Below are positions 1 to 64,000 of a DNA stretch of 64,000 bases, one piece after another (positions within the stretch are counted from its first letter, which is position 1; every line of letters starts with the position of its first letter). Position numbers and translations under genes: made by a program. Source of the DNA: Streptomyces sp. NBC_01445 (GTDB lineage: Bacteria; Actinomycetota; Actinomycetes; Streptomycetales; Streptomycetaceae); assembly GCF_035918235.1 (NCBI RefSeq), contig NZ_CP109485.1, forward strand, positions 1,488,001 through 1,552,000, in the 5' to 3' direction. The notes under the pieces are model-generated. The model saw only the letters and a list, made by a program, of their open reading frames with translations. It ran no database searches and was not told the origin of the DNA.

Positions 1-626
1 GCCTTGCGCTCGGCGTCCCGGTCCGGGTGCTGCTCGAAGTACTCGTCGACCAGTGCCGTCCTGATGTAGCCGGGGCTGACCGCGTTGACCCGTACGCCGT
101 GCGGCGCGACCTCCAGGGCCATCGAGCGGGTCAGCCCGACAAGTCCGGACTTGGCCGCCGCGTACGGGTACATACCGGCGCAGGTCAGCTTCGCGTGCAG
201 GGACGCGATGTTGACGATCGCCCCGCTGCCGCGCTCGATCATCGACGGCAGGGTGTGCTTCGCGCAGAGGAAGGCCGCCTTCAGGTCTACGTCGAAGACC
301 TGGTCCCATTCCGCCTCGGTCATGGCGACCGGCTCGGCGTAGACGTTGCGTCCTGCGTTGTTGACCAGGATGTCGAGCGGTCCGAGCGTGGCGGTCACGT
401 CGTCCACGGCGTCGGCGACCGACTGCCCGTCCGTGACGTCGACCCGGCGGAAGGCGACGCGGGCGCCCCTGCCGGAGAGTTCGTCGCGCAGCGCCGCTCC
501 GGACTCCTCGTCCAGGTCGAAGAACGCCACGGCCGCGTCCTCGCGCACGGCCGTCTCGACGACCGCCCGGCCGATGCCGCGCGCCCCGCCCGTCACCAGG
601 ACCACCCGGTCCGCCAACCGCCCCAT
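1..626 (-). CDS. SDR-family oxidoreductase (3' end cut by window edge)
   Basis: This is an NAD(P)-dependent short-chain dehydrogenase/reductase. The N-terminus reads MGRLADRVVLVTGGARGIG, the Rossmann glycine motif. An NNAG motif and an IVNIAS segment follow, and the catalytic Tyr-x-x-x-Lys appears as YAAAK rather than the usual YSASK. About 208 codons are visible and the C-terminal part runs off the left edge. The ATG at 624-626 follows AGTGGCG, a modest ribosome site. It diverges from the sugar-enzyme-like gene at 751 and its GntR regulator, so a role in a carbohydrate or hydroxy-acid catabolic module is plausible. That is inference from context; the substrate cannot be read from the sequence. 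Confidence 0.85.
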   Translation of the reverse strand, partial: MGRLADRVVLVTGGARGIGRAVVETAVREDAAVAFFDLDEESGAALRDELSGRGARVAFRRVDVTDGQSVADAVDDVTATLGPLDILVNNAGRNVYAEPVAMTEAEWDQVFDVDLKAAFLCAKHTLPSMIERGSGAIVNIASLHAKLTCAGMYPYAAAKSGLVGLTRSMALEVAPHGVRVNAVSPGYIRTALVDEYFEQHPDRDAERK

Positions 627-750
627 CGCCACTCCTCGATCGCTCCGCCTGCCCGGCCCTCGCCCGGCTCTTGACAGCCTAGCTGCTAAGTAGCGACCCT
701 TGCTGTCGCCCCGCGCCCCGGCCGGGCCCCGAGACCGAAGGTGCGAACGA
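627..750. promoter_or_regulatory. Divergent promoter region with candidate GntR operator
   Basis: This 124-bp gap separates the divergent SDR gene from the gene at 751. A TTGACA hexamer lies at 671-676. Just downstream is the imperfect palindrome GCTGCTAAGTAGC (about 680-692), whose arms match at 10 of 13 positions. Its position between two divergent catabolic-type genes, with a FadR-like regulator two genes away, makes it a candidate operator. No clear -10 is visible at the standard distance. The regulator assignment is inference. Confidence 0.35.
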
Positions 751-2718
751 GTGACCTCACGCTATGTGCTCCGACTCCAGGTGGATCCGGCCGACGATCC
801 GACGCAGGCCGGCGACAGGCTGCTCGCCCTGGCGCGGGCGGCGCGAGCCGAGGAGATCTGCGTATTCCTCTTCGGCCTGGAGTTCAACGACGGCCACGAG
901 AGCCTCGACGGCGTCGCGCACTGGCTGGCGACCACGCGCCCGTGGCGCACCCGGCTCCGCGCCGAGGGCATCGCCGTGAGCCTCAACCCCGGCCACACCG
1001 TGGGCCACAGCGACTGGGCCCGCTCCCTCAAGCCCGGCCAGACCTGGCAGACGATGACCGACCAGCACGGGACGGCCGCCGCCGTGCAGGTGTGCCCGCT
1101 GGACCCCGGCTGGCGCGCGTACTTCGCGCAGACCCTGCGTCTGTACGCAGCCGAGGACGTCGACACGGTGTGGATCGAGGACGACATCCGGCTGCACAAC
1201 CACCGCCCGCTCGACTGGGGCGGCTGCTTCTGCCCGCTCCACCTGGCCGAGTTCGCCCGCCGCACCGGCATCGAGACGACGCGCGAGAAGCTGGTCGCGG
1301 CCTGTACCGCGCCCGGCGACCCGCACCCCTGGCGGGAGCGCTGGCTGGACTTCTGGGACACCACGCAGCGCGAACTCCTCACGTCCTGGCGCGAGATACT
1401 CGGCGACCGGCTCGGCCTGATGTCCTCACGCACGGACTCCCACGCCGCCGAGGGCCGCGACTGGCAGTCCTGGCTGGACCTCCCGACCGTGCACCGCCCG
1501 CACTTCTGGGGCTACTCCGACGGCGCCGGACCCGAACTTCCGCGCGCGATCCAGCAGTTGGACATGCAGCGCACGGTGCAGCCCGAGGGCCTGCGCAGCT
1601 TCCCCGAGATCGAGTGCTGGCCCTACGGACACTGGAACAAGTCCTTCCGCCAGACGGGCGCCCAGATGTCCCTGGCCCACATCCTCGGCAGCGACGGCCT
1701 CGCGATCAGCCTCTACGACTTCCTCGGCAACCACCCGGACGACGAACCCCGCCGCGCCTCCTTCCTCGCAAAGTGGCGGGACACCTTCGACTGGCTGTCG
1801 GAGACGTTCCCGAAGACCCTGCGGACCGTCGGCGTCGGTCTGCCCTGGTCGGAGCGGACCGGACGGCGCACCCGCACCGAGCGCGAGGGCTGGCAGTCGC
1901 TCGTCGTCCCGCACGGCTCATGGGCCGGACTGCTCGGCGCCGCGGGCCACGCAGTGACCGCCCGGGGCGGCGCGAGCGTGAACGCCCTGTCCGGAGAGGC
2001 GACCTGGTCCTTCGAGGACGCCGAACTGCGTGAGTGGCTGGGCCAGGGACTCCTGCTCGACTCGGTGGCGGCCCGCATCCTCTTCGAGCGCGGCTACGGC
2101 CCGCTGATCGGCGTGACGGGGGCGCTGCCGTCCCCCGAGGGGTACGCCCGCGAGATCTGCACCGACCCCGAGTTCTCCCTGCGCCCCGGCTGCGCGATCT
2201 CCCTGGACACCGAGAGCTACGACCGTTCCACCGTGGTCGCGTTCGACCCCGCGCCGGACGCGCGCGTCGCCAGCGTGGTCCGCGACCAGCTCGACCGCGA
2301 GAGAGGCAGCGGACTCCTCCTGTACGAGAACGCGCTGGGCGGCCGGGTCGCCGTCACTCCCTGGCCCGCCCACACCCCCGGCATGACCCTCATGAACGCA
2401 CAGCGCGAGGCGCAGTTGGGCGCCGTACTCGACTGGCTGGACCGGGGTGCGCACGCGCGGGCCACAGGTCATCCGTGGCTCGTCACACAGGCGCTGACGG
2501 ACGGCACTCGCTGGCGCGTCGTGGTGTGGAACGCGTCGCCGGACGAGGCCGACGACTTCCGGCTCCGGCTGCCGCAGGGCATGCCGGAACCACGCTCGGT
2601 GGTCCAGGTGACGGCCAGGGGCGAACGCCTCACCGCGGCCTGGCGCGACGGCCGTCCGCTGCTGTCGCGCCCGCTCGGGCAGTGGGAGTACGTGGTGCTG
2701 AGCAGCAAACACGCCTGA
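751..2718 (+). CDS. Unrecognised large enzyme, TIM-barrel glycosidase-like
   Basis: This 655-residue protein was not assigned to a named family. The N-terminal half looks like a (beta/alpha)8 barrel. It has strand-like segments such as EEICVFLFGLEF (about 34-45) and GIAVSLNPGHT (about 73-83), and then VDTVWIEDDIRLHNH (about 137-151), where the acidic EDD trio at 143-145 would suit a catalytic or metal-binding site. A CFCPLH motif follows near 159. The C-terminal third resembles the beta-rich domains that trail glycosidase barrels. There is no signal peptide, so it should act in the cytoplasm. I chose GTG 751 because GAAGG sits 9 nt upstream; a TTG at 700 is in frame but has no such site. It is followed after 64 nt by a GntR regulator, which supports a sugar or glycoside catabolic role. 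Confidence 0.6.
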   Translation: MTSRYVLRLQVDPADDPTQAGDRLLALARAARAEEICVFLFGLEFNDGHESLDGVAHWLATTRPWRTRLRAEGIAVSLNPGHTVGHSDWARSLKPGQTWQTMTDQHGTAAAVQVCPLDPGWRAYFAQTLRLYAAEDVDTVWIEDDIRLHNHRPLDWGGCFCPLHLAEFARRTGIETTREKLVAACTAPGDPHPWRERWLDFWDTTQRELLTSWREILGDRLGLMSSRTDSHAAEGRDWQSWLDLPTVHRPHFWGYSDGAGPELPRAIQQLDMQRTVQPEGLRSFPEIECWPYGHWNKSFRQTGAQMSLAHILGSDGLAISLYDFLGNHPDDEPRRASFLAKWRDTFDWLSETFPKTLRTVGVGLPWSERTGRRTRTEREGWQSLVVPHGSWAGLLGAAGHAVTARGGASVNALSGEATWSFEDAELREWLGQGLLLDSVAARILFERGYGPLIGVTGALPSPEGYAREICTDPEFSLRPGCAISLDTESYDRSTVVAFDPAPDARVASVVRDQLDRERGSGLLLYENALGGRVAVTPWPAHTPGMTLMNAQREAQLGAVLDWLDRGAHARATGHPWLVTQALTDGTRWRVVVWNASPDEADDFRLRLPQGMPEPRSVVQVTARGERLTAAWRDGRPLLSRPLGQWEYVVLSSKHA

Positions 2719-2782
2719 TTCCCGCCGAGACGCCAACGGTACGCTGGGGCCCGCCCGGCACGTCCCCCTAAGGAGTTCCCAC

Positions 2783-3481
2783 GTGGCAGTGCGCCGCACC
2801 ACACTGTTCGATCAGGTCGCCGGCGAGATCGTCGATCTGATCGAGGAGTCGGGGCTCGAGCCCGGCGACGACGTGCCGTCGGAGGGCGAACTCGCGGCCC
2901 GGTTCGGGGTCAACCGGCTCGCGGTGCGCGAGGCGATCCGGGTGCTGTCCGCCCGCGAGATCCTCGTGTCGAGCCAGGGCCGGCCGGCCAGGGTCAACGT
3001 CCCCTCGGCGCGGGTGTTCGGGCAGATCCTCCAATTCCGCCTGCGCCAGCAGTCGTTGGAGGTCGCCGACGTCCTGGACGCGCGCGCCGCCATCGAGGGA
3101 GCGCTGGCGTCCCGCGCGGCGGCGCGGGTCGCGTCCGGCGACGCCTCCCCCGACGCGGCGGGCGCGCTGCTCGACGAGATGGAGGACGCCGTCGAGGACC
3201 GCGACCGCTTCGTGGCCCTCGATCTCGCCTTCCACCACGAGATCGCGCGCATGGCCGGGAACGGCATGCTGGAACTCGTATTGGAGTCGCTCTCGGACAT
3301 CCTCACCGCACACCGGCTGGCCAGCTACGAAGGGCGGTCCCGCCGGGGCGACAGCCAGCGGGCGACGATCACGGCCCACCGGCGGATCCTGGCCGCCATC
3401 GCGACGGGCGCACAGGACGATGCGGTCGCCGCCATGGCGGCCCACCTCGACGAGACCGGCGAGGATCTCGCCGTGCCTTAG
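2783..3481 (+). CDS. FadR-subfamily GntR transcriptional regulator
   Basis: The 232-residue protein has an N-terminal winged helix of GntR type (about residues 5-70: LFDQVAGEIVDLIE, PSEGELAARFGVNRLAVREAIRVL). A C-terminal helical FCD ligand domain follows (about 90-225), with the DLAFHHEI motif that supplies metal or ligand-binding histidines in this subfamily. GTG 2783 is preceded by AAGGAG at 2770-2775. It lies downstream of and parallel to the TIM-barrel-like gene, so it probably controls that gene and the divergent SDR in response to a small carboxylate or sugar acid. Its end overlaps the end of the convergent phosphatase gene by 4 bp. Confidence 0.9.
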   Translation: MAVRRTTLFDQVAGEIVDLIEESGLEPGDDVPSEGELAARFGVNRLAVREAIRVLSAREILVSSQGRPARVNVPSARVFGQILQFRLRQQSLEVADVLDARAAIEGALASRAAARVASGDASPDAAGALLDEMEDAVEDRDRFVALDLAFHHEIARMAGNGMLELVLESLSDILTAHRLASYEGRSRRGDSQRATITAHRRILAAIATGAQDDAVAAMAAHLDETGEDLAVP

Positions 3482-5538
3482 GCGCGCCCAGGTGGCCCCA
3501 CCTCCGCGAACTCGCACCACACCGCCTTCCCTTCACCCCGCGGTTCGACACCCCAGGAGTCCGCGACCGCGTCGACGAGCAGCAGCCCGCGACCGGATGT
3601 CGCGGCCTCGCCCGGTGTGCGGCGGCGCGGGAACACGCTCGACCGGTCCTTGACCCAGAGCCGGACGCACCGCGCCGGGCCCGGCAGCACTTCGAGGGTG
3701 ATGACGGCGCCGGCCTCCGTGTGCAGGAGCGCGTTCACCATCAGCTCACCGGCAGCGACCTCGACGTCGTCCGCTACCGCCGCGAATCCCCAGTCCTCCA
3801 GGGCCCTTCGCAGCGCTGTGCGGGTCTCGACGAGACCCTGCGGGTCCGCCGGGTGAAGGTACTGGTGGATGCGCGGCGCGAGCGGGGTTCCCGGGTCGAG
3901 GTCCCGGCGCAGGACGAGCAGTGCCACGTCGTCGGCGGTCGGCGTGACCTGCGAGACCCGTTCCGACAGATGCTCGGCGATGGCCCGCGCCTGGACGGCC
4001 CCGTTGCGCACCGCTTCGGTCATGGCCTTCACGCCTGCCGTCACGTCGCGCCCCCGATGCTCGACGAGGCCATCCGTGAACAGGACGAAAGCCTCGCCGG
4101 GCAGCAGGTCGAGCCGTGTCTCGGGATACTCCTCCTGCTCGAACTCCGTGGCCAGGCCCAGCGGGAGTCCGCCCCGCACCGGCGGGGTGCTGACGCGGCC
4201 GTCCGCGTGCCGTAGTACGGGTTCCAGGTGGCCGGCCCTGATGGCCCGTACATCTCCGGTGGCGGGGTCGACCTGGGCGTACGTGCAGGTGGCGAAGCGG
4301 TCGGTGTCGAGTTCGGCGAGGAAGCGCGAGGCGCGCGCGATGACCGTGGACGGCGGGTGGCCCTCACCCGCGAAGGCACGGAGCGCGATGCGCAACTGGC
4401 CCATGACGGCGGCGGCCTGGGTGTCGTGCCCCTCGACGTCACCGACGACGATCCCGATCCTGCGCCGGGGCAGCGGGATCACGTCGTACCAGTCGCCGCC
4501 GACCTCCCGTCCGCTGCCCGCCGCGTGGTAGCGGGCGGCGATCTCGACGCCCGGGAACTTGGGGATGTGCCGGGGCAGCATGCTCGACTGCAGACCCGTG
4601 GCGAAGTCGCGTTCGTTGTCGAAGAGGATGGCCCGCTGGAGGGACTGGGCGACGATGCCCGCGAGGCCGACGCACAGGTCGCGGTCCTCCGCCGTGAACT
4701 CGTCGCGCCCCCGGAAGAGCAGCGCGAGGCCTCCCACGGAGCGGGCCTGGGCGACCAGCGGCAGGAAGGCGGCCGCGTCCAGCTCAAGGCGTTTCGCGTA
4801 CGGGCCGAGGCGCGGGAAGGTGTCCGCGAGTTCGCGCAGGGAGGTGACGAAGCGGGGGCGCTGGGTCATCACCGCCTGGGCGAGGGGCAGCGACTCGTCG
4901 AGGCGGTGCAGCTTGAGCTCCTCGAGGACGGACGTCGACTCACCTGCCAGGGCGATGAGTTGGAGCGCGTCGCCCTCGACGAGGCCGAGGACGAGTCCCT
5001 CCGCGCCGAAGCGTTCGAGCCCGCCCGGACCGGTGAGGACGGCGGTCACGTCGGACACCGTCATGGCGTGGGACAGGGCGTCGGCGGTGCCTTGAAGGAC
5101 GGTGGTCATCCGCTGCCACCCCGCGAGCTGTCCGGGGCTGGTCATGGCGAGCTGGGCGCGGTCCGCGTCGGCGTCGCGCACGATACCGACCACACGCAGC
5201 GGGGTGCCGCTCTCGTCCCTCAGGACCCGGCCGCGCATATGCGTCCACTGCTGTTCGCCGTCGCGGCGCCGCACGCGGAAGTACGCACCGCAAGAGGAGC
5301 GTCCCGCATGGATCGCCGTCATCGCGGCGGCGCCGATCCGGGCGCCCTCCTCGGGCGCGACCTGGGACAGCAAGGACTCGGGCCGGCCGTCGTACTCGTC
5401 GGGCCCGATGTCGAGCACGGCGAAGCCCGCCGCGTCCAGCTCGAGGGTGCCCTCCTCCAGGTCCCAGTCGAAGGTGCCCACGCGGTTCAGGGCGAGGCGC
5501 TCCCCGAGGCCGATCTCCGCCCTGCGCCTTCCTGCCAT
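3478..5538 (-). CDS. PAS-GAF-PP2C (SpoIIE-type) phosphatase with HATPase domain
   Basis: This is a 686-residue signalling protein. Order of domains: a PAS fold (about 15-130, RVGTFDWDLEEGTLELD), a GAF-like domain (about 150-300), a PP2C/SpoIIE serine phosphatase domain (about 330-550, with GREVGGDWYDVIPL and VVGDVEGHD holding the metal-binding aspartates), and a C-terminal HATPase_c anti-sigma kinase-like domain (about 565-680, ELMVNALLH N-box and SGRGLLLVD G-box). Streptomyces has many such proteins, thought to act in partner-switching control of alternative sigma factors by dephosphorylating anti-anti-sigma factors and binding or phosphorylating them. No membrane segment is seen. The ATG at 5536-5538 is used. 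The upstream region carries a duplicated 16-bp motif. Confidence 0.9.
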   Translation of the reverse strand: MAGRRRAEIGLGERLALNRVGTFDWDLEEGTLELDAAGFAVLDIGPDEYDGRPESLLSQVAPEEGARIGAAAMTAIHAGRSSCGAYFRVRRRDGEQQWTHMRGRVLRDESGTPLRVVGIVRDADADRAQLAMTSPGQLAGWQRMTTVLQGTADALSHAMTVSDVTAVLTGPGGLERFGAEGLVLGLVEGDALQLIALAGESTSVLEELKLHRLDESLPLAQAVMTQRPRFVTSLRELADTFPRLGPYAKRLELDAAAFLPLVAQARSVGGLALLFRGRDEFTAEDRDLCVGLAGIVAQSLQRAILFDNERDFATGLQSSMLPRHIPKFPGVEIAARYHAAGSGREVGGDWYDVIPLPRRRIGIVVGDVEGHDTQAAAVMGQLRIALRAFAGEGHPPSTVIARASRFLAELDTDRFATCTYAQVDPATGDVRAIRAGHLEPVLRHADGRVSTPPVRGGLPLGLATEFEQEEYPETRLDLLPGEAFVLFTDGLVEHRGRDVTAGVKAMTEAVRNGAVQARAIAEHLSERVSQVTPTADDVALLVLRRDLDPGTPLAPRIHQYLHPADPQGLVETRTALRRALEDWGFAAVADDVEVAAGELMVNALLHTEAGAVITLEVLPGPARCVRLWVKDRSSVFPRRRTPGEAATSGRGLLLVDAVADSWGVEPRGEGKAVWCEFAEVGPPGRA

Positions 5539-5678
5539 GCGTTCGCTCCGGAGAAGTGAGCCGGGAAACCCCGGCCAGCCGGCCGGGCCTGTCGCCTCCG
5601 GCGCTCCGTCCAGCCCCGCGCGGTCAACGCCGGGAGCCCTCCGAGCATAGCTTTGTGGAATTTATAACGCATTTCTAC

Positions 5679-5717
5679 GCATATGCGGCACGACTTTCTC
5701 TGCATATGCGGCACGAC
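5679..5717. repeat. Two direct 16-bp repeats upstream of the phosphatase gene
   Basis: GCATATGCGGCACGAC occurs at 5679-5694 and again, identically, at 5702-5717, a 23-bp period (about two helical turns). Each copy contains the self-complementary core GCATATGC, and the first is extended to the 10-bp palindrome CGCATATGCG (5678-5687). An AT-rich stretch, TTTATAA at 5661-5667, lies on the phosphatase side. The arrangement looks like a double operator or activator site in the promoter of the divergent-facing phosphatase gene. The binding protein is unknown. Confidence 0.6.
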
Positions 5718-5737
5718 GATCAGCGTGTTCCCGCCGC

Positions 5738-7282
5738 TCAGGGCTCGCGCGGGGCCAGGTTCTGGCGCAGGACCCGCTTGAGGATCTTTCCGCTGGGGTT
5801 GCGGGGCAGCTCCTCCACGAAGTGGACGATCCGCGGCTTCTTGTACGAGGCGATGCGCTCGCGCGCGAAGTCGATGAGGTCCTGTGCGGTGACCGCGTCT
5901 GCCCCGGGCCGCAGCACGACGGCAGCGGTGACGGCCTCCCCCCACAGCTCGTCAGGGGTGCCGAACACGGCGACATCCAGGACCGCGGGGTGCTCGGCGA
6001 GTACGGACTCGACCTCGATCGGGTACACGTTCTCGCCGCCCGTGATCACCATGTCCTTCATCCGGTCGGTGATGAACAGGTAGCCGTCCTTGTCCAGGTA
6101 TCCCGCGTCGCCGGTCCTGAGCCAGCCGTCGGCGGTGAACAACGCCTCGTTCTCCCGCGGCCGTTTCCAGTAGCCCGGGGTGACCTGCCGGGAGCGGGTG
6201 AGGATCTCGCCCACGACACCCGGCGCCACATGATCGCCGGTGACCGGGTCGGCGATGGCGACCTCGACCTCGGGCCACACGTTGCCCGCCGAACGCAGCA
6301 GCGCGGAGCGCGGTCCGTCCACGACGTGGTCCTCGGGCAGCAGCCGCGCGGCGGAGCCGGTCGTCTCGGTGAGGCCGTACTTCTGGTAGAAGCCGCAGCC
6401 GAACGCTTCCATGGACCGGCGCAGCAGTGCGGGCGTGATGGGCGAGGCGCCATAGACGATCAACTGGAGGGCGGAGAAGTCGCGTTCGTCGATGTCGGGC
6501 AGTGCGGTGAGGAGGTGGAGTATGGCGGGCACGAAGAACGTGTGTGTGACCCGGTGGCGCTCCATGAGATCGACGACGGCGGCCGGGACGAGGTCGGGGA
6601 CCAGTACCGTGTGGGCGCCCGCGGCGAGCGCGTTCACCAGCCAGCCGGTCCCGGCGATGTGGAAGACGGGCATGACGTTCAGGGAGACGGACGCCGTCGT
6701 CCAGCCCATCTCGCGCAGCTGGGCCTCGCTCGCGCTGCAGTTGTTCAGCGTGAGCTGGACGCCCTTGGGCAGCCCCGTGGTGCCGGAGGTGTAGAGCTGG
6801 AGGAAGACCGCGTCCTCGCTCCCGGCACCGGGGTCGACGTCGCTCGCCGCGGCCAGCCACTTCTCGTATGTGTGCTCGCCTGCGTCCGCCTCGCTCTCGG
6901 TGACGAGGGTGATGCCGGGAAGCGCGGCGCGGACGGCACGCGCGCCGGGCAGGAACTCGGTCTGGGTGAGGACGACGGCGAGTTCGGCGTCCTGGGCGAC
7001 CGCGACCAGTTCGCGCTCGGCCAGGCGCCAGTTCAGCGGGGTGGCGACGAGCCCTGCCTTGGCGCAGCCCATGAGGAGCTCCGCCGAGAGGACACCGGGG
7101 CGTACGAGATATCCGACGTGGGCGCCCTTGGGCAGGCCCGCGGCGAGGAGGGCCTGCGCGACACGGTTGCCGCGCCGGTCGAGCTCGGCGTAGGTCAGCG
7201 TCCGTGGGCCTTCGGTGACGGCTGGGGCGCCGGGGTGCAGCGCGGCGTGCTGTCGTACGGCGTCGGGCAGGAACGGGCCCAT
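5738..7282 (-). CDS. Acyl-CoA synthetase / fatty-acid-CoA ligase (AMP-forming)
   Basis: This is a 514-residue ANL-superfamily ligase that should activate a carboxylic acid as acyl-AMP and transfer it to CoA. The P-loop-like motif LYTSGTTGLPKG is present, then YGLTETTGS, then GYWKRPRENEALFTADGWLRTGD split over the hinge region, and the C-terminal lysine motif PRNPSGKILK. The upstream in-frame starts lack a ribosome site. I chose ATG 7282 because GGAGG stands 8 nt upstream, inside the sequence of the longer reading frame. It follows the SDR gene (stop at 7405) on the same strand, with a palindrome between them, and the TesB gene lies further upstream. The set suggests degradation or remodelling of fatty or branched acids. 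Confidence 0.9.
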   Translation of the reverse strand: MGPFLPDAVRQHAALHPGAPAVTEGPRTLTYAELDRRGNRVAQALLAAGLPKGAHVGYLVRPGVLSAELLMGCAKAGLVATPLNWRLAERELVAVAQDAELAVVLTQTEFLPGARAVRAALPGITLVTESEADAGEHTYEKWLAAASDVDPGAGSEDAVFLQLYTSGTTGLPKGVQLTLNNCSASEAQLREMGWTTASVSLNVMPVFHIAGTGWLVNALAAGAHTVLVPDLVPAAVVDLMERHRVTHTFFVPAILHLLTALPDIDERDFSALQLIVYGASPITPALLRRSMEAFGCGFYQKYGLTETTGSAARLLPEDHVVDGPRSALLRSAGNVWPEVEVAIADPVTGDHVAPGVVGEILTRSRQVTPGYWKRPRENEALFTADGWLRTGDAGYLDKDGYLFITDRMKDMVITGGENVYPIEVESVLAEHPAVLDVAVFGTPDELWGEAVTAAVVLRPGADAVTAQDLIDFARERIASYKKPRIVHFVEELPRNPSGKILKRVLRQNLAPREP

Positions 7283-7375
7283 GCGGGAGTCCTCCATCGG
7301 CGTCGGCTTCATCGACTGTTCGCAGGACAGGAGCGGACCGTGAGCATCCCGGCCCGGCAGCACGGCGTCAATGCG

Positions 7376-7391
7376 TTGAACACACGTTCAG
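7376..7391. promoter_or_regulatory. Palindrome TTGAACACACGTTCAG, candidate TetR-type operator
   Basis: The core TGAAC-N4-GTTCA is a perfect inverted repeat with 5-bp arms, upstream of the acyl-CoA ligase. Closely similar sequences precede the SDR (8192) and the thioesterase (9115), which suggests one regulator for all three. The regulator gene is not obvious in the window. Confidence 0.5.
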
Positions 7392-7404
7392 GGCCGGTTC
7401 GCGG

Positions 7405-8163
7405 CTACTTGGGGGCCATGCGGATCGAGCCGTCGAGGCGGATGGTCTCGCCGTTCAGCATCGGGTTGGTGACGATCGCCTCGACGAGCTGCGCGTACTC
7501 GGCGGGCTGTCCGAGGCGGCTGGGGTGCGGGACCTGTGCGCCGAGCGAGTCGCGGGCCTCCTGCGGCAGCCGCCCCAGCAGCGGCGTCTCGAAGAGGCCG
7601 GGGGCGATCGTCATCACGCGGATGCTCGTCCGCGCGAGGTCGCGGGCGATCGGCAGGGTCATGCCGACGATGCCGCCCTTGGACGCGGAGTACGCGCACT
7701 GGCCGATCTGCCCGTCGTACGCGGCCACGGAGGCCGTGTTGACGATCACGCCGCGGTCGCCGTCGAGCGGCTCGTTGCCGCCCATCGCCTGGGCGGCCAG
7801 GCGGATCACGTTGAAGGTTCCCACCAGGTTGACCTCGACGACCTTGCGGAACTGGTCGAGGTCGTACGGGCCCTCCTTGCCGACGGTGCGGCCCGCACCG
7901 CCGATCCCGGCGCAGTTGACGGTGACGCGCAGCGGGGCGAGCGCGGCGGCGGCGCCGACCGAGGCGGTGACGTCGGCCTCGCTGGTGACGTCACCGGCAA
8001 CGAACGTCGCGCCGATCTCCTTGGCGACGGCCGCACCGTCGGAGGAGGCCAGATCGAGGATGACGACGCGCGCACCGTTCGCGACGAGCCGCTCGGCGGT
8101 CGCCCGCCCGAGGCCGGAGGCTCCACCGGTGACGAGGGCGGACGAACTGGCATTGATCTGCAT
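7405..8163 (-). CDS. SDR-family 3-hydroxyacyl-CoA dehydrogenase-like
   Basis: The 252-residue short-chain dehydrogenase has the cofactor motif [10 protein letters not shown], the NCAGIGGAG loop and the catalytic YSASKGG. Length, the ALDG-like insertion after the Asn-Ala-Gly loop and the C-terminal [13 protein letters not shown] tail fit the HSD17B10-like group (3-hydroxy-2-methylacyl-CoA or 3-hydroxyacyl-CoA dehydrogenases), which usually work in branched or medium acyl-CoA degradation. It sits between the acyl-CoA ligase and the TesB thioesterase on the same strand. A perfect AACGATCGTT palindrome lies 30 nt upstream of the ATG at 8163. Confidence 0.88.
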
Positions 8164-8191
8164 GGGTTTCCCGTCTCTCCGCTCGCTCTTC

Positions 8192-8207
8192 TTGAACGAT
8201 CGTTAAA
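8192..8207. promoter_or_regulatory. Palindrome TTGAACGATCGTTAAA, candidate TetR-type operator
   Basis: It contains the perfect 10-bp palindrome AACGATCGTT at 8195-8204, 29 nt upstream of the SDR start. It shares TGAAC-N4-GTT with the site before the ligase gene. Sites of this form are typical of TetR regulators of acyl-CoA metabolism, which is family knowledge, not proof here. Confidence 0.55.
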
Positions 8208-8256
8208 TTATGCCGGGAAGCAGATCCTGTCCATGCGGCGAGCCGGGCGAACCGGT

Positions 8257-9123
8257 TCACGCGGGCCCGGATTCCTCCGGCATCCGCAGCAGCGCCTCCT
8301 GGACGACCGACGCGACGAGCTGCCCGTCCCGGTCCCAGAACTCCCCGTACGCCAGGGTGCGCCCGTCGCCCGCGAGGCGACTGCGGCAGGCGTACAGGAG
8401 CCAGGCGTCGGCCCGGAACGGGCGGTGGAACCACATCGCGTGGTCGAGCGAGGCGAGGACGATGCCGGCCGGCCGCGGTTCCCCGTACGGCACGAGGGCC
8501 GTGGGGGCCAGCGGTGCGTCGGAGATGTACGCGAGGGCGCAGGCGTGCAGCGCGGGGTCGTCGGGAAGGGCGCCGACCGTGCGGAACCACCCGAACCGTT
8601 CGATCTGCCCCTCGTCCGCGCCGTGGACGTCCGGCACCTTCCGGTACTCCACCGCCGTGCGCAGCGGATGCGTCGCCGGACGGGACGAGAAGCCGTCGTC
8701 GAGGTCTTCGGGTCCCGGAACGTCCGGCATGCCGGGCTGCCGCCAACTCCCGTCCTGCTGTGGCAGTTTGAAGGACACGCTCATCGTGAGCGCGTCCTTG
8801 CCGTCCTGGGTGGCGGTCACCTGGCGCACGGAGTAGCTCCACCCGTCCCGCACCACGTCGGACACATAGCGCGCGGGCCGCTCGGGCGCGACGGGGCGCA
8901 GGAAGTAGGCGTGCAGGGAGTGCACGGCGCGGTCGTCCTCGACGGTGCGGTACGCCGCGGCCAGCGCCTGGCCCACGACCGCCCCGCCATAGGCGCGCCG
9001 CGGCGCGCGGCCGGCGTGGCAGTACCCCTGGAGGACGCCCGAGCCGACGTCCTCCAGGGCGAGGCGCTCGCCCTTGCCGAGGGGACCGAAGGGCTGCGCC
9101 TGCTCCAGAACTCTGTTGATCAT
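8257..9123 (-). CDS. tesB: Acyl-CoA thioesterase II (TesB-like)
   Basis: This 288-residue protein has the double hot-dog architecture of TesB thioesterases, which release free fatty acids from acyl-CoA. The N-terminal hot-dog includes RRAYGGAVVGQALAAAYRTV and HSLHAYFLRPV (about 43-80). The C-terminal hot-dog includes the segment LASLDHAMWFHRPFRADAWLLY, with the conserved Asp-His pair of the active-site region. The ATG at 9121-9123 lies inside an operator-like palindrome and has no Shine-Dalgarno sequence, so translation may be leaderless. It is probably the first gene of a ligase/SDR/thioesterase lipid group. Confidence 0.88.
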   Translation of the reverse strand: MINRVLEQAQPFGPLGKGERLALEDVGSGVLQGYCHAGRAPRRAYGGAVVGQALAAAYRTVEDDRAVHSLHAYFLRPVAPERPARYVSDVVRDGWSYSVRQVTATQDGKDALTMSVSFKLPQQDGSWRQPGMPDVPGPEDLDDGFSSRPATHPLRTAVEYRKVPDVHGADEGQIERFGWFRTVGALPDDPALHACALAYISDAPLAPTALVPYGEPRPAGIVLASLDHAMWFHRPFRADAWLLYACRSRLAGDGRTLAYGEFWDRDGQLVASVVQEALLRMPEESGPA

Positions 9124-9130
9124 TCGTTAA
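9115..9130. promoter_or_regulatory. Operator-like palindrome overlapping the tesB start codon
   Basis: GTTGATCATTCGTTAA matches the TGAAC-N4-GTTnA pattern seen before the SDR and ligase genes, with one arm degenerate (TGATC). The ATG of tesB is within it, so a bound repressor would sit on the start region. That is consistent with a leaderless transcript. Confidence 0.45.
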
Positions 9131-9167
9131 GTGTCCAGGCCACGCACCCCGCCTGTCCACCCTTCGC

Positions 9168-9204
9168 GATCCCGGCACCCGCCCGCAGCTCCGGTGCCGG
9201 GATC
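9168..9204 (-). terminator. Hairpin terminator after the serine hydrolase gene
   Basis: GATCCCGGCACC (9168-9179) pairs perfectly with GGTGCCGGGATC (9193-9204), a 12-bp stem with a 13-nt loop. It begins just past the stop of the serine hydrolase gene (9227, minus strand). No U-run follows, as is common for Streptomyces terminators. Confidence 0.7.
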
Positions 9205-9226
9205 GGATCACCGTCCTCTCCCGGCG

Positions 9227-10456
9227 TCAGTCGTCGATCGCCTGGTAGAGCGTGGTCCAGAAGTCGAGCATGAGATGCACCGGATCCGGGACGGACGCCC
9301 CCACCTGGGTGAGCAGGATTCCGGTGAGCTGGTTGTCCGGGTCGGCATAGGTCGAGGTGCCGCTTCCGCCGTCCCAGCCGAACTGGCCGATGGGCGCGTA
9401 GTCACCGCGATAGGTGCGCACCGCCATCCCGAAGCCCCAGCCGCCGTGCTGCCCCTGACCGTGGGACACATGGACGTTGTCGACCGCCAACTTGTGCCGG
9501 GCGGCGTGCTGTTCGGGCGAGAGGCGGTTGGTGGTCATCAGCTCGACGGCGGCCCGCGACAGGATCCGTTCGCCCTCGTGCATCCCGCCGTTGAGCAGCA
9601 TCCGGAAGTAGGCGTGGTAGTCGTCCGCGGTGGAGTTCAGTCCGCCGCCCCCACCCTGGAACGCCGGCGGCGCGCTGTGGCGTCCCGTCTCGGCCTCGTC
9701 CCACACCTGGAACTCGCCGGTCCCCGGGTCGGGGGCGTACAGGGGCGGCAGCCGGTGGAGTTGGTCGGCCGGCACGTGGAACCCGGTGTCCTTCATGCCC
9801 AGCGGCTCGAAGACACGCTCGCGCAAGAACGACTCGAACGACTGCCCTGCGACCCTGGCGACGAGCACTCCCACCAGATCGCTGCTGATCTGGTACTGCC
9901 AGCACTCTCCGGGCTGGTACATCAGCGGAAGCGTGCCCAGACGGCGCATCCACTCGTCCGGCTCGGGCATCGGCTCCGGCAGGTTGGGGGTGATCCCCTG
10001 CTCGAAGACGGCGTTCATGATCGGCGTGCCGAGCACCGTCATATCCATGCCGAGGCCGAACGTGGAGGTCAGCACGTCCCGTACGGTGATCGGCCGGCGT
10101 GCCGGCACGGTCTCGTCCAGCGGGCCGTCGACCCGCTTCAGCACCTGGCGGTCGGCCAGTTCCGGAAGCCACTGGTCCACGGAGTCGTCGAGGCGCAGCC
10201 TGCACTCGTCGAGCAGGACCATCGCCGCCGCGATGGAGACCGGCTTGGACGTGGAAGCCATCCGGAAGATCGTGTCCCGGCGCATCGGCGCGCCGCCGTC
10301 GTGACGCACCGTCCCGATCGTTTCGACATGGCTCTCGTCACCCCGGCTGAACAGCGCGACAAGGCCGGGAATCTTCCCTGAGTCGACATGCCGCGACAGC
10401 ACGTCGTGCACCCGGTTCAACCCCGTCTTGGTGAAGCCGCTTATGCCAGTCCCCAT
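9227..10456 (-). CDS. Serine hydrolase, class C beta-lactamase / EstB-like esterase
   Basis: This protein of about 409 residues belongs to the beta-lactamase-related serine hydrolases. The nucleophile motif S-x-x-K appears as STSK in RMASTSKPVS, a YxxS-type second motif is in WQYQISSD, and the third motif is HGGWGFG. No signal peptide is visible, so a cytoplasmic esterase or transesterase is more likely than an antibiotic-degrading exoenzyme. The start cluster has two adjacent ATGs (10459 and 10456) behind AGGGGAG; I prefer 10456, 7 nt from the purine run. The first ATG overlaps the stop of a small upstream ORF (TGATG). Three tandem 16-bp repeats lie immediately upstream. Confidence 0.85.
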   Translation of the reverse strand: MGTGISGFTKTGLNRVHDVLSRHVDSGKIPGLVALFSRGDESHVETIGTVRHDGGAPMRRDTIFRMASTSKPVSIAAAMVLLDECRLRLDDSVDQWLPELADRQVLKRVDGPLDETVPARRPITVRDVLTSTFGLGMDMTVLGTPIMNAVFEQGITPNLPEPMPEPDEWMRRLGTLPLMYQPGECWQYQISSDLVGVLVARVAGQSFESFLRERVFEPLGMKDTGFHVPADQLHRLPPLYAPDPGTGEFQVWDEAETGRHSAPPAFQGGGGGLNSTADDYHAYFRMLLNGGMHEGERILSRAAVELMTTNRLSPEQHAARHKLAVDNVHVSHGQGQHGGWGFGMAVRTYRGDYAPIGQFGWDGGSGTSTYADPDNQLTGILLTQVGASVPDPVHLMLDFWTTLYQAIDD

Positions 10457-10458
10457 CA

Positions 10459-10641
10459 TCAATCTCCCCTATGCAGTGTTCGATACATGCAGTGCTCGAT
10501 ACATGCAGTGCTCGACACAAGCGGGACCCGCCCCCGTCTGGCGCTCATGGCTTCCACGAGCGGCGCGCGGACCGCTCTGCGCGGGCTCCGTCCGGTCAGG
10601 TCACGCAGCTGCCGCAGCCGGCCCGCCGACTCCTCACTCAC
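10459..10641 (-). CDS. Possible 60-residue leader ORF before the serine hydrolase
   Basis: A GTG at 10641, preceded by AGGGGGG nine bases upstream, opens a frame of about 60 codons (start VSEESAGRLRQLRDL). It reads through the three tandem repeats (STACIEHC-type translation) and stops in TGATG at the serine hydrolase start, so it could be translationally coupled. I recognise no family. The repeat-encoded C-terminus looks non-structural, so it may be a regulatory leader, a remnant of a regulator, or chance. Confidence 0.25.
   Translation of the reverse strand: MSEESAGRLRQLRDLTGRSPRRAVRAPLVEAMSARRGRVPLVSSTACIEHCMYRTLHRGD
10471..10518. repeat. Three tandem 16-bp repeats in the serine hydrolase leader
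   Basis: The units are ATGCAGTGTTCGATAC (10471-10486), ATGCAGTGCTCGATAC (10487-10502) and ATGCAGTGCTCGACAC (10503-10518). They are contiguous, each differs from its neighbour at one position, and they end a few bases from the AGGGGAG ribosome site. Such exact short-period repeats beside a start suggest cooperative operator sites or a structured leader. Confidence 0.8.
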
Positions 10642-10848
10642 TCTCGCCAGCCCCCCTGCAGGTTCATCTCATCCGATGATCGCAGGAAACGGCCTCCTCC
10701 TCCCGGGAGTAGCCGACTTTCCTCAAGTCCCCTGCGGACATCTTTCACCGACGCGCGGCAAGGGGAAGGCTGTTGCTTGCCCTTGCGGTCCGTCCAGGTT
10801 CTCAAATCACCATGAACCAGCCGGACTTGGCTCGCCCGGCCGCGCGGC
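10642..10848. other. Gene-free stretch next to the TnpB element
   Basis: No convincing coding frame is seen on either strand. The only structure noted is GCAAGG at about 10768 facing CCTTGC about 20 bases later, a weak hairpin. This may be the downstream flank of the ancestral pirin locus or part of the imported DNA. Confidence 0.3.
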
Positions 10849-10926
10849 TCAGCGCACTCGGCCTCGCGGTTTGAGTGGCACAGCCGGCAGTTCGGGAGCA
10901 GCCAGCGGATCGCCTTCGTACCGTTC
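10849..10926 (-). pseudogene. Remnant of a pirin gene 3' end (diverged copy)
   Basis: Read on the minus strand this is an open C-terminus, ERYEGDPLAAPELP followed by AVPLKPRGRVR and TGA. It matches the C-terminus of the intact pirin gene at 12865-13830 at 21 of 23 residues from the shared Tyr onward. Over 71 nt (10853-10923 against 12869-12939) I count 11 mismatches, about 85 percent identity and mostly silent changes. The homology starts within a few bases of the tnpB stop codon (10927). No N-terminal pirin part accompanies it. It therefore looks like a displaced or imported gene end at the downstream edge of the element. Confidence 0.8.
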
Positions 10927-11020
10927 CTAGATAGTGAGCGGGAGCGAGTCGTAAATCCACTCTCGTTCGCTACGCCCGTCCCGAACGGTGTTGGGCGGGC
11001 TGGGTCGCCGCTTTCGCTTC
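10927..11020 (-). ncRNA. Candidate omega/reRNA overlapping the tnpB 3' end
   Basis: TnpB guide RNAs generally overlap the 3' end of tnpB and run to the right end of the element, with the guide just outside it. Here the last ~90 bases are rich in potential pairings, for example CGCCC facing GGGCG around 10970-10995. The encoded protein tail is low-complexity. If the element ends near 10927, the guide would be the pirin-remnant sequence. This is inference from family biology; no RNA evidence is available. Confidence 0.3.
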
Positions 11021-12573
11021 CCTGGTGGCGTCACCACTGCTGGTGGTGGTCCGGTCCGGGGTGGGCGGTCTCCCTCACGTCCGGGGTTTCGGGGTGCGGC
11101 CTGGGCGATCCGATGCCCCACGCGATCTCTCCGGTCGCGCGGGGGCGGTGTCGTCCGTCGCCGCGCCCCGAATCCCTGGGCGCGCCTTCCGATCACGAGG
11201 CTCGCGGCCTCATGTCGGGTGGTCTGATGGGTGGGGCTGCTGGTCGGCTTCTGCCAGTGCTCGGCGCCCCACCGGCTGCTGTACGCGGCATCGACCGCGA
11301 TCACGCTGATGCCCTGCTCGGCAGCCATCGAAGTGAGCCGGGCAGCCAGCCGTGCGGTGGGAAAGCGAGAGATCAGACGGCGGAAACGCTTGTTACGGCC
11401 GTGCTTCTCTCGGGTCTTGGAGTCCGCGAAATCGAGGTCCTCGATCGCAATAGCGCTCGCGCCACACTGTTGCACGTAGTGGAGCAGGCGGCTGGTGGCG
11501 TGCCGGATCTGCGCATCCCGATGTAGGGCATTGCCGGACAGGTCATAGAAGAAACGCTCTGGACGCCCGACCGGGTTGCCGTGGACATCGATGCGCCAGG
11601 CGGCGTAGTGATCGTTGTTGGTGTCCACGCCGATCACGGTCCCGTCTGCCAGGGCGGCTTCCAGGGTGAGGGGAGGGGCTGGGGTGCGTTGCCAGGATGC
11701 CGTCACATACCAGCGGTCTCGCACCACATCGTGGTGGATGCGATACGCAACTGCCCGGTGATCGGCGACCCTGTCCGCCCACTCCTGGCCCTGGTGCGCG
11801 AACACCGCCCGGGCGGCCAGCACGTAGCGGCCGTGCGGGGCGTTCGCCAAGTGGGCGAGCGGGGCGGGGAGTTTGAGGCTCAACTGCCCGTCAAGATCGA
11901 GACGGATAGTCTCGTTGCCGAGGCGTTTGCCGGACTCGCCGTCAGCGGACAGGAACATCCGGGCCGCCTCCCAACGAGAGCGCCACCCCTGCTCGCTGAG
12001 CCCGGCCGTATCCAGGTGATGCCGGGTATTGGCCAGCCGCTTGCCGCCACGCACCACCCGCACCCGGCCCGTCACCCAATCTGCGCGCGCCAGGGCCAAA
12101 CCGTCCTCAAGGACGTGCAGGCGGCGGGACTTGGCATGCCACTCACGCCGGGAGCGATACCCGCCCGGCATTCCCCGCTGGCCCTTGGCGCCCAGCTCCA
12201 GCGCGAGGCGCTGCCGGATGCAGGTGATGCCCGCTTCCAGCTCCCGGATATGCGCGGCCAGGCACCGCCGCGCGAGCGCCCACTGGTCATGCGAGGCCTT
12301 GGTAATCGACCCTGCCCACCGCGCCGATGAGAGGGCACTCAATTCCCGTTTACGCGCCGCCCATTGACCGGCATCGTGACTGAGTCCAGCCCTGCTGCGG
12401 ACCTTCAGATCCCGTCCGGCCAACGATCCCAAATGCCGCCCCACCACACCGAGCACCTCGGTATCGGTTGCGGACAGGCCCTTGAGACGGGTCCGCACCG
12501 CTACCCCGCTCGGGGACGGAGTCACGAACGGAGCCGCCAACACCCGCAACGCCTTCCCCGCCACCCCACCCAC
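10927..12573 (-). CDS. tnpB: TnpB-like RNA-guided nuclease / transposon accessory protein
   Basis: This is a 548-residue RuvC-fold protein of the IS200/IS605-associated TnpB type. The first RuvC aspartate is in GVDTNNDHYAAW and the glutamate in AIAIEDLDFAD. A third block, VDAAYSSRWGAEHW then TTRHEAASLVIGRR, takes the place of the usual zinc ribbon and DRDxNAAxN motif. No CxxC pair is present, and the usual final Asp aligns with Arg or His. The N-terminal half is helical and basic (VRTRLKGLS onward). The last 70 residues are proline- and arginine-rich, as expected if they overlap a structured guide RNA. There is no TnpA partner nearby. The GTG at 12571-12573 was taken as start, and a second GTG three codons on is possible. 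It is flanked by pirin 3'-end sequences on both sides. Confidence 0.85.
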   Translation of the reverse strand: MGGVAGKALRVLAAPFVTPSPSGVAVRTRLKGLSATDTEVLGVVGRHLGSLAGRDLKVRSRAGLSHDAGQWAARKRELSALSSARWAGSITKASHDQWALARRCLAAHIRELEAGITCIRQRLALELGAKGQRGMPGGYRSRREWHAKSRRLHVLEDGLALARADWVTGRVRVVRGGKRLANTRHHLDTAGLSEQGWRSRWEAARMFLSADGESGKRLGNETIRLDLDGQLSLKLPAPLAHLANAPHGRYVLAARAVFAHQGQEWADRVADHRAVAYRIHHDVVRDRWYVTASWQRTPAPPLTLEAALADGTVIGVDTNNDHYAAWRIDVHGNPVGRPERFFYDLSGNALHRDAQIRHATSRLLHYVQQCGASAIAIEDLDFADSKTREKHGRNKRFRRLISRFPTARLAARLTSMAAEQGISVIAVDAAYSSRWGAEHWQKPTSSPTHQTTRHEAASLVIGRRAQGFGARRRTTPPPRDRRDRVGHRIAQAAPRNPGREGDRPPRTGPPPAVVTPPGKRKRRPSPPNTVRDGRSEREWIYDSLPLTI

Positions 12574-12864
12574 TCCGTCCAGCGAGCCACTCGCGCAATC
12601 CGATCATCAGTCCACCCACCCAACGAGCCCCACCCGACCGAGGTCACGCATTCGACACAGGATTCCGTGTTCCCACCGGACGCTCCACACACTCACACTC
12701 ACTCCTGCGCGGATGAGGGCTGCCCATGGGTGACGAGACCTGCGACTCGCGGACGTGGAGTCACAGTCCCCCGAACAGCGTTTGCGATCGCAGTGAAGGG
12801 AAGCCGGGCGAGTCGACTTCGCCGTGCGCCCGGCCTCGCAGAGGTCACGCCACAAAGATGCAGT
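12574..12864. other. Intergenic DNA between tnpB and the intact pirin gene
   Basis: It is 291 bp without a credible gene. It holds a hairpin just past the pirin stop (see the separate entry), and GAGGTCACGC occurs twice (about 12639 and 12841). The left end of the TnpB element should lie here, but I could not identify it. Confidence 0.4.
12803..12834 (-). terminator. Hairpin after the intact pirin gene
   Basis: GCCGGGCG (12803-12810) and CGCCCGGC (12827-12834) form a perfect 8-bp stem with a 16-nt loop, about 30 nt past the pirin stop. Confidence 0.55.
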
Positions 12865-13830
12865 TCAACGCACCCGGCCTCGGGGTTTAAGCGGCACAGG
12901 CGGCAGCTCGGGCGCAGCCAACGGATCCCCGCCGTACCCCTTCACCTCCCCGAACCTCGACCCGCTCATCCAGTCCTCCCGGGCCTGGGTGATGTCGTCG
13001 TGCGACCGGCCGATGAAGTTCCACCACATGATCAGTTCCTCCTCGAACGGCTCGCCGCCGAGGAGCATCAGGGAAGCGTCCGACTCGGCGCGCAGGGGGA
13101 GTTCGGTGCGGCCGCAGCCCAGGTAGAGCATGGAGCCGGGCAGGACAGGGACGCCGTCGACGTGGGCCTCGCCCGACATGGACAGGACCGCGTACTCGAA
13201 GTCCGGTTCGAGGGGGACGCTGAGATCGGCCCCGCGCGTGAGGCTGAGGTCCGCCCCGACGATGGGCGTGTACGTCGTGCCGGGTGACGCGGCGCCGTCC
13301 AGCTCGCCGAGGATCAGGGTCGCGCTCAGGCCGGGGGCCGTGACCTGGGGCAGGTCGGCGTGGTGCTCGAAGCGGGGTTCCGTGTGGCGGTGGCTGTCCG
13401 GCAGGGCGACCCACAGCTGCGCGCCGTGCAGAAGGCGGGCGTGCGGGCGCGGGCTCTCCTCGGAGTGGCTGATGGCCCGTCCGGACGTCATGAGTCCCAG
13501 CTCGCGGGGCCTGATCGTCTGGAGGCTGCCCGTGGAGTCGCGGTGCAGGACCTCCCCCTCGTGCAGCCAGCTCACCGTCTGCAGCCCCATGTGGGGGTGG
13601 GGCGGCACCTGCATGCCGGGTTCGTCGGCGATGTCGTCGGGCCCGTAGTGATCGACGAAGGCCCAGGCGCCGACCATGCGGCGGCCGAGGTTCGGAAGCA
13701 GCCTGCGGACCTCGGTGGACTCGCCGAGCTTCACGCGCCGGGGGGAGAGGAGTTCACGTACGGGCTCCGCCACGACGAAGCCCCGGCCGCCGCACATGGT
13801 CGGCACCGCCTCGCGATCAAGATTGCTCAT
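12865..13830 (-). CDS. Pirin family protein (cupin)
   Basis: This is a 321-residue bicupin. The N-terminal pirin cupin carries the metal-binding motif PHPHMGLQTVSWLHEGEV (about 77-94) and the later HSEESP segment. The C-terminal half is the pirin_C domain, including GGEPFEEELIMWWNFIGRS. Pirins bind Fe(II), and some act as quercetin dioxygenases or redox-dependent regulators; the role here cannot be fixed. The ATG at 13828-13830 has only a weak ribosome site (TAGG). The gene is complete, but a diverged copy of its last ~25 codons lies on the far side of the TnpB gene downstream. Confidence 0.9.
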   Translation of the reverse strand: MSNLDREAVPTMCGGRGFVVAEPVRELLSPRRVKLGESTEVRRLLPNLGRRMVGAWAFVDHYGPDDIADEPGMQVPPHPHMGLQTVSWLHEGEVLHRDSTGSLQTIRPRELGLMTSGRAISHSEESPRPHARLLHGAQLWVALPDSHRHTEPRFEHHADLPQVTAPGLSATLILGELDGAASPGTTYTPIVGADLSLTRGADLSVPLEPDFEYAVLSMSGEAHVDGVPVLPGSMLYLGCGRTELPLRAESDASLMLLGGEPFEEELIMWWNFIGRSHDDITQAREDWMSGSRFGEVKGYGGDPLAAPELPPVPLKPRGRVR

Positions 13831-13954
13831 GGCTCACAACCTAGACCCGTCCCGGCCGTCACGTCAGGCACGCGTACGGGTGGACCCGCGCGCTCACCAG
13901 GACGGAATATGCGCCGGGTCCGTGCCGTTGACAGCGGTCGAGGAGGCACCAGTG

Positions 13955-14305
13955 GTGAACACGAACAACTACTACACGCAGGGCACCCCCGCGGAGCGCT
14001 GGGAGCGCGCGCGGATGTTCTTCGACGCCAAGGAGTACACGCTCGCGGCGCAGATTCTCGACGACCTGGTCGCCGAGATCCCCGAGCAGGTGGCGGCGCG
14101 GCTGCTGCTGGCCCGCGCGTACTACCACTCGGCCCAGCTGGGCCGCGCCGAGGCCGAGCTGCGCACGGTCGTGGAGCGTGACCCGGTCGAGCACTACGCC
14201 CGTCTGATGCTGGGCCGCACCCTGGAGCGCCAGGGGCGCCACGAGGAGGCTGGACCGCATCTGCGGATGGCGGCCGCGTTCGCGGGCGACTTCGGCGACG
14301 CCTGA
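13955..14305 (+). CDS. Tetratricopeptide-repeat protein
   Basis: This small protein of 116 residues begins VNTNNYYTQGTPAERWERARMFF. It has TPR-like helix pairs: FDAKEYTLAAQILDDLV, AARLLLARAYYHSAQLGRAEAELR and YARLMLGRTLERQGRHEEAGPHL. Such proteins serve as protein-binding scaffolds, and no enzyme motif is present. AGGAGG at 13941-13946 precedes two adjacent GTG codons (13952 and 13955). I prefer the second, 8 nt away, although the first is possible. It diverges from the pirin gene. The stop codon lies inside a tandem DNA repeat. Confidence 0.8.
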   Translation: MNTNNYYTQGTPAERWERARMFFDAKEYTLAAQILDDLVAEIPEQVAARLLLARAYYHSAQLGRAEAELRTVVERDPVEHYARLMLGRTLERQGRHEEAGPHLRMAAAFAGDFGDA

Positions 14306-14389
14306 GCCGCACCACCGGGGGACGCCTGAGCCGCACCGCCGGGGACGCCTGAGCCGTACGGCCCGCGACGCGTGAGCCGTACGGCAGGG
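14297..14389. repeat. Four tandem 23-24 bp repeats spanning the TPR gene stop
   Basis: The units start at 14297, 14321, 14344 and 14367, each beginning GACGC(C/G)TGAGCCG and continuing with CACC or TACGG. The TGA in the first unit is the stop of the TPR gene, so each following unit repeats the gene's last codons and stop. The array fills most of the gap before the methyltransferase gene. Confidence 0.75.
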
Positions 14390-14481
14390 GCCGGCCGCTG
14401 GGCCGGTCGGCCCCGATCCGGCGACGCTACGGCCCTGCCCCCGGCCTCGCTGATCTGCGGCTCCGCTAGCCTGGCGGGACG

Positions 14482-15666
14482 ATGAGCAACCGTTTCGAGA
14501 CGTCATGGGGCGAGTTCGACCTCGCCCGCTTCCCCGAGGACTCCCACGACCCGCTGCGCGCGTGGGATGCCGCGGACGAGTACCTGCTGCGGCATCTCGC
14601 CGACAGTGCCACCGATCTTTCGGGGTCGGTGGTCGTGATCGGCGACCGGTGGGGCGCCCTCGCCACGTCCCTGGCCGGGCACTGCGACCGGCCGACCGCG
14701 ATCTCCGACTCCTACCTCGGGCAGCACGCGACCCGCGCCAACCTCGACCGGGCCGGCTTCGACGAGAACGCCGTGCGCCTGCTGACCACCCAGGACACCC
14801 CGCCGGAGCGCGTGGACGTCCTGCTCGTACGCGTTCCCAAGAGCCTGGCGCTCCTCGAGGACCAGCTGCACCGCATCGCGCCCGCCGTCCACGAAGACAC
14901 CGTGGTGATCGGGACCGGCATGGTCAAGGAGATCCACACCTCGACGCTGAAGCTGTTCGAACGGATCATCGGCCCGACCCGCACGTCCCTCGCCGAGAAG
15001 AAGGCGCGGCTCATCTTGACCACGCCGTTCCCGGCGCTCGCCCGGCCGCGGAACCCGTGGCCGCACAGGTACGCCCTGCCCGACGGTGTCGGCCCCGTGT
15101 CGGGCCGGACCGTCACCAATCACGCCGGGGTGTTCTGCGCCGAGCGCCTCGACATCGGCACCCGGTTCCTGCTCCAGCACCTGCCCCGCAGCGAGGGCGC
15201 CGAGCGCGTCGTGGACCTGGGCTGCGGCAACGGCGTCGTCGGTACGGCGATGGCGCTGGAGAACCCGCGCGCCGAGATCGTGTTCACGGACGAGTCTTTC
15301 CAGGCGGTGGCCTCGGCCGAGGCGACGTACCGCGCGAACATCGACCCCTCGGAACACCCCGAGGCGAGGGCGGAGTTCCTCGTGGGCGACGGCCTCGCGG
15401 AGCTGCCCGCGGGCAGTGCGGACCTGGTCCTGAACAATCCGCCGTTCCACTCGCACCAGGCGACGACCGCCGCCACGGCCATGCGCATGTTCTCCGACGC
15501 GCGCGACGCGCTGCGCCCGGGCGGTGAGCTGTGGGTCATCGGCAACCGCCACCTCGGCTACCACGTGAAGCTGCGCCGCCTGTTCGGCAACAGTGAACTC
15601 ATCGCCAGCGACCCGAAGTTCGTGGTCCTGCGCGCCGTCAAGAAGGAGCGCGAGCCGCGTTCATAG
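14482..15666 (+). CDS. RsmC/RlmG-like class I methyltransferase
   Basis: This is a 394-residue protein with the two-domain layout of bacterial rRNA guanine-N2 methyltransferases: a degenerate N-terminal methyltransferase fold (about 1-190) and a catalytic C-terminal one (about 200-390). The SAM-binding motif is VVDLGCGNGVVG and the catalytic motif is LVLNNPPFHS, the NPPF signature of guanine or adenine N-methyltransferases. ELWVIGNRHLGYHVKLRRLFG is typical of the RsmC/RlmG C-terminus. The target is probably ribosomal RNA, but the site is not decided. ATG 14482 has a weak GCGGGA upstream. Confidence 0.85.
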   Translation: MSNRFETSWGEFDLARFPEDSHDPLRAWDAADEYLLRHLADSATDLSGSVVVIGDRWGALATSLAGHCDRPTAISDSYLGQHATRANLDRAGFDENAVRLLTTQDTPPERVDVLLVRVPKSLALLEDQLHRIAPAVHEDTVVIGTGMVKEIHTSTLKLFERIIGPTRTSLAEKKARLILTTPFPALARPRNPWPHRYALPDGVGPVSGRTVTNHAGVFCAERLDIGTRFLLQHLPRSEGAERVVDLGCGNGVVGTAMALENPRAEIVFTDESFQAVASAEATYRANIDPSEHPEARAEFLVGDGLAELPAGSADLVLNNPPFHSHQATTAATAMRMFSDARDALRPGGELWVIGNRHLGYHVKLRRLFGNSELIASDPKFVVLRAVKKEREPRS

Positions 15667-15747
15667 GCGCGTCGCGCGCCACGAGGGGGACGCGCGGGCA
15701 TGGCGCGTCGCCCGGTCGCCCAACACATCAAGGACAGGACCGAACCC

Positions 15748-16338
15748 GTGACCAGCCGCGTCACCTTGATCTCTGCCGCCACGAGCCGGTCGCTGCGGGA
15801 GGCCCGGTTCGATGACGGGTGTGCGCTCGACGCGAGCGCCGCGGCACGGACCCGGGCGGCGGCGGGTTCCCTGCCCGCGGCCGAGCGGCTACTGGTCTCC
15901 CCCACGGTGCGCTGCCGGGAGACGGCGACGGCCCTCGGACTCGTCGCTGTCGAGGCCCCGGAGCTGGCCGGGCTGGACGTGGGCCGTTGGCGGGGCCTGA
16001 CGCTCGACGAGGTGAGCGCCGAGGACCCGGTCGGCATCGCCCTCTGGCTCTCCGACCCCGGCGCCGCGCCACACGGCGGGGAGTCCGTACGTGCCCTGTG
16101 CGCACGGGTAGCTCGCTGGCTGGACTCTTCGGCGGAGCTCGACGGCCGGACGCTCGCCGTTGTGGAGCCGGAGGTGGTGAGGGCGGTGGCCGTCACGATC
16201 CTCGACGCGCCCGGATCGGCGTTCTGGCGGCTCGACGTACCGCCCCTGACCGCGACCGATGTCAGCGGGCGCTCCGGGCGCTGGAACATTCGGCTCGGAC
16301 GGGCCATCGGCCCGTCGGAGGACGGCTCCGGGAGCTGA
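15748..16338 (+). CDS. Histidine-phosphatase-fold protein lacking catalytic His
   Basis: This is a 196-residue member of the phosphoglycerate-mutase/histidine-phosphatase fold. The RHG motif at the N-terminus is replaced: VTLISAATSRSLREARF stands where family members have xxRHGxT. The second catalytic His is also missing (VVEPEVVRAVAV instead of VSHGxxxR). The SPTVRCRETA and LAGLDVGRWRGLTLDEV segments are kept, so the fold seems intact but the phosphatase chemistry does not. Family relatives near cobalt/cobalamin genes include CobC-like alpha-ribazole phosphatases. The B12 island begins just downstream, so a non-catalytic or altered role there is possible. GTG 15748 has AGGA 8 nt upstream; ATG 15700 would add 16 residues. 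Confidence 0.75.
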   Translation: MTSRVTLISAATSRSLREARFDDGCALDASAAARTRAAAGSLPAAERLLVSPTVRCRETATALGLVAVEAPELAGLDVGRWRGLTLDEVSAEDPVGIALWLSDPGAAPHGGESVRALCARVARWLDSSAELDGRTLAVVEPEVVRAVAVTILDAPGSAFWRLDVPPLTATDVSGRSGRWNIRLGRAIGPSEDGSGS

Positions 16339-16378
16339 CCCGAAGTGGACCACCTGCTCACCGCTGCCCCTACTGGCT

Positions 16379-16762
16379 CTACGGTGAGCAGCACTCCTCT
16401 CCAACTTCCCCCGGCGGCAGGCCCGTTGACACCCGATGCCGCAGGAGCAGTGCCGCCAGCGCGCATCGCAGGCAGTCGCTGTCCGTCGCTCCCGGAGGTT
16501 CGTCCGCCTCGCCGTCCGGCCCTCCGCTCCCCCGTCGGGACCTAGGGCCGTGGCACCCGTGCGACGGGCAGCCGACCAGTGACTCGATCTCCCTCAGCAG
16601 CTCCTCGCTCTCCTTCGCCCGCTGCGCCAGGACTCGTACACGCGCGCTCTGACCGCCGATCTGCCGTCTGCTGGCGATCAGTTGCTCGTACTCCTCCAGG
16701 GTCAGCGCGACCGCCTCGCGGCCGCCGAGTGTGATGTGGCGCGGTTGGGGCTGTCTGGCCAC
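16379..16762 (-). CDS. Small protein of unknown function
   Basis: The frame encodes about 127 residues from GTG 16762, with GGAG 7 nt upstream. The N-terminal part, HITLGGREAVALTLEEYEQLIASRRQIG, looks like a small beta-alpha unit. A helical, charged segment follows, RVRVLAQRAKESEELLREIE, that could form a coiled coil. Then come a Cys/His cluster (CPSHGCH), an acidic-glycine linker and a second Cys pair. I recognise no family. The ALTLEEYEQL part recalls DNA-binding antitoxin-like fragments, only weakly. It lies downstream of the cbtBA terminator. Confidence 0.5.
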   Translation of the reverse strand: MARQPQPRHITLGGREAVALTLEEYEQLIASRRQIGGQSARVRVLAQRAKESEELLREIESLVGCPSHGCHGPRSRRGSGGPDGEADEPPGATDSDCLRCALAALLLRHRVSTGLPPGEVGEECCSP

Positions 16763-16789
16763 GCGGGTCTCCGCCCTCGGAAGAAAGCG

Positions 16790-16822
16790 AGAGGGCCGAC
16801 CGGATGGTTCCGGCGGCCCTCT
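16790..16822. terminator. Hairpin terminator after cbtBA
   Basis: AGAGGGCCG (16790-16798) and CGGCCCTCT (16814-16822) form a perfect 9-bp stem with a 15-nt loop. On the minus strand it is followed by the T-rich CGCTTTCTTCC, which fits termination of the cbtBA transcript ending at 16866. Confidence 0.8.
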
Positions 16823-16865
16823 GCGCTTGATCGCCTGTCTGGGTCCGGGCTGTGGCGCGGTTCTC

Positions 16866-17624
16866 TCAGTGGGGTACGGGAGTTGCCTTGCCGGACGCGA
16901 CGGCCTCGGTGCGCGGGGCGAGCTGACGCTGTGCCAGTTCACCGAAGATCAGGCCGAATCCGGTCCACATGGTGAGCTGGATGGCGAGGGCCGAGGTGCG
17001 GAACCGCCACAGCAGTGTGGCGGGGAAGTCCTTCGGCACCTCGTTGATGACTGGCAGGAACGCGTATGCGAGCCCGATCGTGAGGACGAAGAACGCGACC
17101 GCGGCCACGGTGGCGTACCAGGTGCCCAGGCGGGGAGCGAGCCGCTTCCCGATGATCACCGCGGCGACGGCGAGGAGCACGCTGAGCACCATCATCAGGA
17201 AGTACAGCGTCGTGCGCTTGCTGATGGTGCCGGGGTCCCCGACGGACGGCGGGTTGGCGGGGTACTTCAGGAACGGCACGACGTACACGGCGAGCAGGGC
17301 CGTGCCGGAGAGCAGGAGTGCCGTGGCCCGGGGTGTGAACCGGCCGACGCGGCCGAGCGCGAAGCAGTACGCGAGGGCGGCGATGCCGCCGAAAGCGATG
17401 CCGTAGAGCAGGATGCCGGTGGCGAGGCCGCCGGTGGACTGCATGCTGCGGCTGACGAGTTCGACCTCGTGGTGGTGCGCGGGTGCGTGGGCCTCCTCGT
17501 AGCCGATGGCGCTGTCGACGCTGGGTTCGCCGAGGAGGTAGGCGACGATCAGGGCGAGCAGACCGGCGCCGAGGCCGGCGAGCATGCCGCGTACGAGAAG
17601 ATTTCTCACTGTTGCGGAGTTCAT
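16866..17624 (-). CDS. cbtA: Cobalt transporter subunit CbtA
   Basis: This is a 252-residue integral membrane protein with about five hydrophobic segments: LLVRGMLAGLGAGLLALIVAYLLG, the GILLYGIAFGGIAALAYCFALG region, ALLLSGTALLAVYVVPFL, a FLMMVLSVLLAVAAVII segment and the C-terminal pair. The histidine cluster APAHHHEVE between the first two segments could bind metal, as known in CbtA. CbtAB is a predicted cobalt uptake system controlled by B12 riboswitches. The start at ATG 17624 (MNSATVRNLL) lies 20 nt after the cbtB stop. The longer frame beginning upstream overlaps cbtB and lacks support. Confidence 0.9.
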   Translation of the reverse strand: MNSATVRNLLVRGMLAGLGAGLLALIVAYLLGEPSVDSAIGYEEAHAPAHHHEVELVSRSMQSTGGLATGILLYGIAFGGIAALAYCFALGRVGRFTPRATALLLSGTALLAVYVVPFLKYPANPPSVGDPGTISKRTTLYFLMMVLSVLLAVAAVIIGKRLAPRLGTWYATVAAVAFFVLTIGLAYAFLPVINEVPKDFPATLLWRFRTSALAIQLTMWTGFGLIFGELAQRQLAPRTEAVASGKATPVPH

Positions 17625-17644
17625 GAGCTTTGCGGCGTCCCTCG

Positions 17645-17866
17645 TCAGTGGCAGGGGAAGCCGAGCAGGTGGCGGGCGTCGTGCACCCATTCATGAACGC
17701 CCTCGCCGGAGACGACGGCCGTGGCGCCCTGCTCGGCGCCGACGAAGTAGAGAAGGACCAGCATCAGGATGCCGAAGAAGACCGCCCAGGGGGCAATCGC
17801 CTTCAGGGGCAGCGCTGCGGGAAGAACGGGGGTGGTGGCTGTCGGCTGAGCGACGGTCTGCGCCAT
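17645..17866 (-). CDS. cbtB: Cobalt transporter subunit CbtB
   Basis: This is a 73-residue single-pass membrane protein (MAQTVAQPTATTPVLP..., one hydrophobic helix PWAVFFGILMLVLLYFVGAE). It ends in the family's metal-binding signature, HEWVHDARHLLGFPCH. AGGAGG stands 7 nt before ATG 17866. It is the first gene of cbtBA and lies about 61 nt below a cobalamin riboswitch. It should work with CbtA in uptake of cobalt for corrin synthesis. Confidence 0.92.
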   Translation of the reverse strand: MAQTVAQPTATTPVLPAALPLKAIAPWAVFFGILMLVLLYFVGAEQGATAVVSGEGVHEWVHDARHLLGFPCH

Positions 17867-17927
17867 GGCAGGGCCTCCTCTGGGAGTTCGCGTCCCATCT
17901 CGGTGGTGCACAAGTACGACAGCTGCG

Positions 17928-18040
17928 GGTCTGACTCGCGAGGTCCTTGCCCGTCCGGGCGAGTAGCTCGTCTCACAGTGGCGCGACCGTGCCGGATTCC
18001 CACCGGCTTCCGCGCTGCCATCGTCAATATCGGTCAGACC
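17928..18040 (-). promoter_or_regulatory. Cobalamin riboswitch upstream of cbtBA
   Basis: On the minus strand the sequence contains GAAGCCGGTGGGAATCCGGC and then the B12-box core GCCACTG (17976-17982). The closing stem is visible: GGTCTGAC (18040-18033) pairs exactly with GTCAGACC (17935-17928). It should lower cbtBA expression when adenosylcobalamin is high. Confidence 0.88.
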
Positions 18041-18054
18041 GTACCGCGTAAGGG

Positions 18055-18081
18055 GCGCACGGCCAAGACCGGGCCGTGCGC
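18055..18081. terminator. Hairpin terminator after the btuFCD-like operon
   Basis: GCGCACGGCC (18055-18064) and GGCCGTGCGC (18072-18081) form a perfect 10-bp stem with a 7-nt loop. It lies between the ATPase stop (18141) and the cbtBA riboswitch, so it isolates the two B12 transcription units. Confidence 0.75.
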
Positions 18082-18140
18082 AGTGATCTTGGTCATGGCC
18101 GCTGCCACGCAGCCCTGGTGCGCGGTATGGCAGTGCCGTC

Positions 18141-18995
18141 TCAGGGAGCGGACGTTCTCAGGAAGCGGATGTACGGGCGCTCCCCCGGCTCGGTGGCCGG
18201 GAAGACGGTCGCGCGCACTCCGTAGACCCTCGCTATGAGGTCTTCGGTGAGTACGTCTTCCGGGGCGCCGGCGGCGACCACACGTCCTTGCCTGAGCACG
18301 ACGAGCTGGTCGCAGTACATCGCGGCCAGATTGAGGTCGTGCAGGGCGATCACGCTGGTCAGTCGGAGTTCGGCGAGCAGGTCGAGGAGGTCCAGCTGGT
18401 GCTGGATGTCCAGGTGGTTGGTCGGCTCGTCCAGGAGGAGTTCGCGTGGCCGCTGTGCGAGGGCCCGGGCGATCTGGACGCGCTGGCGCTCGCCGCCGGA
18501 CAGGGTGTGCCAGTGCCGGTGCGCGCGGTCGGTGAGATCGGTGCGGGCGAGGGCGGAACGTACGGCTTCCTCGTCCTGGGCCGACGGGGGCATCCAAGCC
18601 CTGCGGTGCGGGACGCGGCCCAGACGCACGACGTCGCCGACCGTCAACTCGACCTGTGTGTCCGCCTGTTGCTCGACCACGGCGATGCGGCGTGCGAACT
18701 CCCTGCGGCCCACGGTACTCAGCGGTGAGCCGTCCAGGGTCACCACTCCGGCCTGGGGCGTGAGGATGCCCGCGAGCAGCCGCAGGAGTGTGGTCTTGCC
18801 CGAGCCATTGGGTCCGATGAGGCCCGTGATACCTCCGGGGGCCGGGTGCACGCTCACGCCGTCCAGGATGAGGTGCCCGCCGGTCTCGCGACGGACTCGG
18901 TCGGCCCGCAGCCCGTCGGCGACGGCTGGGCCGGCGGTGGCTGGGCCAGGAGCGGGTGTGCCGGTTGCGGGTACGCCGGTGGCGGGCTGGGTCAT
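18141..18995 (-). CDS. btuD: ABC transporter ATPase, BtuD/FecE-like (cobalamin or corrinoid)
   Basis: This 284-residue ATPase energises a FecCD-type importer. Walker A is GPNGSGKTT, the signature motif LSGGERQR and Walker B LLLDEPTNHLD, with the switch His in VIALHDLN. The start ATG 18995 overlaps the permease stop by 4 bp (ATGA). A longer reading frame exists upstream but lies within the permease gene. The family also serves iron-siderophores. The B12 riboswitch at the operon head argues for cobalamin or another corrinoid. Confidence 0.88.
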   Translation of the reverse strand: MTQPATGVPATGTPAPGPATAGPAVADGLRADRVRRETGGHLILDGVSVHPAPGGITGLIGPNGSGKTTLLRLLAGILTPQAGVVTLDGSPLSTVGRREFARRIAVVEQQADTQVELTVGDVVRLGRVPHRRAWMPPSAQDEEAVRSALARTDLTDRAHRHWHTLSGGERQRVQIARALAQRPRELLLDEPTNHLDIQHQLDLLDLLAELRLTSVIALHDLNLAAMYCDQLVVLRQGRVVAAGAPEDVLTEDLIARVYGVRATVFPATEPGERPYIRFLRTSAP

Positions 18996-20053
18996 CGGCG
19001 CAGGCTCCGGGTGCGGTACAGGACGAGGACGAAGGCCGGTACGCCGATCAGCGAGGTCACCACACCGACCGGCACCTCCTGCGGGTCGAGGACGGTGCGG
19101 GCGAGCGTGTCCACCCACACGAGGAAGACCGCGCCGGCCAGGGCCGTCACCGGCAGCAGCCGGGCGTGGCCCGGACCGGCCAGGGCACGCGCCGCGTGCG
19201 GCAGCACCAGGCCGACGAAACCGATCGCACCGGCCGAACTGACCAGGGCGGCCGTGAGCAGGGCGGTCGTGCACAGCAGGACCAGACGCGTACGTGCCAC
19301 GTTCACGCCGAGGGACGCGGCGGCGTCCTGCCCGAACGCGAAGGCGTCGAGCGTACGGGCGTGTCCGACGCAGATCACGAGCGTCGCCACGAGCAGCACC
19401 AGGCACATCCGGACGTCGGTCCAGCCCGCCCCGCTGAGCGAGCCGAGGAGCCAGAACAGGACGCCGCGCGTCGTCTCGGCGTCCGCCGCCGTCAGCACGA
19501 CGACGGAGGTCAGTGCGGAGAACAACTGCATGGCGGCCACCCCGGACAGCACCACGCGGTCGGTGGAACCGCCGAGGGCCTGGCTGAGCGCCAGTACCAG
19601 CGCGAAGGAGACCACCGCGCCGAGGAAGGCACCGCCCGAGACCGACAGGGCGCCGCCGCCGACGCCGAGTACGACGACCAGGACCGCGCCGGTCGAGGCG
19701 CCCGAGGAGACGCCGAGGACGAAGGGATCGGCGAGCGGGTTGCGCAGCAGCGACTGCATCACGGCGCCGCACACCGCGAGCCCCGCGCCGCACACGGCGG
19801 CCAGCAGGGTGCGCGGCAGCCGCAGGTTCCACACGATGCCGTCGCGGATGGGGGTCAACTCCGGTTCGCCCAGGCCGAGATGGGAGACCACGGCGGACCA
19901 GACATCGGTCATGCCGATGTCGGCCGGACCGATGGTGATGGCCAGGGCCACGGAGGCGATGAGCACCGCGAAGCCCGCCGGCCAGGCGAGCACGCCGCGC
20001 ACCGCATGTGGACGCTTCCCGGTGGCCGGAGACGGCGCCGCTTCCACGCTCAT
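18992..20053 (-). CDS. btuC: ABC transporter permease, BtuC/FecCD family
   Basis: This is a 353-residue membrane protein with about ten hydrophobic segments. It carries FecCD landmarks such as LRLPRTLLAAVCGAGLAVCGAVMQSLLRNPLADPFVLGVSSGASTGA and LPHAARALAGPGHARLLP near the coupling region. It forms the channel of the B12-controlled importer. ATG 20053 overlaps the stop of the binding-protein gene (ATGA), which gives translational coupling. Its own stop overlaps the ATPase start. Confidence 0.9.
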   Translation of the reverse strand: MSVEAAPSPATGKRPHAVRGVLAWPAGFAVLIASVALAITIGPADIGMTDVWSAVVSHLGLGEPELTPIRDGIVWNLRLPRTLLAAVCGAGLAVCGAVMQSLLRNPLADPFVLGVSSGASTGAVLVVVLGVGGGALSVSGGAFLGAVVSFALVLALSQALGGSTDRVVLSGVAAMQLFSALTSVVVLTAADAETTRGVLFWLLGSLSGAGWTDVRMCLVLLVATLVICVGHARTLDAFAFGQDAAASLGVNVARTRLVLLCTTALLTAALVSSAGAIGFVGLVLPHAARALAGPGHARLLPVTALAGAVFLVWVDTLARTVLDPQEVPVGVVTSLIGVPAFVLVLYRTRSLRR

Positions 20054-21117
20054 CCCGCGAGACCGAACGCCCGTAGTTTCGCGGCGATCTGCTCCACGCC
20101 TTCCACCGTACGGATGGTCGGGTTCATGGCCTGCCCGCTGAGCAGCACGTACCGCTTCTTCTTCACCGCGGTCATGTTCTTGGTCACGGCGTTGGACTCG
20201 AGGAACTCGATCTTCTTGGCGGCGGATTCGGCGGTCTGCGAGCGGCGCGTCAGGTCGCCGATGACGAGCACGTCCGGGTCCCGGTCGGCGACCGTCTCCC
20301 AGTTGATCTGGGGCCATTCGTCGCGGGTGTCGTCGAAGACGTTCTTCGCTCCCACCTCACGGGTGATGACGCCGGGCGCGCCGCAACAGCCCGCCATATA
20401 AGGGGAGTCGGAGTTGGCGAACCAGTACAGGAGAGTCGTCCGGGAGGCGTCGATGCCGCCGGTGGCCTTCTTCACTCGGTCCTTGAGTGCGGAGACGAGC
20501 CGCTCACCCCGCTCCGGCACATCGAAGACCGCGGCGAGGTCGCGGACCTCGCCGTAGACGGTCTCCATGCTCAGGGTCCTGGTGCGGGCGCCGTCGCCGC
20601 CGCCGCTGTTGTCCTTGCCGACACAGTCGGAGGGCGAGAGATACGCCGGTACGCCCAGCTTCTCGAACTGGTCGCGCGGCGCCACTCCGCCCTTGCTCAG
20701 CGTGGCGCCGAACGACGCGGCGACGAAGTCGGGTTCGGCGTCCAGGACCTTCTCGAAGGACGGGTAGCGGTCGGCGAGCCGCTGGACCTTCGCGTTCTCC
20801 TTCTCAAGTCCCTTCATCACAGGGTCCGTCCAGGTCCCCGTGCCGGCCATGCGATCGCCGAGGCCGAGGGCGAGCATGATCTCGGTCGAGCCCTGGTCGA
20901 GGGAGACGGCACGCTCGGGCGCCGCTTTCACCTCGACCCGCGTACCGCAGTTGTCGAGTGCGACGGGATATCCGGCGGCACTGCCCTTGGCTGCCGGTGT
21001 GCGGGCGGAGCCGCCGCTGCCGCATGCGGCCAGCATCAGCATCCCGGCCAGGCAGAGCGCGGCGTGGGGTATGAGGCGGCGCGAGCCGCGGCGTGTGGCG
21101 GGGTACGCGAAGAGCAC
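20050..21117 (-). CDS. btuF: ABC transporter substrate-binding lipoprotein, BtuF-like
   Basis: This is a 355-residue periplasmic-binding protein of the helical-backbone type. An N-terminal signal ends in the lipobox LMLAAC. The mature part starts with a serine/alanine linker and the family pattern APERAVSLDQGSTEIMLALGLGDRMAGTG. The GTG start at 21117 has AGGA 8 nt upstream. It is the first gene of the btuFCD-like operon and lies ~88 nt below a cobalamin riboswitch, so cobalamin or cobinamide is the likeliest ligand. A siderophore cannot be excluded from sequence alone. Confidence 0.88.
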   Translation of the reverse strand: MLFAYPATRRGSRRLIPHAALCLAGMLMLAACGSGGSARTPAAKGSAAGYPVALDNCGTRVEVKAAPERAVSLDQGSTEIMLALGLGDRMAGTGTWTDPVMKGLEKENAKVQRLADRYPSFEKVLDAEPDFVAASFGATLSKGGVAPRDQFEKLGVPAYLSPSDCVGKDNSGGGDGARTRTLSMETVYGEVRDLAAVFDVPERGERLVSALKDRVKKATGGIDASRTTLLYWFANSDSPYMAGCCGAPGVITREVGAKNVFDDTRDEWPQINWETVADRDPDVLVIGDLTRRSQTAESAAKKIEFLESNAVTKNMTAVKKKRYVLLSGQAMNPTIRTVEGVEQIAAKLRAFGLAG

Positions 21118-21204
21118 GGGGACTTCCTCGATGTCGAGGGCTCATGCGCGGAGCCCGGTCGCACGGTCTCCCCCGCCGCCCCGACCGGAGCCCGCGAAGG
21201 CTGC

Positions 21205-21350
21205 CAGCAGGTCTTCGGACTCGGGGTCACGCGGACGGTGCGCCTTCCCGGACCGCGTGCGGTCCAGTGGCCGATGCCCCGCCCGTCGCCCTCACCGCTG
21301 CGCGTCAGCTCCGGATTCGCACCGGATTCCCTGACACATACCTGTCCAAG
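21205..21350 (-). promoter_or_regulatory. Cobalamin riboswitch upstream of btuFCD
   Basis: On the minus strand: GGACAGGT opening, AATCCGGTGCGAATCCGG, CGCAGCGGTGAG, the B12-box core GCCACTG (21265-21271), then CGAGTCCGAAGACCTGC closing. The opening CAGGT and closing ACCTG pair as P1. The order of elements matches the conserved cobalamin aptamer. Confidence 0.9.
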
Positions 21351-21499
21351 ATCCCGCAATGCGGGGCAGACGGGCATGAGTTCGACTGGCCTTGGAAAGC
21401 TACCACGCCGCCCGAAATCAGACGGCGGCCCCTTCTCCGAGGGTGTCCGCGGTGCGGGGCGGGCTCGCGCAGGAACGTCCCGCGTGCGTAGGGTGACCG

Positions 21500-21697
21500 G
21501 TGCAGTTGGTTCGCCCCGTCCGCCAGGCGGGAGCGTCGTAAGAGGGAACCCGGTGGGAATCCGGGACTGCCCCGCAGCGGTGAGCTGGAACGACCGCCGT
21601 CACACGCACTGGCCCGATGGATCGGGCTGGGAAGCGACGGCCAGTAGGTGTCCGCCCGACATCGGGTGGACGTGCCCGCGAGTCCGAAGACCTGCCC
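21500..21697 (+). promoter_or_regulatory. Cobalamin riboswitch upstream of metE
   Basis: On the plus strand: GTGCAGTTGGTTCG opening, GAGGGAACCCGGTGGGAA, CCGCAGCGGTGAG, GACGGCCAGTAGGTG and GCGAGTCCGAAGACCTGCC closing. All are landmarks of the long-form cobalamin aptamer. It ends about 183 nt before the metE start. B12 should switch metE off in favour of the B12-dependent MetH. Confidence 0.92.
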
Positions 21698-21879
21698 GTT
21701 GCCCGCGCGTGAACCATTCGCACGCGGATATCCCGGTGACCTCGTGGGCGGGTCGGCGTACACACCGAACGGGCGCGCGTGCCCTGCCGTACGCGACCGC
21801 GCCGTCCGGTCCGTGTCACCCTTCGCGCTCTCGTCCCCTCTCCGGGATCTCAGGGATTCATCTCGCGAAGGAGATCTCC

Positions 21880-24198
21880 GTGACCACCGATACCGCAGCC
21901 GCGGCAGCACGGGCCACCGTGTACGGCTACCCCCGCCAGGGCCCTGCCCGCGAACTCAAGAGGGCCGTCGAGGGCTACTGGAAGGGCCACGTCGGCGCCG
22001 ACGCCCTCCGCTCGACCGCCGCCGGCCTGCGCCGCGCGAACTGGCACGAACTCGCCGACGCGGGCATCGGCGAAGTACCCACCGGCGACTTCTCGTTCTA
22101 CGACCACGTCCTGGACGCCACCGTCATGGTCGGCGCCATCCCCGAGCGGCATCGCCCGGCCGTCGAGGCCGACGCGCTGGACGGCTACTTCGCCATGGCG
22201 CGCGGCACGCAGGACGTGGCGCCGCTGGAGATGACGAAGTGGTTCGACACCAACTACCACTATCTCGTACCGGAGTTGGGCCCAGGAACCGTGTTCACGG
22301 CCGACTCGGCCAAGCAGGTCGCCGAGCTCAAGGAGGCCCTCGCCCTGGGTCTGCCGGCCCGGCCCGTGCTCGTCGGCCCGGTCACCTATCTGCTGCTCGC
22401 CAAGCCCGCGCCCGGGGTGGCCGCCGACTTCGAGCCGCTGACCCTGCTCGACCGTCTGCTGCCGGTCTACGCCGAAGTCCTCGCCGACCTGCGCGAGGCG
22501 GGCGCCGAGTGGGTACAGCTCGACGAACCCGCCCTCGTCCAGGACCGCACGCCGGCCGAGCTGAACGCCGCCGGGCGCGCCTACCGCGACCTCGGCGCCC
22601 TCACCGACCGGCCCAAGATGCTGGTCGCCTCGTACTTCGACCGGCTCGGCGATGCCCTGCCCGTCCTGGCGGGAGCGCCGGTCGAGGGGCTCGCGCTCGA
22701 CTTCACCGAGGCTGCCGCCGCCAACCTGGACGCCCTTGCCGCCGTCGGCGGGCTGCCCGGCAAGCGCCTGGTCGCGGGCGTCGTCAACGGCCGCAACATC
22801 TGGGTCGACGACCTGGAGAAGGCGCTGGCCACGCTCGGCACCCTGCTCGGCCTGGCCGACCGGGTCGACGTGGCCGCGTCCTGCTCACTCCTGCACGTCC
22901 CCGTCGACGCGGCGCTGGAGCGCGACATCGAGCCGCAGATCCTGCGCTGGCTCGCCTTCGCGCGCCAGAAGACCGCCGAGATCGCCACCCTCGCACGCGG
23001 CCTGACGCAGGGCACCCACACGATCTCGGCCCAACTCGCCGCCAACCGGGCCGCCCTGGCCTCCCGGACCGCCTCCGCCCTCACCCGTGACCCCGCCGTG
23101 CGCGCCCGCACCGCGGCGGTCTCGGCGGCCGACGCCCGCCGCGCGCAGCCGTACGCGGAACGTGCGGCAGCCCAGCGGGGCAGCCTCGGCCTCCCACTGC
23201 TGCCGACGACGACCATCGGCTCCTTCCCGCAGACGGCCGAGCTGCGCACCGCACGGGCCGGCCTGCGCGCCGGGCGGATCGACGACGCCGCGTACGAGGA
23301 GCGCGTCAGGGCCGAGATCCAGGAGGTGATCGCCTTCCAGGAGAAGGCCGGCATCGATGTCCTGGTGCACGGGGAGCCCGAACGCAACGACATGGTGCAG
23401 TACTTCGCCGAGCAGCTCACCGGGTATCTGGCCACGCAGCACGGCTGGGTGCAGTCCTACGGCACGCGCTATGTCCGTCCGCCGATCCTCGCCGGTGACA
23501 TCTCGCGCCCCGAGCCGATGACGGTGCGCTGGACGACGTACGCCCAGTCGCTCACGGGCCGCCCGGTCAAGGGCATGCTCACGGGTCCCGTCACCATGCT
23601 CGCGTGGTCCTTCGTCCGTGACGACCAGCCGCTCGCCGACACCGCGCGCCAGGTCGCCCTCGCCCTGCGGGACGAGGTCGACGACCTCGAGAGGTCCGGG
23701 ACTTCGGTGATCCAGGTCGACGAGCCCGCCCTGCGCGAGACCCTCCCGCTGCGCGCCGCCGACCACGCCGCCTACCTCGCGTGGGCGACGGAGGCGTTCC
23801 GGCTCACCACGAGCGGGGTCAGGCCGGACACCCAGGTCCACACCCACATGTGCTACGCCGAGTTCGGGGACATCGTGCAGGCCATCGATGACCTCGACGC
23901 CGACGTGATCAGCCTGGAGGCGGCCCGGTCACACATGCAGGTCGCCCGCGAACTGGCCGCCCACGGCTACCCGCGCGAGGCCGGACCCGGCGTGTACGAC
24001 ATCCACTCGCCGCGCGTGCCCGGCGCCGGCGAGGCTGCGGCCCTGCTGCGCAAGGGACTTGAGGCGATCCCCGCCGAGCGGCTGTGGGTCAACCCCGACT
24101 GCGGGCTGAAGACCCGCGGCTGGCCCGAGACCCGCGCCTCCCTGGAGAACCTGGTCGCGGCGGCCCGCACGGTCCGCGGGGAACTCTCCGCGTCCTGA
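21880..24198 (+). CDS. metE: Cobalamin-independent methionine synthase MetE
   Basis: This 772-residue enzyme transfers the methyl group of 5-methyltetrahydrofolate (polyglutamate) to homocysteine without B12. The length is right for the family. The N-terminal folate-binding half begins with [22 protein letters not shown]. The catalytic half starts near [15 protein letters not shown] and contains [13 protein letters not shown] (zinc-binding His and Cys) and [12 protein letters not shown] (zinc-binding Cys). GTG 21880 follows AAGGAGAT. The in-frame extension upstream covers the riboswitch and is not coding. Regulation by the upstream aptamer is expected. Confidence 0.95.
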
Positions 24199-24211
24199 TC
24201 CCGGGGTGAGA

Positions 24212-24248
24212 CTGTCCGGGCGGAGGGCATCGTGTCCCGCCCGGACAG
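24212..24248. terminator. Bidirectional terminator between metE and the flavoprotein gene
   Basis: CTGTCCGGGCGG (24212-24223) and CCGCCCGGACAG (24237-24248) form a perfect 12-bp stem with a 13-nt loop between two convergent genes. Confidence 0.85.
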
Positions 24249-24269
24249 CCACGCACAGAGGGACATCCC

Positions 24270-25694
24270 TCAGCCGCGGTACGTCTCCAGCAGCCTCAGC
24301 CACACCTCGCTCACCGTCGGATAGGACGGGACCGCGTGCCACAGGCGGTCGATCGGGACCTCGCCCGCCACCGCGACCGTCGCGGAGTGGATGAGTTCGC
24401 CGACGCCCGGGCCGACGAAGGTCACGCCCAGGAGGATCTCGCGGTCGAGGTCGACGATCATGCGGGCGCGGCCGCGGTAGCCGTCGCCGTACAGGCCGGC
24501 GCCCGCCACCGAGGCGATGTCGTAGTCGACGGCGCGGACGCGGTGGCCCGCTGCCTCGGCCTCCGCGAGGGTGAGGCCCGCCGAGCCCGCCTCCGGGTCG
24601 GTGAAGACGACCTGCGGGACGGCGGAGTGGTCGGCGGTCGCCGCGTGGGCGCCCCAGCGGTCGGTCTCCAGGAGCGGCACGCCCTGGGCGCGGGCCGCGA
24701 TGGCCGCGCCCGCGATACGGGCCTGGTACTTGCCCTGGTGGGTTAGCAGCGCGCGATGGTTCACGTCCCCGACCGCGTACAGCCAGGTGCTGCCGTCCAC
24801 GCGGAGGCTGTCGTCGACGGGGAGCCACGAGCCGGGTTCGAGGCCGACGGTCTCCAGGCCGATGTCTTCCGTGCGGGGCGCGCGGCCCGTGGCGAAGAGG
24901 ATCTCGTCGGACTCCAGGGTCGAGCCGTCGTCCAGGGTGGTGACAACGGTGCCGCCCTCACGGGTGACCCCCTTCACAGAGACACCGGTCCGCACCTCCG
25001 CGCCGGCCTCGACGAGGGCCTGGGCGACCAGCTCGCCGGCGAAGGGCTCCATCCGGGACAGCAGCCCCGATCCCCGTACGAGCATCGTGACCTGCGAGCC
25101 GAGCGCCTGCCAGGCCGTGGCCATCTCCGCGGCGACGACTCCGCCGCCCACGACGACGAGGCGGCCGGGCACCTTCTGCGCGCTGGTGGCCTCGCGGCTC
25201 GTCCACGGCTCGACGTCGGCCAGGCCGGGGAGGTCGGGGAGCGCGGCGCGTGTGCCCGTGCAGACCGCCACGGCGTGTCGCGCCGTGAGGACGTGCTCGG
25301 TGCCGTCGGGTCCGGTGACGGTGACCCGGCGGGGGCCCGCGAGGCGGCCCTGGCCCCGGTAGAGGTCGGCGCCGATGGACTCCAGCCAGCCCACCTGGCC
25401 GTCGTCCTTCCAGTGTGACGTGTGTACGTCACGGCGAGCGAGGACGGCGGGCGCGTCCAGAGGACCCTGCACGGACTCCAGCAGGCCCGGCAGGCGCCTC
25501 GCGTCGGCCTGGGCGATGACCGGGCGCAGCAGGGCCTTGCTCGGCATGCACGCCCAGTAGGAGCACTCGCCCCCGACCAGTTCGCTCTCCACCACGGCGG
25601 TACTGAGGCCCGCCGCGCGTGCCCGGTCCGCGACGTTCTCCCCGACCGGCCCGGCGCCCAGAACCACCACGTCGTATGTGTTCTCATCCGTCAT
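24270..25694 (-). CDS. FAD-dependent pyridine nucleotide-disulfide oxidoreductase
   Basis: This 474-residue flavoprotein is of the lipoamide dehydrogenase/mercuric reductase type. The FAD motif is VVVLGAGPVGENVA. The redox-active pair is the family's C-x4-C, here GGECSYWACMPSK. The NAD(P) motif is LVVVGGGVVAAEMA and the second FAD motif is LYAVGDVNHRALLTHQGKYQA. The C-terminal dimer domain lacks the His-Glu pair spacing typical of true lipoamide dehydrogenases. The substrate may therefore be a small disulfide or quinone, which is inference. ATG 25694 was used instead of an upstream frame start. It diverges from a thioredoxin gene across 127 bp, which hints at linked redox control. Confidence 0.85.
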   Translation of the reverse strand: MTDENTYDVVVLGAGPVGENVADRARAAGLSTAVVESELVGGECSYWACMPSKALLRPVIAQADARRLPGLLESVQGPLDAPAVLARRDVHTSHWKDDGQVGWLESIGADLYRGQGRLAGPRRVTVTGPDGTEHVLTARHAVAVCTGTRAALPDLPGLADVEPWTSREATSAQKVPGRLVVVGGGVVAAEMATAWQALGSQVTMLVRGSGLLSRMEPFAGELVAQALVEAGAEVRTGVSVKGVTREGGTVVTTLDDGSTLESDEILFATGRAPRTEDIGLETVGLEPGSWLPVDDSLRVDGSTWLYAVGDVNHRALLTHQGKYQARIAGAAIAARAQGVPLLETDRWGAHAATADHSAVPQVVFTDPEAGSAGLTLAEAEAAGHRVRAVDYDIASVAGAGLYGDGYRGRARMIVDLDREILLGVTFVGPGVGELIHSATVAVAGEVPIDRLWHAVPSYPTVSEVWLRLLETYRG

Positions 25695-25821
25695 GGGCCC
25701 CAGTCTGGTCGCAGGTGTGCGCCGGGGCCACACGGGTACGTGCGCGGAATACGTCCATTACCGGGACCGTTGTGAACAGCGGCTTCAGCACCGCAACCAG
25801 GAAGCAGGAAGAGGGCACATC

Positions 25822-26226
25822 ATGAGCAGCACCACCGTGGAGCTCACCAAGGAGAACTTCGACCAGACGGTCACGGACAACGGGTTCGTGCTGATCGACT
25901 TCTGGGCGTCGTGGTGCGGGCCGTGCAAGCAGTTCGCGCCCGTCTACGAGAAGGCCGCGGAAGCCAACCCGGACCTGATCTTCGGGAAGATCGACACGGA
26001 GGCCCAGCCGGAGCTCGCGTCCGCGTTCGGTATCCAGTCGATCCCGACGCTGATGATCGTCCGCGACCAGGTCGCCGTGTTCGCCCAGCCCGGGGCGCTT
26101 CCGCAGGAGGCCCTGGACGACGTGATCGGCCAGGCCAGGAAGCTGGACATGGACGAGGTGCGCAAGTCGATCGCCGAGCAGCAGGCGAAGGCGGGCGAGG
26201 ACGGCGCGGAGGGCGCGCAGGCCTGA
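25822..26226 (+). CDS. trxA: Thioredoxin with C-terminal extension
   Basis: This is a 134-residue thioredoxin-fold protein. The active site WCGPCK is preceded by FVLIDFWAS, and the cis-proline motif IPTLMI follows at about residue 75. Beyond the usual ~108 residues it has a charged tail, MDEVRKSIAEQQAKAGEDG, probably helical. ATG 25822 has a GGAAGAGGG purine run upstream. It should reduce protein disulfides in the cytoplasm. The neighbouring divergent disulfide reductase could be a partner. Confidence 0.92.
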   Translation: MSSTTVELTKENFDQTVTDNGFVLIDFWASWCGPCKQFAPVYEKAAEANPDLIFGKIDTEAQPELASAFGIQSIPTLMIVRDQVAVFAQPGALPQEALDDVIGQARKLDMDEVRKSIAEQQAKAGEDGAEGAQA

Positions 26227-26254
26227 CGCCGGCCCCACAGTGACATAGCGAAGG

Positions 26255-26289
26255 CCGCCGGGCCCGTACTTTCCGTACGGGCCCGGCGG
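26255..26289. terminator. Strong bidirectional terminator between trxA and aldehyde dehydrogenase
   Basis: CCGCCGGGCCCGTAC (26255-26269) is the exact reverse complement of GTACGGGCCCGGCGG (26275-26289), a 15-bp stem with a 5-nt loop. TCGTTT follows on the plus strand. It serves the convergent genes on both sides. Confidence 0.92.
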
Positions 26290-26314
26290 TCGTTTCCCGC
26301 TCGCGTGCACGGGG

Positions 26315-27751
26315 TCAGAACGGATAGCCCGCCACGTCGCCGCGGACCGTCGTCCACCGGGTCTCGGTGAACGCCTCGATGTTCGCCTCGCCGCCGAAGC
26401 GGGCTCCCGTGCCGGACGCCGCGACCCCGCCGAACGGGGCGACCGCCTCGTCGTTCACCGTCTGGTCGTTGATGTGGACGATGCCGGTGGGGATGCGCTC
26501 GGCGAGGTCGAGCCCGCGCGCCGGGTCGCGGGTGACGATGCCGAGGGAGAGGCCGTACGGGCTCGCGGCGGCCAGCGCGGCCGCCTCGTCGGCGTCGGTG
26601 AAGGACCGGACGGGTGCGACGGGGCCGAAGACCTCCTCGGCGTATGCGGGGGTGCTGTCGTCGACGCCCGCGAGAACCGTCGGCCGGTAGAAGAGGTCGC
26701 GGTGCTTGCCACCCGCGGCGAGCTTCGCCCCCGCTGCGGTGCTGGCCTCCACCAGGCCGTGGATCTTGGCGAGTTGGGCCGCGTCGATGACGGGGCCGAG
26801 GTGAACCTGTTCGCGGTGCGGATCGCCGACGGCGAGAGAGTCGGCCTTCGCGGCGAGGCGTTCGACGTACTCCTCGTAGAGCGAGGCATGGACGAGGTGG
26901 CGGCCGGTCGTCATGCAGATCTGGCCCTGGTGGAAGAAGGAGCCCCAGGCCGCGGTGGAGATGACGGCATCGAGGTCGGCGTCCGCCAGGACGATCAGGG
27001 CGGAGTTGCCGCCGAGTTCCAGGTGTGCGCGCTTGAGGTGGCGCCCCGCGGCCTCGCCGACGGCCCGGCCCGCGCCGGTGGAGCCGGTGAAGGAGATGAC
27101 GGGGACGTCCGGGTCGGCTACGAGCGCCTGGCCCGCGTCCGCCCCGCCTGGCAGCACGTGGAGGACGTCCTCCGGCAGACCCGCGGCGGCGAGGACGGCC
27201 GCTAGGGCGAGACCGCCGCAGACCGCCGTGCGCGGGTCCGGCTTGAGGACGACGGCGTTGCCGAGCGCGAGGGCCGGGGCGACGGAGCGGATGGAGAGGA
27301 TGAGCGGGGCGTTGAAGGGGGCGATGACGCCGACGACACCGGCCGGGACGCGGCGTGTGTACGAAAGGCGCGGCGCCTCGCTGGGCAGGACGTGGCCGGC
27401 GGGCCGGGATGCCAGGGCTGCGGCCTCGTAGCACTCCTGGGCGGCGACGTGCAGCTCGAAGTCGGCCTTGCCCGGGATGGATCCCGACTCGCGCACGAGC
27501 CAGGTGCGCAGCTCGTCGGCGTGCTCGGTGAACAGGTCGCCCGCGCGGCGCAGGACGGCGGCGCGCGCGAAGTGGGGCTGCCGGGCCCAGTCGCCCTGGG
27601 CCGCTGCGGCGGCCTTCGCCGCGGTGCGGACGTCGTCCGGGGAGGCGAGCGTGACGGTGGCGAGGCGCTCGCCCGTGGCGGGCTCCGTGACCTCGTGCTC
27701 ATCGCCCGACAGCGGGCGGGCCTGCCAGGTCTTCGGGTCGAGCAGGGGCAT
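26315..27751 (-). CDS. Aldehyde dehydrogenase (benzaldehyde/vanillin dehydrogenase-like)
   Basis: This 478-residue NAD(P)-dependent aldehyde dehydrogenase has the general base Glu in HLELGGNSALIV, the nucleophile Cys in HQGQICMTTGR and the cofactor-binding motif FTGSTGAGRAVGEAAG. VFGPVAPVRSF is the substrate-side signature. The N-terminus MPLLDPKTWQARPL and the NSALIV variant resemble the benzaldehyde or vanillin group, so an aromatic aldehyde is plausible but unproven. ATG 27751 has GGAG 7 nt upstream. A LacI regulator gene lies directly upstream on the same strand, with a palindrome in the 114-bp gap. Confidence 0.9.
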   Translation of the reverse strand: MPLLDPKTWQARPLSGDEHEVTEPATGERLATVTLASPDDVRTAAKAAAAAQGDWARQPHFARAAVLRRAGDLFTEHADELRTWLVRESGSIPGKADFELHVAAQECYEAAALASRPAGHVLPSEAPRLSYTRRVPAGVVGVIAPFNAPLILSIRSVAPALALGNAVVLKPDPRTAVCGGLALAAVLAAAGLPEDVLHVLPGGADAGQALVADPDVPVISFTGSTGAGRAVGEAAGRHLKRAHLELGGNSALIVLADADLDAVISTAAWGSFFHQGQICMTTGRHLVHASLYEEYVERLAAKADSLAVGDPHREQVHLGPVIDAAQLAKIHGLVEASTAAGAKLAAGGKHRDLFYRPTVLAGVDDSTPAYAEEVFGPVAPVRSFTDADEAAALAAASPYGLSLGIVTRDPARGLDLAERIPTGIVHINDQTVNDEAVAPFGGVAASGTGARFGGEANIEAFTETRWTTVRGDVAGYPF

Positions 27752-27811
27752 GCCGGATCTCCGATCGGTCACTGATCTCCGGGGCGGCGCGCGGGACAGG
27801 TGCGCCGGCCC

Positions 27812-27832
27812 ATGTTGTTGAGCACGCAACAT
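27812..27832. promoter_or_regulatory. Inverted repeat ATGTTG-N9-CAACAT before the aldehyde dehydrogenase
   Basis: The arms ATGTTG (27812-27817) and CAACAT (27827-27832) are perfect, 21 bp in all, in the gap upstream of the aldehyde dehydrogenase start. It is a candidate operator. The cognate regulator may or may not be the adjacent LacI protein. Confidence 0.5.
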
Positions 27833-27865
27833 CCTAGTCGCGTGGGCCTTGCGGGACCCCGGCCG

Positions 27866-28909
27866 TCAGGTCGACTGTCTCGCCACGACGCGGGCCCGGA
27901 GCATGTCGTGCGACTCGGTGACGGCGCCCGGGTCGCGTACCAGGCGGTCGACGAGAGCGGCGAGCTCCTGGCCGGACGGCAGCTCGATACGGACCGTGCT
28001 CAGCCGGGGCCGCAGCAGCCGCCCGAGCATCAGGTCATCGGCCCCGATGACAGCTGTCTCCTCCGGAATGCCGACGCCCGCGTCCTGGAGCGCCCGCATC
28101 AGGAGCATCGCGTACTCGTCGTTGTACGCGAACACGGCGTCGAGCCCCAACTCCCTGATCCTCGGCACCAGTTGGGCCGCCGAATCCTCGTCGTAAGTGA
28201 GGGGCAGCTCGAAGACCTCGGCGCAGGTACCGAGGACCTCGTTCCGTATGCCTTCCAGGCGCGGCCGCGCGAAGTGGTCGAGGCCGGGCTCCGTCGGCAG
28301 TACGACGCCGATGCGGCGCCGACCGCGTTCGACGAGGTGGGCGCCCGCGCTGTGGCCGACCTCACGGTGGTCCATGAGCAGCGCGTGCGCGCCCTCGGCG
28401 CGCTCCGGGCCGAGCGTGATGACGGCCCTGGCGCCGGAGCGGCGGAGCACCTCGATCCCCTCGGTGCCCAGGTCGGGCGGTGTGAGTACCGCGACCGGGC
28501 GCAGCTCCGCCCAGGCGCGCGCCGCGTCGTCGCCGCGCAGGCTGACGCTGCCGTACTGCACGACCGTGTAGTCGAGGCGGCTCAGCGCCCACTGGAGGTC
28601 GTTGAAGAACGTGTTGTAGAGCGGTCCGGCCGGGACGCTCGGGGAGGGCATCAGGACGATGCGGGTGTGCCCGGCGCGCAGGCTGCGGGCCGCCGCGTGC
28701 GGCACGTAGCCGAGCTCCTTCGCGGCCTCGTGGACGCGGCGGCGGGTGGGCTCACTGATTCTGACGGCGCTGGTGTTGTTCAGGACGTAGCTGACGGTGG
28801 CGCGCGAGACCCCGGCGAGCCGGGCGACATCGGCGCTCGTCGGCGCCGGGCTCGGCGCGGCGGACTCCCGCGATGTGCGGGCGGACTGCGGCTTCGGTAT
28901 CTGCACCAT
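27866..28909 (-). CDS. LacI-family transcriptional regulator
   Basis: This 347-residue protein has the LacI helix-turn-helix near residue 25 (TSADVARLAGVSRATVSYVLNN), the hinge region ELGYVPHAAARSLRAG and a periplasmic-binding-protein-like effector domain (about 75-340). The effector is unknown. ATG 28909 is favoured because GGAAAG lies about 10 nt upstream; ATG 28921 is also possible. It diverges from an amidase gene and lies upstream of the aldehyde dehydrogenase on the same strand. It may govern a pathway in which an amide is hydrolysed and an aldehyde oxidised. Confidence 0.9.
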   Translation of the reverse strand: MVQIPKPQSARTSRESAAPSPAPTSADVARLAGVSRATVSYVLNNTSAVRISEPTRRRVHEAAKELGYVPHAAARSLRAGHTRIVLMPSPSVPAGPLYNTFFNDLQWALSRLDYTVVQYGSVSLRGDDAARAWAELRPVAVLTPPDLGTEGIEVLRRSGARAVITLGPERAEGAHALLMDHREVGHSAGAHLVERGRRRIGVVLPTEPGLDHFARPRLEGIRNEVLGTCAEVFELPLTYDEDSAAQLVPRIRELGLDAVFAYNDEYAMLLMRALQDAGVGIPEETAVIGADDLMLGRLLRPRLSTVRIELPSGQELAALVDRLVRDPGAVTESHDMLRARVVARQST

Positions 28910-28997
28910 GACGCACCGCATCTTTCCAGACGGGTGCGGCCGTGTTCCCGGCCGGGCATACCGGTCGGGGCCCGCGACCGCTAGCGTGCGTGCACTC

Positions 28998-29042
28998 AAG
29001 CGTTCGAAGTTCCGAAGTTCCGTATCCCGTATTCCGTACGAG
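28998..29042. repeat. Degenerate short tandem repeats in the amidase leader
   Basis: In the region upstream of the amidase ribosome site the octamer CGAAGTTC occurs twice in direct succession. CGTATCC, CGTATTC and CGTACG follow. Such slippery short repeats close to AGGAGG may vary in copy number or bind a regulator; no function is known. Confidence 0.45.
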
Positions 29043-29053
29043 GAGGTGTCCGC

Positions 29054-30490
29054 ATGGCGTCCGACCGTGCCGCCGGGCTCGCCGCGACCGCCCGCGCACT
29101 CGCCGAGGGGGACGTGTCGTCGCGCGTCCTCGTCGAGGAGGCCCTGGCGCGCATCGAGGCGACGCAGCCTGCCCTGAACGCTTTCCGCACAGTCCGCGGG
29201 GAGGCCGCCCTCGCCGAGGCGGACGCCGCGGACCGCGAACGCGCGGCGGGCGAGGGCGCGTCAGGAGGCAGTCGGCCGCTGCTCGGCGTGCCGCTGGCCG
29301 TGAAGGACGACATGGACGTGGCGGGCGAGCCGACCGCGTTCGGCTGCCCCGGCGACTTCCCGCCGAAGGCAGAGGACGCGGAGGCCGTACGCCGGCTGCG
29401 CGCGGCGGGCGCCATCGTCATCGGCAAGACGAACACGTGCGAGCTGGGGCAGTGGCCCTTCACCGAGGGGCCCGCGTTCGGCGACACCCGCAACCCGTGG
29501 AATCACGGGCACACGCCCGGCGGTTCGTCGGGCGGCTCGGCGGCGGCCGTCGCCGCGGGGATCGTGCCGGCCGCGCTCGGCTCGGACGGGGCGGGCAGCA
29601 TCCGTATCCCCGCCGCGTGGACGCACCTCGTCGGTATCAAGCCGCAGCGCGGCCGGATCTCGACGTGGCCCTGGGCGGAGTCCTTCCACGGGATCACCGT
29701 GAACGGCACGCTCGGCAGGACCGTCGAGGACGCGGCGCTGCTCCTTGACGCGGCGAGCGGTCCGCACGACGGCGACCTGCACCGTCCGCCGCGGATCGGG
29801 GCGGCGCAGGCGGCCCGCGACGAGCCGGGAAAGCTGCGTATCGCACTGTCCCTGCGCATGCCGTTCACCGCAACTCCCAAACGCCTGGACCCCGTTGTGC
29901 GGGCCCGGGTCGTCGCGCTGGCGGAGCGGCTCGCCGCGCTCGGGCACGACGTGGAGGAGGCCGACCCGCGCTACGGGCAGATCGGCCTCGCGTTCGTGCC
30001 GCGCGCCACCGCGGGCGTCACCGAGCGGCTGCGCGACGTTCCCGACCCAGCGCTGCTCGACCCGCGGACCCGGGAGTCCGCCCGGATGGGGCGGGTACTC
30101 GGCGGCGCTCCGCTGCGGCTCGCCCGGCGCGCCGAGGCCTCGCTCCAGCGCAGGGTCGGCGCTGTCTTCGACACGTACGACGTGGTCCTCGCCCCGACGA
30201 CGGCCACTCCCCCGCCCCGCATCGGCGCGATGGCGTCGCTGGGCGGCTGGCGCACCGACCGGGCGATGATCGCGGCGTGTCCGTACGCATGGCCGTGGAA
30301 CGTCCTCGGCTGGCCCGGCGTGAACGTCCCCGCGGGCTTCACCGGCGACGGGCTGCCCGTCGGCGCTCAGCTGCTCGGCCCGGCGAACAGCGAGCCGCGG
30401 CTCATCTCGCTCGCGTCCCAACTCGAAGCGGATCAGCGGTGGTTCGAGAAGTGGCCCGAGAACCTCCAGGAGTCGCGCACCGGCGCCTAG
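29054..30490 (+). CDS. Amidase signature family hydrolase
   Basis: This 478-residue amidase has the Ser-cisSer-Lys triad. The lysine is K84 in PLAVKDDMD, the cis-serine is in the GGSSGGS block, and the nucleophilic serine lies in SDGAGSIRIPAA. These enzymes hydrolyse small amides or act as aspartyl/glutamyl-tRNA amidotransferase A subunits. The lack of gatB/gatC nearby and the catabolic setting favour an amide hydrolase. ATG 29054 follows AGGAGG by about 8 nt. It diverges from the LacI gene, which may regulate it. Confidence 0.88.
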   Translation: MASDRAAGLAATARALAEGDVSSRVLVEEALARIEATQPALNAFRTVRGEAALAEADAADRERAAGEGASGGSRPLLGVPLAVKDDMDVAGEPTAFGCPGDFPPKAEDAEAVRRLRAAGAIVIGKTNTCELGQWPFTEGPAFGDTRNPWNHGHTPGGSSGGSAAAVAAGIVPAALGSDGAGSIRIPAAWTHLVGIKPQRGRISTWPWAESFHGITVNGTLGRTVEDAALLLDAASGPHDGDLHRPPRIGAAQAARDEPGKLRIALSLRMPFTATPKRLDPVVRARVVALAERLAALGHDVEEADPRYGQIGLAFVPRATAGVTERLRDVPDPALLDPRTRESARMGRVLGGAPLRLARRAEASLQRRVGAVFDTYDVVLAPTTATPPPRIGAMASLGGWRTDRAMIAACPYAWPWNVLGWPGVNVPAGFTGDGLPVGAQLLGPANSEPRLISLASQLEADQRWFEKWPENLQESRTGA

Positions 30491-30496
30491 AGCGGG

Positions 30497-30741
30497 TCAC
30501 GCACCCCGGGCGAGCACCGCCCACAGGCCCGGGTCCTCGAAGTCGAGGGCCCACAGCACCGTGTTGCGCACCCTGTAGCGGCGCAGCACGGGCAGGTGCG
30601 GGGCGGGGGCGCGGCCTCGCCCCGGGCGGGGGCGAGGGCGGCGCCGCACAGCGCGAGGACGATGGCACCCGTGAGCGCGAGGAAAGAAGGGCGGCCCGGG
30701 CGTCCCCGTCGTACGGCTCGGGCGGTTATGGGGGTCTTCAT
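30497..30741 (-). pseudogene. Small exported protein, reading frame broken in a C-run
   Basis: From ATG 30741 the first frame gives MKTPITARAVRRGRPGRPS followed by a hydrophobic signal-like stretch, FLALTGAIVLALCGAALAPA. After a run of cytosines (about 30596-30612) this frame becomes cysteine-rich with poor third-position GC. A +1/-1 shifted frame then gives HLPVLRRYRVRNTVLWALDFED with the strong GC3 bias of real genes, and ends at 30497. The likeliest reading is one small secreted or membrane protein of about 80 residues with a frameshift, real or from sequencing. I recognise no family. Confidence 0.5.
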
Positions 30742-30803
30742 GCGCCGAGCCTGTGTCCCACCGGCCGGGCCCGCCCTGCGGGTTGAGCCGGTCAGGCCCT
30801 AAC

Positions 30804-31271
30804 GTGACCCGCGTGACTGCCTTCATCGATGACCCGCATGCCCACGAGCACCCCGGCCGTGCCGGCGCCACCGCCACGGTCGAGGCCGCGCCGCGCGAGG
30901 TGGGCCGGGTGCGCACCGAGTACGCGCCCGCCCACGACGGCGACCCCGATCCCGGCGAGATCGTCTGGACGTGGGTGCCGTTCGAGGAGAACGACGGCCG
31001 CGGCAAGGACCGTCCTGTGCTCGTCGTCGCCAGGGAGGCCGCCGGCACGCTCCTCGCCGTACAGCTGTCGAGCAAGCGGCACGACCACGACAGGGAGTGG
31101 GTGCCGATCGGCAGCGGGCCGTGGGACACCGCGGGCCGCGACTCGTGGGTGGCGATCGACCGCGTCCTTCGGGTCCACGAGCGCGGCATGCGCCGGGAGG
31201 CGTGCGCCCTGGACCGCATGCGGTTCAACCTCGTGGTGCTGCGGCTCAGGGAGCGGTACGGCTGGCGCTGA
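30804..31271 (+). CDS. PemK/MazF-like protein
   Basis: This 155-residue protein has an acidic, disordered N-terminal ~45 residues and then a PemK/MazF-type beta-barrel: GEIVWTWVPFEENDGRGKDRPVLVV, AVQLSSKRHD and DSWVAIDRVLRV. In toxins the core motif is GEI/DIVWxxF...RPVLVV..., and the protein cleaves mRNA at short sites. No antitoxin gene is adjacent, so it may be a solitary or domesticated member. Starts GTG 30804 and GTG 30813 are both possible; I chose the first, with AGG 7 nt upstream. It ends inside the convergent PARG gene (26-bp overlap). Confidence 0.8.
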   Translation: MTRVTAFIDDPHAHEHPGRAGATATVEAAPREVGRVRTEYAPAHDGDPDPGEIVWTWVPFEENDGRGKDRPVLVVAREAAGTLLAVQLSSKRHDHDREWVPIGSGPWDTAGRDSWVAIDRVLRVHERGMRREACALDRMRFNLVVLRLRERYGWR

Positions 31272-32103
31272 CCGCCGGCGAGGCCGCGAAGGCCCGCTCG
31301 AAGGCCGTCCTGGTCCGTGCGTCCGGCGTGCGGTCCAGGACGCCGAACACGATGTGGTCGAAGCGGCCCGCGAACCGGCCGCCCCCGTCGAGGAGCGCCC
31401 GGAACGCGTCGGCGACCTGCGCCGGGTCGTTCTGGAACACACCGCAGCCCCAGGCGCCGAGCACGAGGCGCCGGTAGCCGTGCGCCGCGGCCGTCTCCAG
31501 GACCCGCTCGGCCCGTGACGCGAGGGCCCCCGCGATCTCGCCCGCCCGCTCCGGGGTGCTGCGGCGTACGACGCCCGCGTTCGGTGCGGGTGAGGTGAGG
31601 AAACCCGCGGCGTACGGCGCGTCGAGCAGCCGTCCGCGGTCGTCGCGGAAGACGGGGACCTGGGGTGAATGGATCACGCGGTCCGTGTAGAACGGGTCGC
31701 GGTTCTCGCGGTGGTGATCGTAGAAGTCGCGGGCCCGCAGCAGGCACGTGTACAGGGCCGAGGCCCGGCACACGGCTTCCTCCTGGGCCTGTGCGCCGTT
31801 GAGATAGCCGCCGCCGGGATTGCGGGCCGAGGCGAAGTTCAGTACGGCGACCGGGTCCTGACCGGCGGTGACCAGGCGGCGCGCGGCTTCCAGGCTGGAC
31901 TCGCCGGTGACCTCGACGGCCGTATCCGCGGGCCGGCCCGGCTCGGGCACATCGACCGGGGCCGGACCGTACGTGCGGGTCGCATCCCGCGCTGCCGTCA
32001 CCGCGTCCGCGATCGGCACGACCGCGCCGCCCGGCGCCGTGTACCGCCCCGCCGCGACGATCTCCTCCGTCTGCTGCGCGATCCCCCGCAGCCGGGCGCT
32101 CAC
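31246..32103 (-). CDS. Microbial-type poly(ADP-ribose) glycohydrolase (TIGR02452)
   Basis: This 285-residue macrodomain-fold hydrolase has the PARG signature GGG-x6-8-QEE, seen as GGGYLNGAQAQEE (about residues 105-117), preceded by VLNFASARNP and followed by CRASALYTCL. LVLGAWGCGVFQNDP is the conserved loop near the ADP-ribose pocket. It should remove ADP-ribose chains or O-acetyl-ADP-ribose-type adducts. The GTG at 32103 follows GGGGGAG. It is transcribed divergently from egtA and overlaps the MazF-like gene tail to tail. Confidence 0.88.
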   Translation of the reverse strand: MSARLRGIAQQTEEIVAAGRYTAPGGAVVPIADAVTAARDATRTYGPAPVDVPEPGRPADTAVEVTGESSLEAARRLVTAGQDPVAVLNFASARNPGGGYLNGAQAQEEAVCRASALYTCLLRARDFYDHHRENRDPFYTDRVIHSPQVPVFRDDRGRLLDAPYAAGFLTSPAPNAGVVRRSTPERAGEIAGALASRAERVLETAAAHGYRRLVLGAWGCGVFQNDPAQVADAFRALLDGGGRFAGRFDHIVFGVLDRTPDARTRTAFERAFAASPAVSASRTAP

Positions 32104-32319
32104 GCCCGCTCCCCCGTGGTCGTCCTCATGAACGCATGATGTGCGCCGGGCGACTCCGCGAGCAACAGATTTTCAGTGTCCGAGGGGCACTCTTGTGCGA
32201 TTCGCCGTGAGGGTTTTGGGTGGTACGAGCACTGCCCCGGCCCGGCCCATCCCCGTCGAGTCGACGGCACGGCCCCTACCGGGGACGATGAAGGCGAACG
32301 GATCAGGAGGATCCTGAAC
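32104..32319. promoter_or_regulatory. Divergent promoter region of PARG gene and egtA
   Basis: The 216-bp gap contains the inverted repeat GCAC-TCTT-GTGC at 32187-32198 and the T-rich GAGGGTTTTGGGTGG downstream of it. I see no clear sigma-70 hexamer pair. AGGAGG at 32305-32310 is the ribosome site of egtA. Confidence 0.4.
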
Positions 32320-33612
32320 ATGCCCGAAGGAGACTGTACGGAGCTCGGCACGGCGGCCCTGGTCACCGAGGCCGAGGTCGAGGCGCTGGTCCGCGGGATC
32401 TGCTTCAAGACCGGACCACCTCGCACCGTGGGTGTCGAGGTGGAATGGCTCGTCCACGAGCCGCGCAGGCCGCGGCTCCCCCTGGCACCGGAACGGCTCG
32501 ACGCGGCGTACGCCGCACTGGGCGCCCTGCCCCTCAGCTCGGCGCTCACCGTAGAACCCGGCGGACAGCTGGAGCTCAGCTCCCTGCCCGCCTCATCGCT
32601 CATGGACTGCGTCTCGGCCGTCTCGGCCGATCTGACGGCGGTCCGCACCTCGCTCGCTGCCCGTGGCCTCGCGCTGACCGGCCTCGGCACCGATCCCTGG
32701 CGCCCGCCGCGGCGGCTGCTCCACGAGCCGCGCTACGACGCCATGGAGTCCTGGTTCGACCGGACCGGTCCCGCGGGCCGCGCCATGATGTGCTCGTCGG
32801 CGTCGGTGCAGGTCTGCCTCGACGCGGGGCACGAGGAGCCGGGGCCGCTCGGCCACGGCAGGCGCTGGCGGCTCTCGCACCTGCTCGGCGCCGTCCTGGT
32901 CTCCGCGTTCGCCAACTCACCGATGCTGTGCGGGCGTCCGACCGGCTGGCGCTCCACCCGCCAGGCGGTGTGGGAGGAGATCGACCCCGGCAGGTCCGGG
33001 GCACCGCCCCTCGACGTGGAGCCGCGCGAGGCCTGGGTCCGGCACGTCCTGGACGCGCCGGTGATGTGCGTCCGCAAGGACAGCGGGCCCTGGGACGTGC
33101 CCGACGGCATGTCCCTGCGGACGTGGCTGCGTACCGGTGGGCCTCGGCCCGCCACGCGCGGTGACGTCGAGTACCACCTGTCCACCCTGTTCCCTCCGGT
33201 GCGCCCGCGTGGCCACCTCGAACTGCGCATGATCGACGCGCAGCCGGGCGACGACGGCTGGATCGTGCCGCTCGCGGTGACGACCGCGCTGTTCGACGAC
33301 CCGGAGGCCGCCGAGACCGCGTACCGCACCGTGAAGCCGCTGTCCGAACGGGCGGGCCCGCTGCCCGCGCCGCACAATCGACTGTGGCGCGACGCGGCGC
33401 GGCACGGGCCCTCGGACCCCGAGCTCGCCGAGGCGGCCGTCACGTGTTTCGCGGCGGCGCTCGACGCGCTGCCGAGGCTCGGCGCGTCACCCAGGGTGCT
33501 CGCCGCCGTCTCCGCTTTCATGGACCGCTATGTCGTGCGCGGCCGGTGCCCCGCCGACGACGTGCTCGACCGCATCGATGCCCCCGCCCCCGGGAGGACC
33601 GTCACCTCATGA
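32320..33612 (+). CDS. egtA: Ergothioneine biosynthesis glutamate-cysteine ligase EgtA
   Basis: This 430-residue ATP-dependent ligase joins glutamate and cysteine to give gamma-glutamylcysteine, the sulfur donor for EgtB. GCS2 features include TVGVEVEWLVHEP near the N-terminus, AMMCSSASVQVCLDAG and HLELRMIDAQP near the C-terminus. ATG 32320 follows AGGAGG by 9 nt. A longer in-frame opening upstream lacks support. The stop overlaps the egtB start (ATGA), giving tight coupling in egtABCD. Confidence 0.93.
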   Translation: MPEGDCTELGTAALVTEAEVEALVRGICFKTGPPRTVGVEVEWLVHEPRRPRLPLAPERLDAAYAALGALPLSSALTVEPGGQLELSSLPASSLMDCVSAVSADLTAVRTSLAARGLALTGLGTDPWRPPRRLLHEPRYDAMESWFDRTGPAGRAMMCSSASVQVCLDAGHEEPGPLGHGRRWRLSHLLGAVLVSAFANSPMLCGRPTGWRSTRQAVWEEIDPGRSGAPPLDVEPREAWVRHVLDAPVMCVRKDSGPWDVPDGMSLRTWLRTGGPRPATRGDVEYHLSTLFPPVRPRGHLELRMIDAQPGDDGWIVPLAVTTALFDDPEAAETAYRTVKPLSERAGPLPAPHNRLWRDAARHGPSDPELAEAAVTCFAAALDALPRLGASPRVLAAVSAFMDRYVVRGRCPADDVLDRIDAPAPGRTVTS

Positions 33613-34943
33613 CCGCACAGAGCGAAGACACCGCCCCGGACCCCGAGGCACTGCGGGAGCGCGCGCGGACCGCGCTGCTCACCGCGCGGGACCGCACGAC
33701 GCTGCTCACGAGCTGCGTCGAGGGGCCCGAACTGACTGCACAGCACTCACCGTTGATGTCGCCGCTGGTGTGGGACCTGGCGCACATCGGCAACCAGGAG
33801 GAGCAGTGGCTCCTGCGCGCGGTCGCGGGCCGCGAGGCGATGCGCCCGGAGATCGACCCGCTGTACGACGCCTTCGAGCACCCGCGCTCCGAGCGGCCCA
33901 AGCTGCCGCTGCTCGCACCCAAGGAGGCGCGCGGTTACGCGGCCGAGGTGCGGGGCCGCGCGCTCGACGTCCTGGAGAGCACGCCGTTCCACGGCACCCG
34001 GCTCACCGAGGCGGGGTTCGCCTTCGGGATGATCGCCCAGCACGAACAGCAGCATGACGAGACGATGCTGATCACCCATCAGCTACGGTCGGGAGCACCG
34101 GCGCTGACGGCCCCGGATCCCGACCCCGTCTCCCCTGCTTTCCGCGGTCCGTCCGAAGTCCTCGTGCCCGGCGGCCCGTTCACGATGGGGACGACCGCAG
34201 AGCCGTGGTCGCTGGACAACGAGCGGCCCGCGCACGCGCGCCTCGTCCCGCCGTTCCACATCGACACCGCACCGGTCACGAACGGCGCGTATCTGGCCTT
34301 CATGGACGACGGCGGCTACGACAACTCCCGCTGGTGGACGCCCGAGGGCTGGGCCCTGGTGCGGGACAACGGCCTGCGGTCGCCGCTGTTCTGGCGGCGT
34401 GAGGCAGGGCAGTGGCTGCGGCGCCGCTTCGGGGTGACCGAGGTGGTCCCGCCGGACGAGCCCGTCGTGCACGTCAGCTGGTACGAGGCCGACGCGTACG
34501 CGCGCTGGGCGGGCCGGCGCCTGCCCAGCGAGGCCGAGTGGGAGAAGGCGGCCCGCTTCGATCCCGCGTCCGGGCGGTCGATGCGCTACCCGTGGGGCGA
34601 CGCGGACCCGACGCCGGAGCGCGCCAACCTCGGCCAGCGCCACCTGCGCCCGGCCCCTGCGGGCAGCTACCCGGCCGGTGAATCGCCGCTGGGTGTACGG
34701 CAGTTGATCGGCGACGTGTGGGAATGGACGTCGAGCGACTTCCTGCCGTACCCGGGGTTCGTGGCCTTCCCGTACAGGGAGTACTCGGAGGTGTTCTTCG
34801 GCCCGGACCACAAGGTGCTGCGCGGCGGCTCGTTCGCCGTGGACGCGGTGGCATGCCGCGGCACGTTCCGCAACTGGGACTATCCGGTGCGCCGGCAGAT
34901 CTTCGCCGGCTTCCGCACCGCGCGCGACGGGGAGGGTGCCTGA
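33609..34943 (+). CDS. egtB: Ergothioneine sulfoxide synthase EgtB
   Basis: This 444-residue iron enzyme joins gamma-glutamylcysteine to hercynine with O2. The N-terminal DinB-like domain has the metal motif H-x3-H-x-E, seen as QHEQQHDET, with an earlier His in DLAHIGNQEEQW. The C-terminal FGE-sulfatase (formylglycine-generating-like) domain includes VPGGPFTMGT, PVTNGAYLAFMDDGGY and WEWTSSDFLPYPGF, then VLRGGSF. ATG 33609 overlaps the egtA stop, and its own stop overlaps the egtC start by one base (TGATG). Confidence 0.95.
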   Translation: MTAQSEDTAPDPEALRERARTALLTARDRTTLLTSCVEGPELTAQHSPLMSPLVWDLAHIGNQEEQWLLRAVAGREAMRPEIDPLYDAFEHPRSERPKLPLLAPKEARGYAAEVRGRALDVLESTPFHGTRLTEAGFAFGMIAQHEQQHDETMLITHQLRSGAPALTAPDPDPVSPAFRGPSEVLVPGGPFTMGTTAEPWSLDNERPAHARLVPPFHIDTAPVTNGAYLAFMDDGGYDNSRWWTPEGWALVRDNGLRSPLFWRREAGQWLRRRFGVTEVVPPDEPVVHVSWYEADAYARWAGRRLPSEAEWEKAARFDPASGRSMRYPWGDADPTPERANLGQRHLRPAPAGSYPAGESPLGVRQLIGDVWEWTSSDFLPYPGFVAFPYREYSEVFFGPDHKVLRGGSFAVDAVACRGTFRNWDYPVRRQIFAGFRTARDGEGA

Positions 34944-35698
34944 TGTGCCGGCAACTGGCCTACCTGGGCCCTGCGGCGCCACTCGGCGACGTGCTCGTGA
35001 CACCGCCCCACAGCCTGCTGCGCCAGTCCTGGGAGCCGCGCCGCCAGCGGCACGGGACCGTGAACGCCGACGGCTTCGGCGTGGGCTGGTACGCGGACGG
35101 GGACCCGGTGCCCGCGCGCTACCGCAGGGCCGGGCCGATCTGGGGCGACCAGTCGTTCGCCGACCTCGCGCGGGTCGTGCGCTCGGGGGCCGTGCTCGCC
35201 GCGGTCCGCGACGCCACGCTCGGCGGCGCGGACGGCGAGGCAGCGGCGGCGCCGTTCGCCTCCGGCCCGTGGCTGTTCTCCCACAACGGCGCGGTGAAGG
35301 GCTGGCCGCGCTCGCTCGCCCCGCTCACCACAGCGGTGCCGCCGATCGACCTGCTGTCCCTGGAGGCCCGCTGCGACTCGGCGTTCGTCTGGGCACTGCT
35401 GCTGCACCGGCTGCGCTCGGGCGACGACCAGGGGCAGGCACTCGCCGACACCGTCCTCGAAGTCGCCGAGGCCGCCCCCGGATCACGGCTCAACCTCCTC
35501 CTCACCGATGGGGAGACGATCACCGCGACCGCCTGGGGCGACAGCCTCTGGTATCTCACCGAACCCGGCCGCAGCACCGTCGTCGCCTCCGAGCCGTACG
35601 ACGACGATCCGCACTGGCGCGAGGTGCCGGACCGCACCTTGCTCGCCGCGAGCCGCACCGACGTCCTGCTGACCCCGCTCAAGGAGCCCTCCGCGTGA
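34943..35698 (+). CDS. egtC: Ergothioneine gamma-glutamyl hydrolase EgtC
   Basis: This 251-residue class-II glutamine-amidotransferase-fold hydrolase removes the glutamyl group from the EgtB product. The N-terminal nucleophile is Cys2 (MCRQLAYLG). NADGFGVGWYADGDPVPARYR and LFSHNGAVKGWP are Gn_AT_II hallmarks. It lies between egtB and egtD, with a 1-bp overlap upstream and a 4-bp overlap (GTGA) downstream. Confidence 0.95.
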   Translation: MCRQLAYLGPAAPLGDVLVTPPHSLLRQSWEPRRQRHGTVNADGFGVGWYADGDPVPARYRRAGPIWGDQSFADLARVVRSGAVLAAVRDATLGGADGEAAAAPFASGPWLFSHNGAVKGWPRSLAPLTTAVPPIDLLSLEARCDSAFVWALLLHRLRSGDDQGQALADTVLEVAEAAPGSRLNLLLTDGETITATAWGDSLWYLTEPGRSTVVASEPYDDDPHWREVPDRTLLAASRTDVLLTPLKEPSA

Positions 35699-36657
35699 GC
35701 CCGTACCAGCTGACCCGCACCCTGCCCGAGGACGCCACCGGCGCCGCCCTGCGCGCCGATGTCCTCAGCGGCCTGACCGGCACGCCGAAAACGCTGCCGC
35801 CCAAGTGGTTCTACGACGCGCGCGGCAGCGAGCTGTTCGACGAGATCACGACCCTGCCCGAGTACTACCCGACGCGCGCCGAGCGGGAGATCCTGCTGGC
35901 CCGCTCCCAGGAGATCGCCGACGCCACCGGCGCACGCACCCTCGTCGAGCTGGGCTCCGGCTCGTCGGACAAGACCCGCCACCTGCTCGACGACCTGCCG
36001 GTCCTGGAGACGTACGTCCCCGTGGACGTCAGCGAGAGCGCGCTGCGCGGCGCCGCCGAGGCGCTCGGCGCCGAGCGGCCCGGGCTGAACATCCACGGGC
36101 TGATCGCCGACTTCACGCTCGGACTCACCCTGCCGGACACTCCGGGGCCGCGCCTGGCCGCGTTCCTCGGCGGCACGATCGGCAACCTTCTGCCGGCCGA
36201 GCGCGCCGCGTTCCTGACCTCCGTACGCGCCCTGCTGCGGCCCGGCGACATGCTGCTGCTCGGCACGGACCTGGTGAAGGACGAGTCGGTCCTCGTCGCG
36301 GCTTACGACGACGTGGCGGGCGTGACGGCCGCGTTCAACAAGAACGTGCTCAGCGTCATCAACCGCGACCTGGGCGCCGACTTCGACCCGAGCGCCTTCG
36401 AGCACGTCGCCCTGTGGGACGCGGACAACGAGTGGATCGAGATGCGGCTGCGCTCCACGGCCGCGCAGACCGTCAAGATCCCGGCGCTCGGCCTCGCGGT
36501 CGACTTCGAGGACGGGGAGGAGATCCGCACGGAGATCTCGGCGAAGTTCCGCGAGGAGGGCGTGCGGGCCGAACTGGCGGGCGCGGGGCTGCGCATGACG
36601 CACTGGTGGACGGACGCGCAGAACCGCTTCGCGCTCTCGCTCAGCCTCGTGGACTGA
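35695..36657 (+). CDS. egtD: Histidine N-alpha-methyltransferase EgtD
   Basis: This 320-residue SAM-dependent enzyme trimethylates histidine to hercynine, the first step of the pathway. Motifs are LVELGSGSSDKTRHLLD (SAM binding), YVPVDVSESAL and AAFLGGTIGNL. PPKWFYDARGSELFDEIT is the substrate-side N-terminal signature. GTG 35695 overlaps the egtC stop. It is the last gene of egtABCD. No egtE-type C-S lyase lies in this operon, as is usual when the lyase is encoded elsewhere. Confidence 0.95.
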   Translation: MSPYQLTRTLPEDATGAALRADVLSGLTGTPKTLPPKWFYDARGSELFDEITTLPEYYPTRAEREILLARSQEIADATGARTLVELGSGSSDKTRHLLDDLPVLETYVPVDVSESALRGAAEALGAERPGLNIHGLIADFTLGLTLPDTPGPRLAAFLGGTIGNLLPAERAAFLTSVRALLRPGDMLLLGTDLVKDESVLVAAYDDVAGVTAAFNKNVLSVINRDLGADFDPSAFEHVALWDADNEWIEMRLRSTAAQTVKIPALGLAVDFEDGEEIRTEISAKFREEGVRAELAGAGLRMTHWWTDAQNRFALSLSLVD

Positions 36658-36686
36658 CGGCCCCGAACCCAGTGGCAGGCGGCGGG

Positions 36687-38000
36687 TCACGGTCCGCTGG
36701 CGTCCAGCTCCTTGGTGATCCGTCGGGAAGCCGCCCCGGCCGCCTCGGCCGGGGCGGCCCCGGCGAGCACCTTCGACATGTACGCCTTGATCGGGTTGTC
36801 GGCCTCGACCCTCGCCCACAGCGGGGACACCGGCGTGGCCCGGCCGCGTGCGGCGCCCGCCGCCATCGCGGCCACGCCCGGCTCGTCGGCGACGGCGTCG
36901 CTCAGGGTCGTCTTGTTGGGCACGTAGTTCATGGTCCTGGCCAGGTCCTTCTGCCACTTCTCGCCGGACAGGGCCTTGACGACCGCGACGGCTCCGTCGC
37001 GGTCGTCGGTGTTCTCGGGCACGACCAGGTCGGAGCCGCCGGTGAAGACGGATCCCGGCTTGGCCGCCGTCTTGCCGGGGATCGGGAAGTAGCCCAGCTT
37101 TCCCTTGAGTTCGGGGTTCTGCTGCTCGACAGCCTGGGCGACGCCGGGCACGGCGACGATCTGGCCGACGTCGCCCTTCGCGAACTCGCCCGACTGCGGG
37201 GGGTGTTCCTCATCGGCGTCCTTGGGCCCGTGGCCGAGCGCCTGGAGCTGCCGGTAGAACTCCATGCCGCGCAGCGCCGCCGGGGTGTGCAGGCTGCCCT
37301 CCCAGATGCCGCCGTGCTCCGTCGCGAGGTCGCCGCCCTCGTCCCAGATGAATCCGGAGAGCGTGTACCAGTCCTGGCCGGCCAGGTAGATGCCCTGGTC
37401 ACCGTGGGTGTTGAGACGCCGTGTGTCGTCGAGCCACTCGGCGCGGGTGCGGGGCGGCTGCTTGATGCCCGCCTTGGCGAACAGGTCCTTGTTGTAGATC
37501 ACCACCCGGTTGGCCGCGTACCAGGGGATGCCGTACTGGCGCGAGTGGAACATGCCGGGGTCGGCGAGTCCGGGCAGCCACTCCTCCATGCCGAAGTCGC
37601 GCGCGGACTCCAGGCTGAGGTCGAGCAGTCCGCCCTCGTCGACGTACTGGGGCACCTGCGTGTTGCCGACCTCGATGACGTCGGGCGCCGGTCCGTCCGC
37701 CGCGTCGCCACTGGCCGTGGCGCCCTTGTCCTGGGTGAGGGCCGCGCTCACCTTCTCGCCGATGCCGGTCCACTCCTGGATACGGATGTCCAGGCGCAGG
37801 CCGGGGTTCTTGTCCTCGAAGCTCTTCGTGAACCGCTTGAGGAACGCGTCCGACGCGCTGTCCTTCATCAGCCAGACGGTCACGGTGCGCTGCTCGTCGC
37901 CCGCTCCTGGCAGATAGCCGCAGCCCGTGAGCAGCGAGGCGGACACGAGGGCGAGGGGGATGAGGGACGCGGCGGTGCGGCGGTACTTCACGTGGGTCAC
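36687..38000 (-). CDS. Sugar ABC transporter substrate-binding lipoprotein (orphan)
   Basis: This is a 437-residue extracellular solute-binding protein of family 1. The signal peptide ends in the lipobox SLLTGCGYLPG. The mature protein reads RTVTVWLMKDSASDAFLKRFTKSFEDKNPGLRLDIRIQEW. It would capture a sugar or oligosaccharide at the membrane. No permease or ATPase genes adjoin it, so it must share components encoded elsewhere, perhaps with MsiK. Upstream, TTGGTATGGACCAA resembles a DasR site. The GTG at 38000 has AGG 7 nt upstream, and another GTG three codons on is possible. Confidence 0.88.
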   Translation of the reverse strand: MTHVKYRRTAASLIPLALVSASLLTGCGYLPGAGDEQRTVTVWLMKDSASDAFLKRFTKSFEDKNPGLRLDIRIQEWTGIGEKVSAALTQDKGATASGDAADGPAPDVIEVGNTQVPQYVDEGGLLDLSLESARDFGMEEWLPGLADPGMFHSRQYGIPWYAANRVVIYNKDLFAKAGIKQPPRTRAEWLDDTRRLNTHGDQGIYLAGQDWYTLSGFIWDEGGDLATEHGGIWEGSLHTPAALRGMEFYRQLQALGHGPKDADEEHPPQSGEFAKGDVGQIVAVPGVAQAVEQQNPELKGKLGYFPIPGKTAAKPGSVFTGGSDLVVPENTDDRDGAVAVVKALSGEKWQKDLARTMNYVPNKTTLSDAVADEPGVAAMAAGAARGRATPVSPLWARVEADNPIKAYMSKVLAGAAPAEAAGAASRRITKELDASGP

Positions 38001-38074
38001 TTTCTGCCTGCGGACAGGGAGGGGCGGCCCGACGTGGGGGATGAGCGTGACGCTCGCACGGGTGTGGCTGGATT

Positions 38075-38088
38075 TTGGTATGGACCAA
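38075..38088. promoter_or_regulatory. DasR-like operator (dre) upstream of the binding protein
   Basis: TTGGTATGGACCAA contains TGGTATGGACCA, which matches the core TGGTCTAGACCA of DasR sites at 10 of 12 positions, with perfect TTGGT/ACCAA arms. It lies 75 bp upstream of the lipoprotein gene. DasR is the GntR regulator of GlcNAc/chitin uptake in Streptomyces. Binding here is a prediction. Confidence 0.55.
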
Positions 38089-38204
38089 TCGAACGGTCAA
38101 GGGGGTGGCGGCCGGTAAGTCGAACATCTGCGCTCTCGCTCGCGGTCCACGGTGACCTGAGGCACCGTGGAGGGACGTCCACCGCACGGGCCGAGGAGGC
38201 CTTC

Positions 38205-38420
38205 ATGTCCGATCACACGTACCGGGTCACAGAGATCGTCGGCACCTCCCACGAGGGAGTCGACCAGGCCATCCGCAACGGCATCGCCCGCGCGTCGCAG
38301 ACGCTGCGCGGCCTGGACTGGTTCGAGGTGTGCCAGGTACGCGGCCACATCGAGAACGGTCAGATCGAGCACTACCAGGTCGGCCTGAAGGTCGGCTTCC
38401 GGCTGGAGGACGAGGCCTGA
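38205..38420 (+). CDS. Dodecin (flavin-binding)
   Basis: This 71-residue protein folds as the dodecin beta-alpha-beta2 unit, which assembles into dodecamers that store FMN or riboflavin. The pattern YRVTEIVGTSHEGVDQAIRNGIARASQTLRGLDWFEV and the IEHYQVGLKVGFRLED end are typical; the flavin-stacking Trp is in GLDWFEV. GAGGAGG at 38193-38199 precedes ATG 38205. Confidence 0.93.
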   Translation: MSDHTYRVTEIVGTSHEGVDQAIRNGIARASQTLRGLDWFEVCQVRGHIENGQIEHYQVGLKVGFRLEDEA

Positions 38421-38474
38421 GCGTGCGCGCCGGGGCCACTCGGGTGCGGCTCCGATCCCGCTCGCCCGGTCCGC

Positions 38475-38975
38475 TCAGGTCCGCCCCTCGCGCTCCTGGG
38501 CGTCCTTCAGCGCCTCGGAACCGCTCGCCCAGCGGGCGCGTACGACGGTGAAGCCCGCCCGTTCGGCCTCGTCGCACACGAGCTCGTCGTCGTCGACCAG
38601 CATGCGTACCTCGCGGCCGCGGGAGAGCGTGCGCAGCGTCTCCAGTTTGGTGCGGCGCGCGGGCCTGCGGTCGTTGTTGCGGCGCATCCAGACGCGCCCC
38701 TCTGGCAGACCCTGTTCGGCGAGCCAGGCCACGGTGTCGGCGCGGCACCGCTCCGGCCTGCCCGTGAGGTAGACGACCTCACACTCGCGGGCGCTCTCCA
38801 GCGCCAGCTCGACGCCGCGCGCGAGCGGTGGATCTTCGGGCGCCGCCCCGAAGAAGGCCGACCAGTCACGCGGGGTGCGCTCAAGGAAGCGCTGCCGGTG
38901 GGCCGTGTCGGCGAGGGTGTTGTCGAGGTCGAACACGGCCAGGGGTCTGGCGAGAGGTCTGCTGTTGTCGATCAC
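38475..38975 (-). CDS. HAD-family / polynucleotide 3'-phosphatase-like protein
   Basis: This small HAD hydrolase has about 166 residues. The nucleophile motif is FDLDNTLADT, motif II is YLTGRPE and motif IV is LVDDDELVCDEAERAG. It resembles the phosphatase half of T4 polynucleotide kinase-type proteins (PNKP), so a nucleic-acid end phosphatase or a generic nucleotidase is possible. The GTG at 38975 lies just before VIDNSRPLARPLAVFDLD and has no clear ribosome site. The longer frame to 39041 would overlap the divergent LLM gene. The start is uncertain. Confidence 0.7.
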   Translation of the reverse strand: MIDNSRPLARPLAVFDLDNTLADTAHRQRFLERTPRDWSAFFGAAPEDPPLARGVELALESARECEVVYLTGRPERCRADTVAWLAEQGLPEGRVWMRRNNDRRPARRTKLETLRTLSRGREVRMLVDDDELVCDEAERAGFTVVRARWASGSEALKDAQEREGRT

Positions 38976-39022
38976 ACGCCAAGCGTAGGGAATCCTGAAG
39001 CGGCACAGACGTTGAACGGTGT

Positions 39023-40030
39023 GTGAGCTCAGTGATCGCATCGACCCGGTTCTCCGTCCTCGACCGTTCGCGCACCCGCGAGGGGCACGACGGGCCCTCG
39101 GCCCTGCGCGACACCGTGCGCTTCGCGCGCGAGCTGGACACGCTCGGCTATCACCGTGTCTGGGTGTCGGAGCACCACGGGGTGCCGGGCGTCGCGGGGT
39201 CCGCGCCGACCGTGCTCGCCGCGGCGGTCGCGGCCGCCACCCGCACGATCCGGGTCGGCACCGGCGGCGTGATGCTGCCCAACCATCAACCCCTGGTGGT
39301 GGCCGAGCAGTTCGGGGTCCTGGAGTCGCTGTTCCCCGGGCGGATCGACATGGGTCTCGGCCGTTCGGTGGGCTTCACGGGCGGGGTACGCAAGGCGCTC
39401 GGGCGGGACAAGGACGATGCCGACGACTTCGCGGCGCAGCTCGCCGAACTGCTCGACTTCTTCCGGGGGACCTCCACGACCGGGGTACGCGCACGCCCCT
39501 CGGACGGCCTGACCGTCCGGCCGTTCGTGCTCGCCATGGGCGAGGGCGCGACGATCGCCGCCGAGGCCGGACTCCCGATGGTGATCGGCGACCTGAGGAA
39601 CCGCGAGAAGATGCTGCGCGGGATCGACCGGTACCGCGCCACGTTCCGGCCGTCCGCGTGGGCGGGCGAGCCGTACGTCGTCGTCTCGGGGACGATCGCG
39701 GTCGCCGGGAGTCCGGAGGCCGCCCACCGCCTGCTGATCCCGGAGGCCTGGTCGATGGCGTACTCCCGCACCCACGGCACGTTCCCGCCGCTGCCGCCCG
39801 CCGAGCGCGTGGCGGCGCTGACGATGACGACGAAGGAGCGGGACCTCTACGAGTCCGGGCTGCGCGGCCACATCGCGGGCACGGAGGACCAGGTCGCGGA
39901 CGAGCTGGAGACCCTGATCAAGGAGAGCGGCGCGCAGGAGGTCCTGGTCACGACCAGCTCGTACGACCGCGAGGGACTCCTGGAGTCCTACCGCGGGCTC
40001 GCCCGGGTCGCGGGGCTGCGGCGGGCCTAG
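39023..40030 (+). CDS. LLM-class flavin-dependent oxidoreductase (MsnO8-like)
   Basis: This 335-residue luciferase-like monooxygenase has the TIM-barrel motifs TLGYHRVWVSEHHGVPGVAG, TRTIRVGTGGVMLPNHQPLVVAEQFGVLESLFPGRIDMGLGRS and the C-terminal EVLVTTSSYDREGLLESYRGLA. It uses reduced flavin and O2 on an unknown substrate. GTG 39023 has no strong ribosome site, and GTG 39032 is an alternative. It diverges from the HAD gene and lies 58 bp upstream of the uvrA-like gene on the same strand. Confidence 0.88.
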   Translation: MSSVIASTRFSVLDRSRTREGHDGPSALRDTVRFARELDTLGYHRVWVSEHHGVPGVAGSAPTVLAAAVAAATRTIRVGTGGVMLPNHQPLVVAEQFGVLESLFPGRIDMGLGRSVGFTGGVRKALGRDKDDADDFAAQLAELLDFFRGTSTTGVRARPSDGLTVRPFVLAMGEGATIAAEAGLPMVIGDLRNREKMLRGIDRYRATFRPSAWAGEPYVVVSGTIAVAGSPEAAHRLLIPEAWSMAYSRTHGTFPPLPPAERVAALTMTTKERDLYESGLRGHIAGTEDQVADELETLIKESGAQEVLVTTSSYDREGLLESYRGLARVAGLRRA

Positions 40031-40088
40031 AATCGTGGGGTTTGCCCCCGCGTGACAGCGCATCCAGCCGCCCTACGGAGCCCGCCCC

Positions 40089-42458
40089 ATGCACGAGCCC
40101 GACCACGATCCGTTCGTCCGTGTGCGGGGTGCCCGTGAGCACAATCTGCGGGGCGTCGACGTGGACATCCCGCGCGACGTGCTCGCCGTCTTCACGGGGG
40201 TCTCCGGCTCCGGGAAGTCCTCGCTCGCCTTCGGCACGATCTACGCCGAGGCGCAGCGCCGCTACTTCGAGTCCGTGGCCCCGTACGCGCGCCGCCTCAT
40301 CCACCAGGTCGGTGCGCCCAAAGTCGGCGAGATCACCGGGCTTCCGCCGGCCGTCTCGCTCCAGCAGCGCCGTTCCTCCCCCACGTCCCGGTCCTCCGTC
40401 GGCACGGTGACGACGCTCTCGAACTCGCTGCGCATGCTGTTCTCGCGCGCGGGCGACTACCCGCCCGGCGCGCAGCGGCTCGACTCCGACGCCTTCTCGC
40501 CGAACACGGCGGCCGGGGCGTGCCCCGAATGTCACGGGCTCGGCGTGGTGCACCGCACGACGGAGGCGCTCCTCGTGCCCGACCCGTCCCTGTCCCTCCG
40601 CGAGGGCGCGATCGCCGCGTGGCCGGGTGCCTGGCAGGGCAAGAACCTGCGCGACGTCCTGGACGCGCTCGGGTACGCCGTCGACCGGCCCTGGCGTGAA
40701 CTGCCGCAGGAAGAACGCGACTGGATCCTGTTCACGGACGACCAACCCGTCGTCACCGTGCACCCCGTGCGGGACGCGGGCCGGATCCAACGTCCGTACC
40801 AGGGCACGTACATGAGCGCGAACCGCTACGTGCTCAAGACGTTCGCGGACTCCAAGAGCCAGACGCTGCGGACGAAGGCCGAGCGGTTCCTCGACAGCGC
40901 GCCGTGTCCGGTGTGCGGCGGGGCGCGGCTGCGGGCCGAATCGCTCGCGGTGACGTTCGGCGGACGGACGATCGCGGATCTCGCGCATCTGCCGCTCGCG
41001 GACCTGGCGAAGATCCTCGACGCCCCCGGCGACGCCTCGGAGACGGCGCGGGTCCTCACCGGCGACCTCCTGGCCCGCATCGCCACCGTCGCCGAGCTCG
41101 GCCTGGGCTACCTCAGCCTGGACCGCGCCACGCCCACGCTGTCCGCCGGTGAGCTCCAACGCCTGCGTCTGGCCACACAGTTGCGCTCCGGACTCTTCGG
41201 CGTGGTCTACGTGCTCGACGAGCCGTCGGCGGGCCTGCACCCGGCCGACACCGAGTCGCTCCTCACCGTCCTCGACCGGCTCAAGGCGTCCGGCAACTCG
41301 GTGTTCGTCGTCGAGCACCACATGGATGTCGTCCGCAAGGCCGACTGGCTCGTCGACGTCGGCCCGCTCGCGGGCGAGCACGGCGGCCGCGTCCTGCACA
41401 GCGGTCCCGTCGCGGATCTGGCGTCCGTCGCGGAGTCGGCGACGGCCCGCTACCTGTTCGACCGCGAGCACGTGCCCTTGCGCACGGTGCGGGAGCCGCG
41501 CAGCTGGCTGAAGGTCGGCCCGGTGACCAGACACAATCTGCGCGATGTGTCGGTGGACGTACCGCTGTCCACGTTCACGGCCGTCACCGGTGTCTCCGGG
41601 TCCGGGAAGTCCACGCTCATCGGCTCGATCACCGAGGAACTGGAGGGCGTGGGCCGCCTCGTGGTCGTCGACCAGAAGCCGATCGGGCGCACCCCGCGCT
41701 CCAACCTGGCCACGTACACGGGCCTGTTCGACGTCGTACGGAAGGTGTTCGCGGCCACCGACGAGGCCAAGGCCCGCAAGTACGGCGTGGGGCGCTTCTC
41801 GTTCAACGTGGCCGGCGGCCGGTGCGAGACCTGCCAGGGCGAGGGCTTCGTCAGCGTCGAGCTCCTCTTCCTGCCGAGCACCTACGCGCCCTGCCCGGAC
41901 TGCGGCGGCGCGCGCTACAACGCCGAGACGCTGGAAGTCGCCTACCGGGGGCGGACCATCGCCGAGGTCCTCGATCTGACGGTGGAGAGCGCGGCGGAGT
42001 TCTTCGCGGACACGCCGGCCGTGGCGCGCAGCCTCGGCACGCTGCTCGACGTGGGGCTCGGCTATCTGCGGCTCGGGCAGCCCGCCACCGAGCTGTCCGG
42101 CGGGGAGGCCCAACGCATCAAGCTCGCGAGCGAGTTGCAGCGCGGGCGGCGCGGTTCCACGTTGTATCTGCTCGACGAGCCGACGACCGGTCTTCATCCG
42201 GCCGATGTCGAGGTTCTGATGCGGCAGTTGCACGGGCTCGTCGACGCCGGGCACACCGTGGTGGTCGTCGAGCACGACATGGCGGTGGTCGCGGGCGCGG
42301 ACTGGGTGATCGACCTGGGGCCGGGCGGCGGCGACGCGGGCGGTCGGATCGTCGCCACGGGGCCGCCGACGGAGGTGGCGCGGGCGAGCGGGAGCACTAC
42401 GGCTCCCTATCTCGCCCGTGCCTTTCCGCCAGGCGCTCTGCCGGAAGCGCGGTCATGA
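40089..42458 (+). CDS. UvrA-like excinuclease subunit, short paralogue
   Basis: This is a 789-residue UvrA-type tandem ABC ATPase with two Walker A motifs, [16 protein letters not shown] and [15 protein letters not shown], signature motifs in [16 protein letters not shown] and [13 protein letters not shown], and Walker [18 protein letters not shown]. Zinc-binding CxxC pairs are CPECHG, CPVCGG, CETCQG and CPDCGG. Canonical UvrA has about 950-1000 residues; the shortfall is consistent with loss of the UvrB-binding domain, as in class III or drug-resistance UvrA paralogues. It is therefore unlikely to be the main repair UvrA. ATG 40089 has GGAG upstream. Confidence 0.9.
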
Positions 42459-42565
42459 CCGGCGGGCCGTACGTGGCTGGTCGTGCCCACGCGGCTGAGC
42501 CGCATATCGGCACAACCCCACGCCCCTGAAGCACCGGAGTTCGCCAGATCCCCTTCGGTGAGTCC

Positions 42566-43378
42566 TCAGGCCACCAGCGCGGTGTGGGTCCTACGGGGCC
42601 GGCCCGTCGTCCCCGACTCGGCGGCCCGGGCCAGTGAGCGGCGGTCGAGGTGAGAGCCCGGCGGGATCACGTCCCGTATCTCGACCTCGGCCACCAGCCC
42701 CCGTGTCGACGCCACCCGCCACAGCGAGGCGAGCAGCGTGTCGTCGCCGACGAACGCGGCTGCGGTGCCGGCCGCCCCGTCGGCGAGCCGGTACCGGACG
42801 CTGACCGGCTGGACCGGGACCTCCGCGTCCAGCGCGGCCTGGAAGACGGCGCGCCGGAAGTGCCCCTGCGCACGGCCGCACCAGGTGCTGCCCTCGGGGA
42901 ACGCGACGACCGCGGAGCCGGCCCGCAGCGCCTCGGCGATGCGGGCGACCGTGTCCGGGAGGGCACGCAGTCGGTCCCGCTCGATGAACAGGACGCCGCT
43001 GCGCGCGACCACCGGCCCGGCCAGGGGCCACCGCCCGATCTCAGCCTTGGCGAGCATCCGGGCCGGCCGCACGGCGCCGAGCAGCGGGATGTCCAGCCAG
43101 GAGATGTGGTTGGCGACCAGGAGCAGACCGCCGGTGGGTGCGGCGGCGGTGCCGGTGACGCGGACCTGGACCCCGATGGCCCGCGCGATCGCCCGGCACC
43201 ACCGCCTGACCAGTCCGGCGGGGATCCGTCCGCCGAACGGTGACAGCGCGATCCCGGTCAGGACCAGGACCACGACCGCCGTCATCCGCAGCACGGCCCG
43301 GGGTACGGCCGTCGCTGACCCCGCCGGCTCCAGGCATGCCTTTGGGGTGCAGGGCGCGCTGGGCAGCCAGACGCTCAT
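42566..43378 (-). CDS. olsA: Acyl-ACP acyltransferase OlsA/PlsC-like (ornithine lipid pathway)
   Basis: This 270-residue membrane-associated acyltransferase has the catalytic H-x4-D in VANHISWLDIPLLG and the glycerophosphate-binding-like FPEGSTWCGRAQGHFRRAVF. The N-terminal hydrophobic segment is VLRMTAVVVLVLTGIALSP. In ornithine lipid synthesis OlsA adds the second acyl chain to lyso-ornithine lipid. The assignment rests on the directly upstream olsB-type gene, whose stop overlaps this start (TGATG). ATG 43378 was chosen for that coupling. Confidence 0.85.
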   Translation of the reverse strand: MSVWLPSAPCTPKACLEPAGSATAVPRAVLRMTAVVVLVLTGIALSPFGGRIPAGLVRRWCRAIARAIGVQVRVTGTAAAPTGGLLLVANHISWLDIPLLGAVRPARMLAKAEIGRWPLAGPVVARSGVLFIERDRLRALPDTVARIAEALRAGSAVVAFPEGSTWCGRAQGHFRRAVFQAALDAEVPVQPVSVRYRLADGAAGTAAAFVGDDTLLASLWRVASTRGLVAEVEIRDVIPPGSHLDRRSLARAAESGTTGRPRRTHTALVA

Positions 43379-44148
43379 CAGGCCGGGGCGAATGAGAGGA
43401 AGTGCCGCAGATAGCGCGGGTTGACACGGCGCATCGACAGCAGCACGTACAGGTCGGCGACCCCGAAGTCCGGGTCGTGGGCCGGCTCCGCGCACACCCA
43501 GGCACCGAGGCGGAGGTAGCCGCGCAGCAGCGGCGGAAGCTCGGTGCGGGCGGGGAACTCCACACGCTCCGCGTTCCAGGGCAGCAGCGGTCGTACGCGG
43601 TACTCCTCGGGAGCCAGGTGCTTGGTGCGCACGCGGTCCCAGGTGCCCGCCGCGAGGGCGCCGCCGTCGGCCAGCGGGATGGAGCAGCAGCCGGCGAGCC
43701 ATTCGTGGCCGCGGTCGACCATGTAGCGGGCTATCCCGGCCCAGATGAGTCCGATGACGGCGCCGTCCCGGTGGTCGGGGTGCACGCAGGAACGGCCGAC
43801 CTCGACGAGGCCTGGCCGGATCTCGTCGAGGGCGGTCAGGTCGAACTCGCCCTCCGAGTACAGTCGTCCGGCGACGGAGGCCCGCTCCGGCGGCAGCAGC
43901 CGGTAGGTGCCGACGACCTGGCCGGTCACCGTGTCGCGGACGAGCAGGTGGTCGCAGTACGCGTCGAAGGCGTCGACGTCGAGGCCCGGTTGCGTGGTGG
44001 TCAGCAGGGCGCCCATCTCGCCCGCGAAGACGTCGTGCCGCAGCCGCTGCGCGGCACGGACGTCGTCCTCGTCGCGGGCCAGTGTGACGGTGTAGCGGGT
44101 GGGTGCCTCGGGCTGTGGGGGACGGTCGAGCGTGGTGACGCCGGTCAT
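43378..44148 (-). CDS. olsB: L-ornithine N-alpha-acyltransferase OlsB-like
   Basis: This 256-residue GNAT-fold acyltransferase begins TRYTVTLARDEDDVRAAQRLRHDVFAGEMGA and shows EVGRSCVHPDHRDGAVIGLIWAG and WLAGCCSIPL, features of the OlsB/hemolysin-like acyltransferases. It should transfer a 3-hydroxyacyl chain from ACP to the amino group of ornithine. ATG 44148 has AGGAGAG 4-6 nt upstream. It is the first gene of the olsBA pair. Ornithine lipids replace phospholipids in many actinobacteria under phosphate limitation. Confidence 0.85.
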   Translation of the reverse strand: MTGVTTLDRPPQPEAPTRYTVTLARDEDDVRAAQRLRHDVFAGEMGALLTTTQPGLDVDAFDAYCDHLLVRDTVTGQVVGTYRLLPPERASVAGRLYSEGEFDLTALDEIRPGLVEVGRSCVHPDHRDGAVIGLIWAGIARYMVDRGHEWLAGCCSIPLADGGALAAGTWDRVRTKHLAPEEYRVRPLLPWNAERVEFPARTELPPLLRGYLRLGAWVCAEPAHDPDFGVADLYVLLSMRRVNPRYLRHFLSFAPA

Positions 44149-44312
44149 GGCTCTCTCCTGGTCACGGGCCGGTTCGGCGGAGCGATAGGCGGGCCGGAGT
44201 GTCGTGCGGCCTGCCGCTCCTGTTCTTCCGATACCGGTTGTCGTGTACGTGACCTGTGCCAGGAGAGGGGATGTGGGGATGTTGAATGCCAGGAGCGCCG
44301 GCGAAAGCGAGA

Positions 44313-44345
44313 CGGGGCCGGGGATGAGCACCACTCCCGGCCCCG
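44313..44345 (-). terminator. Hairpin terminator after sdhCAB
   Basis: CGGGGCCGGG (44313-44322) and CCCGGCCCCG (44336-44345) form a perfect 10-bp stem with a 13-nt loop, about 34 bp past the sdhB stop. Confidence 0.75.
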
Positions 44346-44378
44346 CCCGTCCGCACGTTGACGGCGAACGACGTACGG

Positions 44379-45124
44379 CTAACGCCTGCCCGCCTTACGG
44401 GTCGCGCGCAGCCATTCTCTGTTCATCCCGGTGATGGAGACCAGCGGGATGCCCTTCGGGCAGGCGGTGGCGCACTCACCGGTGAGGGTGCAGCCGCCGA
44501 AGCCCTCGGCGTCCATCTGCCCGACCATGTCGAGGACGCGGGTCTCGCGCTCGGGCGCGCCCTGCGGCAGGACGTTCAGGTGGTTGACCTTCGCCGAGGT
44601 GAACAGCATCGCCGAGCCGTTCGGGCAGGCCGCCACGCACGCACCGCAGCCGATGCACTCGGCGTGCTCGAACGCGAAGTCCGCGTCGGGCTTGGGCACA
44701 GGCGTGGCGTGCGCCTCGGGCGCGGCCCCGGTCGGCACGCTGATGTAGCCACCGGCCTGGATGATCCGGTCGAACGCGGTGCGGTCGACGACGAGATCCT
44801 TCACCACGGGGAAGGCGGAAGCGCGCCACGGCTCGATGTCGATCGTGTCGCCGTCCTTGAAGGACCGCATGTGGAGCTGGCAGGCGGTGGTCCGCTCGGG
44901 GCCGTGCGCGTCGCCGTTGATGACGAGCGAACAGGCTCCGCAGATGCCCTCACGGCAGTCGTGGTCGAACGCGACGGGGTCGTCGCCCTTGACGATGAGC
45001 TCCTCGTTGAGCGTGTCGAGCATCTCCAGGAACGACATGTCCTGCGAGATTCCGTCCACGTCGTACGTGGACATGGCGCCTTCGGCGTCGGCGTTCTTCT
45101 GGCGCCAGACGCGCAGGGTGAGCT

Positions 45125-45128
<4 letters not shown>
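44379..45128 (-). CDS. sdhB: Succinate dehydrogenase iron-sulfur subunit SdhB
   Basis: This 249-residue iron-sulfur subunit has the plant-type 2Fe-2S motif [26 protein letters not shown] and two further cluster motifs, [14 protein letters not shown] and [14 protein letters not shown]. It passes electrons from the flavoprotein to the membrane quinone. ATG 45128 overlaps the sdhA stop (ATGA). Confidence 0.95.
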
Positions 45129-47074
<1,946 letters not shown>

Positions 47075-47077
47075 GGG

Positions 47078-47785
47078 TCAGCTCACCACTCCGGTCATGA
47101 CGCCCACGGGTACGGCGATGAAGCCGGCCGTGAGCAGCAGCGCGAGAACATTGGCGATGGTCTTCAGGACGCGGTCGCGGGTCGCGCTGCCCACGCCGAG
47201 GGTCTGCGCCGCGCTCCAGAAGCCGTGCTGGACGTGCAGTCCGAGTGCGAGCATCGCGACGATGTAGACGACGTTGCCGTACCAGGTGGAGAAGGTGTCG
47301 ATCACGTTCTGGTACGGGTGGCCCGGCTGGAAGCCGCCCGGGTGCGCGGTGCCGGTCGTCAGGTCGAGGAGGTGCCACACGATGAACAGCGCGAGGATGA
47401 TGCCGCCCCAGCGCATCGTGCGGGTGGCGTAGCTCGAACGCGCCTTCTTGTGCACGTACTTGGCCGGGCGGGCCCTGATGTCGCGCCGGCTCAGCTGGTA
47501 CGCGGACGTGGCGTGCGCGACGACGGCGACCACGAGCACGATGCGGACGAGCCAGAGCGTCCACTCGTAGTGCATGAACGGCTCACCGACCGTGCGCAGC
47601 CAGTGGGCGTAGTGGTTGAACTCGCCCGGCCCGAAGAAGATCTTCAGGTTGCCGATCATGTGGACGACCAAGTAGAGCAGCATGATCAGGCCGCTCACGG
47701 CCATCACTGCCTTCTTGCCGACGGACGAGTCCCAGAGCGTACGCGTCATGGACGGCCGTCGGTCCGTCCGTGTTGCCAGAGCCAT
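47078..47785 (-). CDS. sdhC: Succinate dehydrogenase cytochrome b subunit SdhC
   Basis: This 235-residue integral protein has five membrane segments: [85 protein letters not shown] and the C-terminal [17 protein letters not shown]. Histidines in VVHMIGN, VAHATS, WHLLDL and HVQHGF can bind two hemes. ATG 47785 lacks a ribosome site and may be leaderless; GTG 47794 is the alternative. The divergent LysR gene starts 96 bp away. Confidence 0.92.
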
Positions 47786-47844
47786 GTCACGCACGCTAGA
47801 GCCGGAGGGCCCGATCGGTCCAAGACATGGTCCGGCTCATTTCC

Positions 47845-47859
47845 ATAGGCGCAGACTAT
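47845..47859. promoter_or_regulatory. LysR-type T-N11-A box between sdhC and lysR
   Basis: ATAGGCGCAGACTAT has perfect ATAG/CTAT arms and the T-N11-A spacing known for LysR-type sites. It is in the 95-bp gap between the divergent genes, 21 bp before the lysR start. Confidence 0.65.
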
Positions 47860-47880
47860 CGAGCGATTACTGTGGGGGTC

Positions 47881-48762
47881 ATGCAGTTCCAGCAGCTCCA
47901 GTACTTTGTCGCGGTTGCCGAGACCCGGCACTTCACCCGGGCCGCCGAGGTGGTCCATGTCGCCCAGCCGTCGCTGTCCCAGCAGATCCGGTCCCTGGAG
48001 CGGGAGCTGGGCGCGGATCTCTTCCTGCGCGCCCGCGGGAACATCACGCTCACCGACGCAGGTGAGGCGCTCCTGCCGCTGGCCCGCCGCATCCTCGCCG
48101 ACGCGGACACGGCGCGGCAGGAGGTGCAGGAGCTGGCGCAGCTCAAGAGCGGCCGGGTGCGGCTCGGGGCCACGCCCTCGCTGTGCACCGGCCTGCTGCC
48201 CGATGTGCTGCGCAGCTTCCACGACCGGTATCCCGGGATCCGCTTGATGATCGAGGAGGGCGGCTCCCACGATCTCGTACGCGAACTGGCGCGCGGCGCG
48301 CTGGATCTGGCTCTCGTGGTGCTGCCACTGCCCGCGCCGGCGCCGGCGCTGACGACCGTGGAGCTGCTGCGGGAGGATCTGGTGGTCGTGTCGTCGCCGG
48401 ATGCGCCGCGGCCCGGGCGGGGGCGGTCCGTGCGCATTGCCGATCTTGAGGGTGAGCGGCTTGTGATGTTCCGGCACGGCTATGACCTGCGAGAACTGAC
48501 CGTCACCGCGTGCCGGGCGGAGGGGTTCGAGCCGGATTTCGCGGTGGAGGGCGGGGAGATGGACGCGGTGCTGGGGTTTGTGCGGGCGGGGCTTGGGGTG
48601 GCCGTCGTGCCGCACATGGTCGCGACGCGGGCGGGGGCCGATCTGCGGGTGACTCCGCTTGCCCGTCCCGGGCTGCACCGGACGATTGCGCTGGCGCATC
48701 GCAGCGATGTGGCTCCGCCTCGGGCCGCGCGGGAGCTTCAGCGGATGTTGTTGGAGGGGTGA
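47881..48762 (+). CDS. LysR-family transcriptional regulator
   Basis: This 293-residue regulator has an N-terminal winged helix (MQFQQLQYFVAVAETRHFTRAAEVVHVAQPSLSQQIRSLE) and a LysR substrate-binding domain (about 90-290). ATG 47881 follows GTGGGGGTC. The in-frame frame further upstream is non-coding leader. Being divergent from sdhCAB with a T-N11-A box between, it probably regulates that operon and itself. The co-inducer is unknown. Third-position GC falls toward the 3' end, where the sequence runs into the repeat region. Confidence 0.92.
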   Translation: MQFQQLQYFVAVAETRHFTRAAEVVHVAQPSLSQQIRSLERELGADLFLRARGNITLTDAGEALLPLARRILADADTARQEVQELAQLKSGRVRLGATPSLCTGLLPDVLRSFHDRYPGIRLMIEEGGSHDLVRELARGALDLALVVLPLPAPAPALTTVELLREDLVVVSSPDAPRPGRGRSVRIADLEGERLVMFRHGYDLRELTVTACRAEGFEPDFAVEGGEMDAVLGFVRAGLGVAVVPHMVATRAGADLRVTPLARPGLHRTIALAHRSDVAPPRAARELQRMLLEG

Positions 48763-49106
48763 CGTGATTTTGGGCGGGGGAATTTGTGCGGGTGGGTCTT
48801 TGAGGGTTTTGCGCAGTTCCCCGCGCCCCTGATCGGGGGGCCTCAGCGGCTTGGTCGGGTGCCGGTGGGTCGTGGGGTTTGCGCAGTTCCCCGCGCCCCT
48901 GATCGGGGGCGACCGGATCGCGGCTGCGGGTTGTTCGTGGGATTTTGCGCCGTTCCCCGCACCCCTGCGCCATCGAGCGGCCTCGGCGGCTTGGTCGGGT
49001 GCCGGTGGGTCGTGGGGTTTGCGCAGTTCCCCGCGCCCCTGATCGGGGGCTGGGCTTGTTTGGGACGTGCGGGTTGTCGGCGTTTCTTGTGCCGTTGCCC
49101 GCGCCC
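48763..49106. repeat. Repeated half-hairpin units between lysR and the VOC gene
   Basis: The unit GCGCAGTTCCCCGCGCCCCT recurs at 48811, 48881 and 49021, followed by GATCGGGG. Degenerate copies lie at about 48947 and 49090. A 65-bp block (48846-48910) is repeated exactly at 48986-49050. Streptomyces genomes have many hairpins made of this sequence and its reverse complement; here mainly one arm is repeated in tandem. No credible protein gene is present. Confidence 0.8.
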
Positions 49107-49835
49107 CTAGGGGGTGGGGGGTCTGGATGTTAGGCAATACGTTGTTGCCGATGGGTCCTGCAGGACCAGCCAGTGTGCGCCCTTTGATATGAGTTTCGCG
49201 CCCAGGGATTCGTGCCAGGCTCGGGTTGATTCCGTGTTTGTGCAGGCCAGGTCCAGGTGGGCGGCTGTAGGGCGGGCGGCCGTCAGGCGTTGCAGCAGGA
49301 TTTGTACGGGGAGTTCCATCGGGGGGCGGATCGTGTGGAACTCCGGGAGCGTGCCCGGCGACGAGGTCCAGGCGGTGAACTCGGTCCAGAAGTCGATCTC
49401 CGCCTCGTACACCGCCGGGGCCAGATCGATGCAGACCTGGTCCAGGCGGCTCGTCGTCCCGTCGGGGGCCGTGACGGGGGCGGGGCGCCGGTGTTCGCCG
49501 GACCACGGGACCAGGCAGAACAGCTGGCCGCCGGGTGAGCGCAGGACCTCCAGGCCGTCCTCCGTGTGGACGGGCGTCGCGCCGAGGCGGTGCGCCAGGC
49601 CAGTTGTCCGAGCGAGGTCGTCCACCGCGAAGTCCAGGTGTGCGCCGCCGGGGCCGTTGACCGCCTGCGCCTTCAGGTACGGATCGACGGAGCCGTCCGG
49701 CAGCAGCGTCGCGAACTCGTCGTGGTCGCCGCGGGGCGCGGACAGGTGCGTCCCCGTGACCCGCGTCCAGAAGTCGCAGGCCGCCTCGAAGTGCGCCTCC
49801 GGCCGGTCGATGAAGGCGTACACCCAGCGGATCAC
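49107..49835 (-). CDS. VOC-family (glyoxalase-like) protein
   Basis: This is a 242-residue protein with two glyoxalase/bleomycin-resistance-fold domains. The first contains CDFWTRVTGTHL, GGAHLDFAVDDLARTTGLAHRLGATPV and SPGGQLFCLVP. The second has FWTEFTAWTSSP, AAHLDLACTN and a LVLQDPSATTYCL end. Typical metal-binding His and Glu positions are only partly evident (GAHLDFAV, AAHLDLAC). Substrate unknown. GTG 49835 is 7 nt after the rmdA-like stop with GAGG upstream, so it is the third gene of that operon. Confidence 0.82.
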   Translation of the reverse strand: MIRWVYAFIDRPEAHFEAACDFWTRVTGTHLSAPRGDHDEFATLLPDGSVDPYLKAQAVNGPGGAHLDFAVDDLARTTGLAHRLGATPVHTEDGLEVLRSPGGQLFCLVPWSGEHRRPAPVTAPDGTTSRLDQVCIDLAPAVYEAEIDFWTEFTAWTSSPGTLPEFHTIRPPMELPVQILLQRLTAARPTAAHLDLACTNTESTRAWHESLGAKLISKGAHWLVLQDPSATTYCLTSRPPTP

Positions 49836-49842
49836 CAGGGCC

Positions 49843-51987
49843 TCATCCCGACGCGTCGCACAGGGCGAGCTCGTGCAGGCGGTCCGGCGGGCCCGGGCGG
49901 GCGTAGTACCAGCCCTGCGCGGTGTCGCAGCCCAGGTCGCGCAGCTGCTCGGCCTGTGCTCCCGTCTCCACGCCCTCCACTGTGACCGAGAGGTCGAGGC
50001 TGTGCGCGAGCGCGACGATGCCCTCGACGATCTTCAGGTCGACGGGGTCGGCGGGGTACCGCTGCATGCCCTGCGTGAAGGAGCGGTCCAGCTTGAGGAC
50101 GCTCACAGGGAGCCGGCGCAGGTTCGCGAGGTTCGAGTAGCCCGTACCGAAGTCGTCCAGCGCGATGTCCACGCCCATCTCGGCGAGCCGCCGAAGGGGC
50201 TTCAGGAGAGCGTCATCCGCGCCGATCAGGGCCGATTCGGTGACCTCAAGGCACAGGGCGCCGGGTTCGAGTCCGAAGCGCTCCAGGATGTCGACGGTGT
50301 CGGAGACCAGGCCGGGGTGGGTGAGCTGCATCGGGGACAGGTTCACGTTGATGCGCAGGGGCCCGGCGTCCTCGTAACGCTCCTGCCAGACCCGGGCCTG
50401 GCGCACTGACTCCTCCAGGACCCAGCGCCCGAGCGGCACGATGAGGCCGGTGTCCTCGGCGAGCGGGATGAACTGGTCGGGCCCGAGCACACCGTGCTGC
50501 GGATGCAGCCACCGCACCAGCGCCTCGGCGCCCCGCACACTGCCGTCGCCGAGGTGCACGAGCGGCTGGTACTCGATGAAGAACTCGCCGCGCTCCAGGG
50601 CCGCGGGCAGCGCGGTCGTGAGGCCGTGCCGGGTGATGGCGCGCGCGTCGGCCTCGGGGTCGGCGAGCTCGTAGCGGTTGCCGCCCGCCGACTTGGCCCG
50701 GTACATGGTGATGTCGGCGCTGCGCAACACCTCCGCCGGGCTGCGCTCCCCCGCCGCGGGGCCCTCCACGATGCCGATGGAGCCGCGCACGGTCAGCTCG
50801 CGGCCGTCGATGCGGATGGGGGCGGCCAGCGCGTGCATGATGCGCCCGGCGAGGTCGTCGACCTCTGCCGCGGTGTCACGGCCGGTGGTCAGCGCGACGA
50901 ACTCGTCGCCGCCGAGCCTCGCCACCATCTCGCCGGGCGCGGTGGCGCAGGCCTGGAGACGGTCGGCGACCTCGACGAGGAGCCGGTCTCCCGCCGCGTG
51001 GCCGAGGCTGTCGTTGATGGTCTTGAAGCCGTCGAGGTCGAGGTAGCACAGGCCGAAGCGCATGCCGTCGCCGGCCGCGAGGGCCTTCTCCAGGCGCTCG
51101 AAGAACAGGGTCCTGTTGGGGAGCCCGGTGAGCGCGTCGTGGGTGGCCTCGTAGCGCAGCCGCAGGTTCAGGAGGCGGCGCTCGGTGGTGTCCTCGATCA
51201 GCGCCAGCTGATACTGCGGCACTCCGTCGGCGTCCCGCAGCAGGGAGACGGTCAGGTTCGTCCACAGGGCGGTGCCGTCGGGACGGTAGAACGCCTTCTC
51301 GACGCGGTAGTGCTCACGCTCGCCGCGCACCAGCTCCTCGTACAGGCGCCAGACGTGCGGGGCGTCTTCGGGGTGGGTCCACTCGACGACGTTGCGGCCG
51401 CGCACCAGGTTCTCGGCGCCGCCGAACATGCGCACCAGCGCGTCGTTGGCCTCCAGGACCGTGCCCTCGAGGTCCGCTATGCCGATGCCGATGGCCGCGC
51501 CGTGAAACACCGCTCGGAACCGGGCCTCGCTCGCGTGCAGCGCCTCGGCGACCGCGCTGCGCGCGCTCAGGGCGGCCCGCGAGATGGCCTCCTGCTCGAC
51601 GAGGGTCCGCTCGCGCAGGGCCTGTGCGAAGCCGGCCGCGACGGAGTGCTGGAGCCGGGCGCAGCGCGCCCGAAGCTCTTCCTCGCGCCGGTCCTCGTCG
51701 GTACGGCAGTACAGGACGAGGTAGGCGTCGACGACGTCGAGGGTGCGGGTGAGCGCCTCGGGGTCGGTGCAGTGCACGCCGATCAGTGCCGCGCCGACGG
51801 CCTGGGCCGCGGGCGCGTCCAGGGTCCGCTCGCCGAGCGCGTCCCGCAACCGCCGCGCGAGCGGCATGAGTTCCTCCTCGAACTCGACCCGGGTCAGGGA
51901 GGTCGCCGTCACCGGGAAGATCGCCCGGCTCCAGATGGTGGCGAACCTGCGCAGTCTGCCCTCGGGCCCGTCCGGTTCGCCGCTCAC
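49843..51987 (-). CDS. rmdA: PAS-GGDEF-EAL cyclic di-GMP enzyme, RmdA-like
   Basis: This 714-residue protein has an N-terminal helical region, a PAS domain (about 165-275, FRAVFHGAAIGIGIADLEGTVLEAND), a GGDEF domain (about 290-440, with an intact ARLGGDEFVAL) and an EAL domain (about 460-705, with GAEALVRWLHP and DDFGTGYSNLANLR). Both catalytic signatures are kept, so it could make and degrade c-di-GMP. Its domain order and setting after sdhCAB-lysR match the Streptomyces protein RmdA, a regulator of development. GTG 51987 overlaps the methyltransferase stop by 4 bp and was preferred to the longer frame start. Confidence 0.9.
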   Translation of the reverse strand: MSGEPDGPEGRLRRFATIWSRAIFPVTATSLTRVEFEEELMPLARRLRDALGERTLDAPAAQAVGAALIGVHCTDPEALTRTLDVVDAYLVLYCRTDEDRREEELRARCARLQHSVAAGFAQALRERTLVEQEAISRAALSARSAVAEALHASEARFRAVFHGAAIGIGIADLEGTVLEANDALVRMFGGAENLVRGRNVVEWTHPEDAPHVWRLYEELVRGEREHYRVEKAFYRPDGTALWTNLTVSLLRDADGVPQYQLALIEDTTERRLLNLRLRYEATHDALTGLPNRTLFFERLEKALAAGDGMRFGLCYLDLDGFKTINDSLGHAAGDRLLVEVADRLQACATAPGEMVARLGGDEFVALTTGRDTAAEVDDLAGRIMHALAAPIRIDGRELTVRGSIGIVEGPAAGERSPAEVLRSADITMYRAKSAGGNRYELADPEADARAITRHGLTTALPAALERGEFFIEYQPLVHLGDGSVRGAEALVRWLHPQHGVLGPDQFIPLAEDTGLIVPLGRWVLEESVRQARVWQERYEDAGPLRINVNLSPMQLTHPGLVSDTVDILERFGLEPGALCLEVTESALIGADDALLKPLRRLAEMGVDIALDDFGTGYSNLANLRRLPVSVLKLDRSFTQGMQRYPADPVDLKIVEGIVALAHSLDLSVTVEGVETGAQAEQLRDLGCDTAQGWYYARPGPPDRLHELALCDASG

Positions 51988-52796
51988 GCCTTGCGCCCCA
52001 CGCCGGCGCAGCCCGAGAAGGCATATGGATCCTCGTCCGCGGGCGCGTTCTCCGGCCGCCATTCGGGCATCTGTACGAGTCCGGGTTCCACCATCTCGTA
52101 TCCCTCGAAGAATCGCGCGATCTCCTCGCGCGAGCGCATGATCAGCGGGTTGCGTATGTTCTTGTACACGTCGACCGTGCCGGCGGCGCGCGCGGCGGGT
52201 ACAGGGATGCCCTCGTACGCGGCGTGCGTGACGATCAGGAGGCTGCCGGGCGCGAGGGCGTCACGCAGCTCGGCGACAGCGCTCTGCGGGTCGTCGGCGT
52301 CCTCGACGAAGTGCAGGACGGCGACGAGGAGCAGGGCGACCGGCTTGTCCAGGTCGAGGAGTTCACCGACCTCGGGGGCCGCGAGGATCTCCCGGGGCTT
52401 GCGCAGGTCGGCGGTCACGACGGCCGCGCGGTCGTTGCCGTCGAGGACGGCCCGGCTGTGCGCGACGGCGACCGGGTCGTGGTCGACGTACACGACGCGC
52501 GCTTCGGAGTCGGCCGCCTGTGCCACCTCGTGGACGTTGCCGAAGGTGGGGATTCCGGATCCGATGTCCAGGAACTGGGTGACGCCCTGCTGGACCGCGT
52601 AACGCACTGCCCGGCGCATGAAGGCACGATTCGCCTGCATGATCTTCGGGAGCCCCGGCATGAACTCCATCGCCTTGCGGGCCGCCTCCCGGTCCACCTC
52701 GAAGTTGTGCGAGCCGCCCAGGTAGTAGTCGTAGATCCGGGACACGCTGGGCACCGAGATGTCGATGCCCTGAGGGGCCCAGGCGGGACGCTCCAT
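51984..52796 (-). CDS. SAM-dependent methyltransferase (DUF574 type)
   Basis: This is a 270-residue methyltransferase of the type common in Streptomyces. SVPSVSRIYDYYLGGSHNFEVDREAA is the family's N-terminal signature, FLDIGSGIPTFGNVHEVAQ the SAM motif, and RVVYVDHDPVAVAHSRA the acidic loop. The substrate is not known, and some members act on other small molecules or lack detectable activity. ATG 52796 has GGAG 6 nt upstream. It heads an operon with the rmdA-like gene (4-bp overlap) and the VOC gene. Confidence 0.88.
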   Translation of the reverse strand: MERPAWAPQGIDISVPSVSRIYDYYLGGSHNFEVDREAARKAMEFMPGLPKIMQANRAFMRRAVRYAVQQGVTQFLDIGSGIPTFGNVHEVAQAADSEARVVYVDHDPVAVAHSRAVLDGNDRAAVVTADLRKPREILAAPEVGELLDLDKPVALLLVAVLHFVEDADDPQSAVAELRDALAPGSLLIVTHAAYEGIPVPAARAAGTVDVYKNIRNPLIMRSREEIARFFEGYEMVEPGLVQMPEWRPENAPADEDPYAFSGCAGVGRKA

Positions 52797-52971
52797 CAAT
52801 GTCTCCAAGGCGTAGGCGAGCCGGTGTTCGAGCTGAGGCTACTGATCGCCCGCCAATGGAGCGAGTCAAAACGGAAATTGACCGTCCGTTCTCGGTCACT
52901 GCCTCCGGCAAGTGCCGAATGGCAATGATCCGAAATCACCCCGAAACCCTCACTGTCGCAACGGAAAAGAA

Positions 52972-53012
52972 CCGGCCTGTTCCCTCCGCGTGATCACGGG
53001 GGGAACAGACCG
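52972..53012 (-). terminator. Hairpin terminator after the repeat lipoprotein gene
   Basis: CTGTTCCC and GGGAACAG pair exactly and are extended by CCGG/CCGG arms across one mismatch, a stem of about 15 bp. It lies 40 bp past the lipoprotein stop on the minus strand. Confidence 0.7.
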
Positions 53013-53051
53013 GCGATTCGTCAAATCCGCAGCAGACTCTACGCGGTGCGC

Positions 53052-54005
53052 CTACTTCGGCGCTCCCACGGGCTTTCCGTCGGGCGCAGCGGCGTACCAA
53101 GTGCCGCCCACGCCCTGCCCATTGGTGTCGCCGGGCTTCTTGTCGCCGGAGTAGGTGTAGATCGGCCAGCAGTTGATCGTCTGCTGCTTGCCTCCGTCGG
53201 GGCGGTCGTACGTCATGAAGCCCTTCTTGAGGATGCCCTTGGTGTCGTTCTTCGCGACGGGCGGGACGGCCGGCCAGTTCTCCGCGCAGGTGTCGACACA
53301 GTTCGACTTGATGGGCCAGGCCGAGTCCTTGAGGAACCGGTAGACGGTCATTCCGTTCTTGTCGACGACGATCTCGCCGAGTTTCGGGTCCTTGCGCGTG
53401 GACAGACCGGCGAGGTCGGCGGGCTGCGCGGCGGCCGGGCTCGCCTTCTTGCCGTCGGGCCCGGCGGCGTACCAGACTCCTCCGACGCCCTGCCCCTTCG
53501 CGTCGCCCGGCTTGGTGTCCATCGCGTACCGGTACATGGGCCAGCCGTCGATCGTCAGCTGCTTGGTGCCGTCGGCCGCGGTGACCTCGCCGAGAAGCGA
53601 CTGGTCGACGCCGGGCGCCGCCTTGGCGCCGTCCGCGGGCACTACGGGCCACGCCTTGAGGCAGGCGTCGTCACAGTTCGACTTGGGCGGCTGTGCGGTG
53701 TCCTTGTCGAAGCGGTACATCGTGAAGCCCTCGCTGTCCGTGAGGACCTGGCCGAGCTTCTTGCTGTCCCAGGTGGCGAGCTGTCCGGCCGGCTTCGCCT
53801 TGGCCGCTCCCGCGTCCTTCGCGTCTCCGTAGCCATCGCCACTGCCGTACGCGTCCCCGTTGCCGTAACCGCCCTGCGCCGGGGCGGCGTTGCCCACGGA
53901 CTGGCCGTTGGGCGACTGGTCGCCCTGGTCCTGACCGCACGCCGTCGTCAGCGCCAGCAGGGCCGCAGCTGTCGCTACGAGTGAGGCGCTCCGCCAGGTG
54001 TTCAT
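53052..54005 (-). CDS. Lipoprotein with repeated Lipoprotein_15-type domains
   Basis: This 317-residue lipoprotein has a signal ending LLALTTACGQ, then a Gly/Tyr/Asn-rich linker (about 30-70, GGYGNGDAYG). Two copies follow of a domain with the pattern LTDSEGFTMYRFDKDT...SNCDDACLKAWP and VVDKNGMTVYRFLKDS...SNCVDTCAENWP, each ending in a GWPMYRYAMD- or CWPIYTYSGD-type strand and a GQGVGGxWYAA turn. The paired cysteines (C-x3-C before W) are conserved. S. coelicolor has a relative thought to act at the cell surface in electron transfer; I could not verify identity. ATG 54005 has GGGAG upstream. Confidence 0.85.
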   Translation of the reverse strand: MNTWRSASLVATAAALLALTTACGQDQGDQSPNGQSVGNAAPAQGGYGNGDAYGSGDGYGDAKDAGAAKAKPAGQLATWDSKKLGQVLTDSEGFTMYRFDKDTAQPPKSNCDDACLKAWPVVPADGAKAAPGVDQSLLGEVTAADGTKQLTIDGWPMYRYAMDTKPGDAKGQGVGGVWYAAGPDGKKASPAAAQPADLAGLSTRKDPKLGEIVVDKNGMTVYRFLKDSAWPIKSNCVDTCAENWPAVPPVAKNDTKGILKKGFMTYDRPDGGKQQTINCWPIYTYSGDKKPGDTNGQGVGGTWYAAAPDGKPVGAPK

Positions 54006-54254
54006 TGCCAACTCCCGCTGATTGCTTGGGTGTTGTGCGATCCCGGAAGGGGCCGCACATGGCCCTAGGTACGCGCGGCGACGGCGGATGTGTTCAACGG
54101 GGCCGGAAATTTCTTTTTGATGAGGGGGCGCGGGACACATCCGGGGCGGGCCACGCGTGCGCTCCGGTGGCCGTGGGCAAACCTGGCGCCCCCCATCTCC
54201 CCACCTTCGGACCAATCCTCGGCGGCCGGGGCGTGGCGACGCCTCCCGCCGCCC

Positions 54255-54773
54255 ATGATCTCCGTCGTGTACGGATCCAGAGGGGCCAGGTCGACCCTGG
54301 TCACACGGGTGGTGGCGGTGCTCGCGCTGGCCTGGCTGCTGGGCTCGCCCGCGGCCGGCGCCACGGCGGCCGCGCTGACCCCGGCCGACAACTGCGCGTA
54401 CGCCTCGATCGGCAAGGGCGGCGACGCAATAGCCCGAGCCGGTGACGGCGTCGTCTGCCGGGCGGGACCCGTCAAGCCACCGCCGCGGAAGCCCGCGCCG
54501 CCCCCGGCCCCAAAACCACCGCCACCGCCACCGCCGCCTCCCCCACCGCCACCTCCTCCACCGCCTCCTCCGCCGCCGCCCGTGAAGGCACCGCCGCCGC
54601 CCGCCCCGAAGCCGACGGTGCGCCCCAAGCCCTCGCCGACTCCGGTGAGTTACCCCGAATACCGCCCCGCGCCCCGCAAGGCGCCGCCGAGCGGCGGGCC
54701 TTCCCTGGTCTCGCTCACCCTGCTCATCACCGCGCCCGCGGTGCTCGCCGTAGCCGCGCTGCGACCGCGCTGA
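54255..54773 (+). CDS. Exported proline-rich protein with 22-proline run
   Basis: This protein of about 172 residues has an N-terminal signal-like helix (VVAVLALAWLLGSPAAGATAA), a short Cys-containing segment (DNCAYASIGKGG...VVCRAG), a long proline-rich stalk and a C-terminal hydrophobic helix with a basic tail (LTLLITAPAVLAVAALRPR). The stalk holds 22 consecutive prolines (codons 54516-54581). The layout, signal - stalk - hydrophobic anchor - RPR, resembles a cell-wall protein, but no LPxTG is visible. ATG 54255 has no ribosome site; the start is uncertain. A sortase gene lies 1.4 kb downstream on the same strand. Confidence 0.65.
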   Translation: MISVVYGSRGARSTLVTRVVAVLALAWLLGSPAAGATAAALTPADNCAYASIGKGGDAIARAGDGVVCRAGPVKPPPRKPAPPPAPKPPPPPPPPPPPPPPPPPPPPPPVKAPPPPAPKPTVRPKPSPTPVSYPEYRPAPRKAPPSGGPSLVSLTLLITAPAVLAVAALRPR

Positions 54774-54789
54774 CCGCCCGGAGGTCCTG

Positions 54790-55554
54790 ATGTCGGAATG
54801 GCTTGTTCTCACCCTCGCGATGGTGGCCGCGTGCGCGGTCGTGCTCGTCGTGACCGTTCTTCAGCAGCGCAGGATCGGCGACGACGACGACCCGAGCGAG
54901 ACCCCTGACGTCATCGAGTACATGACGATGATGATCGGCGTGGTGTACGCGATCGTCCTGGGCCTCGCCATCGCGGGCGTCTGGGAGGGCCGCAGCGCCG
55001 CCCAGGACCATGTACGCAACGAGGCGCAGGCGCTGCACGAGGTCCATGAACGCGTCCGCGTCTATCCGACGGAGGTCAGAACCCGTATCCGCTCGGATGT
55101 CGACACCTATGTCAGCCATGTCGTCACCACCGAGTGGCGCACGATGAAGAACAAGGGTCATCTCACCGCCGAGGGCACCCGGCTCCTCGACAAGGTGCGC
55201 CACGACGTCACCGACTACCAGCCGAAGACGGACTTCGAGGCGCAGGCCTACCAGCCGCTGCTCGACCAGATCACCGCCGCGGACGACGCCCGCAACGCGC
55301 GCGCGGACTCCACCGGTGCCACGATGCCGGGCGTGGTCTGGTTCGGCCTCATCGCGGGAGGCCTCGTCACGATCGGGATGGTCTTCGCACTCCAGATCCG
55401 CAGAACGGCACGCGAGCTGGTCCTCGCCGGGCTCTTCTCGGCACTGATCGCGTTCCTGCTCTTCCTGGTCTGGGACCTCGACGCGCCCTACAGCCGCGGG
55501 GTCGCGGCCACCGTGGAACCCTTCCTCATGCTGTTCCCGCACGCCGGGGGGTAA
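54790..55554 (+). CDS. DUF4239 (bestrophin-like) membrane protein
   Basis: This 254-residue protein has two N-terminal membrane segments (LVLTLAMVAACAVVLVVTVL and TMMIGVVYAIVLGLAIAGV), a middle helical domain rich in charged residues, and two C-terminal segments (GVVWFGLIAGGLVTIGMVFAL and LVLAGLFSALIAFLLFLVWDL). The length, the DDPSETPDVIEYMTMMIG opening and the layout match DUF4239. Function unknown; channel-like roles have been suggested from bestrophin similarity. GGAGG stands 5-6 nt upstream of ATG 54790. It follows the proline-rich gene by 16 bp and may be co-transcribed. Confidence 0.85.
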   Translation: MSEWLVLTLAMVAACAVVLVVTVLQQRRIGDDDDPSETPDVIEYMTMMIGVVYAIVLGLAIAGVWEGRSAAQDHVRNEAQALHEVHERVRVYPTEVRTRIRSDVDTYVSHVVTTEWRTMKNKGHLTAEGTRLLDKVRHDVTDYQPKTDFEAQAYQPLLDQITAADDARNARADSTGATMPGVVWFGLIAGGLVTIGMVFALQIRRTARELVLAGLFSALIAFLLFLVWDLDAPYSRGVAATVEPFLMLFPHAGG

Positions 55555-55631
55555 GACCGTCGGGCCGCGCTCATCTCCGGGTCGGCGCGGCCCGCCCTGC
55601 ACCCTGCGCCCCGACGACGCACTCTGGTCCC

Positions 55632-55886
55632 ATGACTGCCTGGCACGCCCCCATCGTCGTACACCCTCCTGCACCCGAAGGCGGGCGGCATGTCACCGTG
55701 CGGGGACGGGCCGTCGGGCTCGCGCACAGCGATCAGGACCTCATCCGGCTGCTGCGTTCGGCCGGGCTCGGGGAGTCCGACATGACGCTCGACGATCCCC
55801 ATCTGGTCGAATGGCGCGGCGCGGGCGCGCACGTATGGCACACGACGGGTCCCGACGAGCCGTCCCCGCACCACCCTGTCGCCTGA
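55632..55886 (+). CDS. Small conserved-looking protein of unknown function
   Basis: This 84-residue frame begins MTAWHAPIVVHPPAPEGGRHVTVRGRAVGLAHSDQDLIRLLRSAGLGE and continues with an acidic WRGAGAHVWHT segment. Codon use is typical (high GC3). No family was recognised. The beta-strand-rich start and helix would suit a compact fold. No ribosome site is obvious before ATG 55632. Confidence 0.55.
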   Translation: MTAWHAPIVVHPPAPEGGRHVTVRGRAVGLAHSDQDLIRLLRSAGLGESDMTLDDPHLVEWRGAGAHVWHTTGPDEPSPHHPVA

Positions 55887-56199
55887 CCGGCGGACAGCGT
55901 CGCCCCGGTTGGCCATGTCGGTCGGGGGTGGCGCGTCGTCCGGAACGCGGGTGACGCGACGGTGCGGCGGCCTCTGGCAAGCGCTGCCGTCGACAGTCAC
56001 GGCGATCCGGCCACTCCACGCGATGAGGCTGGGCCCGGCGACGATGTTGCTTTGTCGGCGATGCGGACTCGTATGGCACACCGCACGCCTGGCCGCCACC
56101 CATTCGCTCCTGGGCTGTCGCCCCCCGCGTGCGCCGCGCTTAGTTTTTCAGTAAGCGCAAGTGACGCGGACTCGCCGCCGCGTCGAGAGGGGTGAACGA
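55887..56199. other. Gene-free stretch before the sortase gene
   Basis: The frames here lack good codon bias. CGTATGGCACAC of the preceding small gene (55832) recurs at 56072, which may be a decayed duplicate of that gene's end. GAGAGGGG at the right end is the ribosome site of the sortase gene. Confidence 0.35.
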
Positions 56200-56856
56200 A
56201 TGTCTTCGTCCCAGCCGGCCGACGAGGAAGGTCAGCAGAAGAAGCGCGCGCCGTGGGGCGTGATGGCGCTGGTTCTGCTCACCGGACTCGCGCTGATCCG
56301 CAATGGATCGGGGGAATTCGACATCGGTCCCCCGCAGCCCGCGTCGGCGGCGGCAGCGGATCCCCGCTCCGCCTCCGGTGCGGCGGCGCCGAAGCCGCTG
56401 CCGTTCTCCGTGGCGGACCGGGTGCAGATCCCGGCGATCCACGTGGACGCCCCGGTCATGCCCGTAGGGGTCGCCGCGGACGGATGGGTGGACGCCCCGC
56501 CGCCGGAGGACCCGAATCTCGCGGGCTGGTTCACCGGTGGCGTGACTCCGGGCGAGAAGGGCACCGCTGTCGTCGTCGGCCATGTCGACAACCAGCAGGG
56601 GCCCGCGGTCTTCTACGGACTCGGCTCGCTCAAAAAGGGAAACCACGTCCAGGTCATGCGCAAGGACCGGAAGACCGCCGTGTTCGAGATCTACGGCATC
56701 GAGGTCTTCAGCAAGGCGAATTTCCCGGGGAAACGCGTCTACGGCAGCACCGGAGTGCCCGAACTGAGGGTGATCACGTGCGGTGGCGGCTTCTCCAAAC
56801 AGAACGGCTACGACGGGAATGTCGTCGTCTTCGCCCGCCTGGTCGAGGTGCGTTGA
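56200..56856 (+). CDS. Class F-like sortase
   Basis: This 218-residue transpeptidase-fold protein has an N-terminal membrane anchor (WGVMALVLLTGLALIRN), a low-complexity linker and a catalytic domain with the His in TAVVVGHVDNQQGPAVFYGL, the Cys in LRVITCGGGFSKQNGYDGN and the Arg in VVVFARLVEVR. These are the sortase triad residues, and the DNQQGPAVF loop is typical of class F in actinobacteria. It could attach proteins to the cell wall; the proline-rich protein upstream is a possible but unproven partner. ATG 56200 has GAGAGGGG upstream. Confidence 0.9.
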   Translation: MSSSQPADEEGQQKKRAPWGVMALVLLTGLALIRNGSGEFDIGPPQPASAAAADPRSASGAAAPKPLPFSVADRVQIPAIHVDAPVMPVGVAADGWVDAPPPEDPNLAGWFTGGVTPGEKGTAVVVGHVDNQQGPAVFYGLGSLKKGNHVQVMRKDRKTAVFEIYGIEVFSKANFPGKRVYGSTGVPELRVITCGGGFSKQNGYDGNVVVFARLVEVR

Positions 56857-57000
56857 CCCGGCGGGCGGAAACCGGCTCGGACTCGCCGGCGCCTGGGCAC
56901 CAGGATGCGGTAGCCCGAGTGCAGCGCCCGCGGCGGGCCCGTACGGCACGTGCCGCCCCCAGCACCTGTGGGACCTGGGGTTTCCGCTAGCCTCACCGCT

Positions 57001-57462
57001 GTGAACGCAGAGCAGCCACACCAGTTCGAACGCGGTACGGACGGCCCCAAGGTGATCGTGGTCGGGGTGGACGGCTCCGACTCGTCGCTGCGCGCCGCGT
57101 CCTACGCCGGAGGCCTCGCGCGGCGCCAGCGCGCCCTCCTCGCCGTCGTCTACGTCCAGCCCATCATGGCCACCGGCGCCGCGCTCGGCGTCCCCGTGGC
57201 CGACACCACGGACGAGATCGCCGAGGGTCTGATCACCGAGATCAGGGACGCGGCGGAGCGGGTGAAGGGCATATACGAGGTGCGCTGGGAGTTCCACACC
57301 TTCCGCGGCGACCCGTACAACGGCCTGGTCACCGCCGCCGACGAACTGAAGGCGGACGCCGTGGTCGTCGGCGCGTCCGAACAGGCGGGACACCGCATCG
57401 TCGGGTCGGTGGCGATCCGGCTGGTGAAGGCCGGGCGCTGGCCCGTCACCGTGGTCCCGTAA
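57001..57462 (+). CDS. Universal stress protein (UspA family)
   Basis: This 153-residue single Usp domain has VIVVGVDGSDSSLRAASYAGGLARRQRALLAVVYV at the N-terminus and VVVGASEQAGHRIVGSVAIRLVKAGRWPVTVVP at the end. The ATP-binding G-x2-G-x9-G(S/T) loop is degenerate (GASEQAGHRIVGS). GTG 57001 is used. Role in stress or membrane energy adaptation; no clear operon partner. Confidence 0.85.
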   Translation: MNAEQPHQFERGTDGPKVIVVGVDGSDSSLRAASYAGGLARRQRALLAVVYVQPIMATGAALGVPVADTTDEIAEGLITEIRDAAERVKGIYEVRWEFHTFRGDPYNGLVTAADELKADAVVVGASEQAGHRIVGSVAIRLVKAGRWPVTVVP

Positions 57463-57592
57463 CCACCGGAACCCGGAACCAACCCCATACGAACCCCCGT
57501 ACCCCATAGAGCGTGCCTTCTTCCGTAGCCGCCGCGGCTGGGCCATCATGATCGCCCGTCAGCCGACTGCCGTCCGCGAAGAGGTGGAGCCC

Positions 57593-59032
57593 ATGGCCGG
57601 TCTCAGAGGACTTCGGATGGGGCAGGGCGTACTGCGCCGCAAGCCCATCGAACAGATCGAGGAGACCGAGGGGGGCGGCGCGCAGCAGCTCACCCGCTCC
57701 CTCGGCCTGTGGCAGCTCACCGCGATCGGCGTCGGCGGCATCATCGGCGCCGGCATCTTCACCCTCGCGGGCACGGTCGCCAACGGCACGGCGGGGCCCG
57801 CGGTCCTGATCTCGTTCCTCATCGCGGGCGTCGCGAGCGCGTGCGCCGCGCTGTCGTACGCGGAGTTCGCCGGCCTCATCCCGAAGGCCGGGTCCGCCTA
57901 CACGTACGGGTACGCGGTCCTCGGCGAGCTGGTCGGCTGGTTCATCGGCTGGGACCTGCTCCTGGAGTACACGGCGATCGTCGCGGTCGTCGCCATCGGT
58001 ATCTCGGGCTACTTCAGCTTCCTGCTCGGCGAGATGGGGCTCGACCTGCCGCACTGGATGCTGGGCGCGCCGGGCACGGGCGACGGCCACAAGATCGACC
58101 TGTTCGCCGCGCTGCTGTGCCTGCTCATCGCGTACCTGCTGACGCTCGGTATCAAGAACGCGGCGCGCTTCGAGACCGTCGTGGTGGTACTGAAGGTCCT
58201 CGTGGTGCTGCTGGTCATCGGCGTGGGCTTCTTCCACATCGACACGGGCAACTACACGCCGTTCTTCCCGTTCGGCGTCAGTGGCGCGTTCACGGGCGCG
58301 GCCACCGTCTTCTTCGCGGTGTTCGGGTACGACGCCATGTCGACGGCGGCCGAGGAGTCCAAGGACGCGCAGCACCACATGCCGAAGGCGATCCTCTACT
58401 CGCTCGCGATCTCGATGGTCCTGTACGTGCTGGCGTGCCTGGTCCTGACCGGCATGCAGAACTACAAGGACATCGACCCGGAGAGCGGATTCTCGACGGC
58501 GTTCAAGTCGGTGGGCCTGAGCGGTCTCGCGAGTGTCATCGCGGTGGGCGCGATCATCGGCATCCTCACGGTGATGTTCACCTTCATGCTGGGCGTCACC
58601 CGTGTGTGGTTCGCGATGAGCCGTGACGGGCTGCTGCCCAAGTGGTTCGCGAAGACCCATCCGACCCGGCACGTGCCGACGCGCGTGACGTGGATCGTCG
58701 GGTGCGCGTCGGCCGTCATCGCCGGGTTCCTGCCGATCGGGGAGGCGGCCGAGCTGACCAACATCGGCATCCTGCTGGCGTTCGTCGTGGTGTGCATCGC
58801 GGTGATCGTGCTGCGCTACAAGCGGCCCGACCTGCCCCGCACGTTCCGCACGCCCGGTATGCCGGTGGTGCCCGCGCTCGGCGTCGTCTTCTCGATCTGG
58901 CTGATCACGTTCCTGCAGTGGCAGACATGGGTGCGGTTCGCGGTGTGGTTCGCCATCGGGCTCGTCATCTACTTCAGCTACTCGTACAAGAGGTCGGAGC
59001 TGGCGCAGACGGACCCGTTGGCGAAGTCCTGA
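57593..59032 (+). CDS. APC-superfamily amino acid permease
   Basis: This 479-residue transporter has about 12 membrane segments and the APC signature GGIIGAGIFTLAGTVAN near the start, then EFAGLIPKAGSAYTYGYAVLGELVGWFIGWDLLLEYT and FFAVFGYDAMSTAAEESKD. Length and pattern are closest to the cationic amino acid transporter group. ATG 57593 has GAGGTGGAG upstream; ATG 57548 would add 15 residues without a ribosome site. Confidence 0.9.
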   Translation: MAGLRGLRMGQGVLRRKPIEQIEETEGGGAQQLTRSLGLWQLTAIGVGGIIGAGIFTLAGTVANGTAGPAVLISFLIAGVASACAALSYAEFAGLIPKAGSAYTYGYAVLGELVGWFIGWDLLLEYTAIVAVVAIGISGYFSFLLGEMGLDLPHWMLGAPGTGDGHKIDLFAALLCLLIAYLLTLGIKNAARFETVVVVLKVLVVLLVIGVGFFHIDTGNYTPFFPFGVSGAFTGAATVFFAVFGYDAMSTAAEESKDAQHHMPKAILYSLAISMVLYVLACLVLTGMQNYKDIDPESGFSTAFKSVGLSGLASVIAVGAIIGILTVMFTFMLGVTRVWFAMSRDGLLPKWFAKTHPTRHVPTRVTWIVGCASAVIAGFLPIGEAAELTNIGILLAFVVVCIAVIVLRYKRPDLPRTFRTPGMPVVPALGVVFSIWLITFLQWQTWVRFAVWFAIGLVIYFSYSYKRSELAQTDPLAKS

Positions 59033-59035
59033 CCG

Positions 59036-60301
59036 CTATCTGCCCATGGTCAGGCCGTCCTCGGCCGCGCCGCGGCTGAGGACAGCCTGACTGATCCGGT
59101 CGCGGACGTCGTTGAGGCCGAGGCCGTCGTGGATGGCCTGGTTGACGTTGATGACGCGGCCCGAGCCGACGTTGAACCACTGGGGGAGGAACTCGGCCTT
59201 GCGCACCTCCCAGCGGCCGCCGTCCCGCTCCGGCGGCGCGAAGGTGAAGCGGCCGATGGTGCCCTCGTTGCCGCGCGGGTCCTGGGCGCCGTCGTAGTTG
59301 TACATCTCGCCGGCGATCTGGTCGCCCATGCCGTAGACCACCCAGGTGCCGTTGACCTTCTCGTACGCCTGCGGGACGTGCGCGTGCGTGCCGAGGATCA
59401 GGTCGATGTCGGGGCGGCCGTCCGTGCGGGACGCGGTGAGCTCGTCGCCGAGCCGCAGCTGGCTCTCGTCCGGCTCGTCCTGCCATTCGGTGCCCCAGTG
59501 CAGCGAGAGGACCACCACGTCCGCGCCCGCCTTCCGGGCCGCCCGCGCGTCTTCGACGATCCGCTGACTGTCGATCATATTCACGGCCCACGGCCGCCCC
59601 TTGGGCATCGAGGCGCCGTTCGTGTCGTACGTGTACGCGAGGTGGGCGACCTTGGCGTCACCGGCGCGCAGCCACGCGGGGCTGCCGGCCTCGGCGGCGG
59701 TTCGGGCCGAGCCCGTGTGGCGGATGCCCGCGCGGTCCATGGCATCGAGGGTGCGGTCGATGCCGGCGGCGCCGTCGTCGAGGGCGTGGTCCGAGGCCGT
59801 GGAGCAGGAGTCGTAGCCCGTGTCGCGCAGCCCTTTGGCGACCTCGGGCGGGGACTTGAATTTCGGGTCGCCGGTGTACTGGCCCGCGGTGCCGTAGACC
59901 GTCTCCATGTGACAGATCGCCAGATCCGCTTTGGAGACGGCCGGCTGCACGCCGGACAGCATCGGCGCGAAGTCGTACCCGTCGCCGCTCGAATCGGTTT
60001 TCGCCTTTTTGATGATCGAGGCGTGCGGCAGTACGTCACCGGAGGCGACGAGCGTGAAGCCGCGGTGCCCGCCGGTGGCGCCGCCGGCGGCCGACGGCGC
60101 CGGGTTGTCGCTGCCGTGGGGCGCCGGGGTGCCGCTCCCCTGGGACGCCGGACGATGTGTGCGGTCCGCGGGCGCGGAGCAGCCCGCGCCCGCCGCGATC
60201 AGCGCGGCGGCGAGGACCGCCGCGCCCTGCCGTGTGCGCCGTGCGTGTGGCGTGTGTCTGGTGCGTCCCGTGCGGCTTGTGGCCTGTGTGCGTTGCGTCA
60301 T
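59036..60301 (-). CDS. CapA-like (PGA_cap) metallophosphatase lipoprotein
   Basis: This 421-residue lipoprotein has a signal ending in the lipobox ALIAAGAGCS and a Ser/Pro/Gly-rich linker. Its catalytic domain resembles calcineurin-like phosphoesterases of the CapA family: FTLVASGDVLPH, ADLAICHMETVYG, DSCSTASDHALDDGAAGI, VVVLSLHWGTEW and LILGTHAHVPQAYEKVNGTWVVYGMGDQIAGEMYN. The metal ligands D, H and N are kept. CapA proteins are linked to poly-gamma-glutamate or capsule synthesis, but their substrate is often unknown. ATG 60301 has GGAG 8 nt upstream. Confidence 0.9.
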   Translation of the reverse strand: MTQRTQATSRTGRTRHTPHARRTRQGAAVLAAALIAAGAGCSAPADRTHRPASQGSGTPAPHGSDNPAPSAAGGATGGHRGFTLVASGDVLPHASIIKKAKTDSSGDGYDFAPMLSGVQPAVSKADLAICHMETVYGTAGQYTGDPKFKSPPEVAKGLRDTGYDSCSTASDHALDDGAAGIDRTLDAMDRAGIRHTGSARTAAEAGSPAWLRAGDAKVAHLAYTYDTNGASMPKGRPWAVNMIDSQRIVEDARAARKAGADVVVLSLHWGTEWQDEPDESQLRLGDELTASRTDGRPDIDLILGTHAHVPQAYEKVNGTWVVYGMGDQIAGEMYNYDGAQDPRGNEGTIGRFTFAPPERDGGRWEVRKAEFLPQWFNVGSGRVINVNQAIHDGLGLNDVRDRISQAVLSRGAAEDGLTMGR

Positions 60302-60527
60302 CGGCCAAGCTCCATGATTCGGTGGATAAGGTGATTTTTGACATACGCATAGACGTACGGCCATCGGGCCGAGTCAAGGCTCCATACCGCCGCAGTCCCC
60401 ACAACGGCGTCACGTTCCGGCGCAGTCGGCCCCGTTCGCCGCACCGCTCGCCGACGGCATCGACCGCCCGTCGCAGACCGCTGCCCGTGCTCTGGGCGTG
60501 AGCGGCGAGCTGCGCTGCCATACGGCC

Positions 60528-61082
60528 ATGACGACCGCCACGAAGACCGAAGGACCCGACCGCACGGCAGCACATGTGCTGGCCGAGCTCCAGCGCGAGC
60601 ACGGCAGGCCGCTTCTCTCCTTCCTCCTGCGGCTGTGCGACGGCGACCGGCAGCGGGCGGAAGACCTGGTCCAGGAGACGTTCGTCCGCGCCTGGCAGCA
60701 TCCGGAGGCGCTGCGCGCCGACTACGAGTCCGTGCGGCCCTGGCTGTTCACCGTCGGCCGCAGGCTCGCCATAGACGCCCGGCGCGCGCGGCTCGCCCGC
60801 CCCCCGGAGATCGGCGGCACGGTCCTGGAGAGCGCGCGGGTCTGCGCCGACCACGCGGAGCGCTCGGCGGCCGCGCTCGATGTGCGGGAGGCCGTGGCGA
60901 CGCTCAGCCCGGAGCACCGGGCGGTGCTCCTCCAGGTGTACTTCCGTGGCGCCTCCGTGGCCGAGGCCGCCGCGGCGCTCGGCATCCCTCCCGGTACCGT
61001 GAAGTCCCGCGCGTACTACGCGCTGCGCGCACTGCGCAGGGTGCTCCCGGGCTATGAGGCGAACACGGTCGGCCCGCATTGA
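60528..61082 (+). CDS. ECF-type sigma-70 family RNA polymerase sigma factor
   Basis: This sigma factor of about 184 residues has region 2 (LLSFLLRLCDGDRQRAEDLVQETFVRAWQHPEALRA, with the core-binding EDLVQETF) and region 4 (EHRAVLLQVYFRGASVAEAAAALGIPPGTVKSRAYYALRALRRVL). It diverges from the CapA-like gene. No adjacent zinc-finger anti-sigma gene is present, which is unusual. GTG 60498 or ATG 60528 could be the start and neither has a ribosome site; ATG was taken. Confidence 0.88.
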   Translation: MTTATKTEGPDRTAAHVLAELQREHGRPLLSFLLRLCDGDRQRAEDLVQETFVRAWQHPEALRADYESVRPWLFTVGRRLAIDARRARLARPPEIGGTVLESARVCADHAERSAAALDVREAVATLSPEHRAVLLQVYFRGASVAEAAAALGIPPGTVKSRAYYALRALRRVLPGYEANTVGPH

Positions 61083-61227
61083 AACCGGACAACAGGTCAA
61101 GCCTCCGTAAAGCGCCTTGCCCGGTGCCCCGGTCCTCGATTGAGTAATCGGCTGTCCTCCCCCGCCCGGTCGGGCGCGAGGGCCCGGGGGCCGGCACAGC
61201 GCACGGACCGGAGGAAGGCAGGAAGGG

Positions 61228-61746
61228 ATGTTGCACGGGAGCAAGGAAGGCACATCGGACGCCGGCGGCGGCGAACTGACGGTGCCGATGGCGTGGTTGT
61301 ACGCCGAATACATCGCCGATGAGCTGCTGCGCACCGGTGATCTGATGCCGCCCACGTCCTTCGAGTTCCGAGCCGGGCGCGACGCACTCGCACTGACGAT
61401 CTTCCTGTCGGACACGGACGGCGAGCTGTCCGGCATCCGGGTCGTGTCCCAGCTGGAGACCTGGCTGTCGCTGACGGCGTACGACCAGCCGTGGCAGTAC
61501 TGGGTGCGGGAGCACATGGGGCGCCTTGCCGCGCAGGCGCTTCATGAGAACAGACCTTCGCCGGACCTCGAACTGGCCGAGGCGGCCTGGCGATGGCTGG
61601 AGGAGACGGAACTGCTCGCGCCGGACCTGGACTCCGTGCCGGGCCGCGGATCGCTGCCCGACGAGGAGGACGACGGGCCGAAGGTGTGGACACCGGCGTG
61701 GCAACTGGGGCTGCCGCTCGGCCATCTGGCGATCCATCTGTTCTGA
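61228..61746 (+). CDS. Conserved hypothetical protein
   Basis: This 172-residue frame has a beta-rich N-terminal part (LTVPMAWLYAEYIADELLRTGDLMPPTSFEFRAGRDALALTIFLSD) and a helical middle (WLSLTAYDQPWQYWVREHMGRLAAQALHE), followed by an acidic stretch (PDEEDDG). GAAGGG-rich sequence precedes ATG 61228. It follows the sigma factor by 145 bp and precedes a convergent kinase. No family recognised, and no signal or membrane segment. Confidence 0.7.
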   Translation: MLHGSKEGTSDAGGGELTVPMAWLYAEYIADELLRTGDLMPPTSFEFRAGRDALALTIFLSDTDGELSGIRVVSQLETWLSLTAYDQPWQYWVREHMGRLAAQALHENRPSPDLELAEAAWRWLEETELLAPDLDSVPGRGSLPDEEDDGPKVWTPAWQLGLPLGHLAIHLF

Positions 61747-61783
61747 ACACCATCGGCCCCTTCGCCGGGCCCCTGCTGTCCTG

Positions 61784-62983
61784 CTATTCGACCTCGACGC
61801 CCGAAGAGTGCACGCCCGCGCGGTACTTGGGAATCCGCACGGTGATCTTCATGCCCGCGCCGGTGCCGGTCTCGATGACGAGGCCGTAGTCGTCGCCGAA
61901 CACCTGCCTGAGCCGCTCGTCGACGTTCGAGAGGCCGATCCCGGTCGAGGTGCCGCCCTCGCCGCGCAGGATCGCGCGCAGCTCGCCCGGGTCCATGCCG
62001 ACCCCGTCGTCCTCGATGACGACCTCCGCCTCCGCGCCCGCGTCCCGGGCGCCGATCGTGATGCGGCTGCCGGTGACGGCGCCCTCCAGGCCGTGCTTCA
62101 CGGCGTTCTCGACGAGGGGCTGGAGGCACAGGAAGGGCAGCGCCACCGGCAGCACCTCGGGCGCGATCTGGAGCGTGACCGAGAGCCGGTCGCCGAACCG
62201 GGCCCGGACCAGGGCCAGATACTGGTCGATGGAGTGCAGTTCGTCGGCGAGCGTGGTGAAGTCGCCGTGGCGGCGGAACGAGTAACGGGTGAAGTCGGCA
62301 AATTCCAGAAGGAGTTCGCGTGCCCGCTCGGGGTCCGTGCGCACGAACGAGGCGATGGCGGCCAGTGAGTTGAAAATGAAGTGCGGCGAAATCTGCGCGC
62401 GCAGCGCCTTGATCTCGGCCTCGATGAGGCGGGTGCGGGAGCGATCGAGTTCGGCCAGCTCCAGCTGTACGGAGATCCAGCGGGCCACCTCGTCGGCAGC
62501 GCGGGCGAGGACGGCCGACTCGCGGGGCGCGTAGGCGACGAGGGCGCCGAGCACGCGCCCGTCGGTGACGATCGGGGCGGCCACGGCCCAGCGCAGCGGG
62601 CAGTCGACGGCCCCGCATCCGCAGCCGAACGCCGCGCTGCGCCCGGTGTCGAGCAGCCCTTCGAGATACCCCATGACCTGTTTGCCATGCTGGTCCCCCG
62701 CGCCGTCCCAGGCGAGGACGGCGGCGCGGTTGGTGAGGCAGAGCGCGTCGGTGCCGAGCAGCGTGCGCAACCTGCGGGCAGACCTGCGAGCCGACTCCTC
62801 GGTGAGCCCGGCCCGCAGCGGCGGCGCGGCGAGCGAGGCGGTGTGCAGCGTGTCGAAGGTGGCCCGCTCCACGGGCGTACCGACGTCGCTGCGGCCCCCG
62901 GGGTGCGCCGTGCGCCGGCCGAGGACGAAGCCGCCCGCGAGGAGGAGCGGGCACAGGGCGAGGAGTACGGCGGTGGCGGTCAC
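61784..62983 (-). CDS. LytS-like sensor histidine kinase
   Basis: This is a 399-residue kinase. An N-terminal hydrophobic segment (TATAVLLALCPLLLAGGFVLG) and a GAF-like region (about 60-190) precede a His_kinase domain with the phosphoacceptor in ISPHFIFNSLAAIASFVRTD and an ATPase domain with LVENAVKHGL (N box) and DDGVGMDP, GIGLSNVDERLR (G boxes). This is the LytS/YehU group, normally paired with a LytTR response regulator, which is not in view. GTG 62983 overlaps the symporter stop (GTGA), so the kinase is co-transcribed with it and may control or sense its substrate. Confidence 0.9.
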   Translation of the reverse strand: MTATAVLLALCPLLLAGGFVLGRRTAHPGGRSDVGTPVERATFDTLHTASLAAPPLRAGLTEESARRSARRLRTLLGTDALCLTNRAAVLAWDGAGDQHGKQVMGYLEGLLDTGRSAAFGCGCGAVDCPLRWAVAAPIVTDGRVLGALVAYAPRESAVLARAADEVARWISVQLELAELDRSRTRLIEAEIKALRAQISPHFIFNSLAAIASFVRTDPERARELLLEFADFTRYSFRRHGDFTTLADELHSIDQYLALVRARFGDRLSVTLQIAPEVLPVALPFLCLQPLVENAVKHGLEGAVTGSRITIGARDAGAEAEVVIEDDGVGMDPGELRAILRGEGGTSTGIGLSNVDERLRQVFGDDYGLVIETGTGAGMKITVRIPKYRAGVHSSGVEVE

Positions 62984-64000
62984 GTGCGGGCTCCCTGCTC
63001 GCCGGCGGCGATCGTCCCGTCCGTGCTGAGCGACTCGGGCAGGTGCAGCCGCGTCATCGTGGCGCTGGTGTGCGGCGGTACGGAGTCCTGGGTGGCCAGC
63101 GATACGAGGATCATGGCCAGGAAGCCGACCGGGACCGACCACACGGCGGGCCAGGCGAGCAGTGTGTGCAGCCAGCCGCCCTGTGCGACGCCGGCGACGG
63201 TCAGGGTGACCGCGACGAGCGCGGAGCCGCCGCCGAGGAGCAGTCCGGCCCGCGCGCCGGGCGGGGTGAGCCGCCGCCACCAGATGCCGAGGACAAGCAG
63301 CGGGCAGAACGAGGACGCCGACACCGCGAACGCCATCCCCACGGCGTCCGCCACCGGCACCCCGCTGACCAGGAGCGCCCCGCCCAGCGGAACGGTCATC
63401 GCGAGGAGTGTCGCCAGGCGGAAGTGCCGTACGCCGCGGGCCGGCAAGACGTCCTGGCTGAGCACGCCGGCGACGGCCATCGTCAGACCCGAGGCGGTCG
63501 ACAGGAACGCTGCGAAGGCGCCGCCGGCCACGAGCGCCCCGAGCAGGTCACCGCCGAGCCCGCCGATGGCCCGGCCCGGCAGGAGCAGGACGGCCGCGTC
63601 GGCGTCCTGGGTAGCGCTCAGTTCGGGCGCGTACAGACGGCCGAGCCAGCCGTAGATCGGCGGCAGGCAGTAGAAGAGCCCGATGAGGGCGAGCACGGCG
63701 ACCGTGGTGCGGCGGGCCGCGCGGCCGTTCGGGCTGGTGTAGAAACGGACGACGACGTGCGGCAGGCCCATCGTGCCCAGGAACGTGGCGACGATGAGGC
63801 CGTACGTCGCGTACAGCGGGTGGTCCGCGCGGCTGGTGGCGAGTGGCTGCCCGGAGCCCGCGCCGGACCAGGGCGCGCCGTCTGCGGAGGGCGGGGTGCC
63901 GCCGTCGCCGTGCCAGGCGAGGACCAGGAAGAACGCGGGCACGAGCAGCGCGGTCAGCTTCAGCCAGTACTGGAAGGCCTGCACGAAGGTGATGGAGCGC
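62980..64000 (-). CDS. Sodium:solute symporter family permease (ActP-like), 5' end cut
   Basis: The visible part (about 340 codons, C-terminal) has around eight membrane segments and SSS-family motifs, including GLIVATFLGTMGLPHVVVRFYTSPNGRAARRTT, GALVAGGAFAAFLSTASGLTMAVAGVLSQD and GMAFAVSASSFCPLLVLGIWWRRLTPPGA. The PHVVVRFYT part resembles cation/acetate symporters. It is incomplete at the right edge. Coupled to the LytS-like kinase by a 4-bp overlap, which suggests a nutrient-uptake module with a dedicated sensor, such as acetate or pyruvate. Confidence 0.85.
   Translation of the reverse strand, partial: RSITFVQAFQYWLKLTALLVPAFFLVLAWHGDGGTPPSADGAPWSGAGSGQPLATSRADHPLYATYGLIVATFLGTMGLPHVVVRFYTSPNGRAARRTTVAVLALIGLFYCLPPIYGWLGRLYAPELSATQDADAAVLLLPGRAIGGLGGDLLGALVAGGAFAAFLSTASGLTMAVAGVLSQDVLPARGVRHFRLATLLAMTVPLGGALLVSGVPVADAVGMAFAVSASSFCPLLVLGIWWRRLTPPGARAGLLLGGGSALVAVTLTVAGVAQGGWLHTLLAWPAVWSVPVGFLAMILVSLATQDSVPPHTSATMTRLHLPESLSTDGTIAAGEQGART

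Follow-up and report, generated by a model that had tools for sequence, protein, structure and literature searches.

The repeated pirin end

The 64,000-nt stretch of Streptomyces sp. NBC_01445 DNA analysed here (NZ_CP109485.1, positions 1,488,001 to 1,552,000 of the forward strand; hereafter the window) contains an intact pirin gene and, 2,016 bp away in the same orientation, a second version of its 3' end, with a TnpB element between the two. This layout raises the question of how the tail of one gene came to be present twice, and which element brought the additional one. The most likely answer is that an integrating element swapped a new tail into the gene and that the TnpB element then landed in the discarded one.

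The intact gene (12865-13830, minus strand) encodes 321 aa with matches to PF02678 (5.6e-24) and PF05726 (3e-20). Its last 72 nt (12865-12936, minus strand), which are read as the replacement gene end of an integrative element and are termed the A-end, are present again at 10849-10920 on the minus strand. This second version, termed the remnant or B-end, is read as the displaced, orphaned native 3' end of pirin. The earlier note on this DNA had correctly placed the two ends 2,016 bp apart in the same orientation, but extended the second one to 10926, while pirin homology stops at 10920; from 10921 onward the DNA is the conserved right end of the TnpB element, ..TAGGAACGG(T). The two ends are mismatched at 12 of 72 nt, and nine of the 11 changed codons are silent, so that the earlier count of 11 mismatches in 71 nt, mostly silent, was right to within one position. 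Searched against the whole window genome, 10849-10920 corresponds to pirin residues 295-321 (78% identity, E 3e-6), which for a search of one genome places the repeat beyond chance.

The origin of the remnant is illuminated by genome G177, which belongs to the same species. Here, pirin is followed directly by the DNA that the window has on the far side of the remnant, and the end of the gene differs from the remnant at 1 of 72 nt, as against 11 of 72 for the intact window pirin end. The pirin bodies of the two genomes differ at 8 of 894 nt, and the contrast between end and body is significant (Fisher 8.7e-9). G177 is thus the vacant site of the pirin locus, and the remnant has the form of an ordinary host gene end. 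The comparison with an insert-free pirin locus that the earlier note had proposed is thereby available, and its view that the remnant is not a recent duplication holds: a duplication within the strain was dropped as an explanation, since the two ends differ at 12 of 72 nt and the remnant's end is that of G177. The insertion point in G177 pirin reads AAGGGGT/ACGAAGG (slash, point of insertion), and the remnant side of the TnpB element is therefore an ordinary insertion into a B-type gene end.

The TnpB element and its insertion sites

The IS607-type TnpB element occupies 10921-12712 (minus strand). Comparison with the copies in L059/G177 and G324, for which empty sites exist, shows that its right end is complete (..GGAACGG) and that the first 30 nt of its left end are missing. 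Its tnpB gene (10927-12573, minus strand) encodes 548 aa with RuvC acids D317, E378 and E455. The ORF matches NCBIfam TIGR01766 at 34.1 bits (cut-off 32) and NF040570 at 43 bits, which is under the cut-off of 100, and has no Pfam match at 1e-3. Cysteines occur only at positions 104, 118 and 370 of the 548, and the zinc-finger cysteines are absent. The third RuvC acid is Asp in 72 of 82 relatives and Glu in the window TnpB, L059, L171, L076 and L098. No tnpA-type ORF was noted in the 1.8-kb window copy. The Glu at the third RuvC acid, the divergence from the G324 copy (tnpB dN 0.031, dS 0.142) and the frameshift in L059, the G177-type tnpB copy, make the activity of this TnpB uncertain.

The right end is predicted to form the reRNA scaffold (10921-11024, minus strand), as 74 aligned sequences, the window copy among them, have a covarying stem with numerous compensatory pairs (the stretch was aligned together with T10920); it has no match in Rfam at E <= 1. 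The GG core is followed by a fixed, target-derived T (10920, minus strand), and GGT is found at nearly all located right ends. The next 20 nt (10900-10919, minus strand) form the predicted guide, ACGAAGGCGATCCGCTGGCT, which matches G177 pirin at 20 of 20 positions beside AGGGGT and the intact pirin of its own genome with four mismatches, at guide positions 4, 5, 8 and 15.

A scan of named genomes yielded 121 TnpB relatives, of which the best 80 were kept. In most of them, right-end homology ends at ..TAGGAACGGT with variable flanks, and in the others the alignment is shorter. TnpA-like matches, some of them merely short pieces, are present in 23 of these 80 loci, and at L067 the ORF concerned is a resolvase (PF00239, Pfam). 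When 392 genomes of the genus were searched for close DNA copies, with two candidates scored per genome and E <= 1e-250, three genomes had them, namely the window genome, G177 and G324, at three separate loci. The G177 and G324 copies, the closest ones (93-95% nt identity), lie at loci unrelated to pirin. Over 4,851 nt, the G177 copy with its flanks has 100% identity with L059 (Streptomyces sp. CB01635), and G177 and L059 may be one strain. Neither the window genome nor G324 has TnpB at the G177 site, and the G324 site is likewise vacant in the window genome and in G177. Empty sites read CAGGGGT/flank and filled sites CAGGGGT/GGCGA...GGAACGGT/flank, with target bases neither lost nor gained; such insertion at a GG core, scarless and followed by a fixed T, is the mode described for IS607 (PMC10711439).

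Pirin was found near none of the 80 loci (best 80 of 121; flanks of up to 4 kb, less at contig ends), and the ends and flanks of the G177 and G324 copies are free of it. The kin copies at unrelated loci and the absence of pirin from the 80 loci indicate that TnpB does not carry the gene end. The earlier note had also considered pirin a possible preferred target of the element and proposed testing whether its right end recurs beside pirin 3' ends. It does not at the loci covered: the closest copies occupy unrelated loci whose empty sites are clean. The empty site in G177, with its ordinary host end, likewise speaks against pirin as a preferred target.

Probable traces of an integrating element after pirin

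The A-end resembles the pirin end of G324. The 152 nt past the intact pirin (12713-12864, minus strand) are common to the window and G324, and are also present in G328 (about 82% over the joint match with pirin). In G324 and G328, TGCTGAC repeats follow at offsets 159 and 170, and the homology between the window and G324 ends 8 nt short of the first repeat. At 12712/12713 the 152 nt then break into the clipped left end of the TnpB element by an illegitimate junction, TCAT/CCGCGC, with 0-1 bp of microhomology, as the comparison with G324 and L059 shows. The A-end and the 152 nt would represent the left end of a pirin-targeting integrative element. No integrase was found between the two pirin ends of the window, and neither an arm site nor the left half of the displaced end was seen there, so that the link to such an element rests on the 152 nt that the window has in common with G324 and G328.

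The intact window pirin differs from that of G324 at 39 of 894 nt in the body and at 3 of 72 nt in the end. This divergence is the same in both parts and fits plain inheritance of the A-end too.

At least two TGCTGAC motifs within 140-300 nt past the pirin stop were found in 16 of 63 genomes, 15 of which have a repeat at +155-190; the 63 loci are a non-random set, mostly chosen by similarity to the window pirin or the remnant, and three come from another genus. None of the 63 reached this count in any of four control intervals, and 200 base shuffles gave 0.0 on average. These motifs are candidate arm-type repeats.

In the repeat-bearing genomes, the end of pirin seems to have a history partly separate from that of the gene body. 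In one picked pair, G276 and G268, identity is 88.4% in the body (nt 1-800), rises to 93.3% in the end and reaches 94.7% over the next 190 nt, while in another picked pair, G268 and G001, it falls from 93.4% to 83.0% and 74.2%. Across 15 repeat-bearing genomes, the end is correlated with the downstream DNA when the body (nt 1-600) is held constant (partial Mantel 0.449, p 0.003) and retains some link to the body (0.321, p 0.053). The 200 nt preceding the end follow the body (0.757, p 0.0005), and their link to what lies downstream is not clear (0.207, p 0.086). Among 16 genomes free of the repeats, the end has no link to the downstream DNA (0.058, p 0.30), and the last 72 nt have a weak one (0.226, p 0.022). 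Both tests indicate that, in the repeat-bearing genomes, the end goes with the DNA that follows pirin rather than with the body of the gene, suggesting that it travels with the element.

The window pirin is the same as that of G177 in the interval bounded by two differing positions, nt 831 and nt 899, which places the inferred switch from host to element sequence within pirin nt 832-898 (12933-12999, minus strand). As a single site differs in nt 802-898, the switch must sit far to the right in the repeated segment.

Displaced pirin ends and integrase genes in other genomes

The remnant region was searched against 392 genomes, with two candidates scored per genome. The matches were pirin ends, some of them distant from known pirin genes, and true orphan ends were recognized in eight other genomes (G133, G242, G120, G146, G019, G332, G006 and G244), a lower bound, because only two candidates per genome were scored and only some places were fetched. 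The orphans start at pirin nt 802-803 in G133, G242, G120, G146 and G019, and at nt 895 in G332. Six are oriented like the intact pirin and lie downstream of it, at distances of 1 kb (G332), 16 kb (G133), 17.5 kb (G244), 60 kb (G242), 184 kb (G120) and about 660 kb (G019), and those of G146 and G006 are on a contig other than that of the intact gene. Upstream of four orphans, at 70 and 59 nt, there are TGCTGAC-like repeats, and a further set follows three orphans, as in tandem arrays.

Integrase genes or pieces of them were found beside five of the eight orphans. The G120 orphan adjoins a whole tyrosine integrase (PF00589, 2.9e-13; PHROG integrase). The one in G133 is accompanied by a partial integrase that is 74% identical to that of G120 over 262 residues and then broken, and that matches a PHROG integrase, while its reading frame has no Pfam match. 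N-terminal pieces of an integrase are located at the orphans of G146, G244 and G006. None was detected at 1e-3 beside the orphans of G242, G019 and G332, or beside G318. Together with the repeats, this pattern looks like that of a recurrent integrase target at the pirin 3' end.

Several other candidates were set aside: those in G313, G275, G046, G182, G234, G385 and G073 are ordinary full-length pirins, that on contig C46 of G328 is a 54% paralogue, and that of G318 is an ambiguous diverged gene that was left uncounted. No displaced end was found within 109 kb downstream of pirin in G324, or in the 20-80 kb fetched for the repeat-bearing genomes G009, G012, G073, G268, G276, G182 and G024 and around the pirin of G019 itself. 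A free form with attP was found neither among the phages searched with attR DNA nor among plasmid records, which contained five partial matches. A search of viral contigs with the integrase gave 15 relatives, the best segments of which are 22-36% identical.

Order of events and alternative explanations

The locus is probably a fossil of three layers. A tyrosine-integrase element would have integrated site-specifically within the 3' part of pirin, so that the gene now ends in the pirin-like end of the element (A) and the native end (B) was moved to its far side. As its right end shows, the IS607-type TnpB element entered a B-type pirin end behind AGGGGT, by GG recombination; this target would have been the displaced copy. 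A deletion would then have fused the left end of the integrative element, 152 nt past the pirin stop, to the left end of TnpB. The integrase and the arm sites would have been lost in this step, together with 30 nt of TnpB and the beginning of the displaced end. The suggestion in the earlier note that an element restores pirin with an end that it carries is thus probably correct in kind, with a tyrosine-integrase element aimed at the pirin 3' end as the probable carrier, and mistaken in assigning this role to TnpB.

The second suggestion of the earlier note, recombination with another strain, is retained as a rather unlikely alternative. In this scenario, which dispenses with an integrative element, TnpB broke a B-type pirin by a canonical insertion and A-type DNA from another haplotype later restored the gene by one homologous crossover in pirin and an illegitimate junction at the left end of TnpB, leaving the old end in place, i.e., by homology-facilitated illegitimate recombination. 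The left junction is indeed illegitimate, the divergence between the window and G324 is equal in body and end, and displaced gene ends of similar appearance have been explained in this way in Vibrio cholerae, according to an excerpt of PMC5361080. The scenario leaves unexplained why TGCTGAC repeats follow pirin in nearly the same register in 15 genomes, and why displaced ends that start at pirin nt 802-803 recur, several of them beside integrase genes. It keeps its share of probability because no integrase or arm site was seen in the window, because no orphans were found in the stretches fetched from G324 and several repeat-bearing genomes, and because the divergence from G324 fits inheritance. 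An early reading of that divergence, with A inherited and B imported, was set back by the repeats after pirin and is retained as a rival.

Two further explanations assign the rearrangement to TnpB or its transposase. If the TnpB element brought a substitute pirin end of its own to pirin, this would account for its being bracketed by two pirin ends, but the idea is scarcely credible: the ends and flanks of the copies in G177 and G324 are free of pirin, as are the fetched flanks of the 80 relatives kept. It is also very improbable that a serine transposase mistook the AGGGGT of an A-type pirin for a left end, and that the A-end, the 152 nt and the clipped TnpB moved as a unit into a B-type pirin after AGGGGT. 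This motif occurs at the same place in both alleles and bounds the inserted unit exactly; the event would, however, require a TnpB that was already clipped and located 152 nt past an A-type pirin, and among the close copies found in 3 of 392 genomes (two candidates scored per genome) only the window's own is so placed.

Relation to known systems and significance

In excerpts of the cited papers, IS607 is described as recombining at a GG with a fixed nucleotide in the right flank (PMC10711439), and IS607 TnpB elements as having a G-rich motif in the left flank (ISXfa1; AGGAG/GAGGG motifs) and a structured RNA at the right end, for which the adjoining flank serves as guide (PMC10711439, PMC11061315). 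The window element shares, as far as these excerpts go, GG recombination, the fixed right-flank nucleotide, the G-rich left motif and the (predicted) right-end RNA with guide; it differs in that its copy is without tnpA, is clipped at the left end, has no zinc-finger cysteines and has Glu as third RuvC acid. Integration at a gene 3' end is described in Streptomyces for PAISt, at bacA (PMC4057263, in part), and AICEs are described with direct repeats, accretion and decayed copies with partial integrases (PMC9513070, in part). The elements proposed here resemble them, in the features given there, in tyrosine-integrase integration at a gene 3' end, direct repeats, accretion and decayed copies with partial integrases. 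Unlike in PAISt and AICEs, what is repeated here is no short identical core but a diverged stretch of gene of at most 165 nt, and the target is pirin.

In the window genome, the phiC31 attB probably lies in another pirin paralogue, at 5.25 Mb. According to parts of two papers, the phiC31 attB is located centrally on the chromosome within a gene resembling pirin (PMC7890619), and the phage encodes a serine integrase (PMC12924846). The proposed element thus has in common with phiC31 a site in a pirin homologue, and differs in the class of integrase and in the paralogue used. In T6SS/Rhs arrays, a new version of a gene stands upstream while the old 3' part stays downstream (PMC5361080, in part); the layout is the same, and in the excerpt no integrase is held responsible and TnpB is uninvolved. 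The titles and abstract beginnings listed for pirin with integrase or attB, with integrative elements and with genomic islands mention no 3' end of pirin as the site of a tyrosine integrase.

The predicted guide of the window TnpB is aimed at the vacant site. That TnpB cuts the pirin of siblings that never had or have lost the integrative element, and spares its own recoded pirin, is quite improbable; if true, this would be a natural cut-and-recoded-rescue arrangement favouring the element-bearing allele. The predicted guide also illustrates that an RNA-guided element can gain a guide against a vacant attachment site through chance insertion. For Streptomyces, the pirin 3' end appears as a recurrent integration site that, judging from titles and abstract beginnings, is seemingly unreported, and such integration would leave chimeric gene ends and orphan tails, which are useful markers of decayed elements.

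Residues and copies of the TnpB protein

The TnpB encoded in the window (10927-12573) and its two closest copies carry glutamate instead of aspartate as the third RuvC acid, and the TnpB proteins of loci L076 and L098 likewise have glutamate. In four other relatives, the position is occupied by alanine or glutamine. A second TnpB copy, 63% identical, is encoded 2.5 kb past the window end (locus L010, G000:C1:1554527-1556140); its right-end motif is that of the window TnpB and its flank is unrelated.

Probable integrative-element traces at pirin ends

The interval between the pirin and thioesterase genes is variable, spanning 3.5 kb in the window (9171-12712) versus 25 kb in genome G324 (G324:C1:1361765-1386885). 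The beta-lactamase-family gene of the window (9227-10462) has a 91% match at 9.6 Mb in G324. Within another pirin paralogue of the window genome lies a phiC31-like attB core (L007, G000:C1:5248030).

In genome G332, a 72-nt orphan pirin end (L206, G332:C71, 39966-40038) is located 960 bp past the intact pirin and starts at pirin base 895, exactly as the window orphan does, and no TnpB was noted among the ORFs between the two. In G133, pirin and orphan end are 16 kb apart (L204/L205), and the DNA between them carries genes for a 5-FTHF cyclo-ligase-like protein, a DDE transposase, an ABC transporter, methyltransferases, a NucA/NucB-like DNase and an amidase-like protein. In G120, the orphan end (L212, G120:C1, 10271309-10271473) is in turn followed by the set of TGCTGAC repeats, and an identical C-terminal piece of the integrase occurs a second time 4-5 kb away. 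Together, the repeat set and the second integrase piece suggest that elements accreted in tandem in G120.
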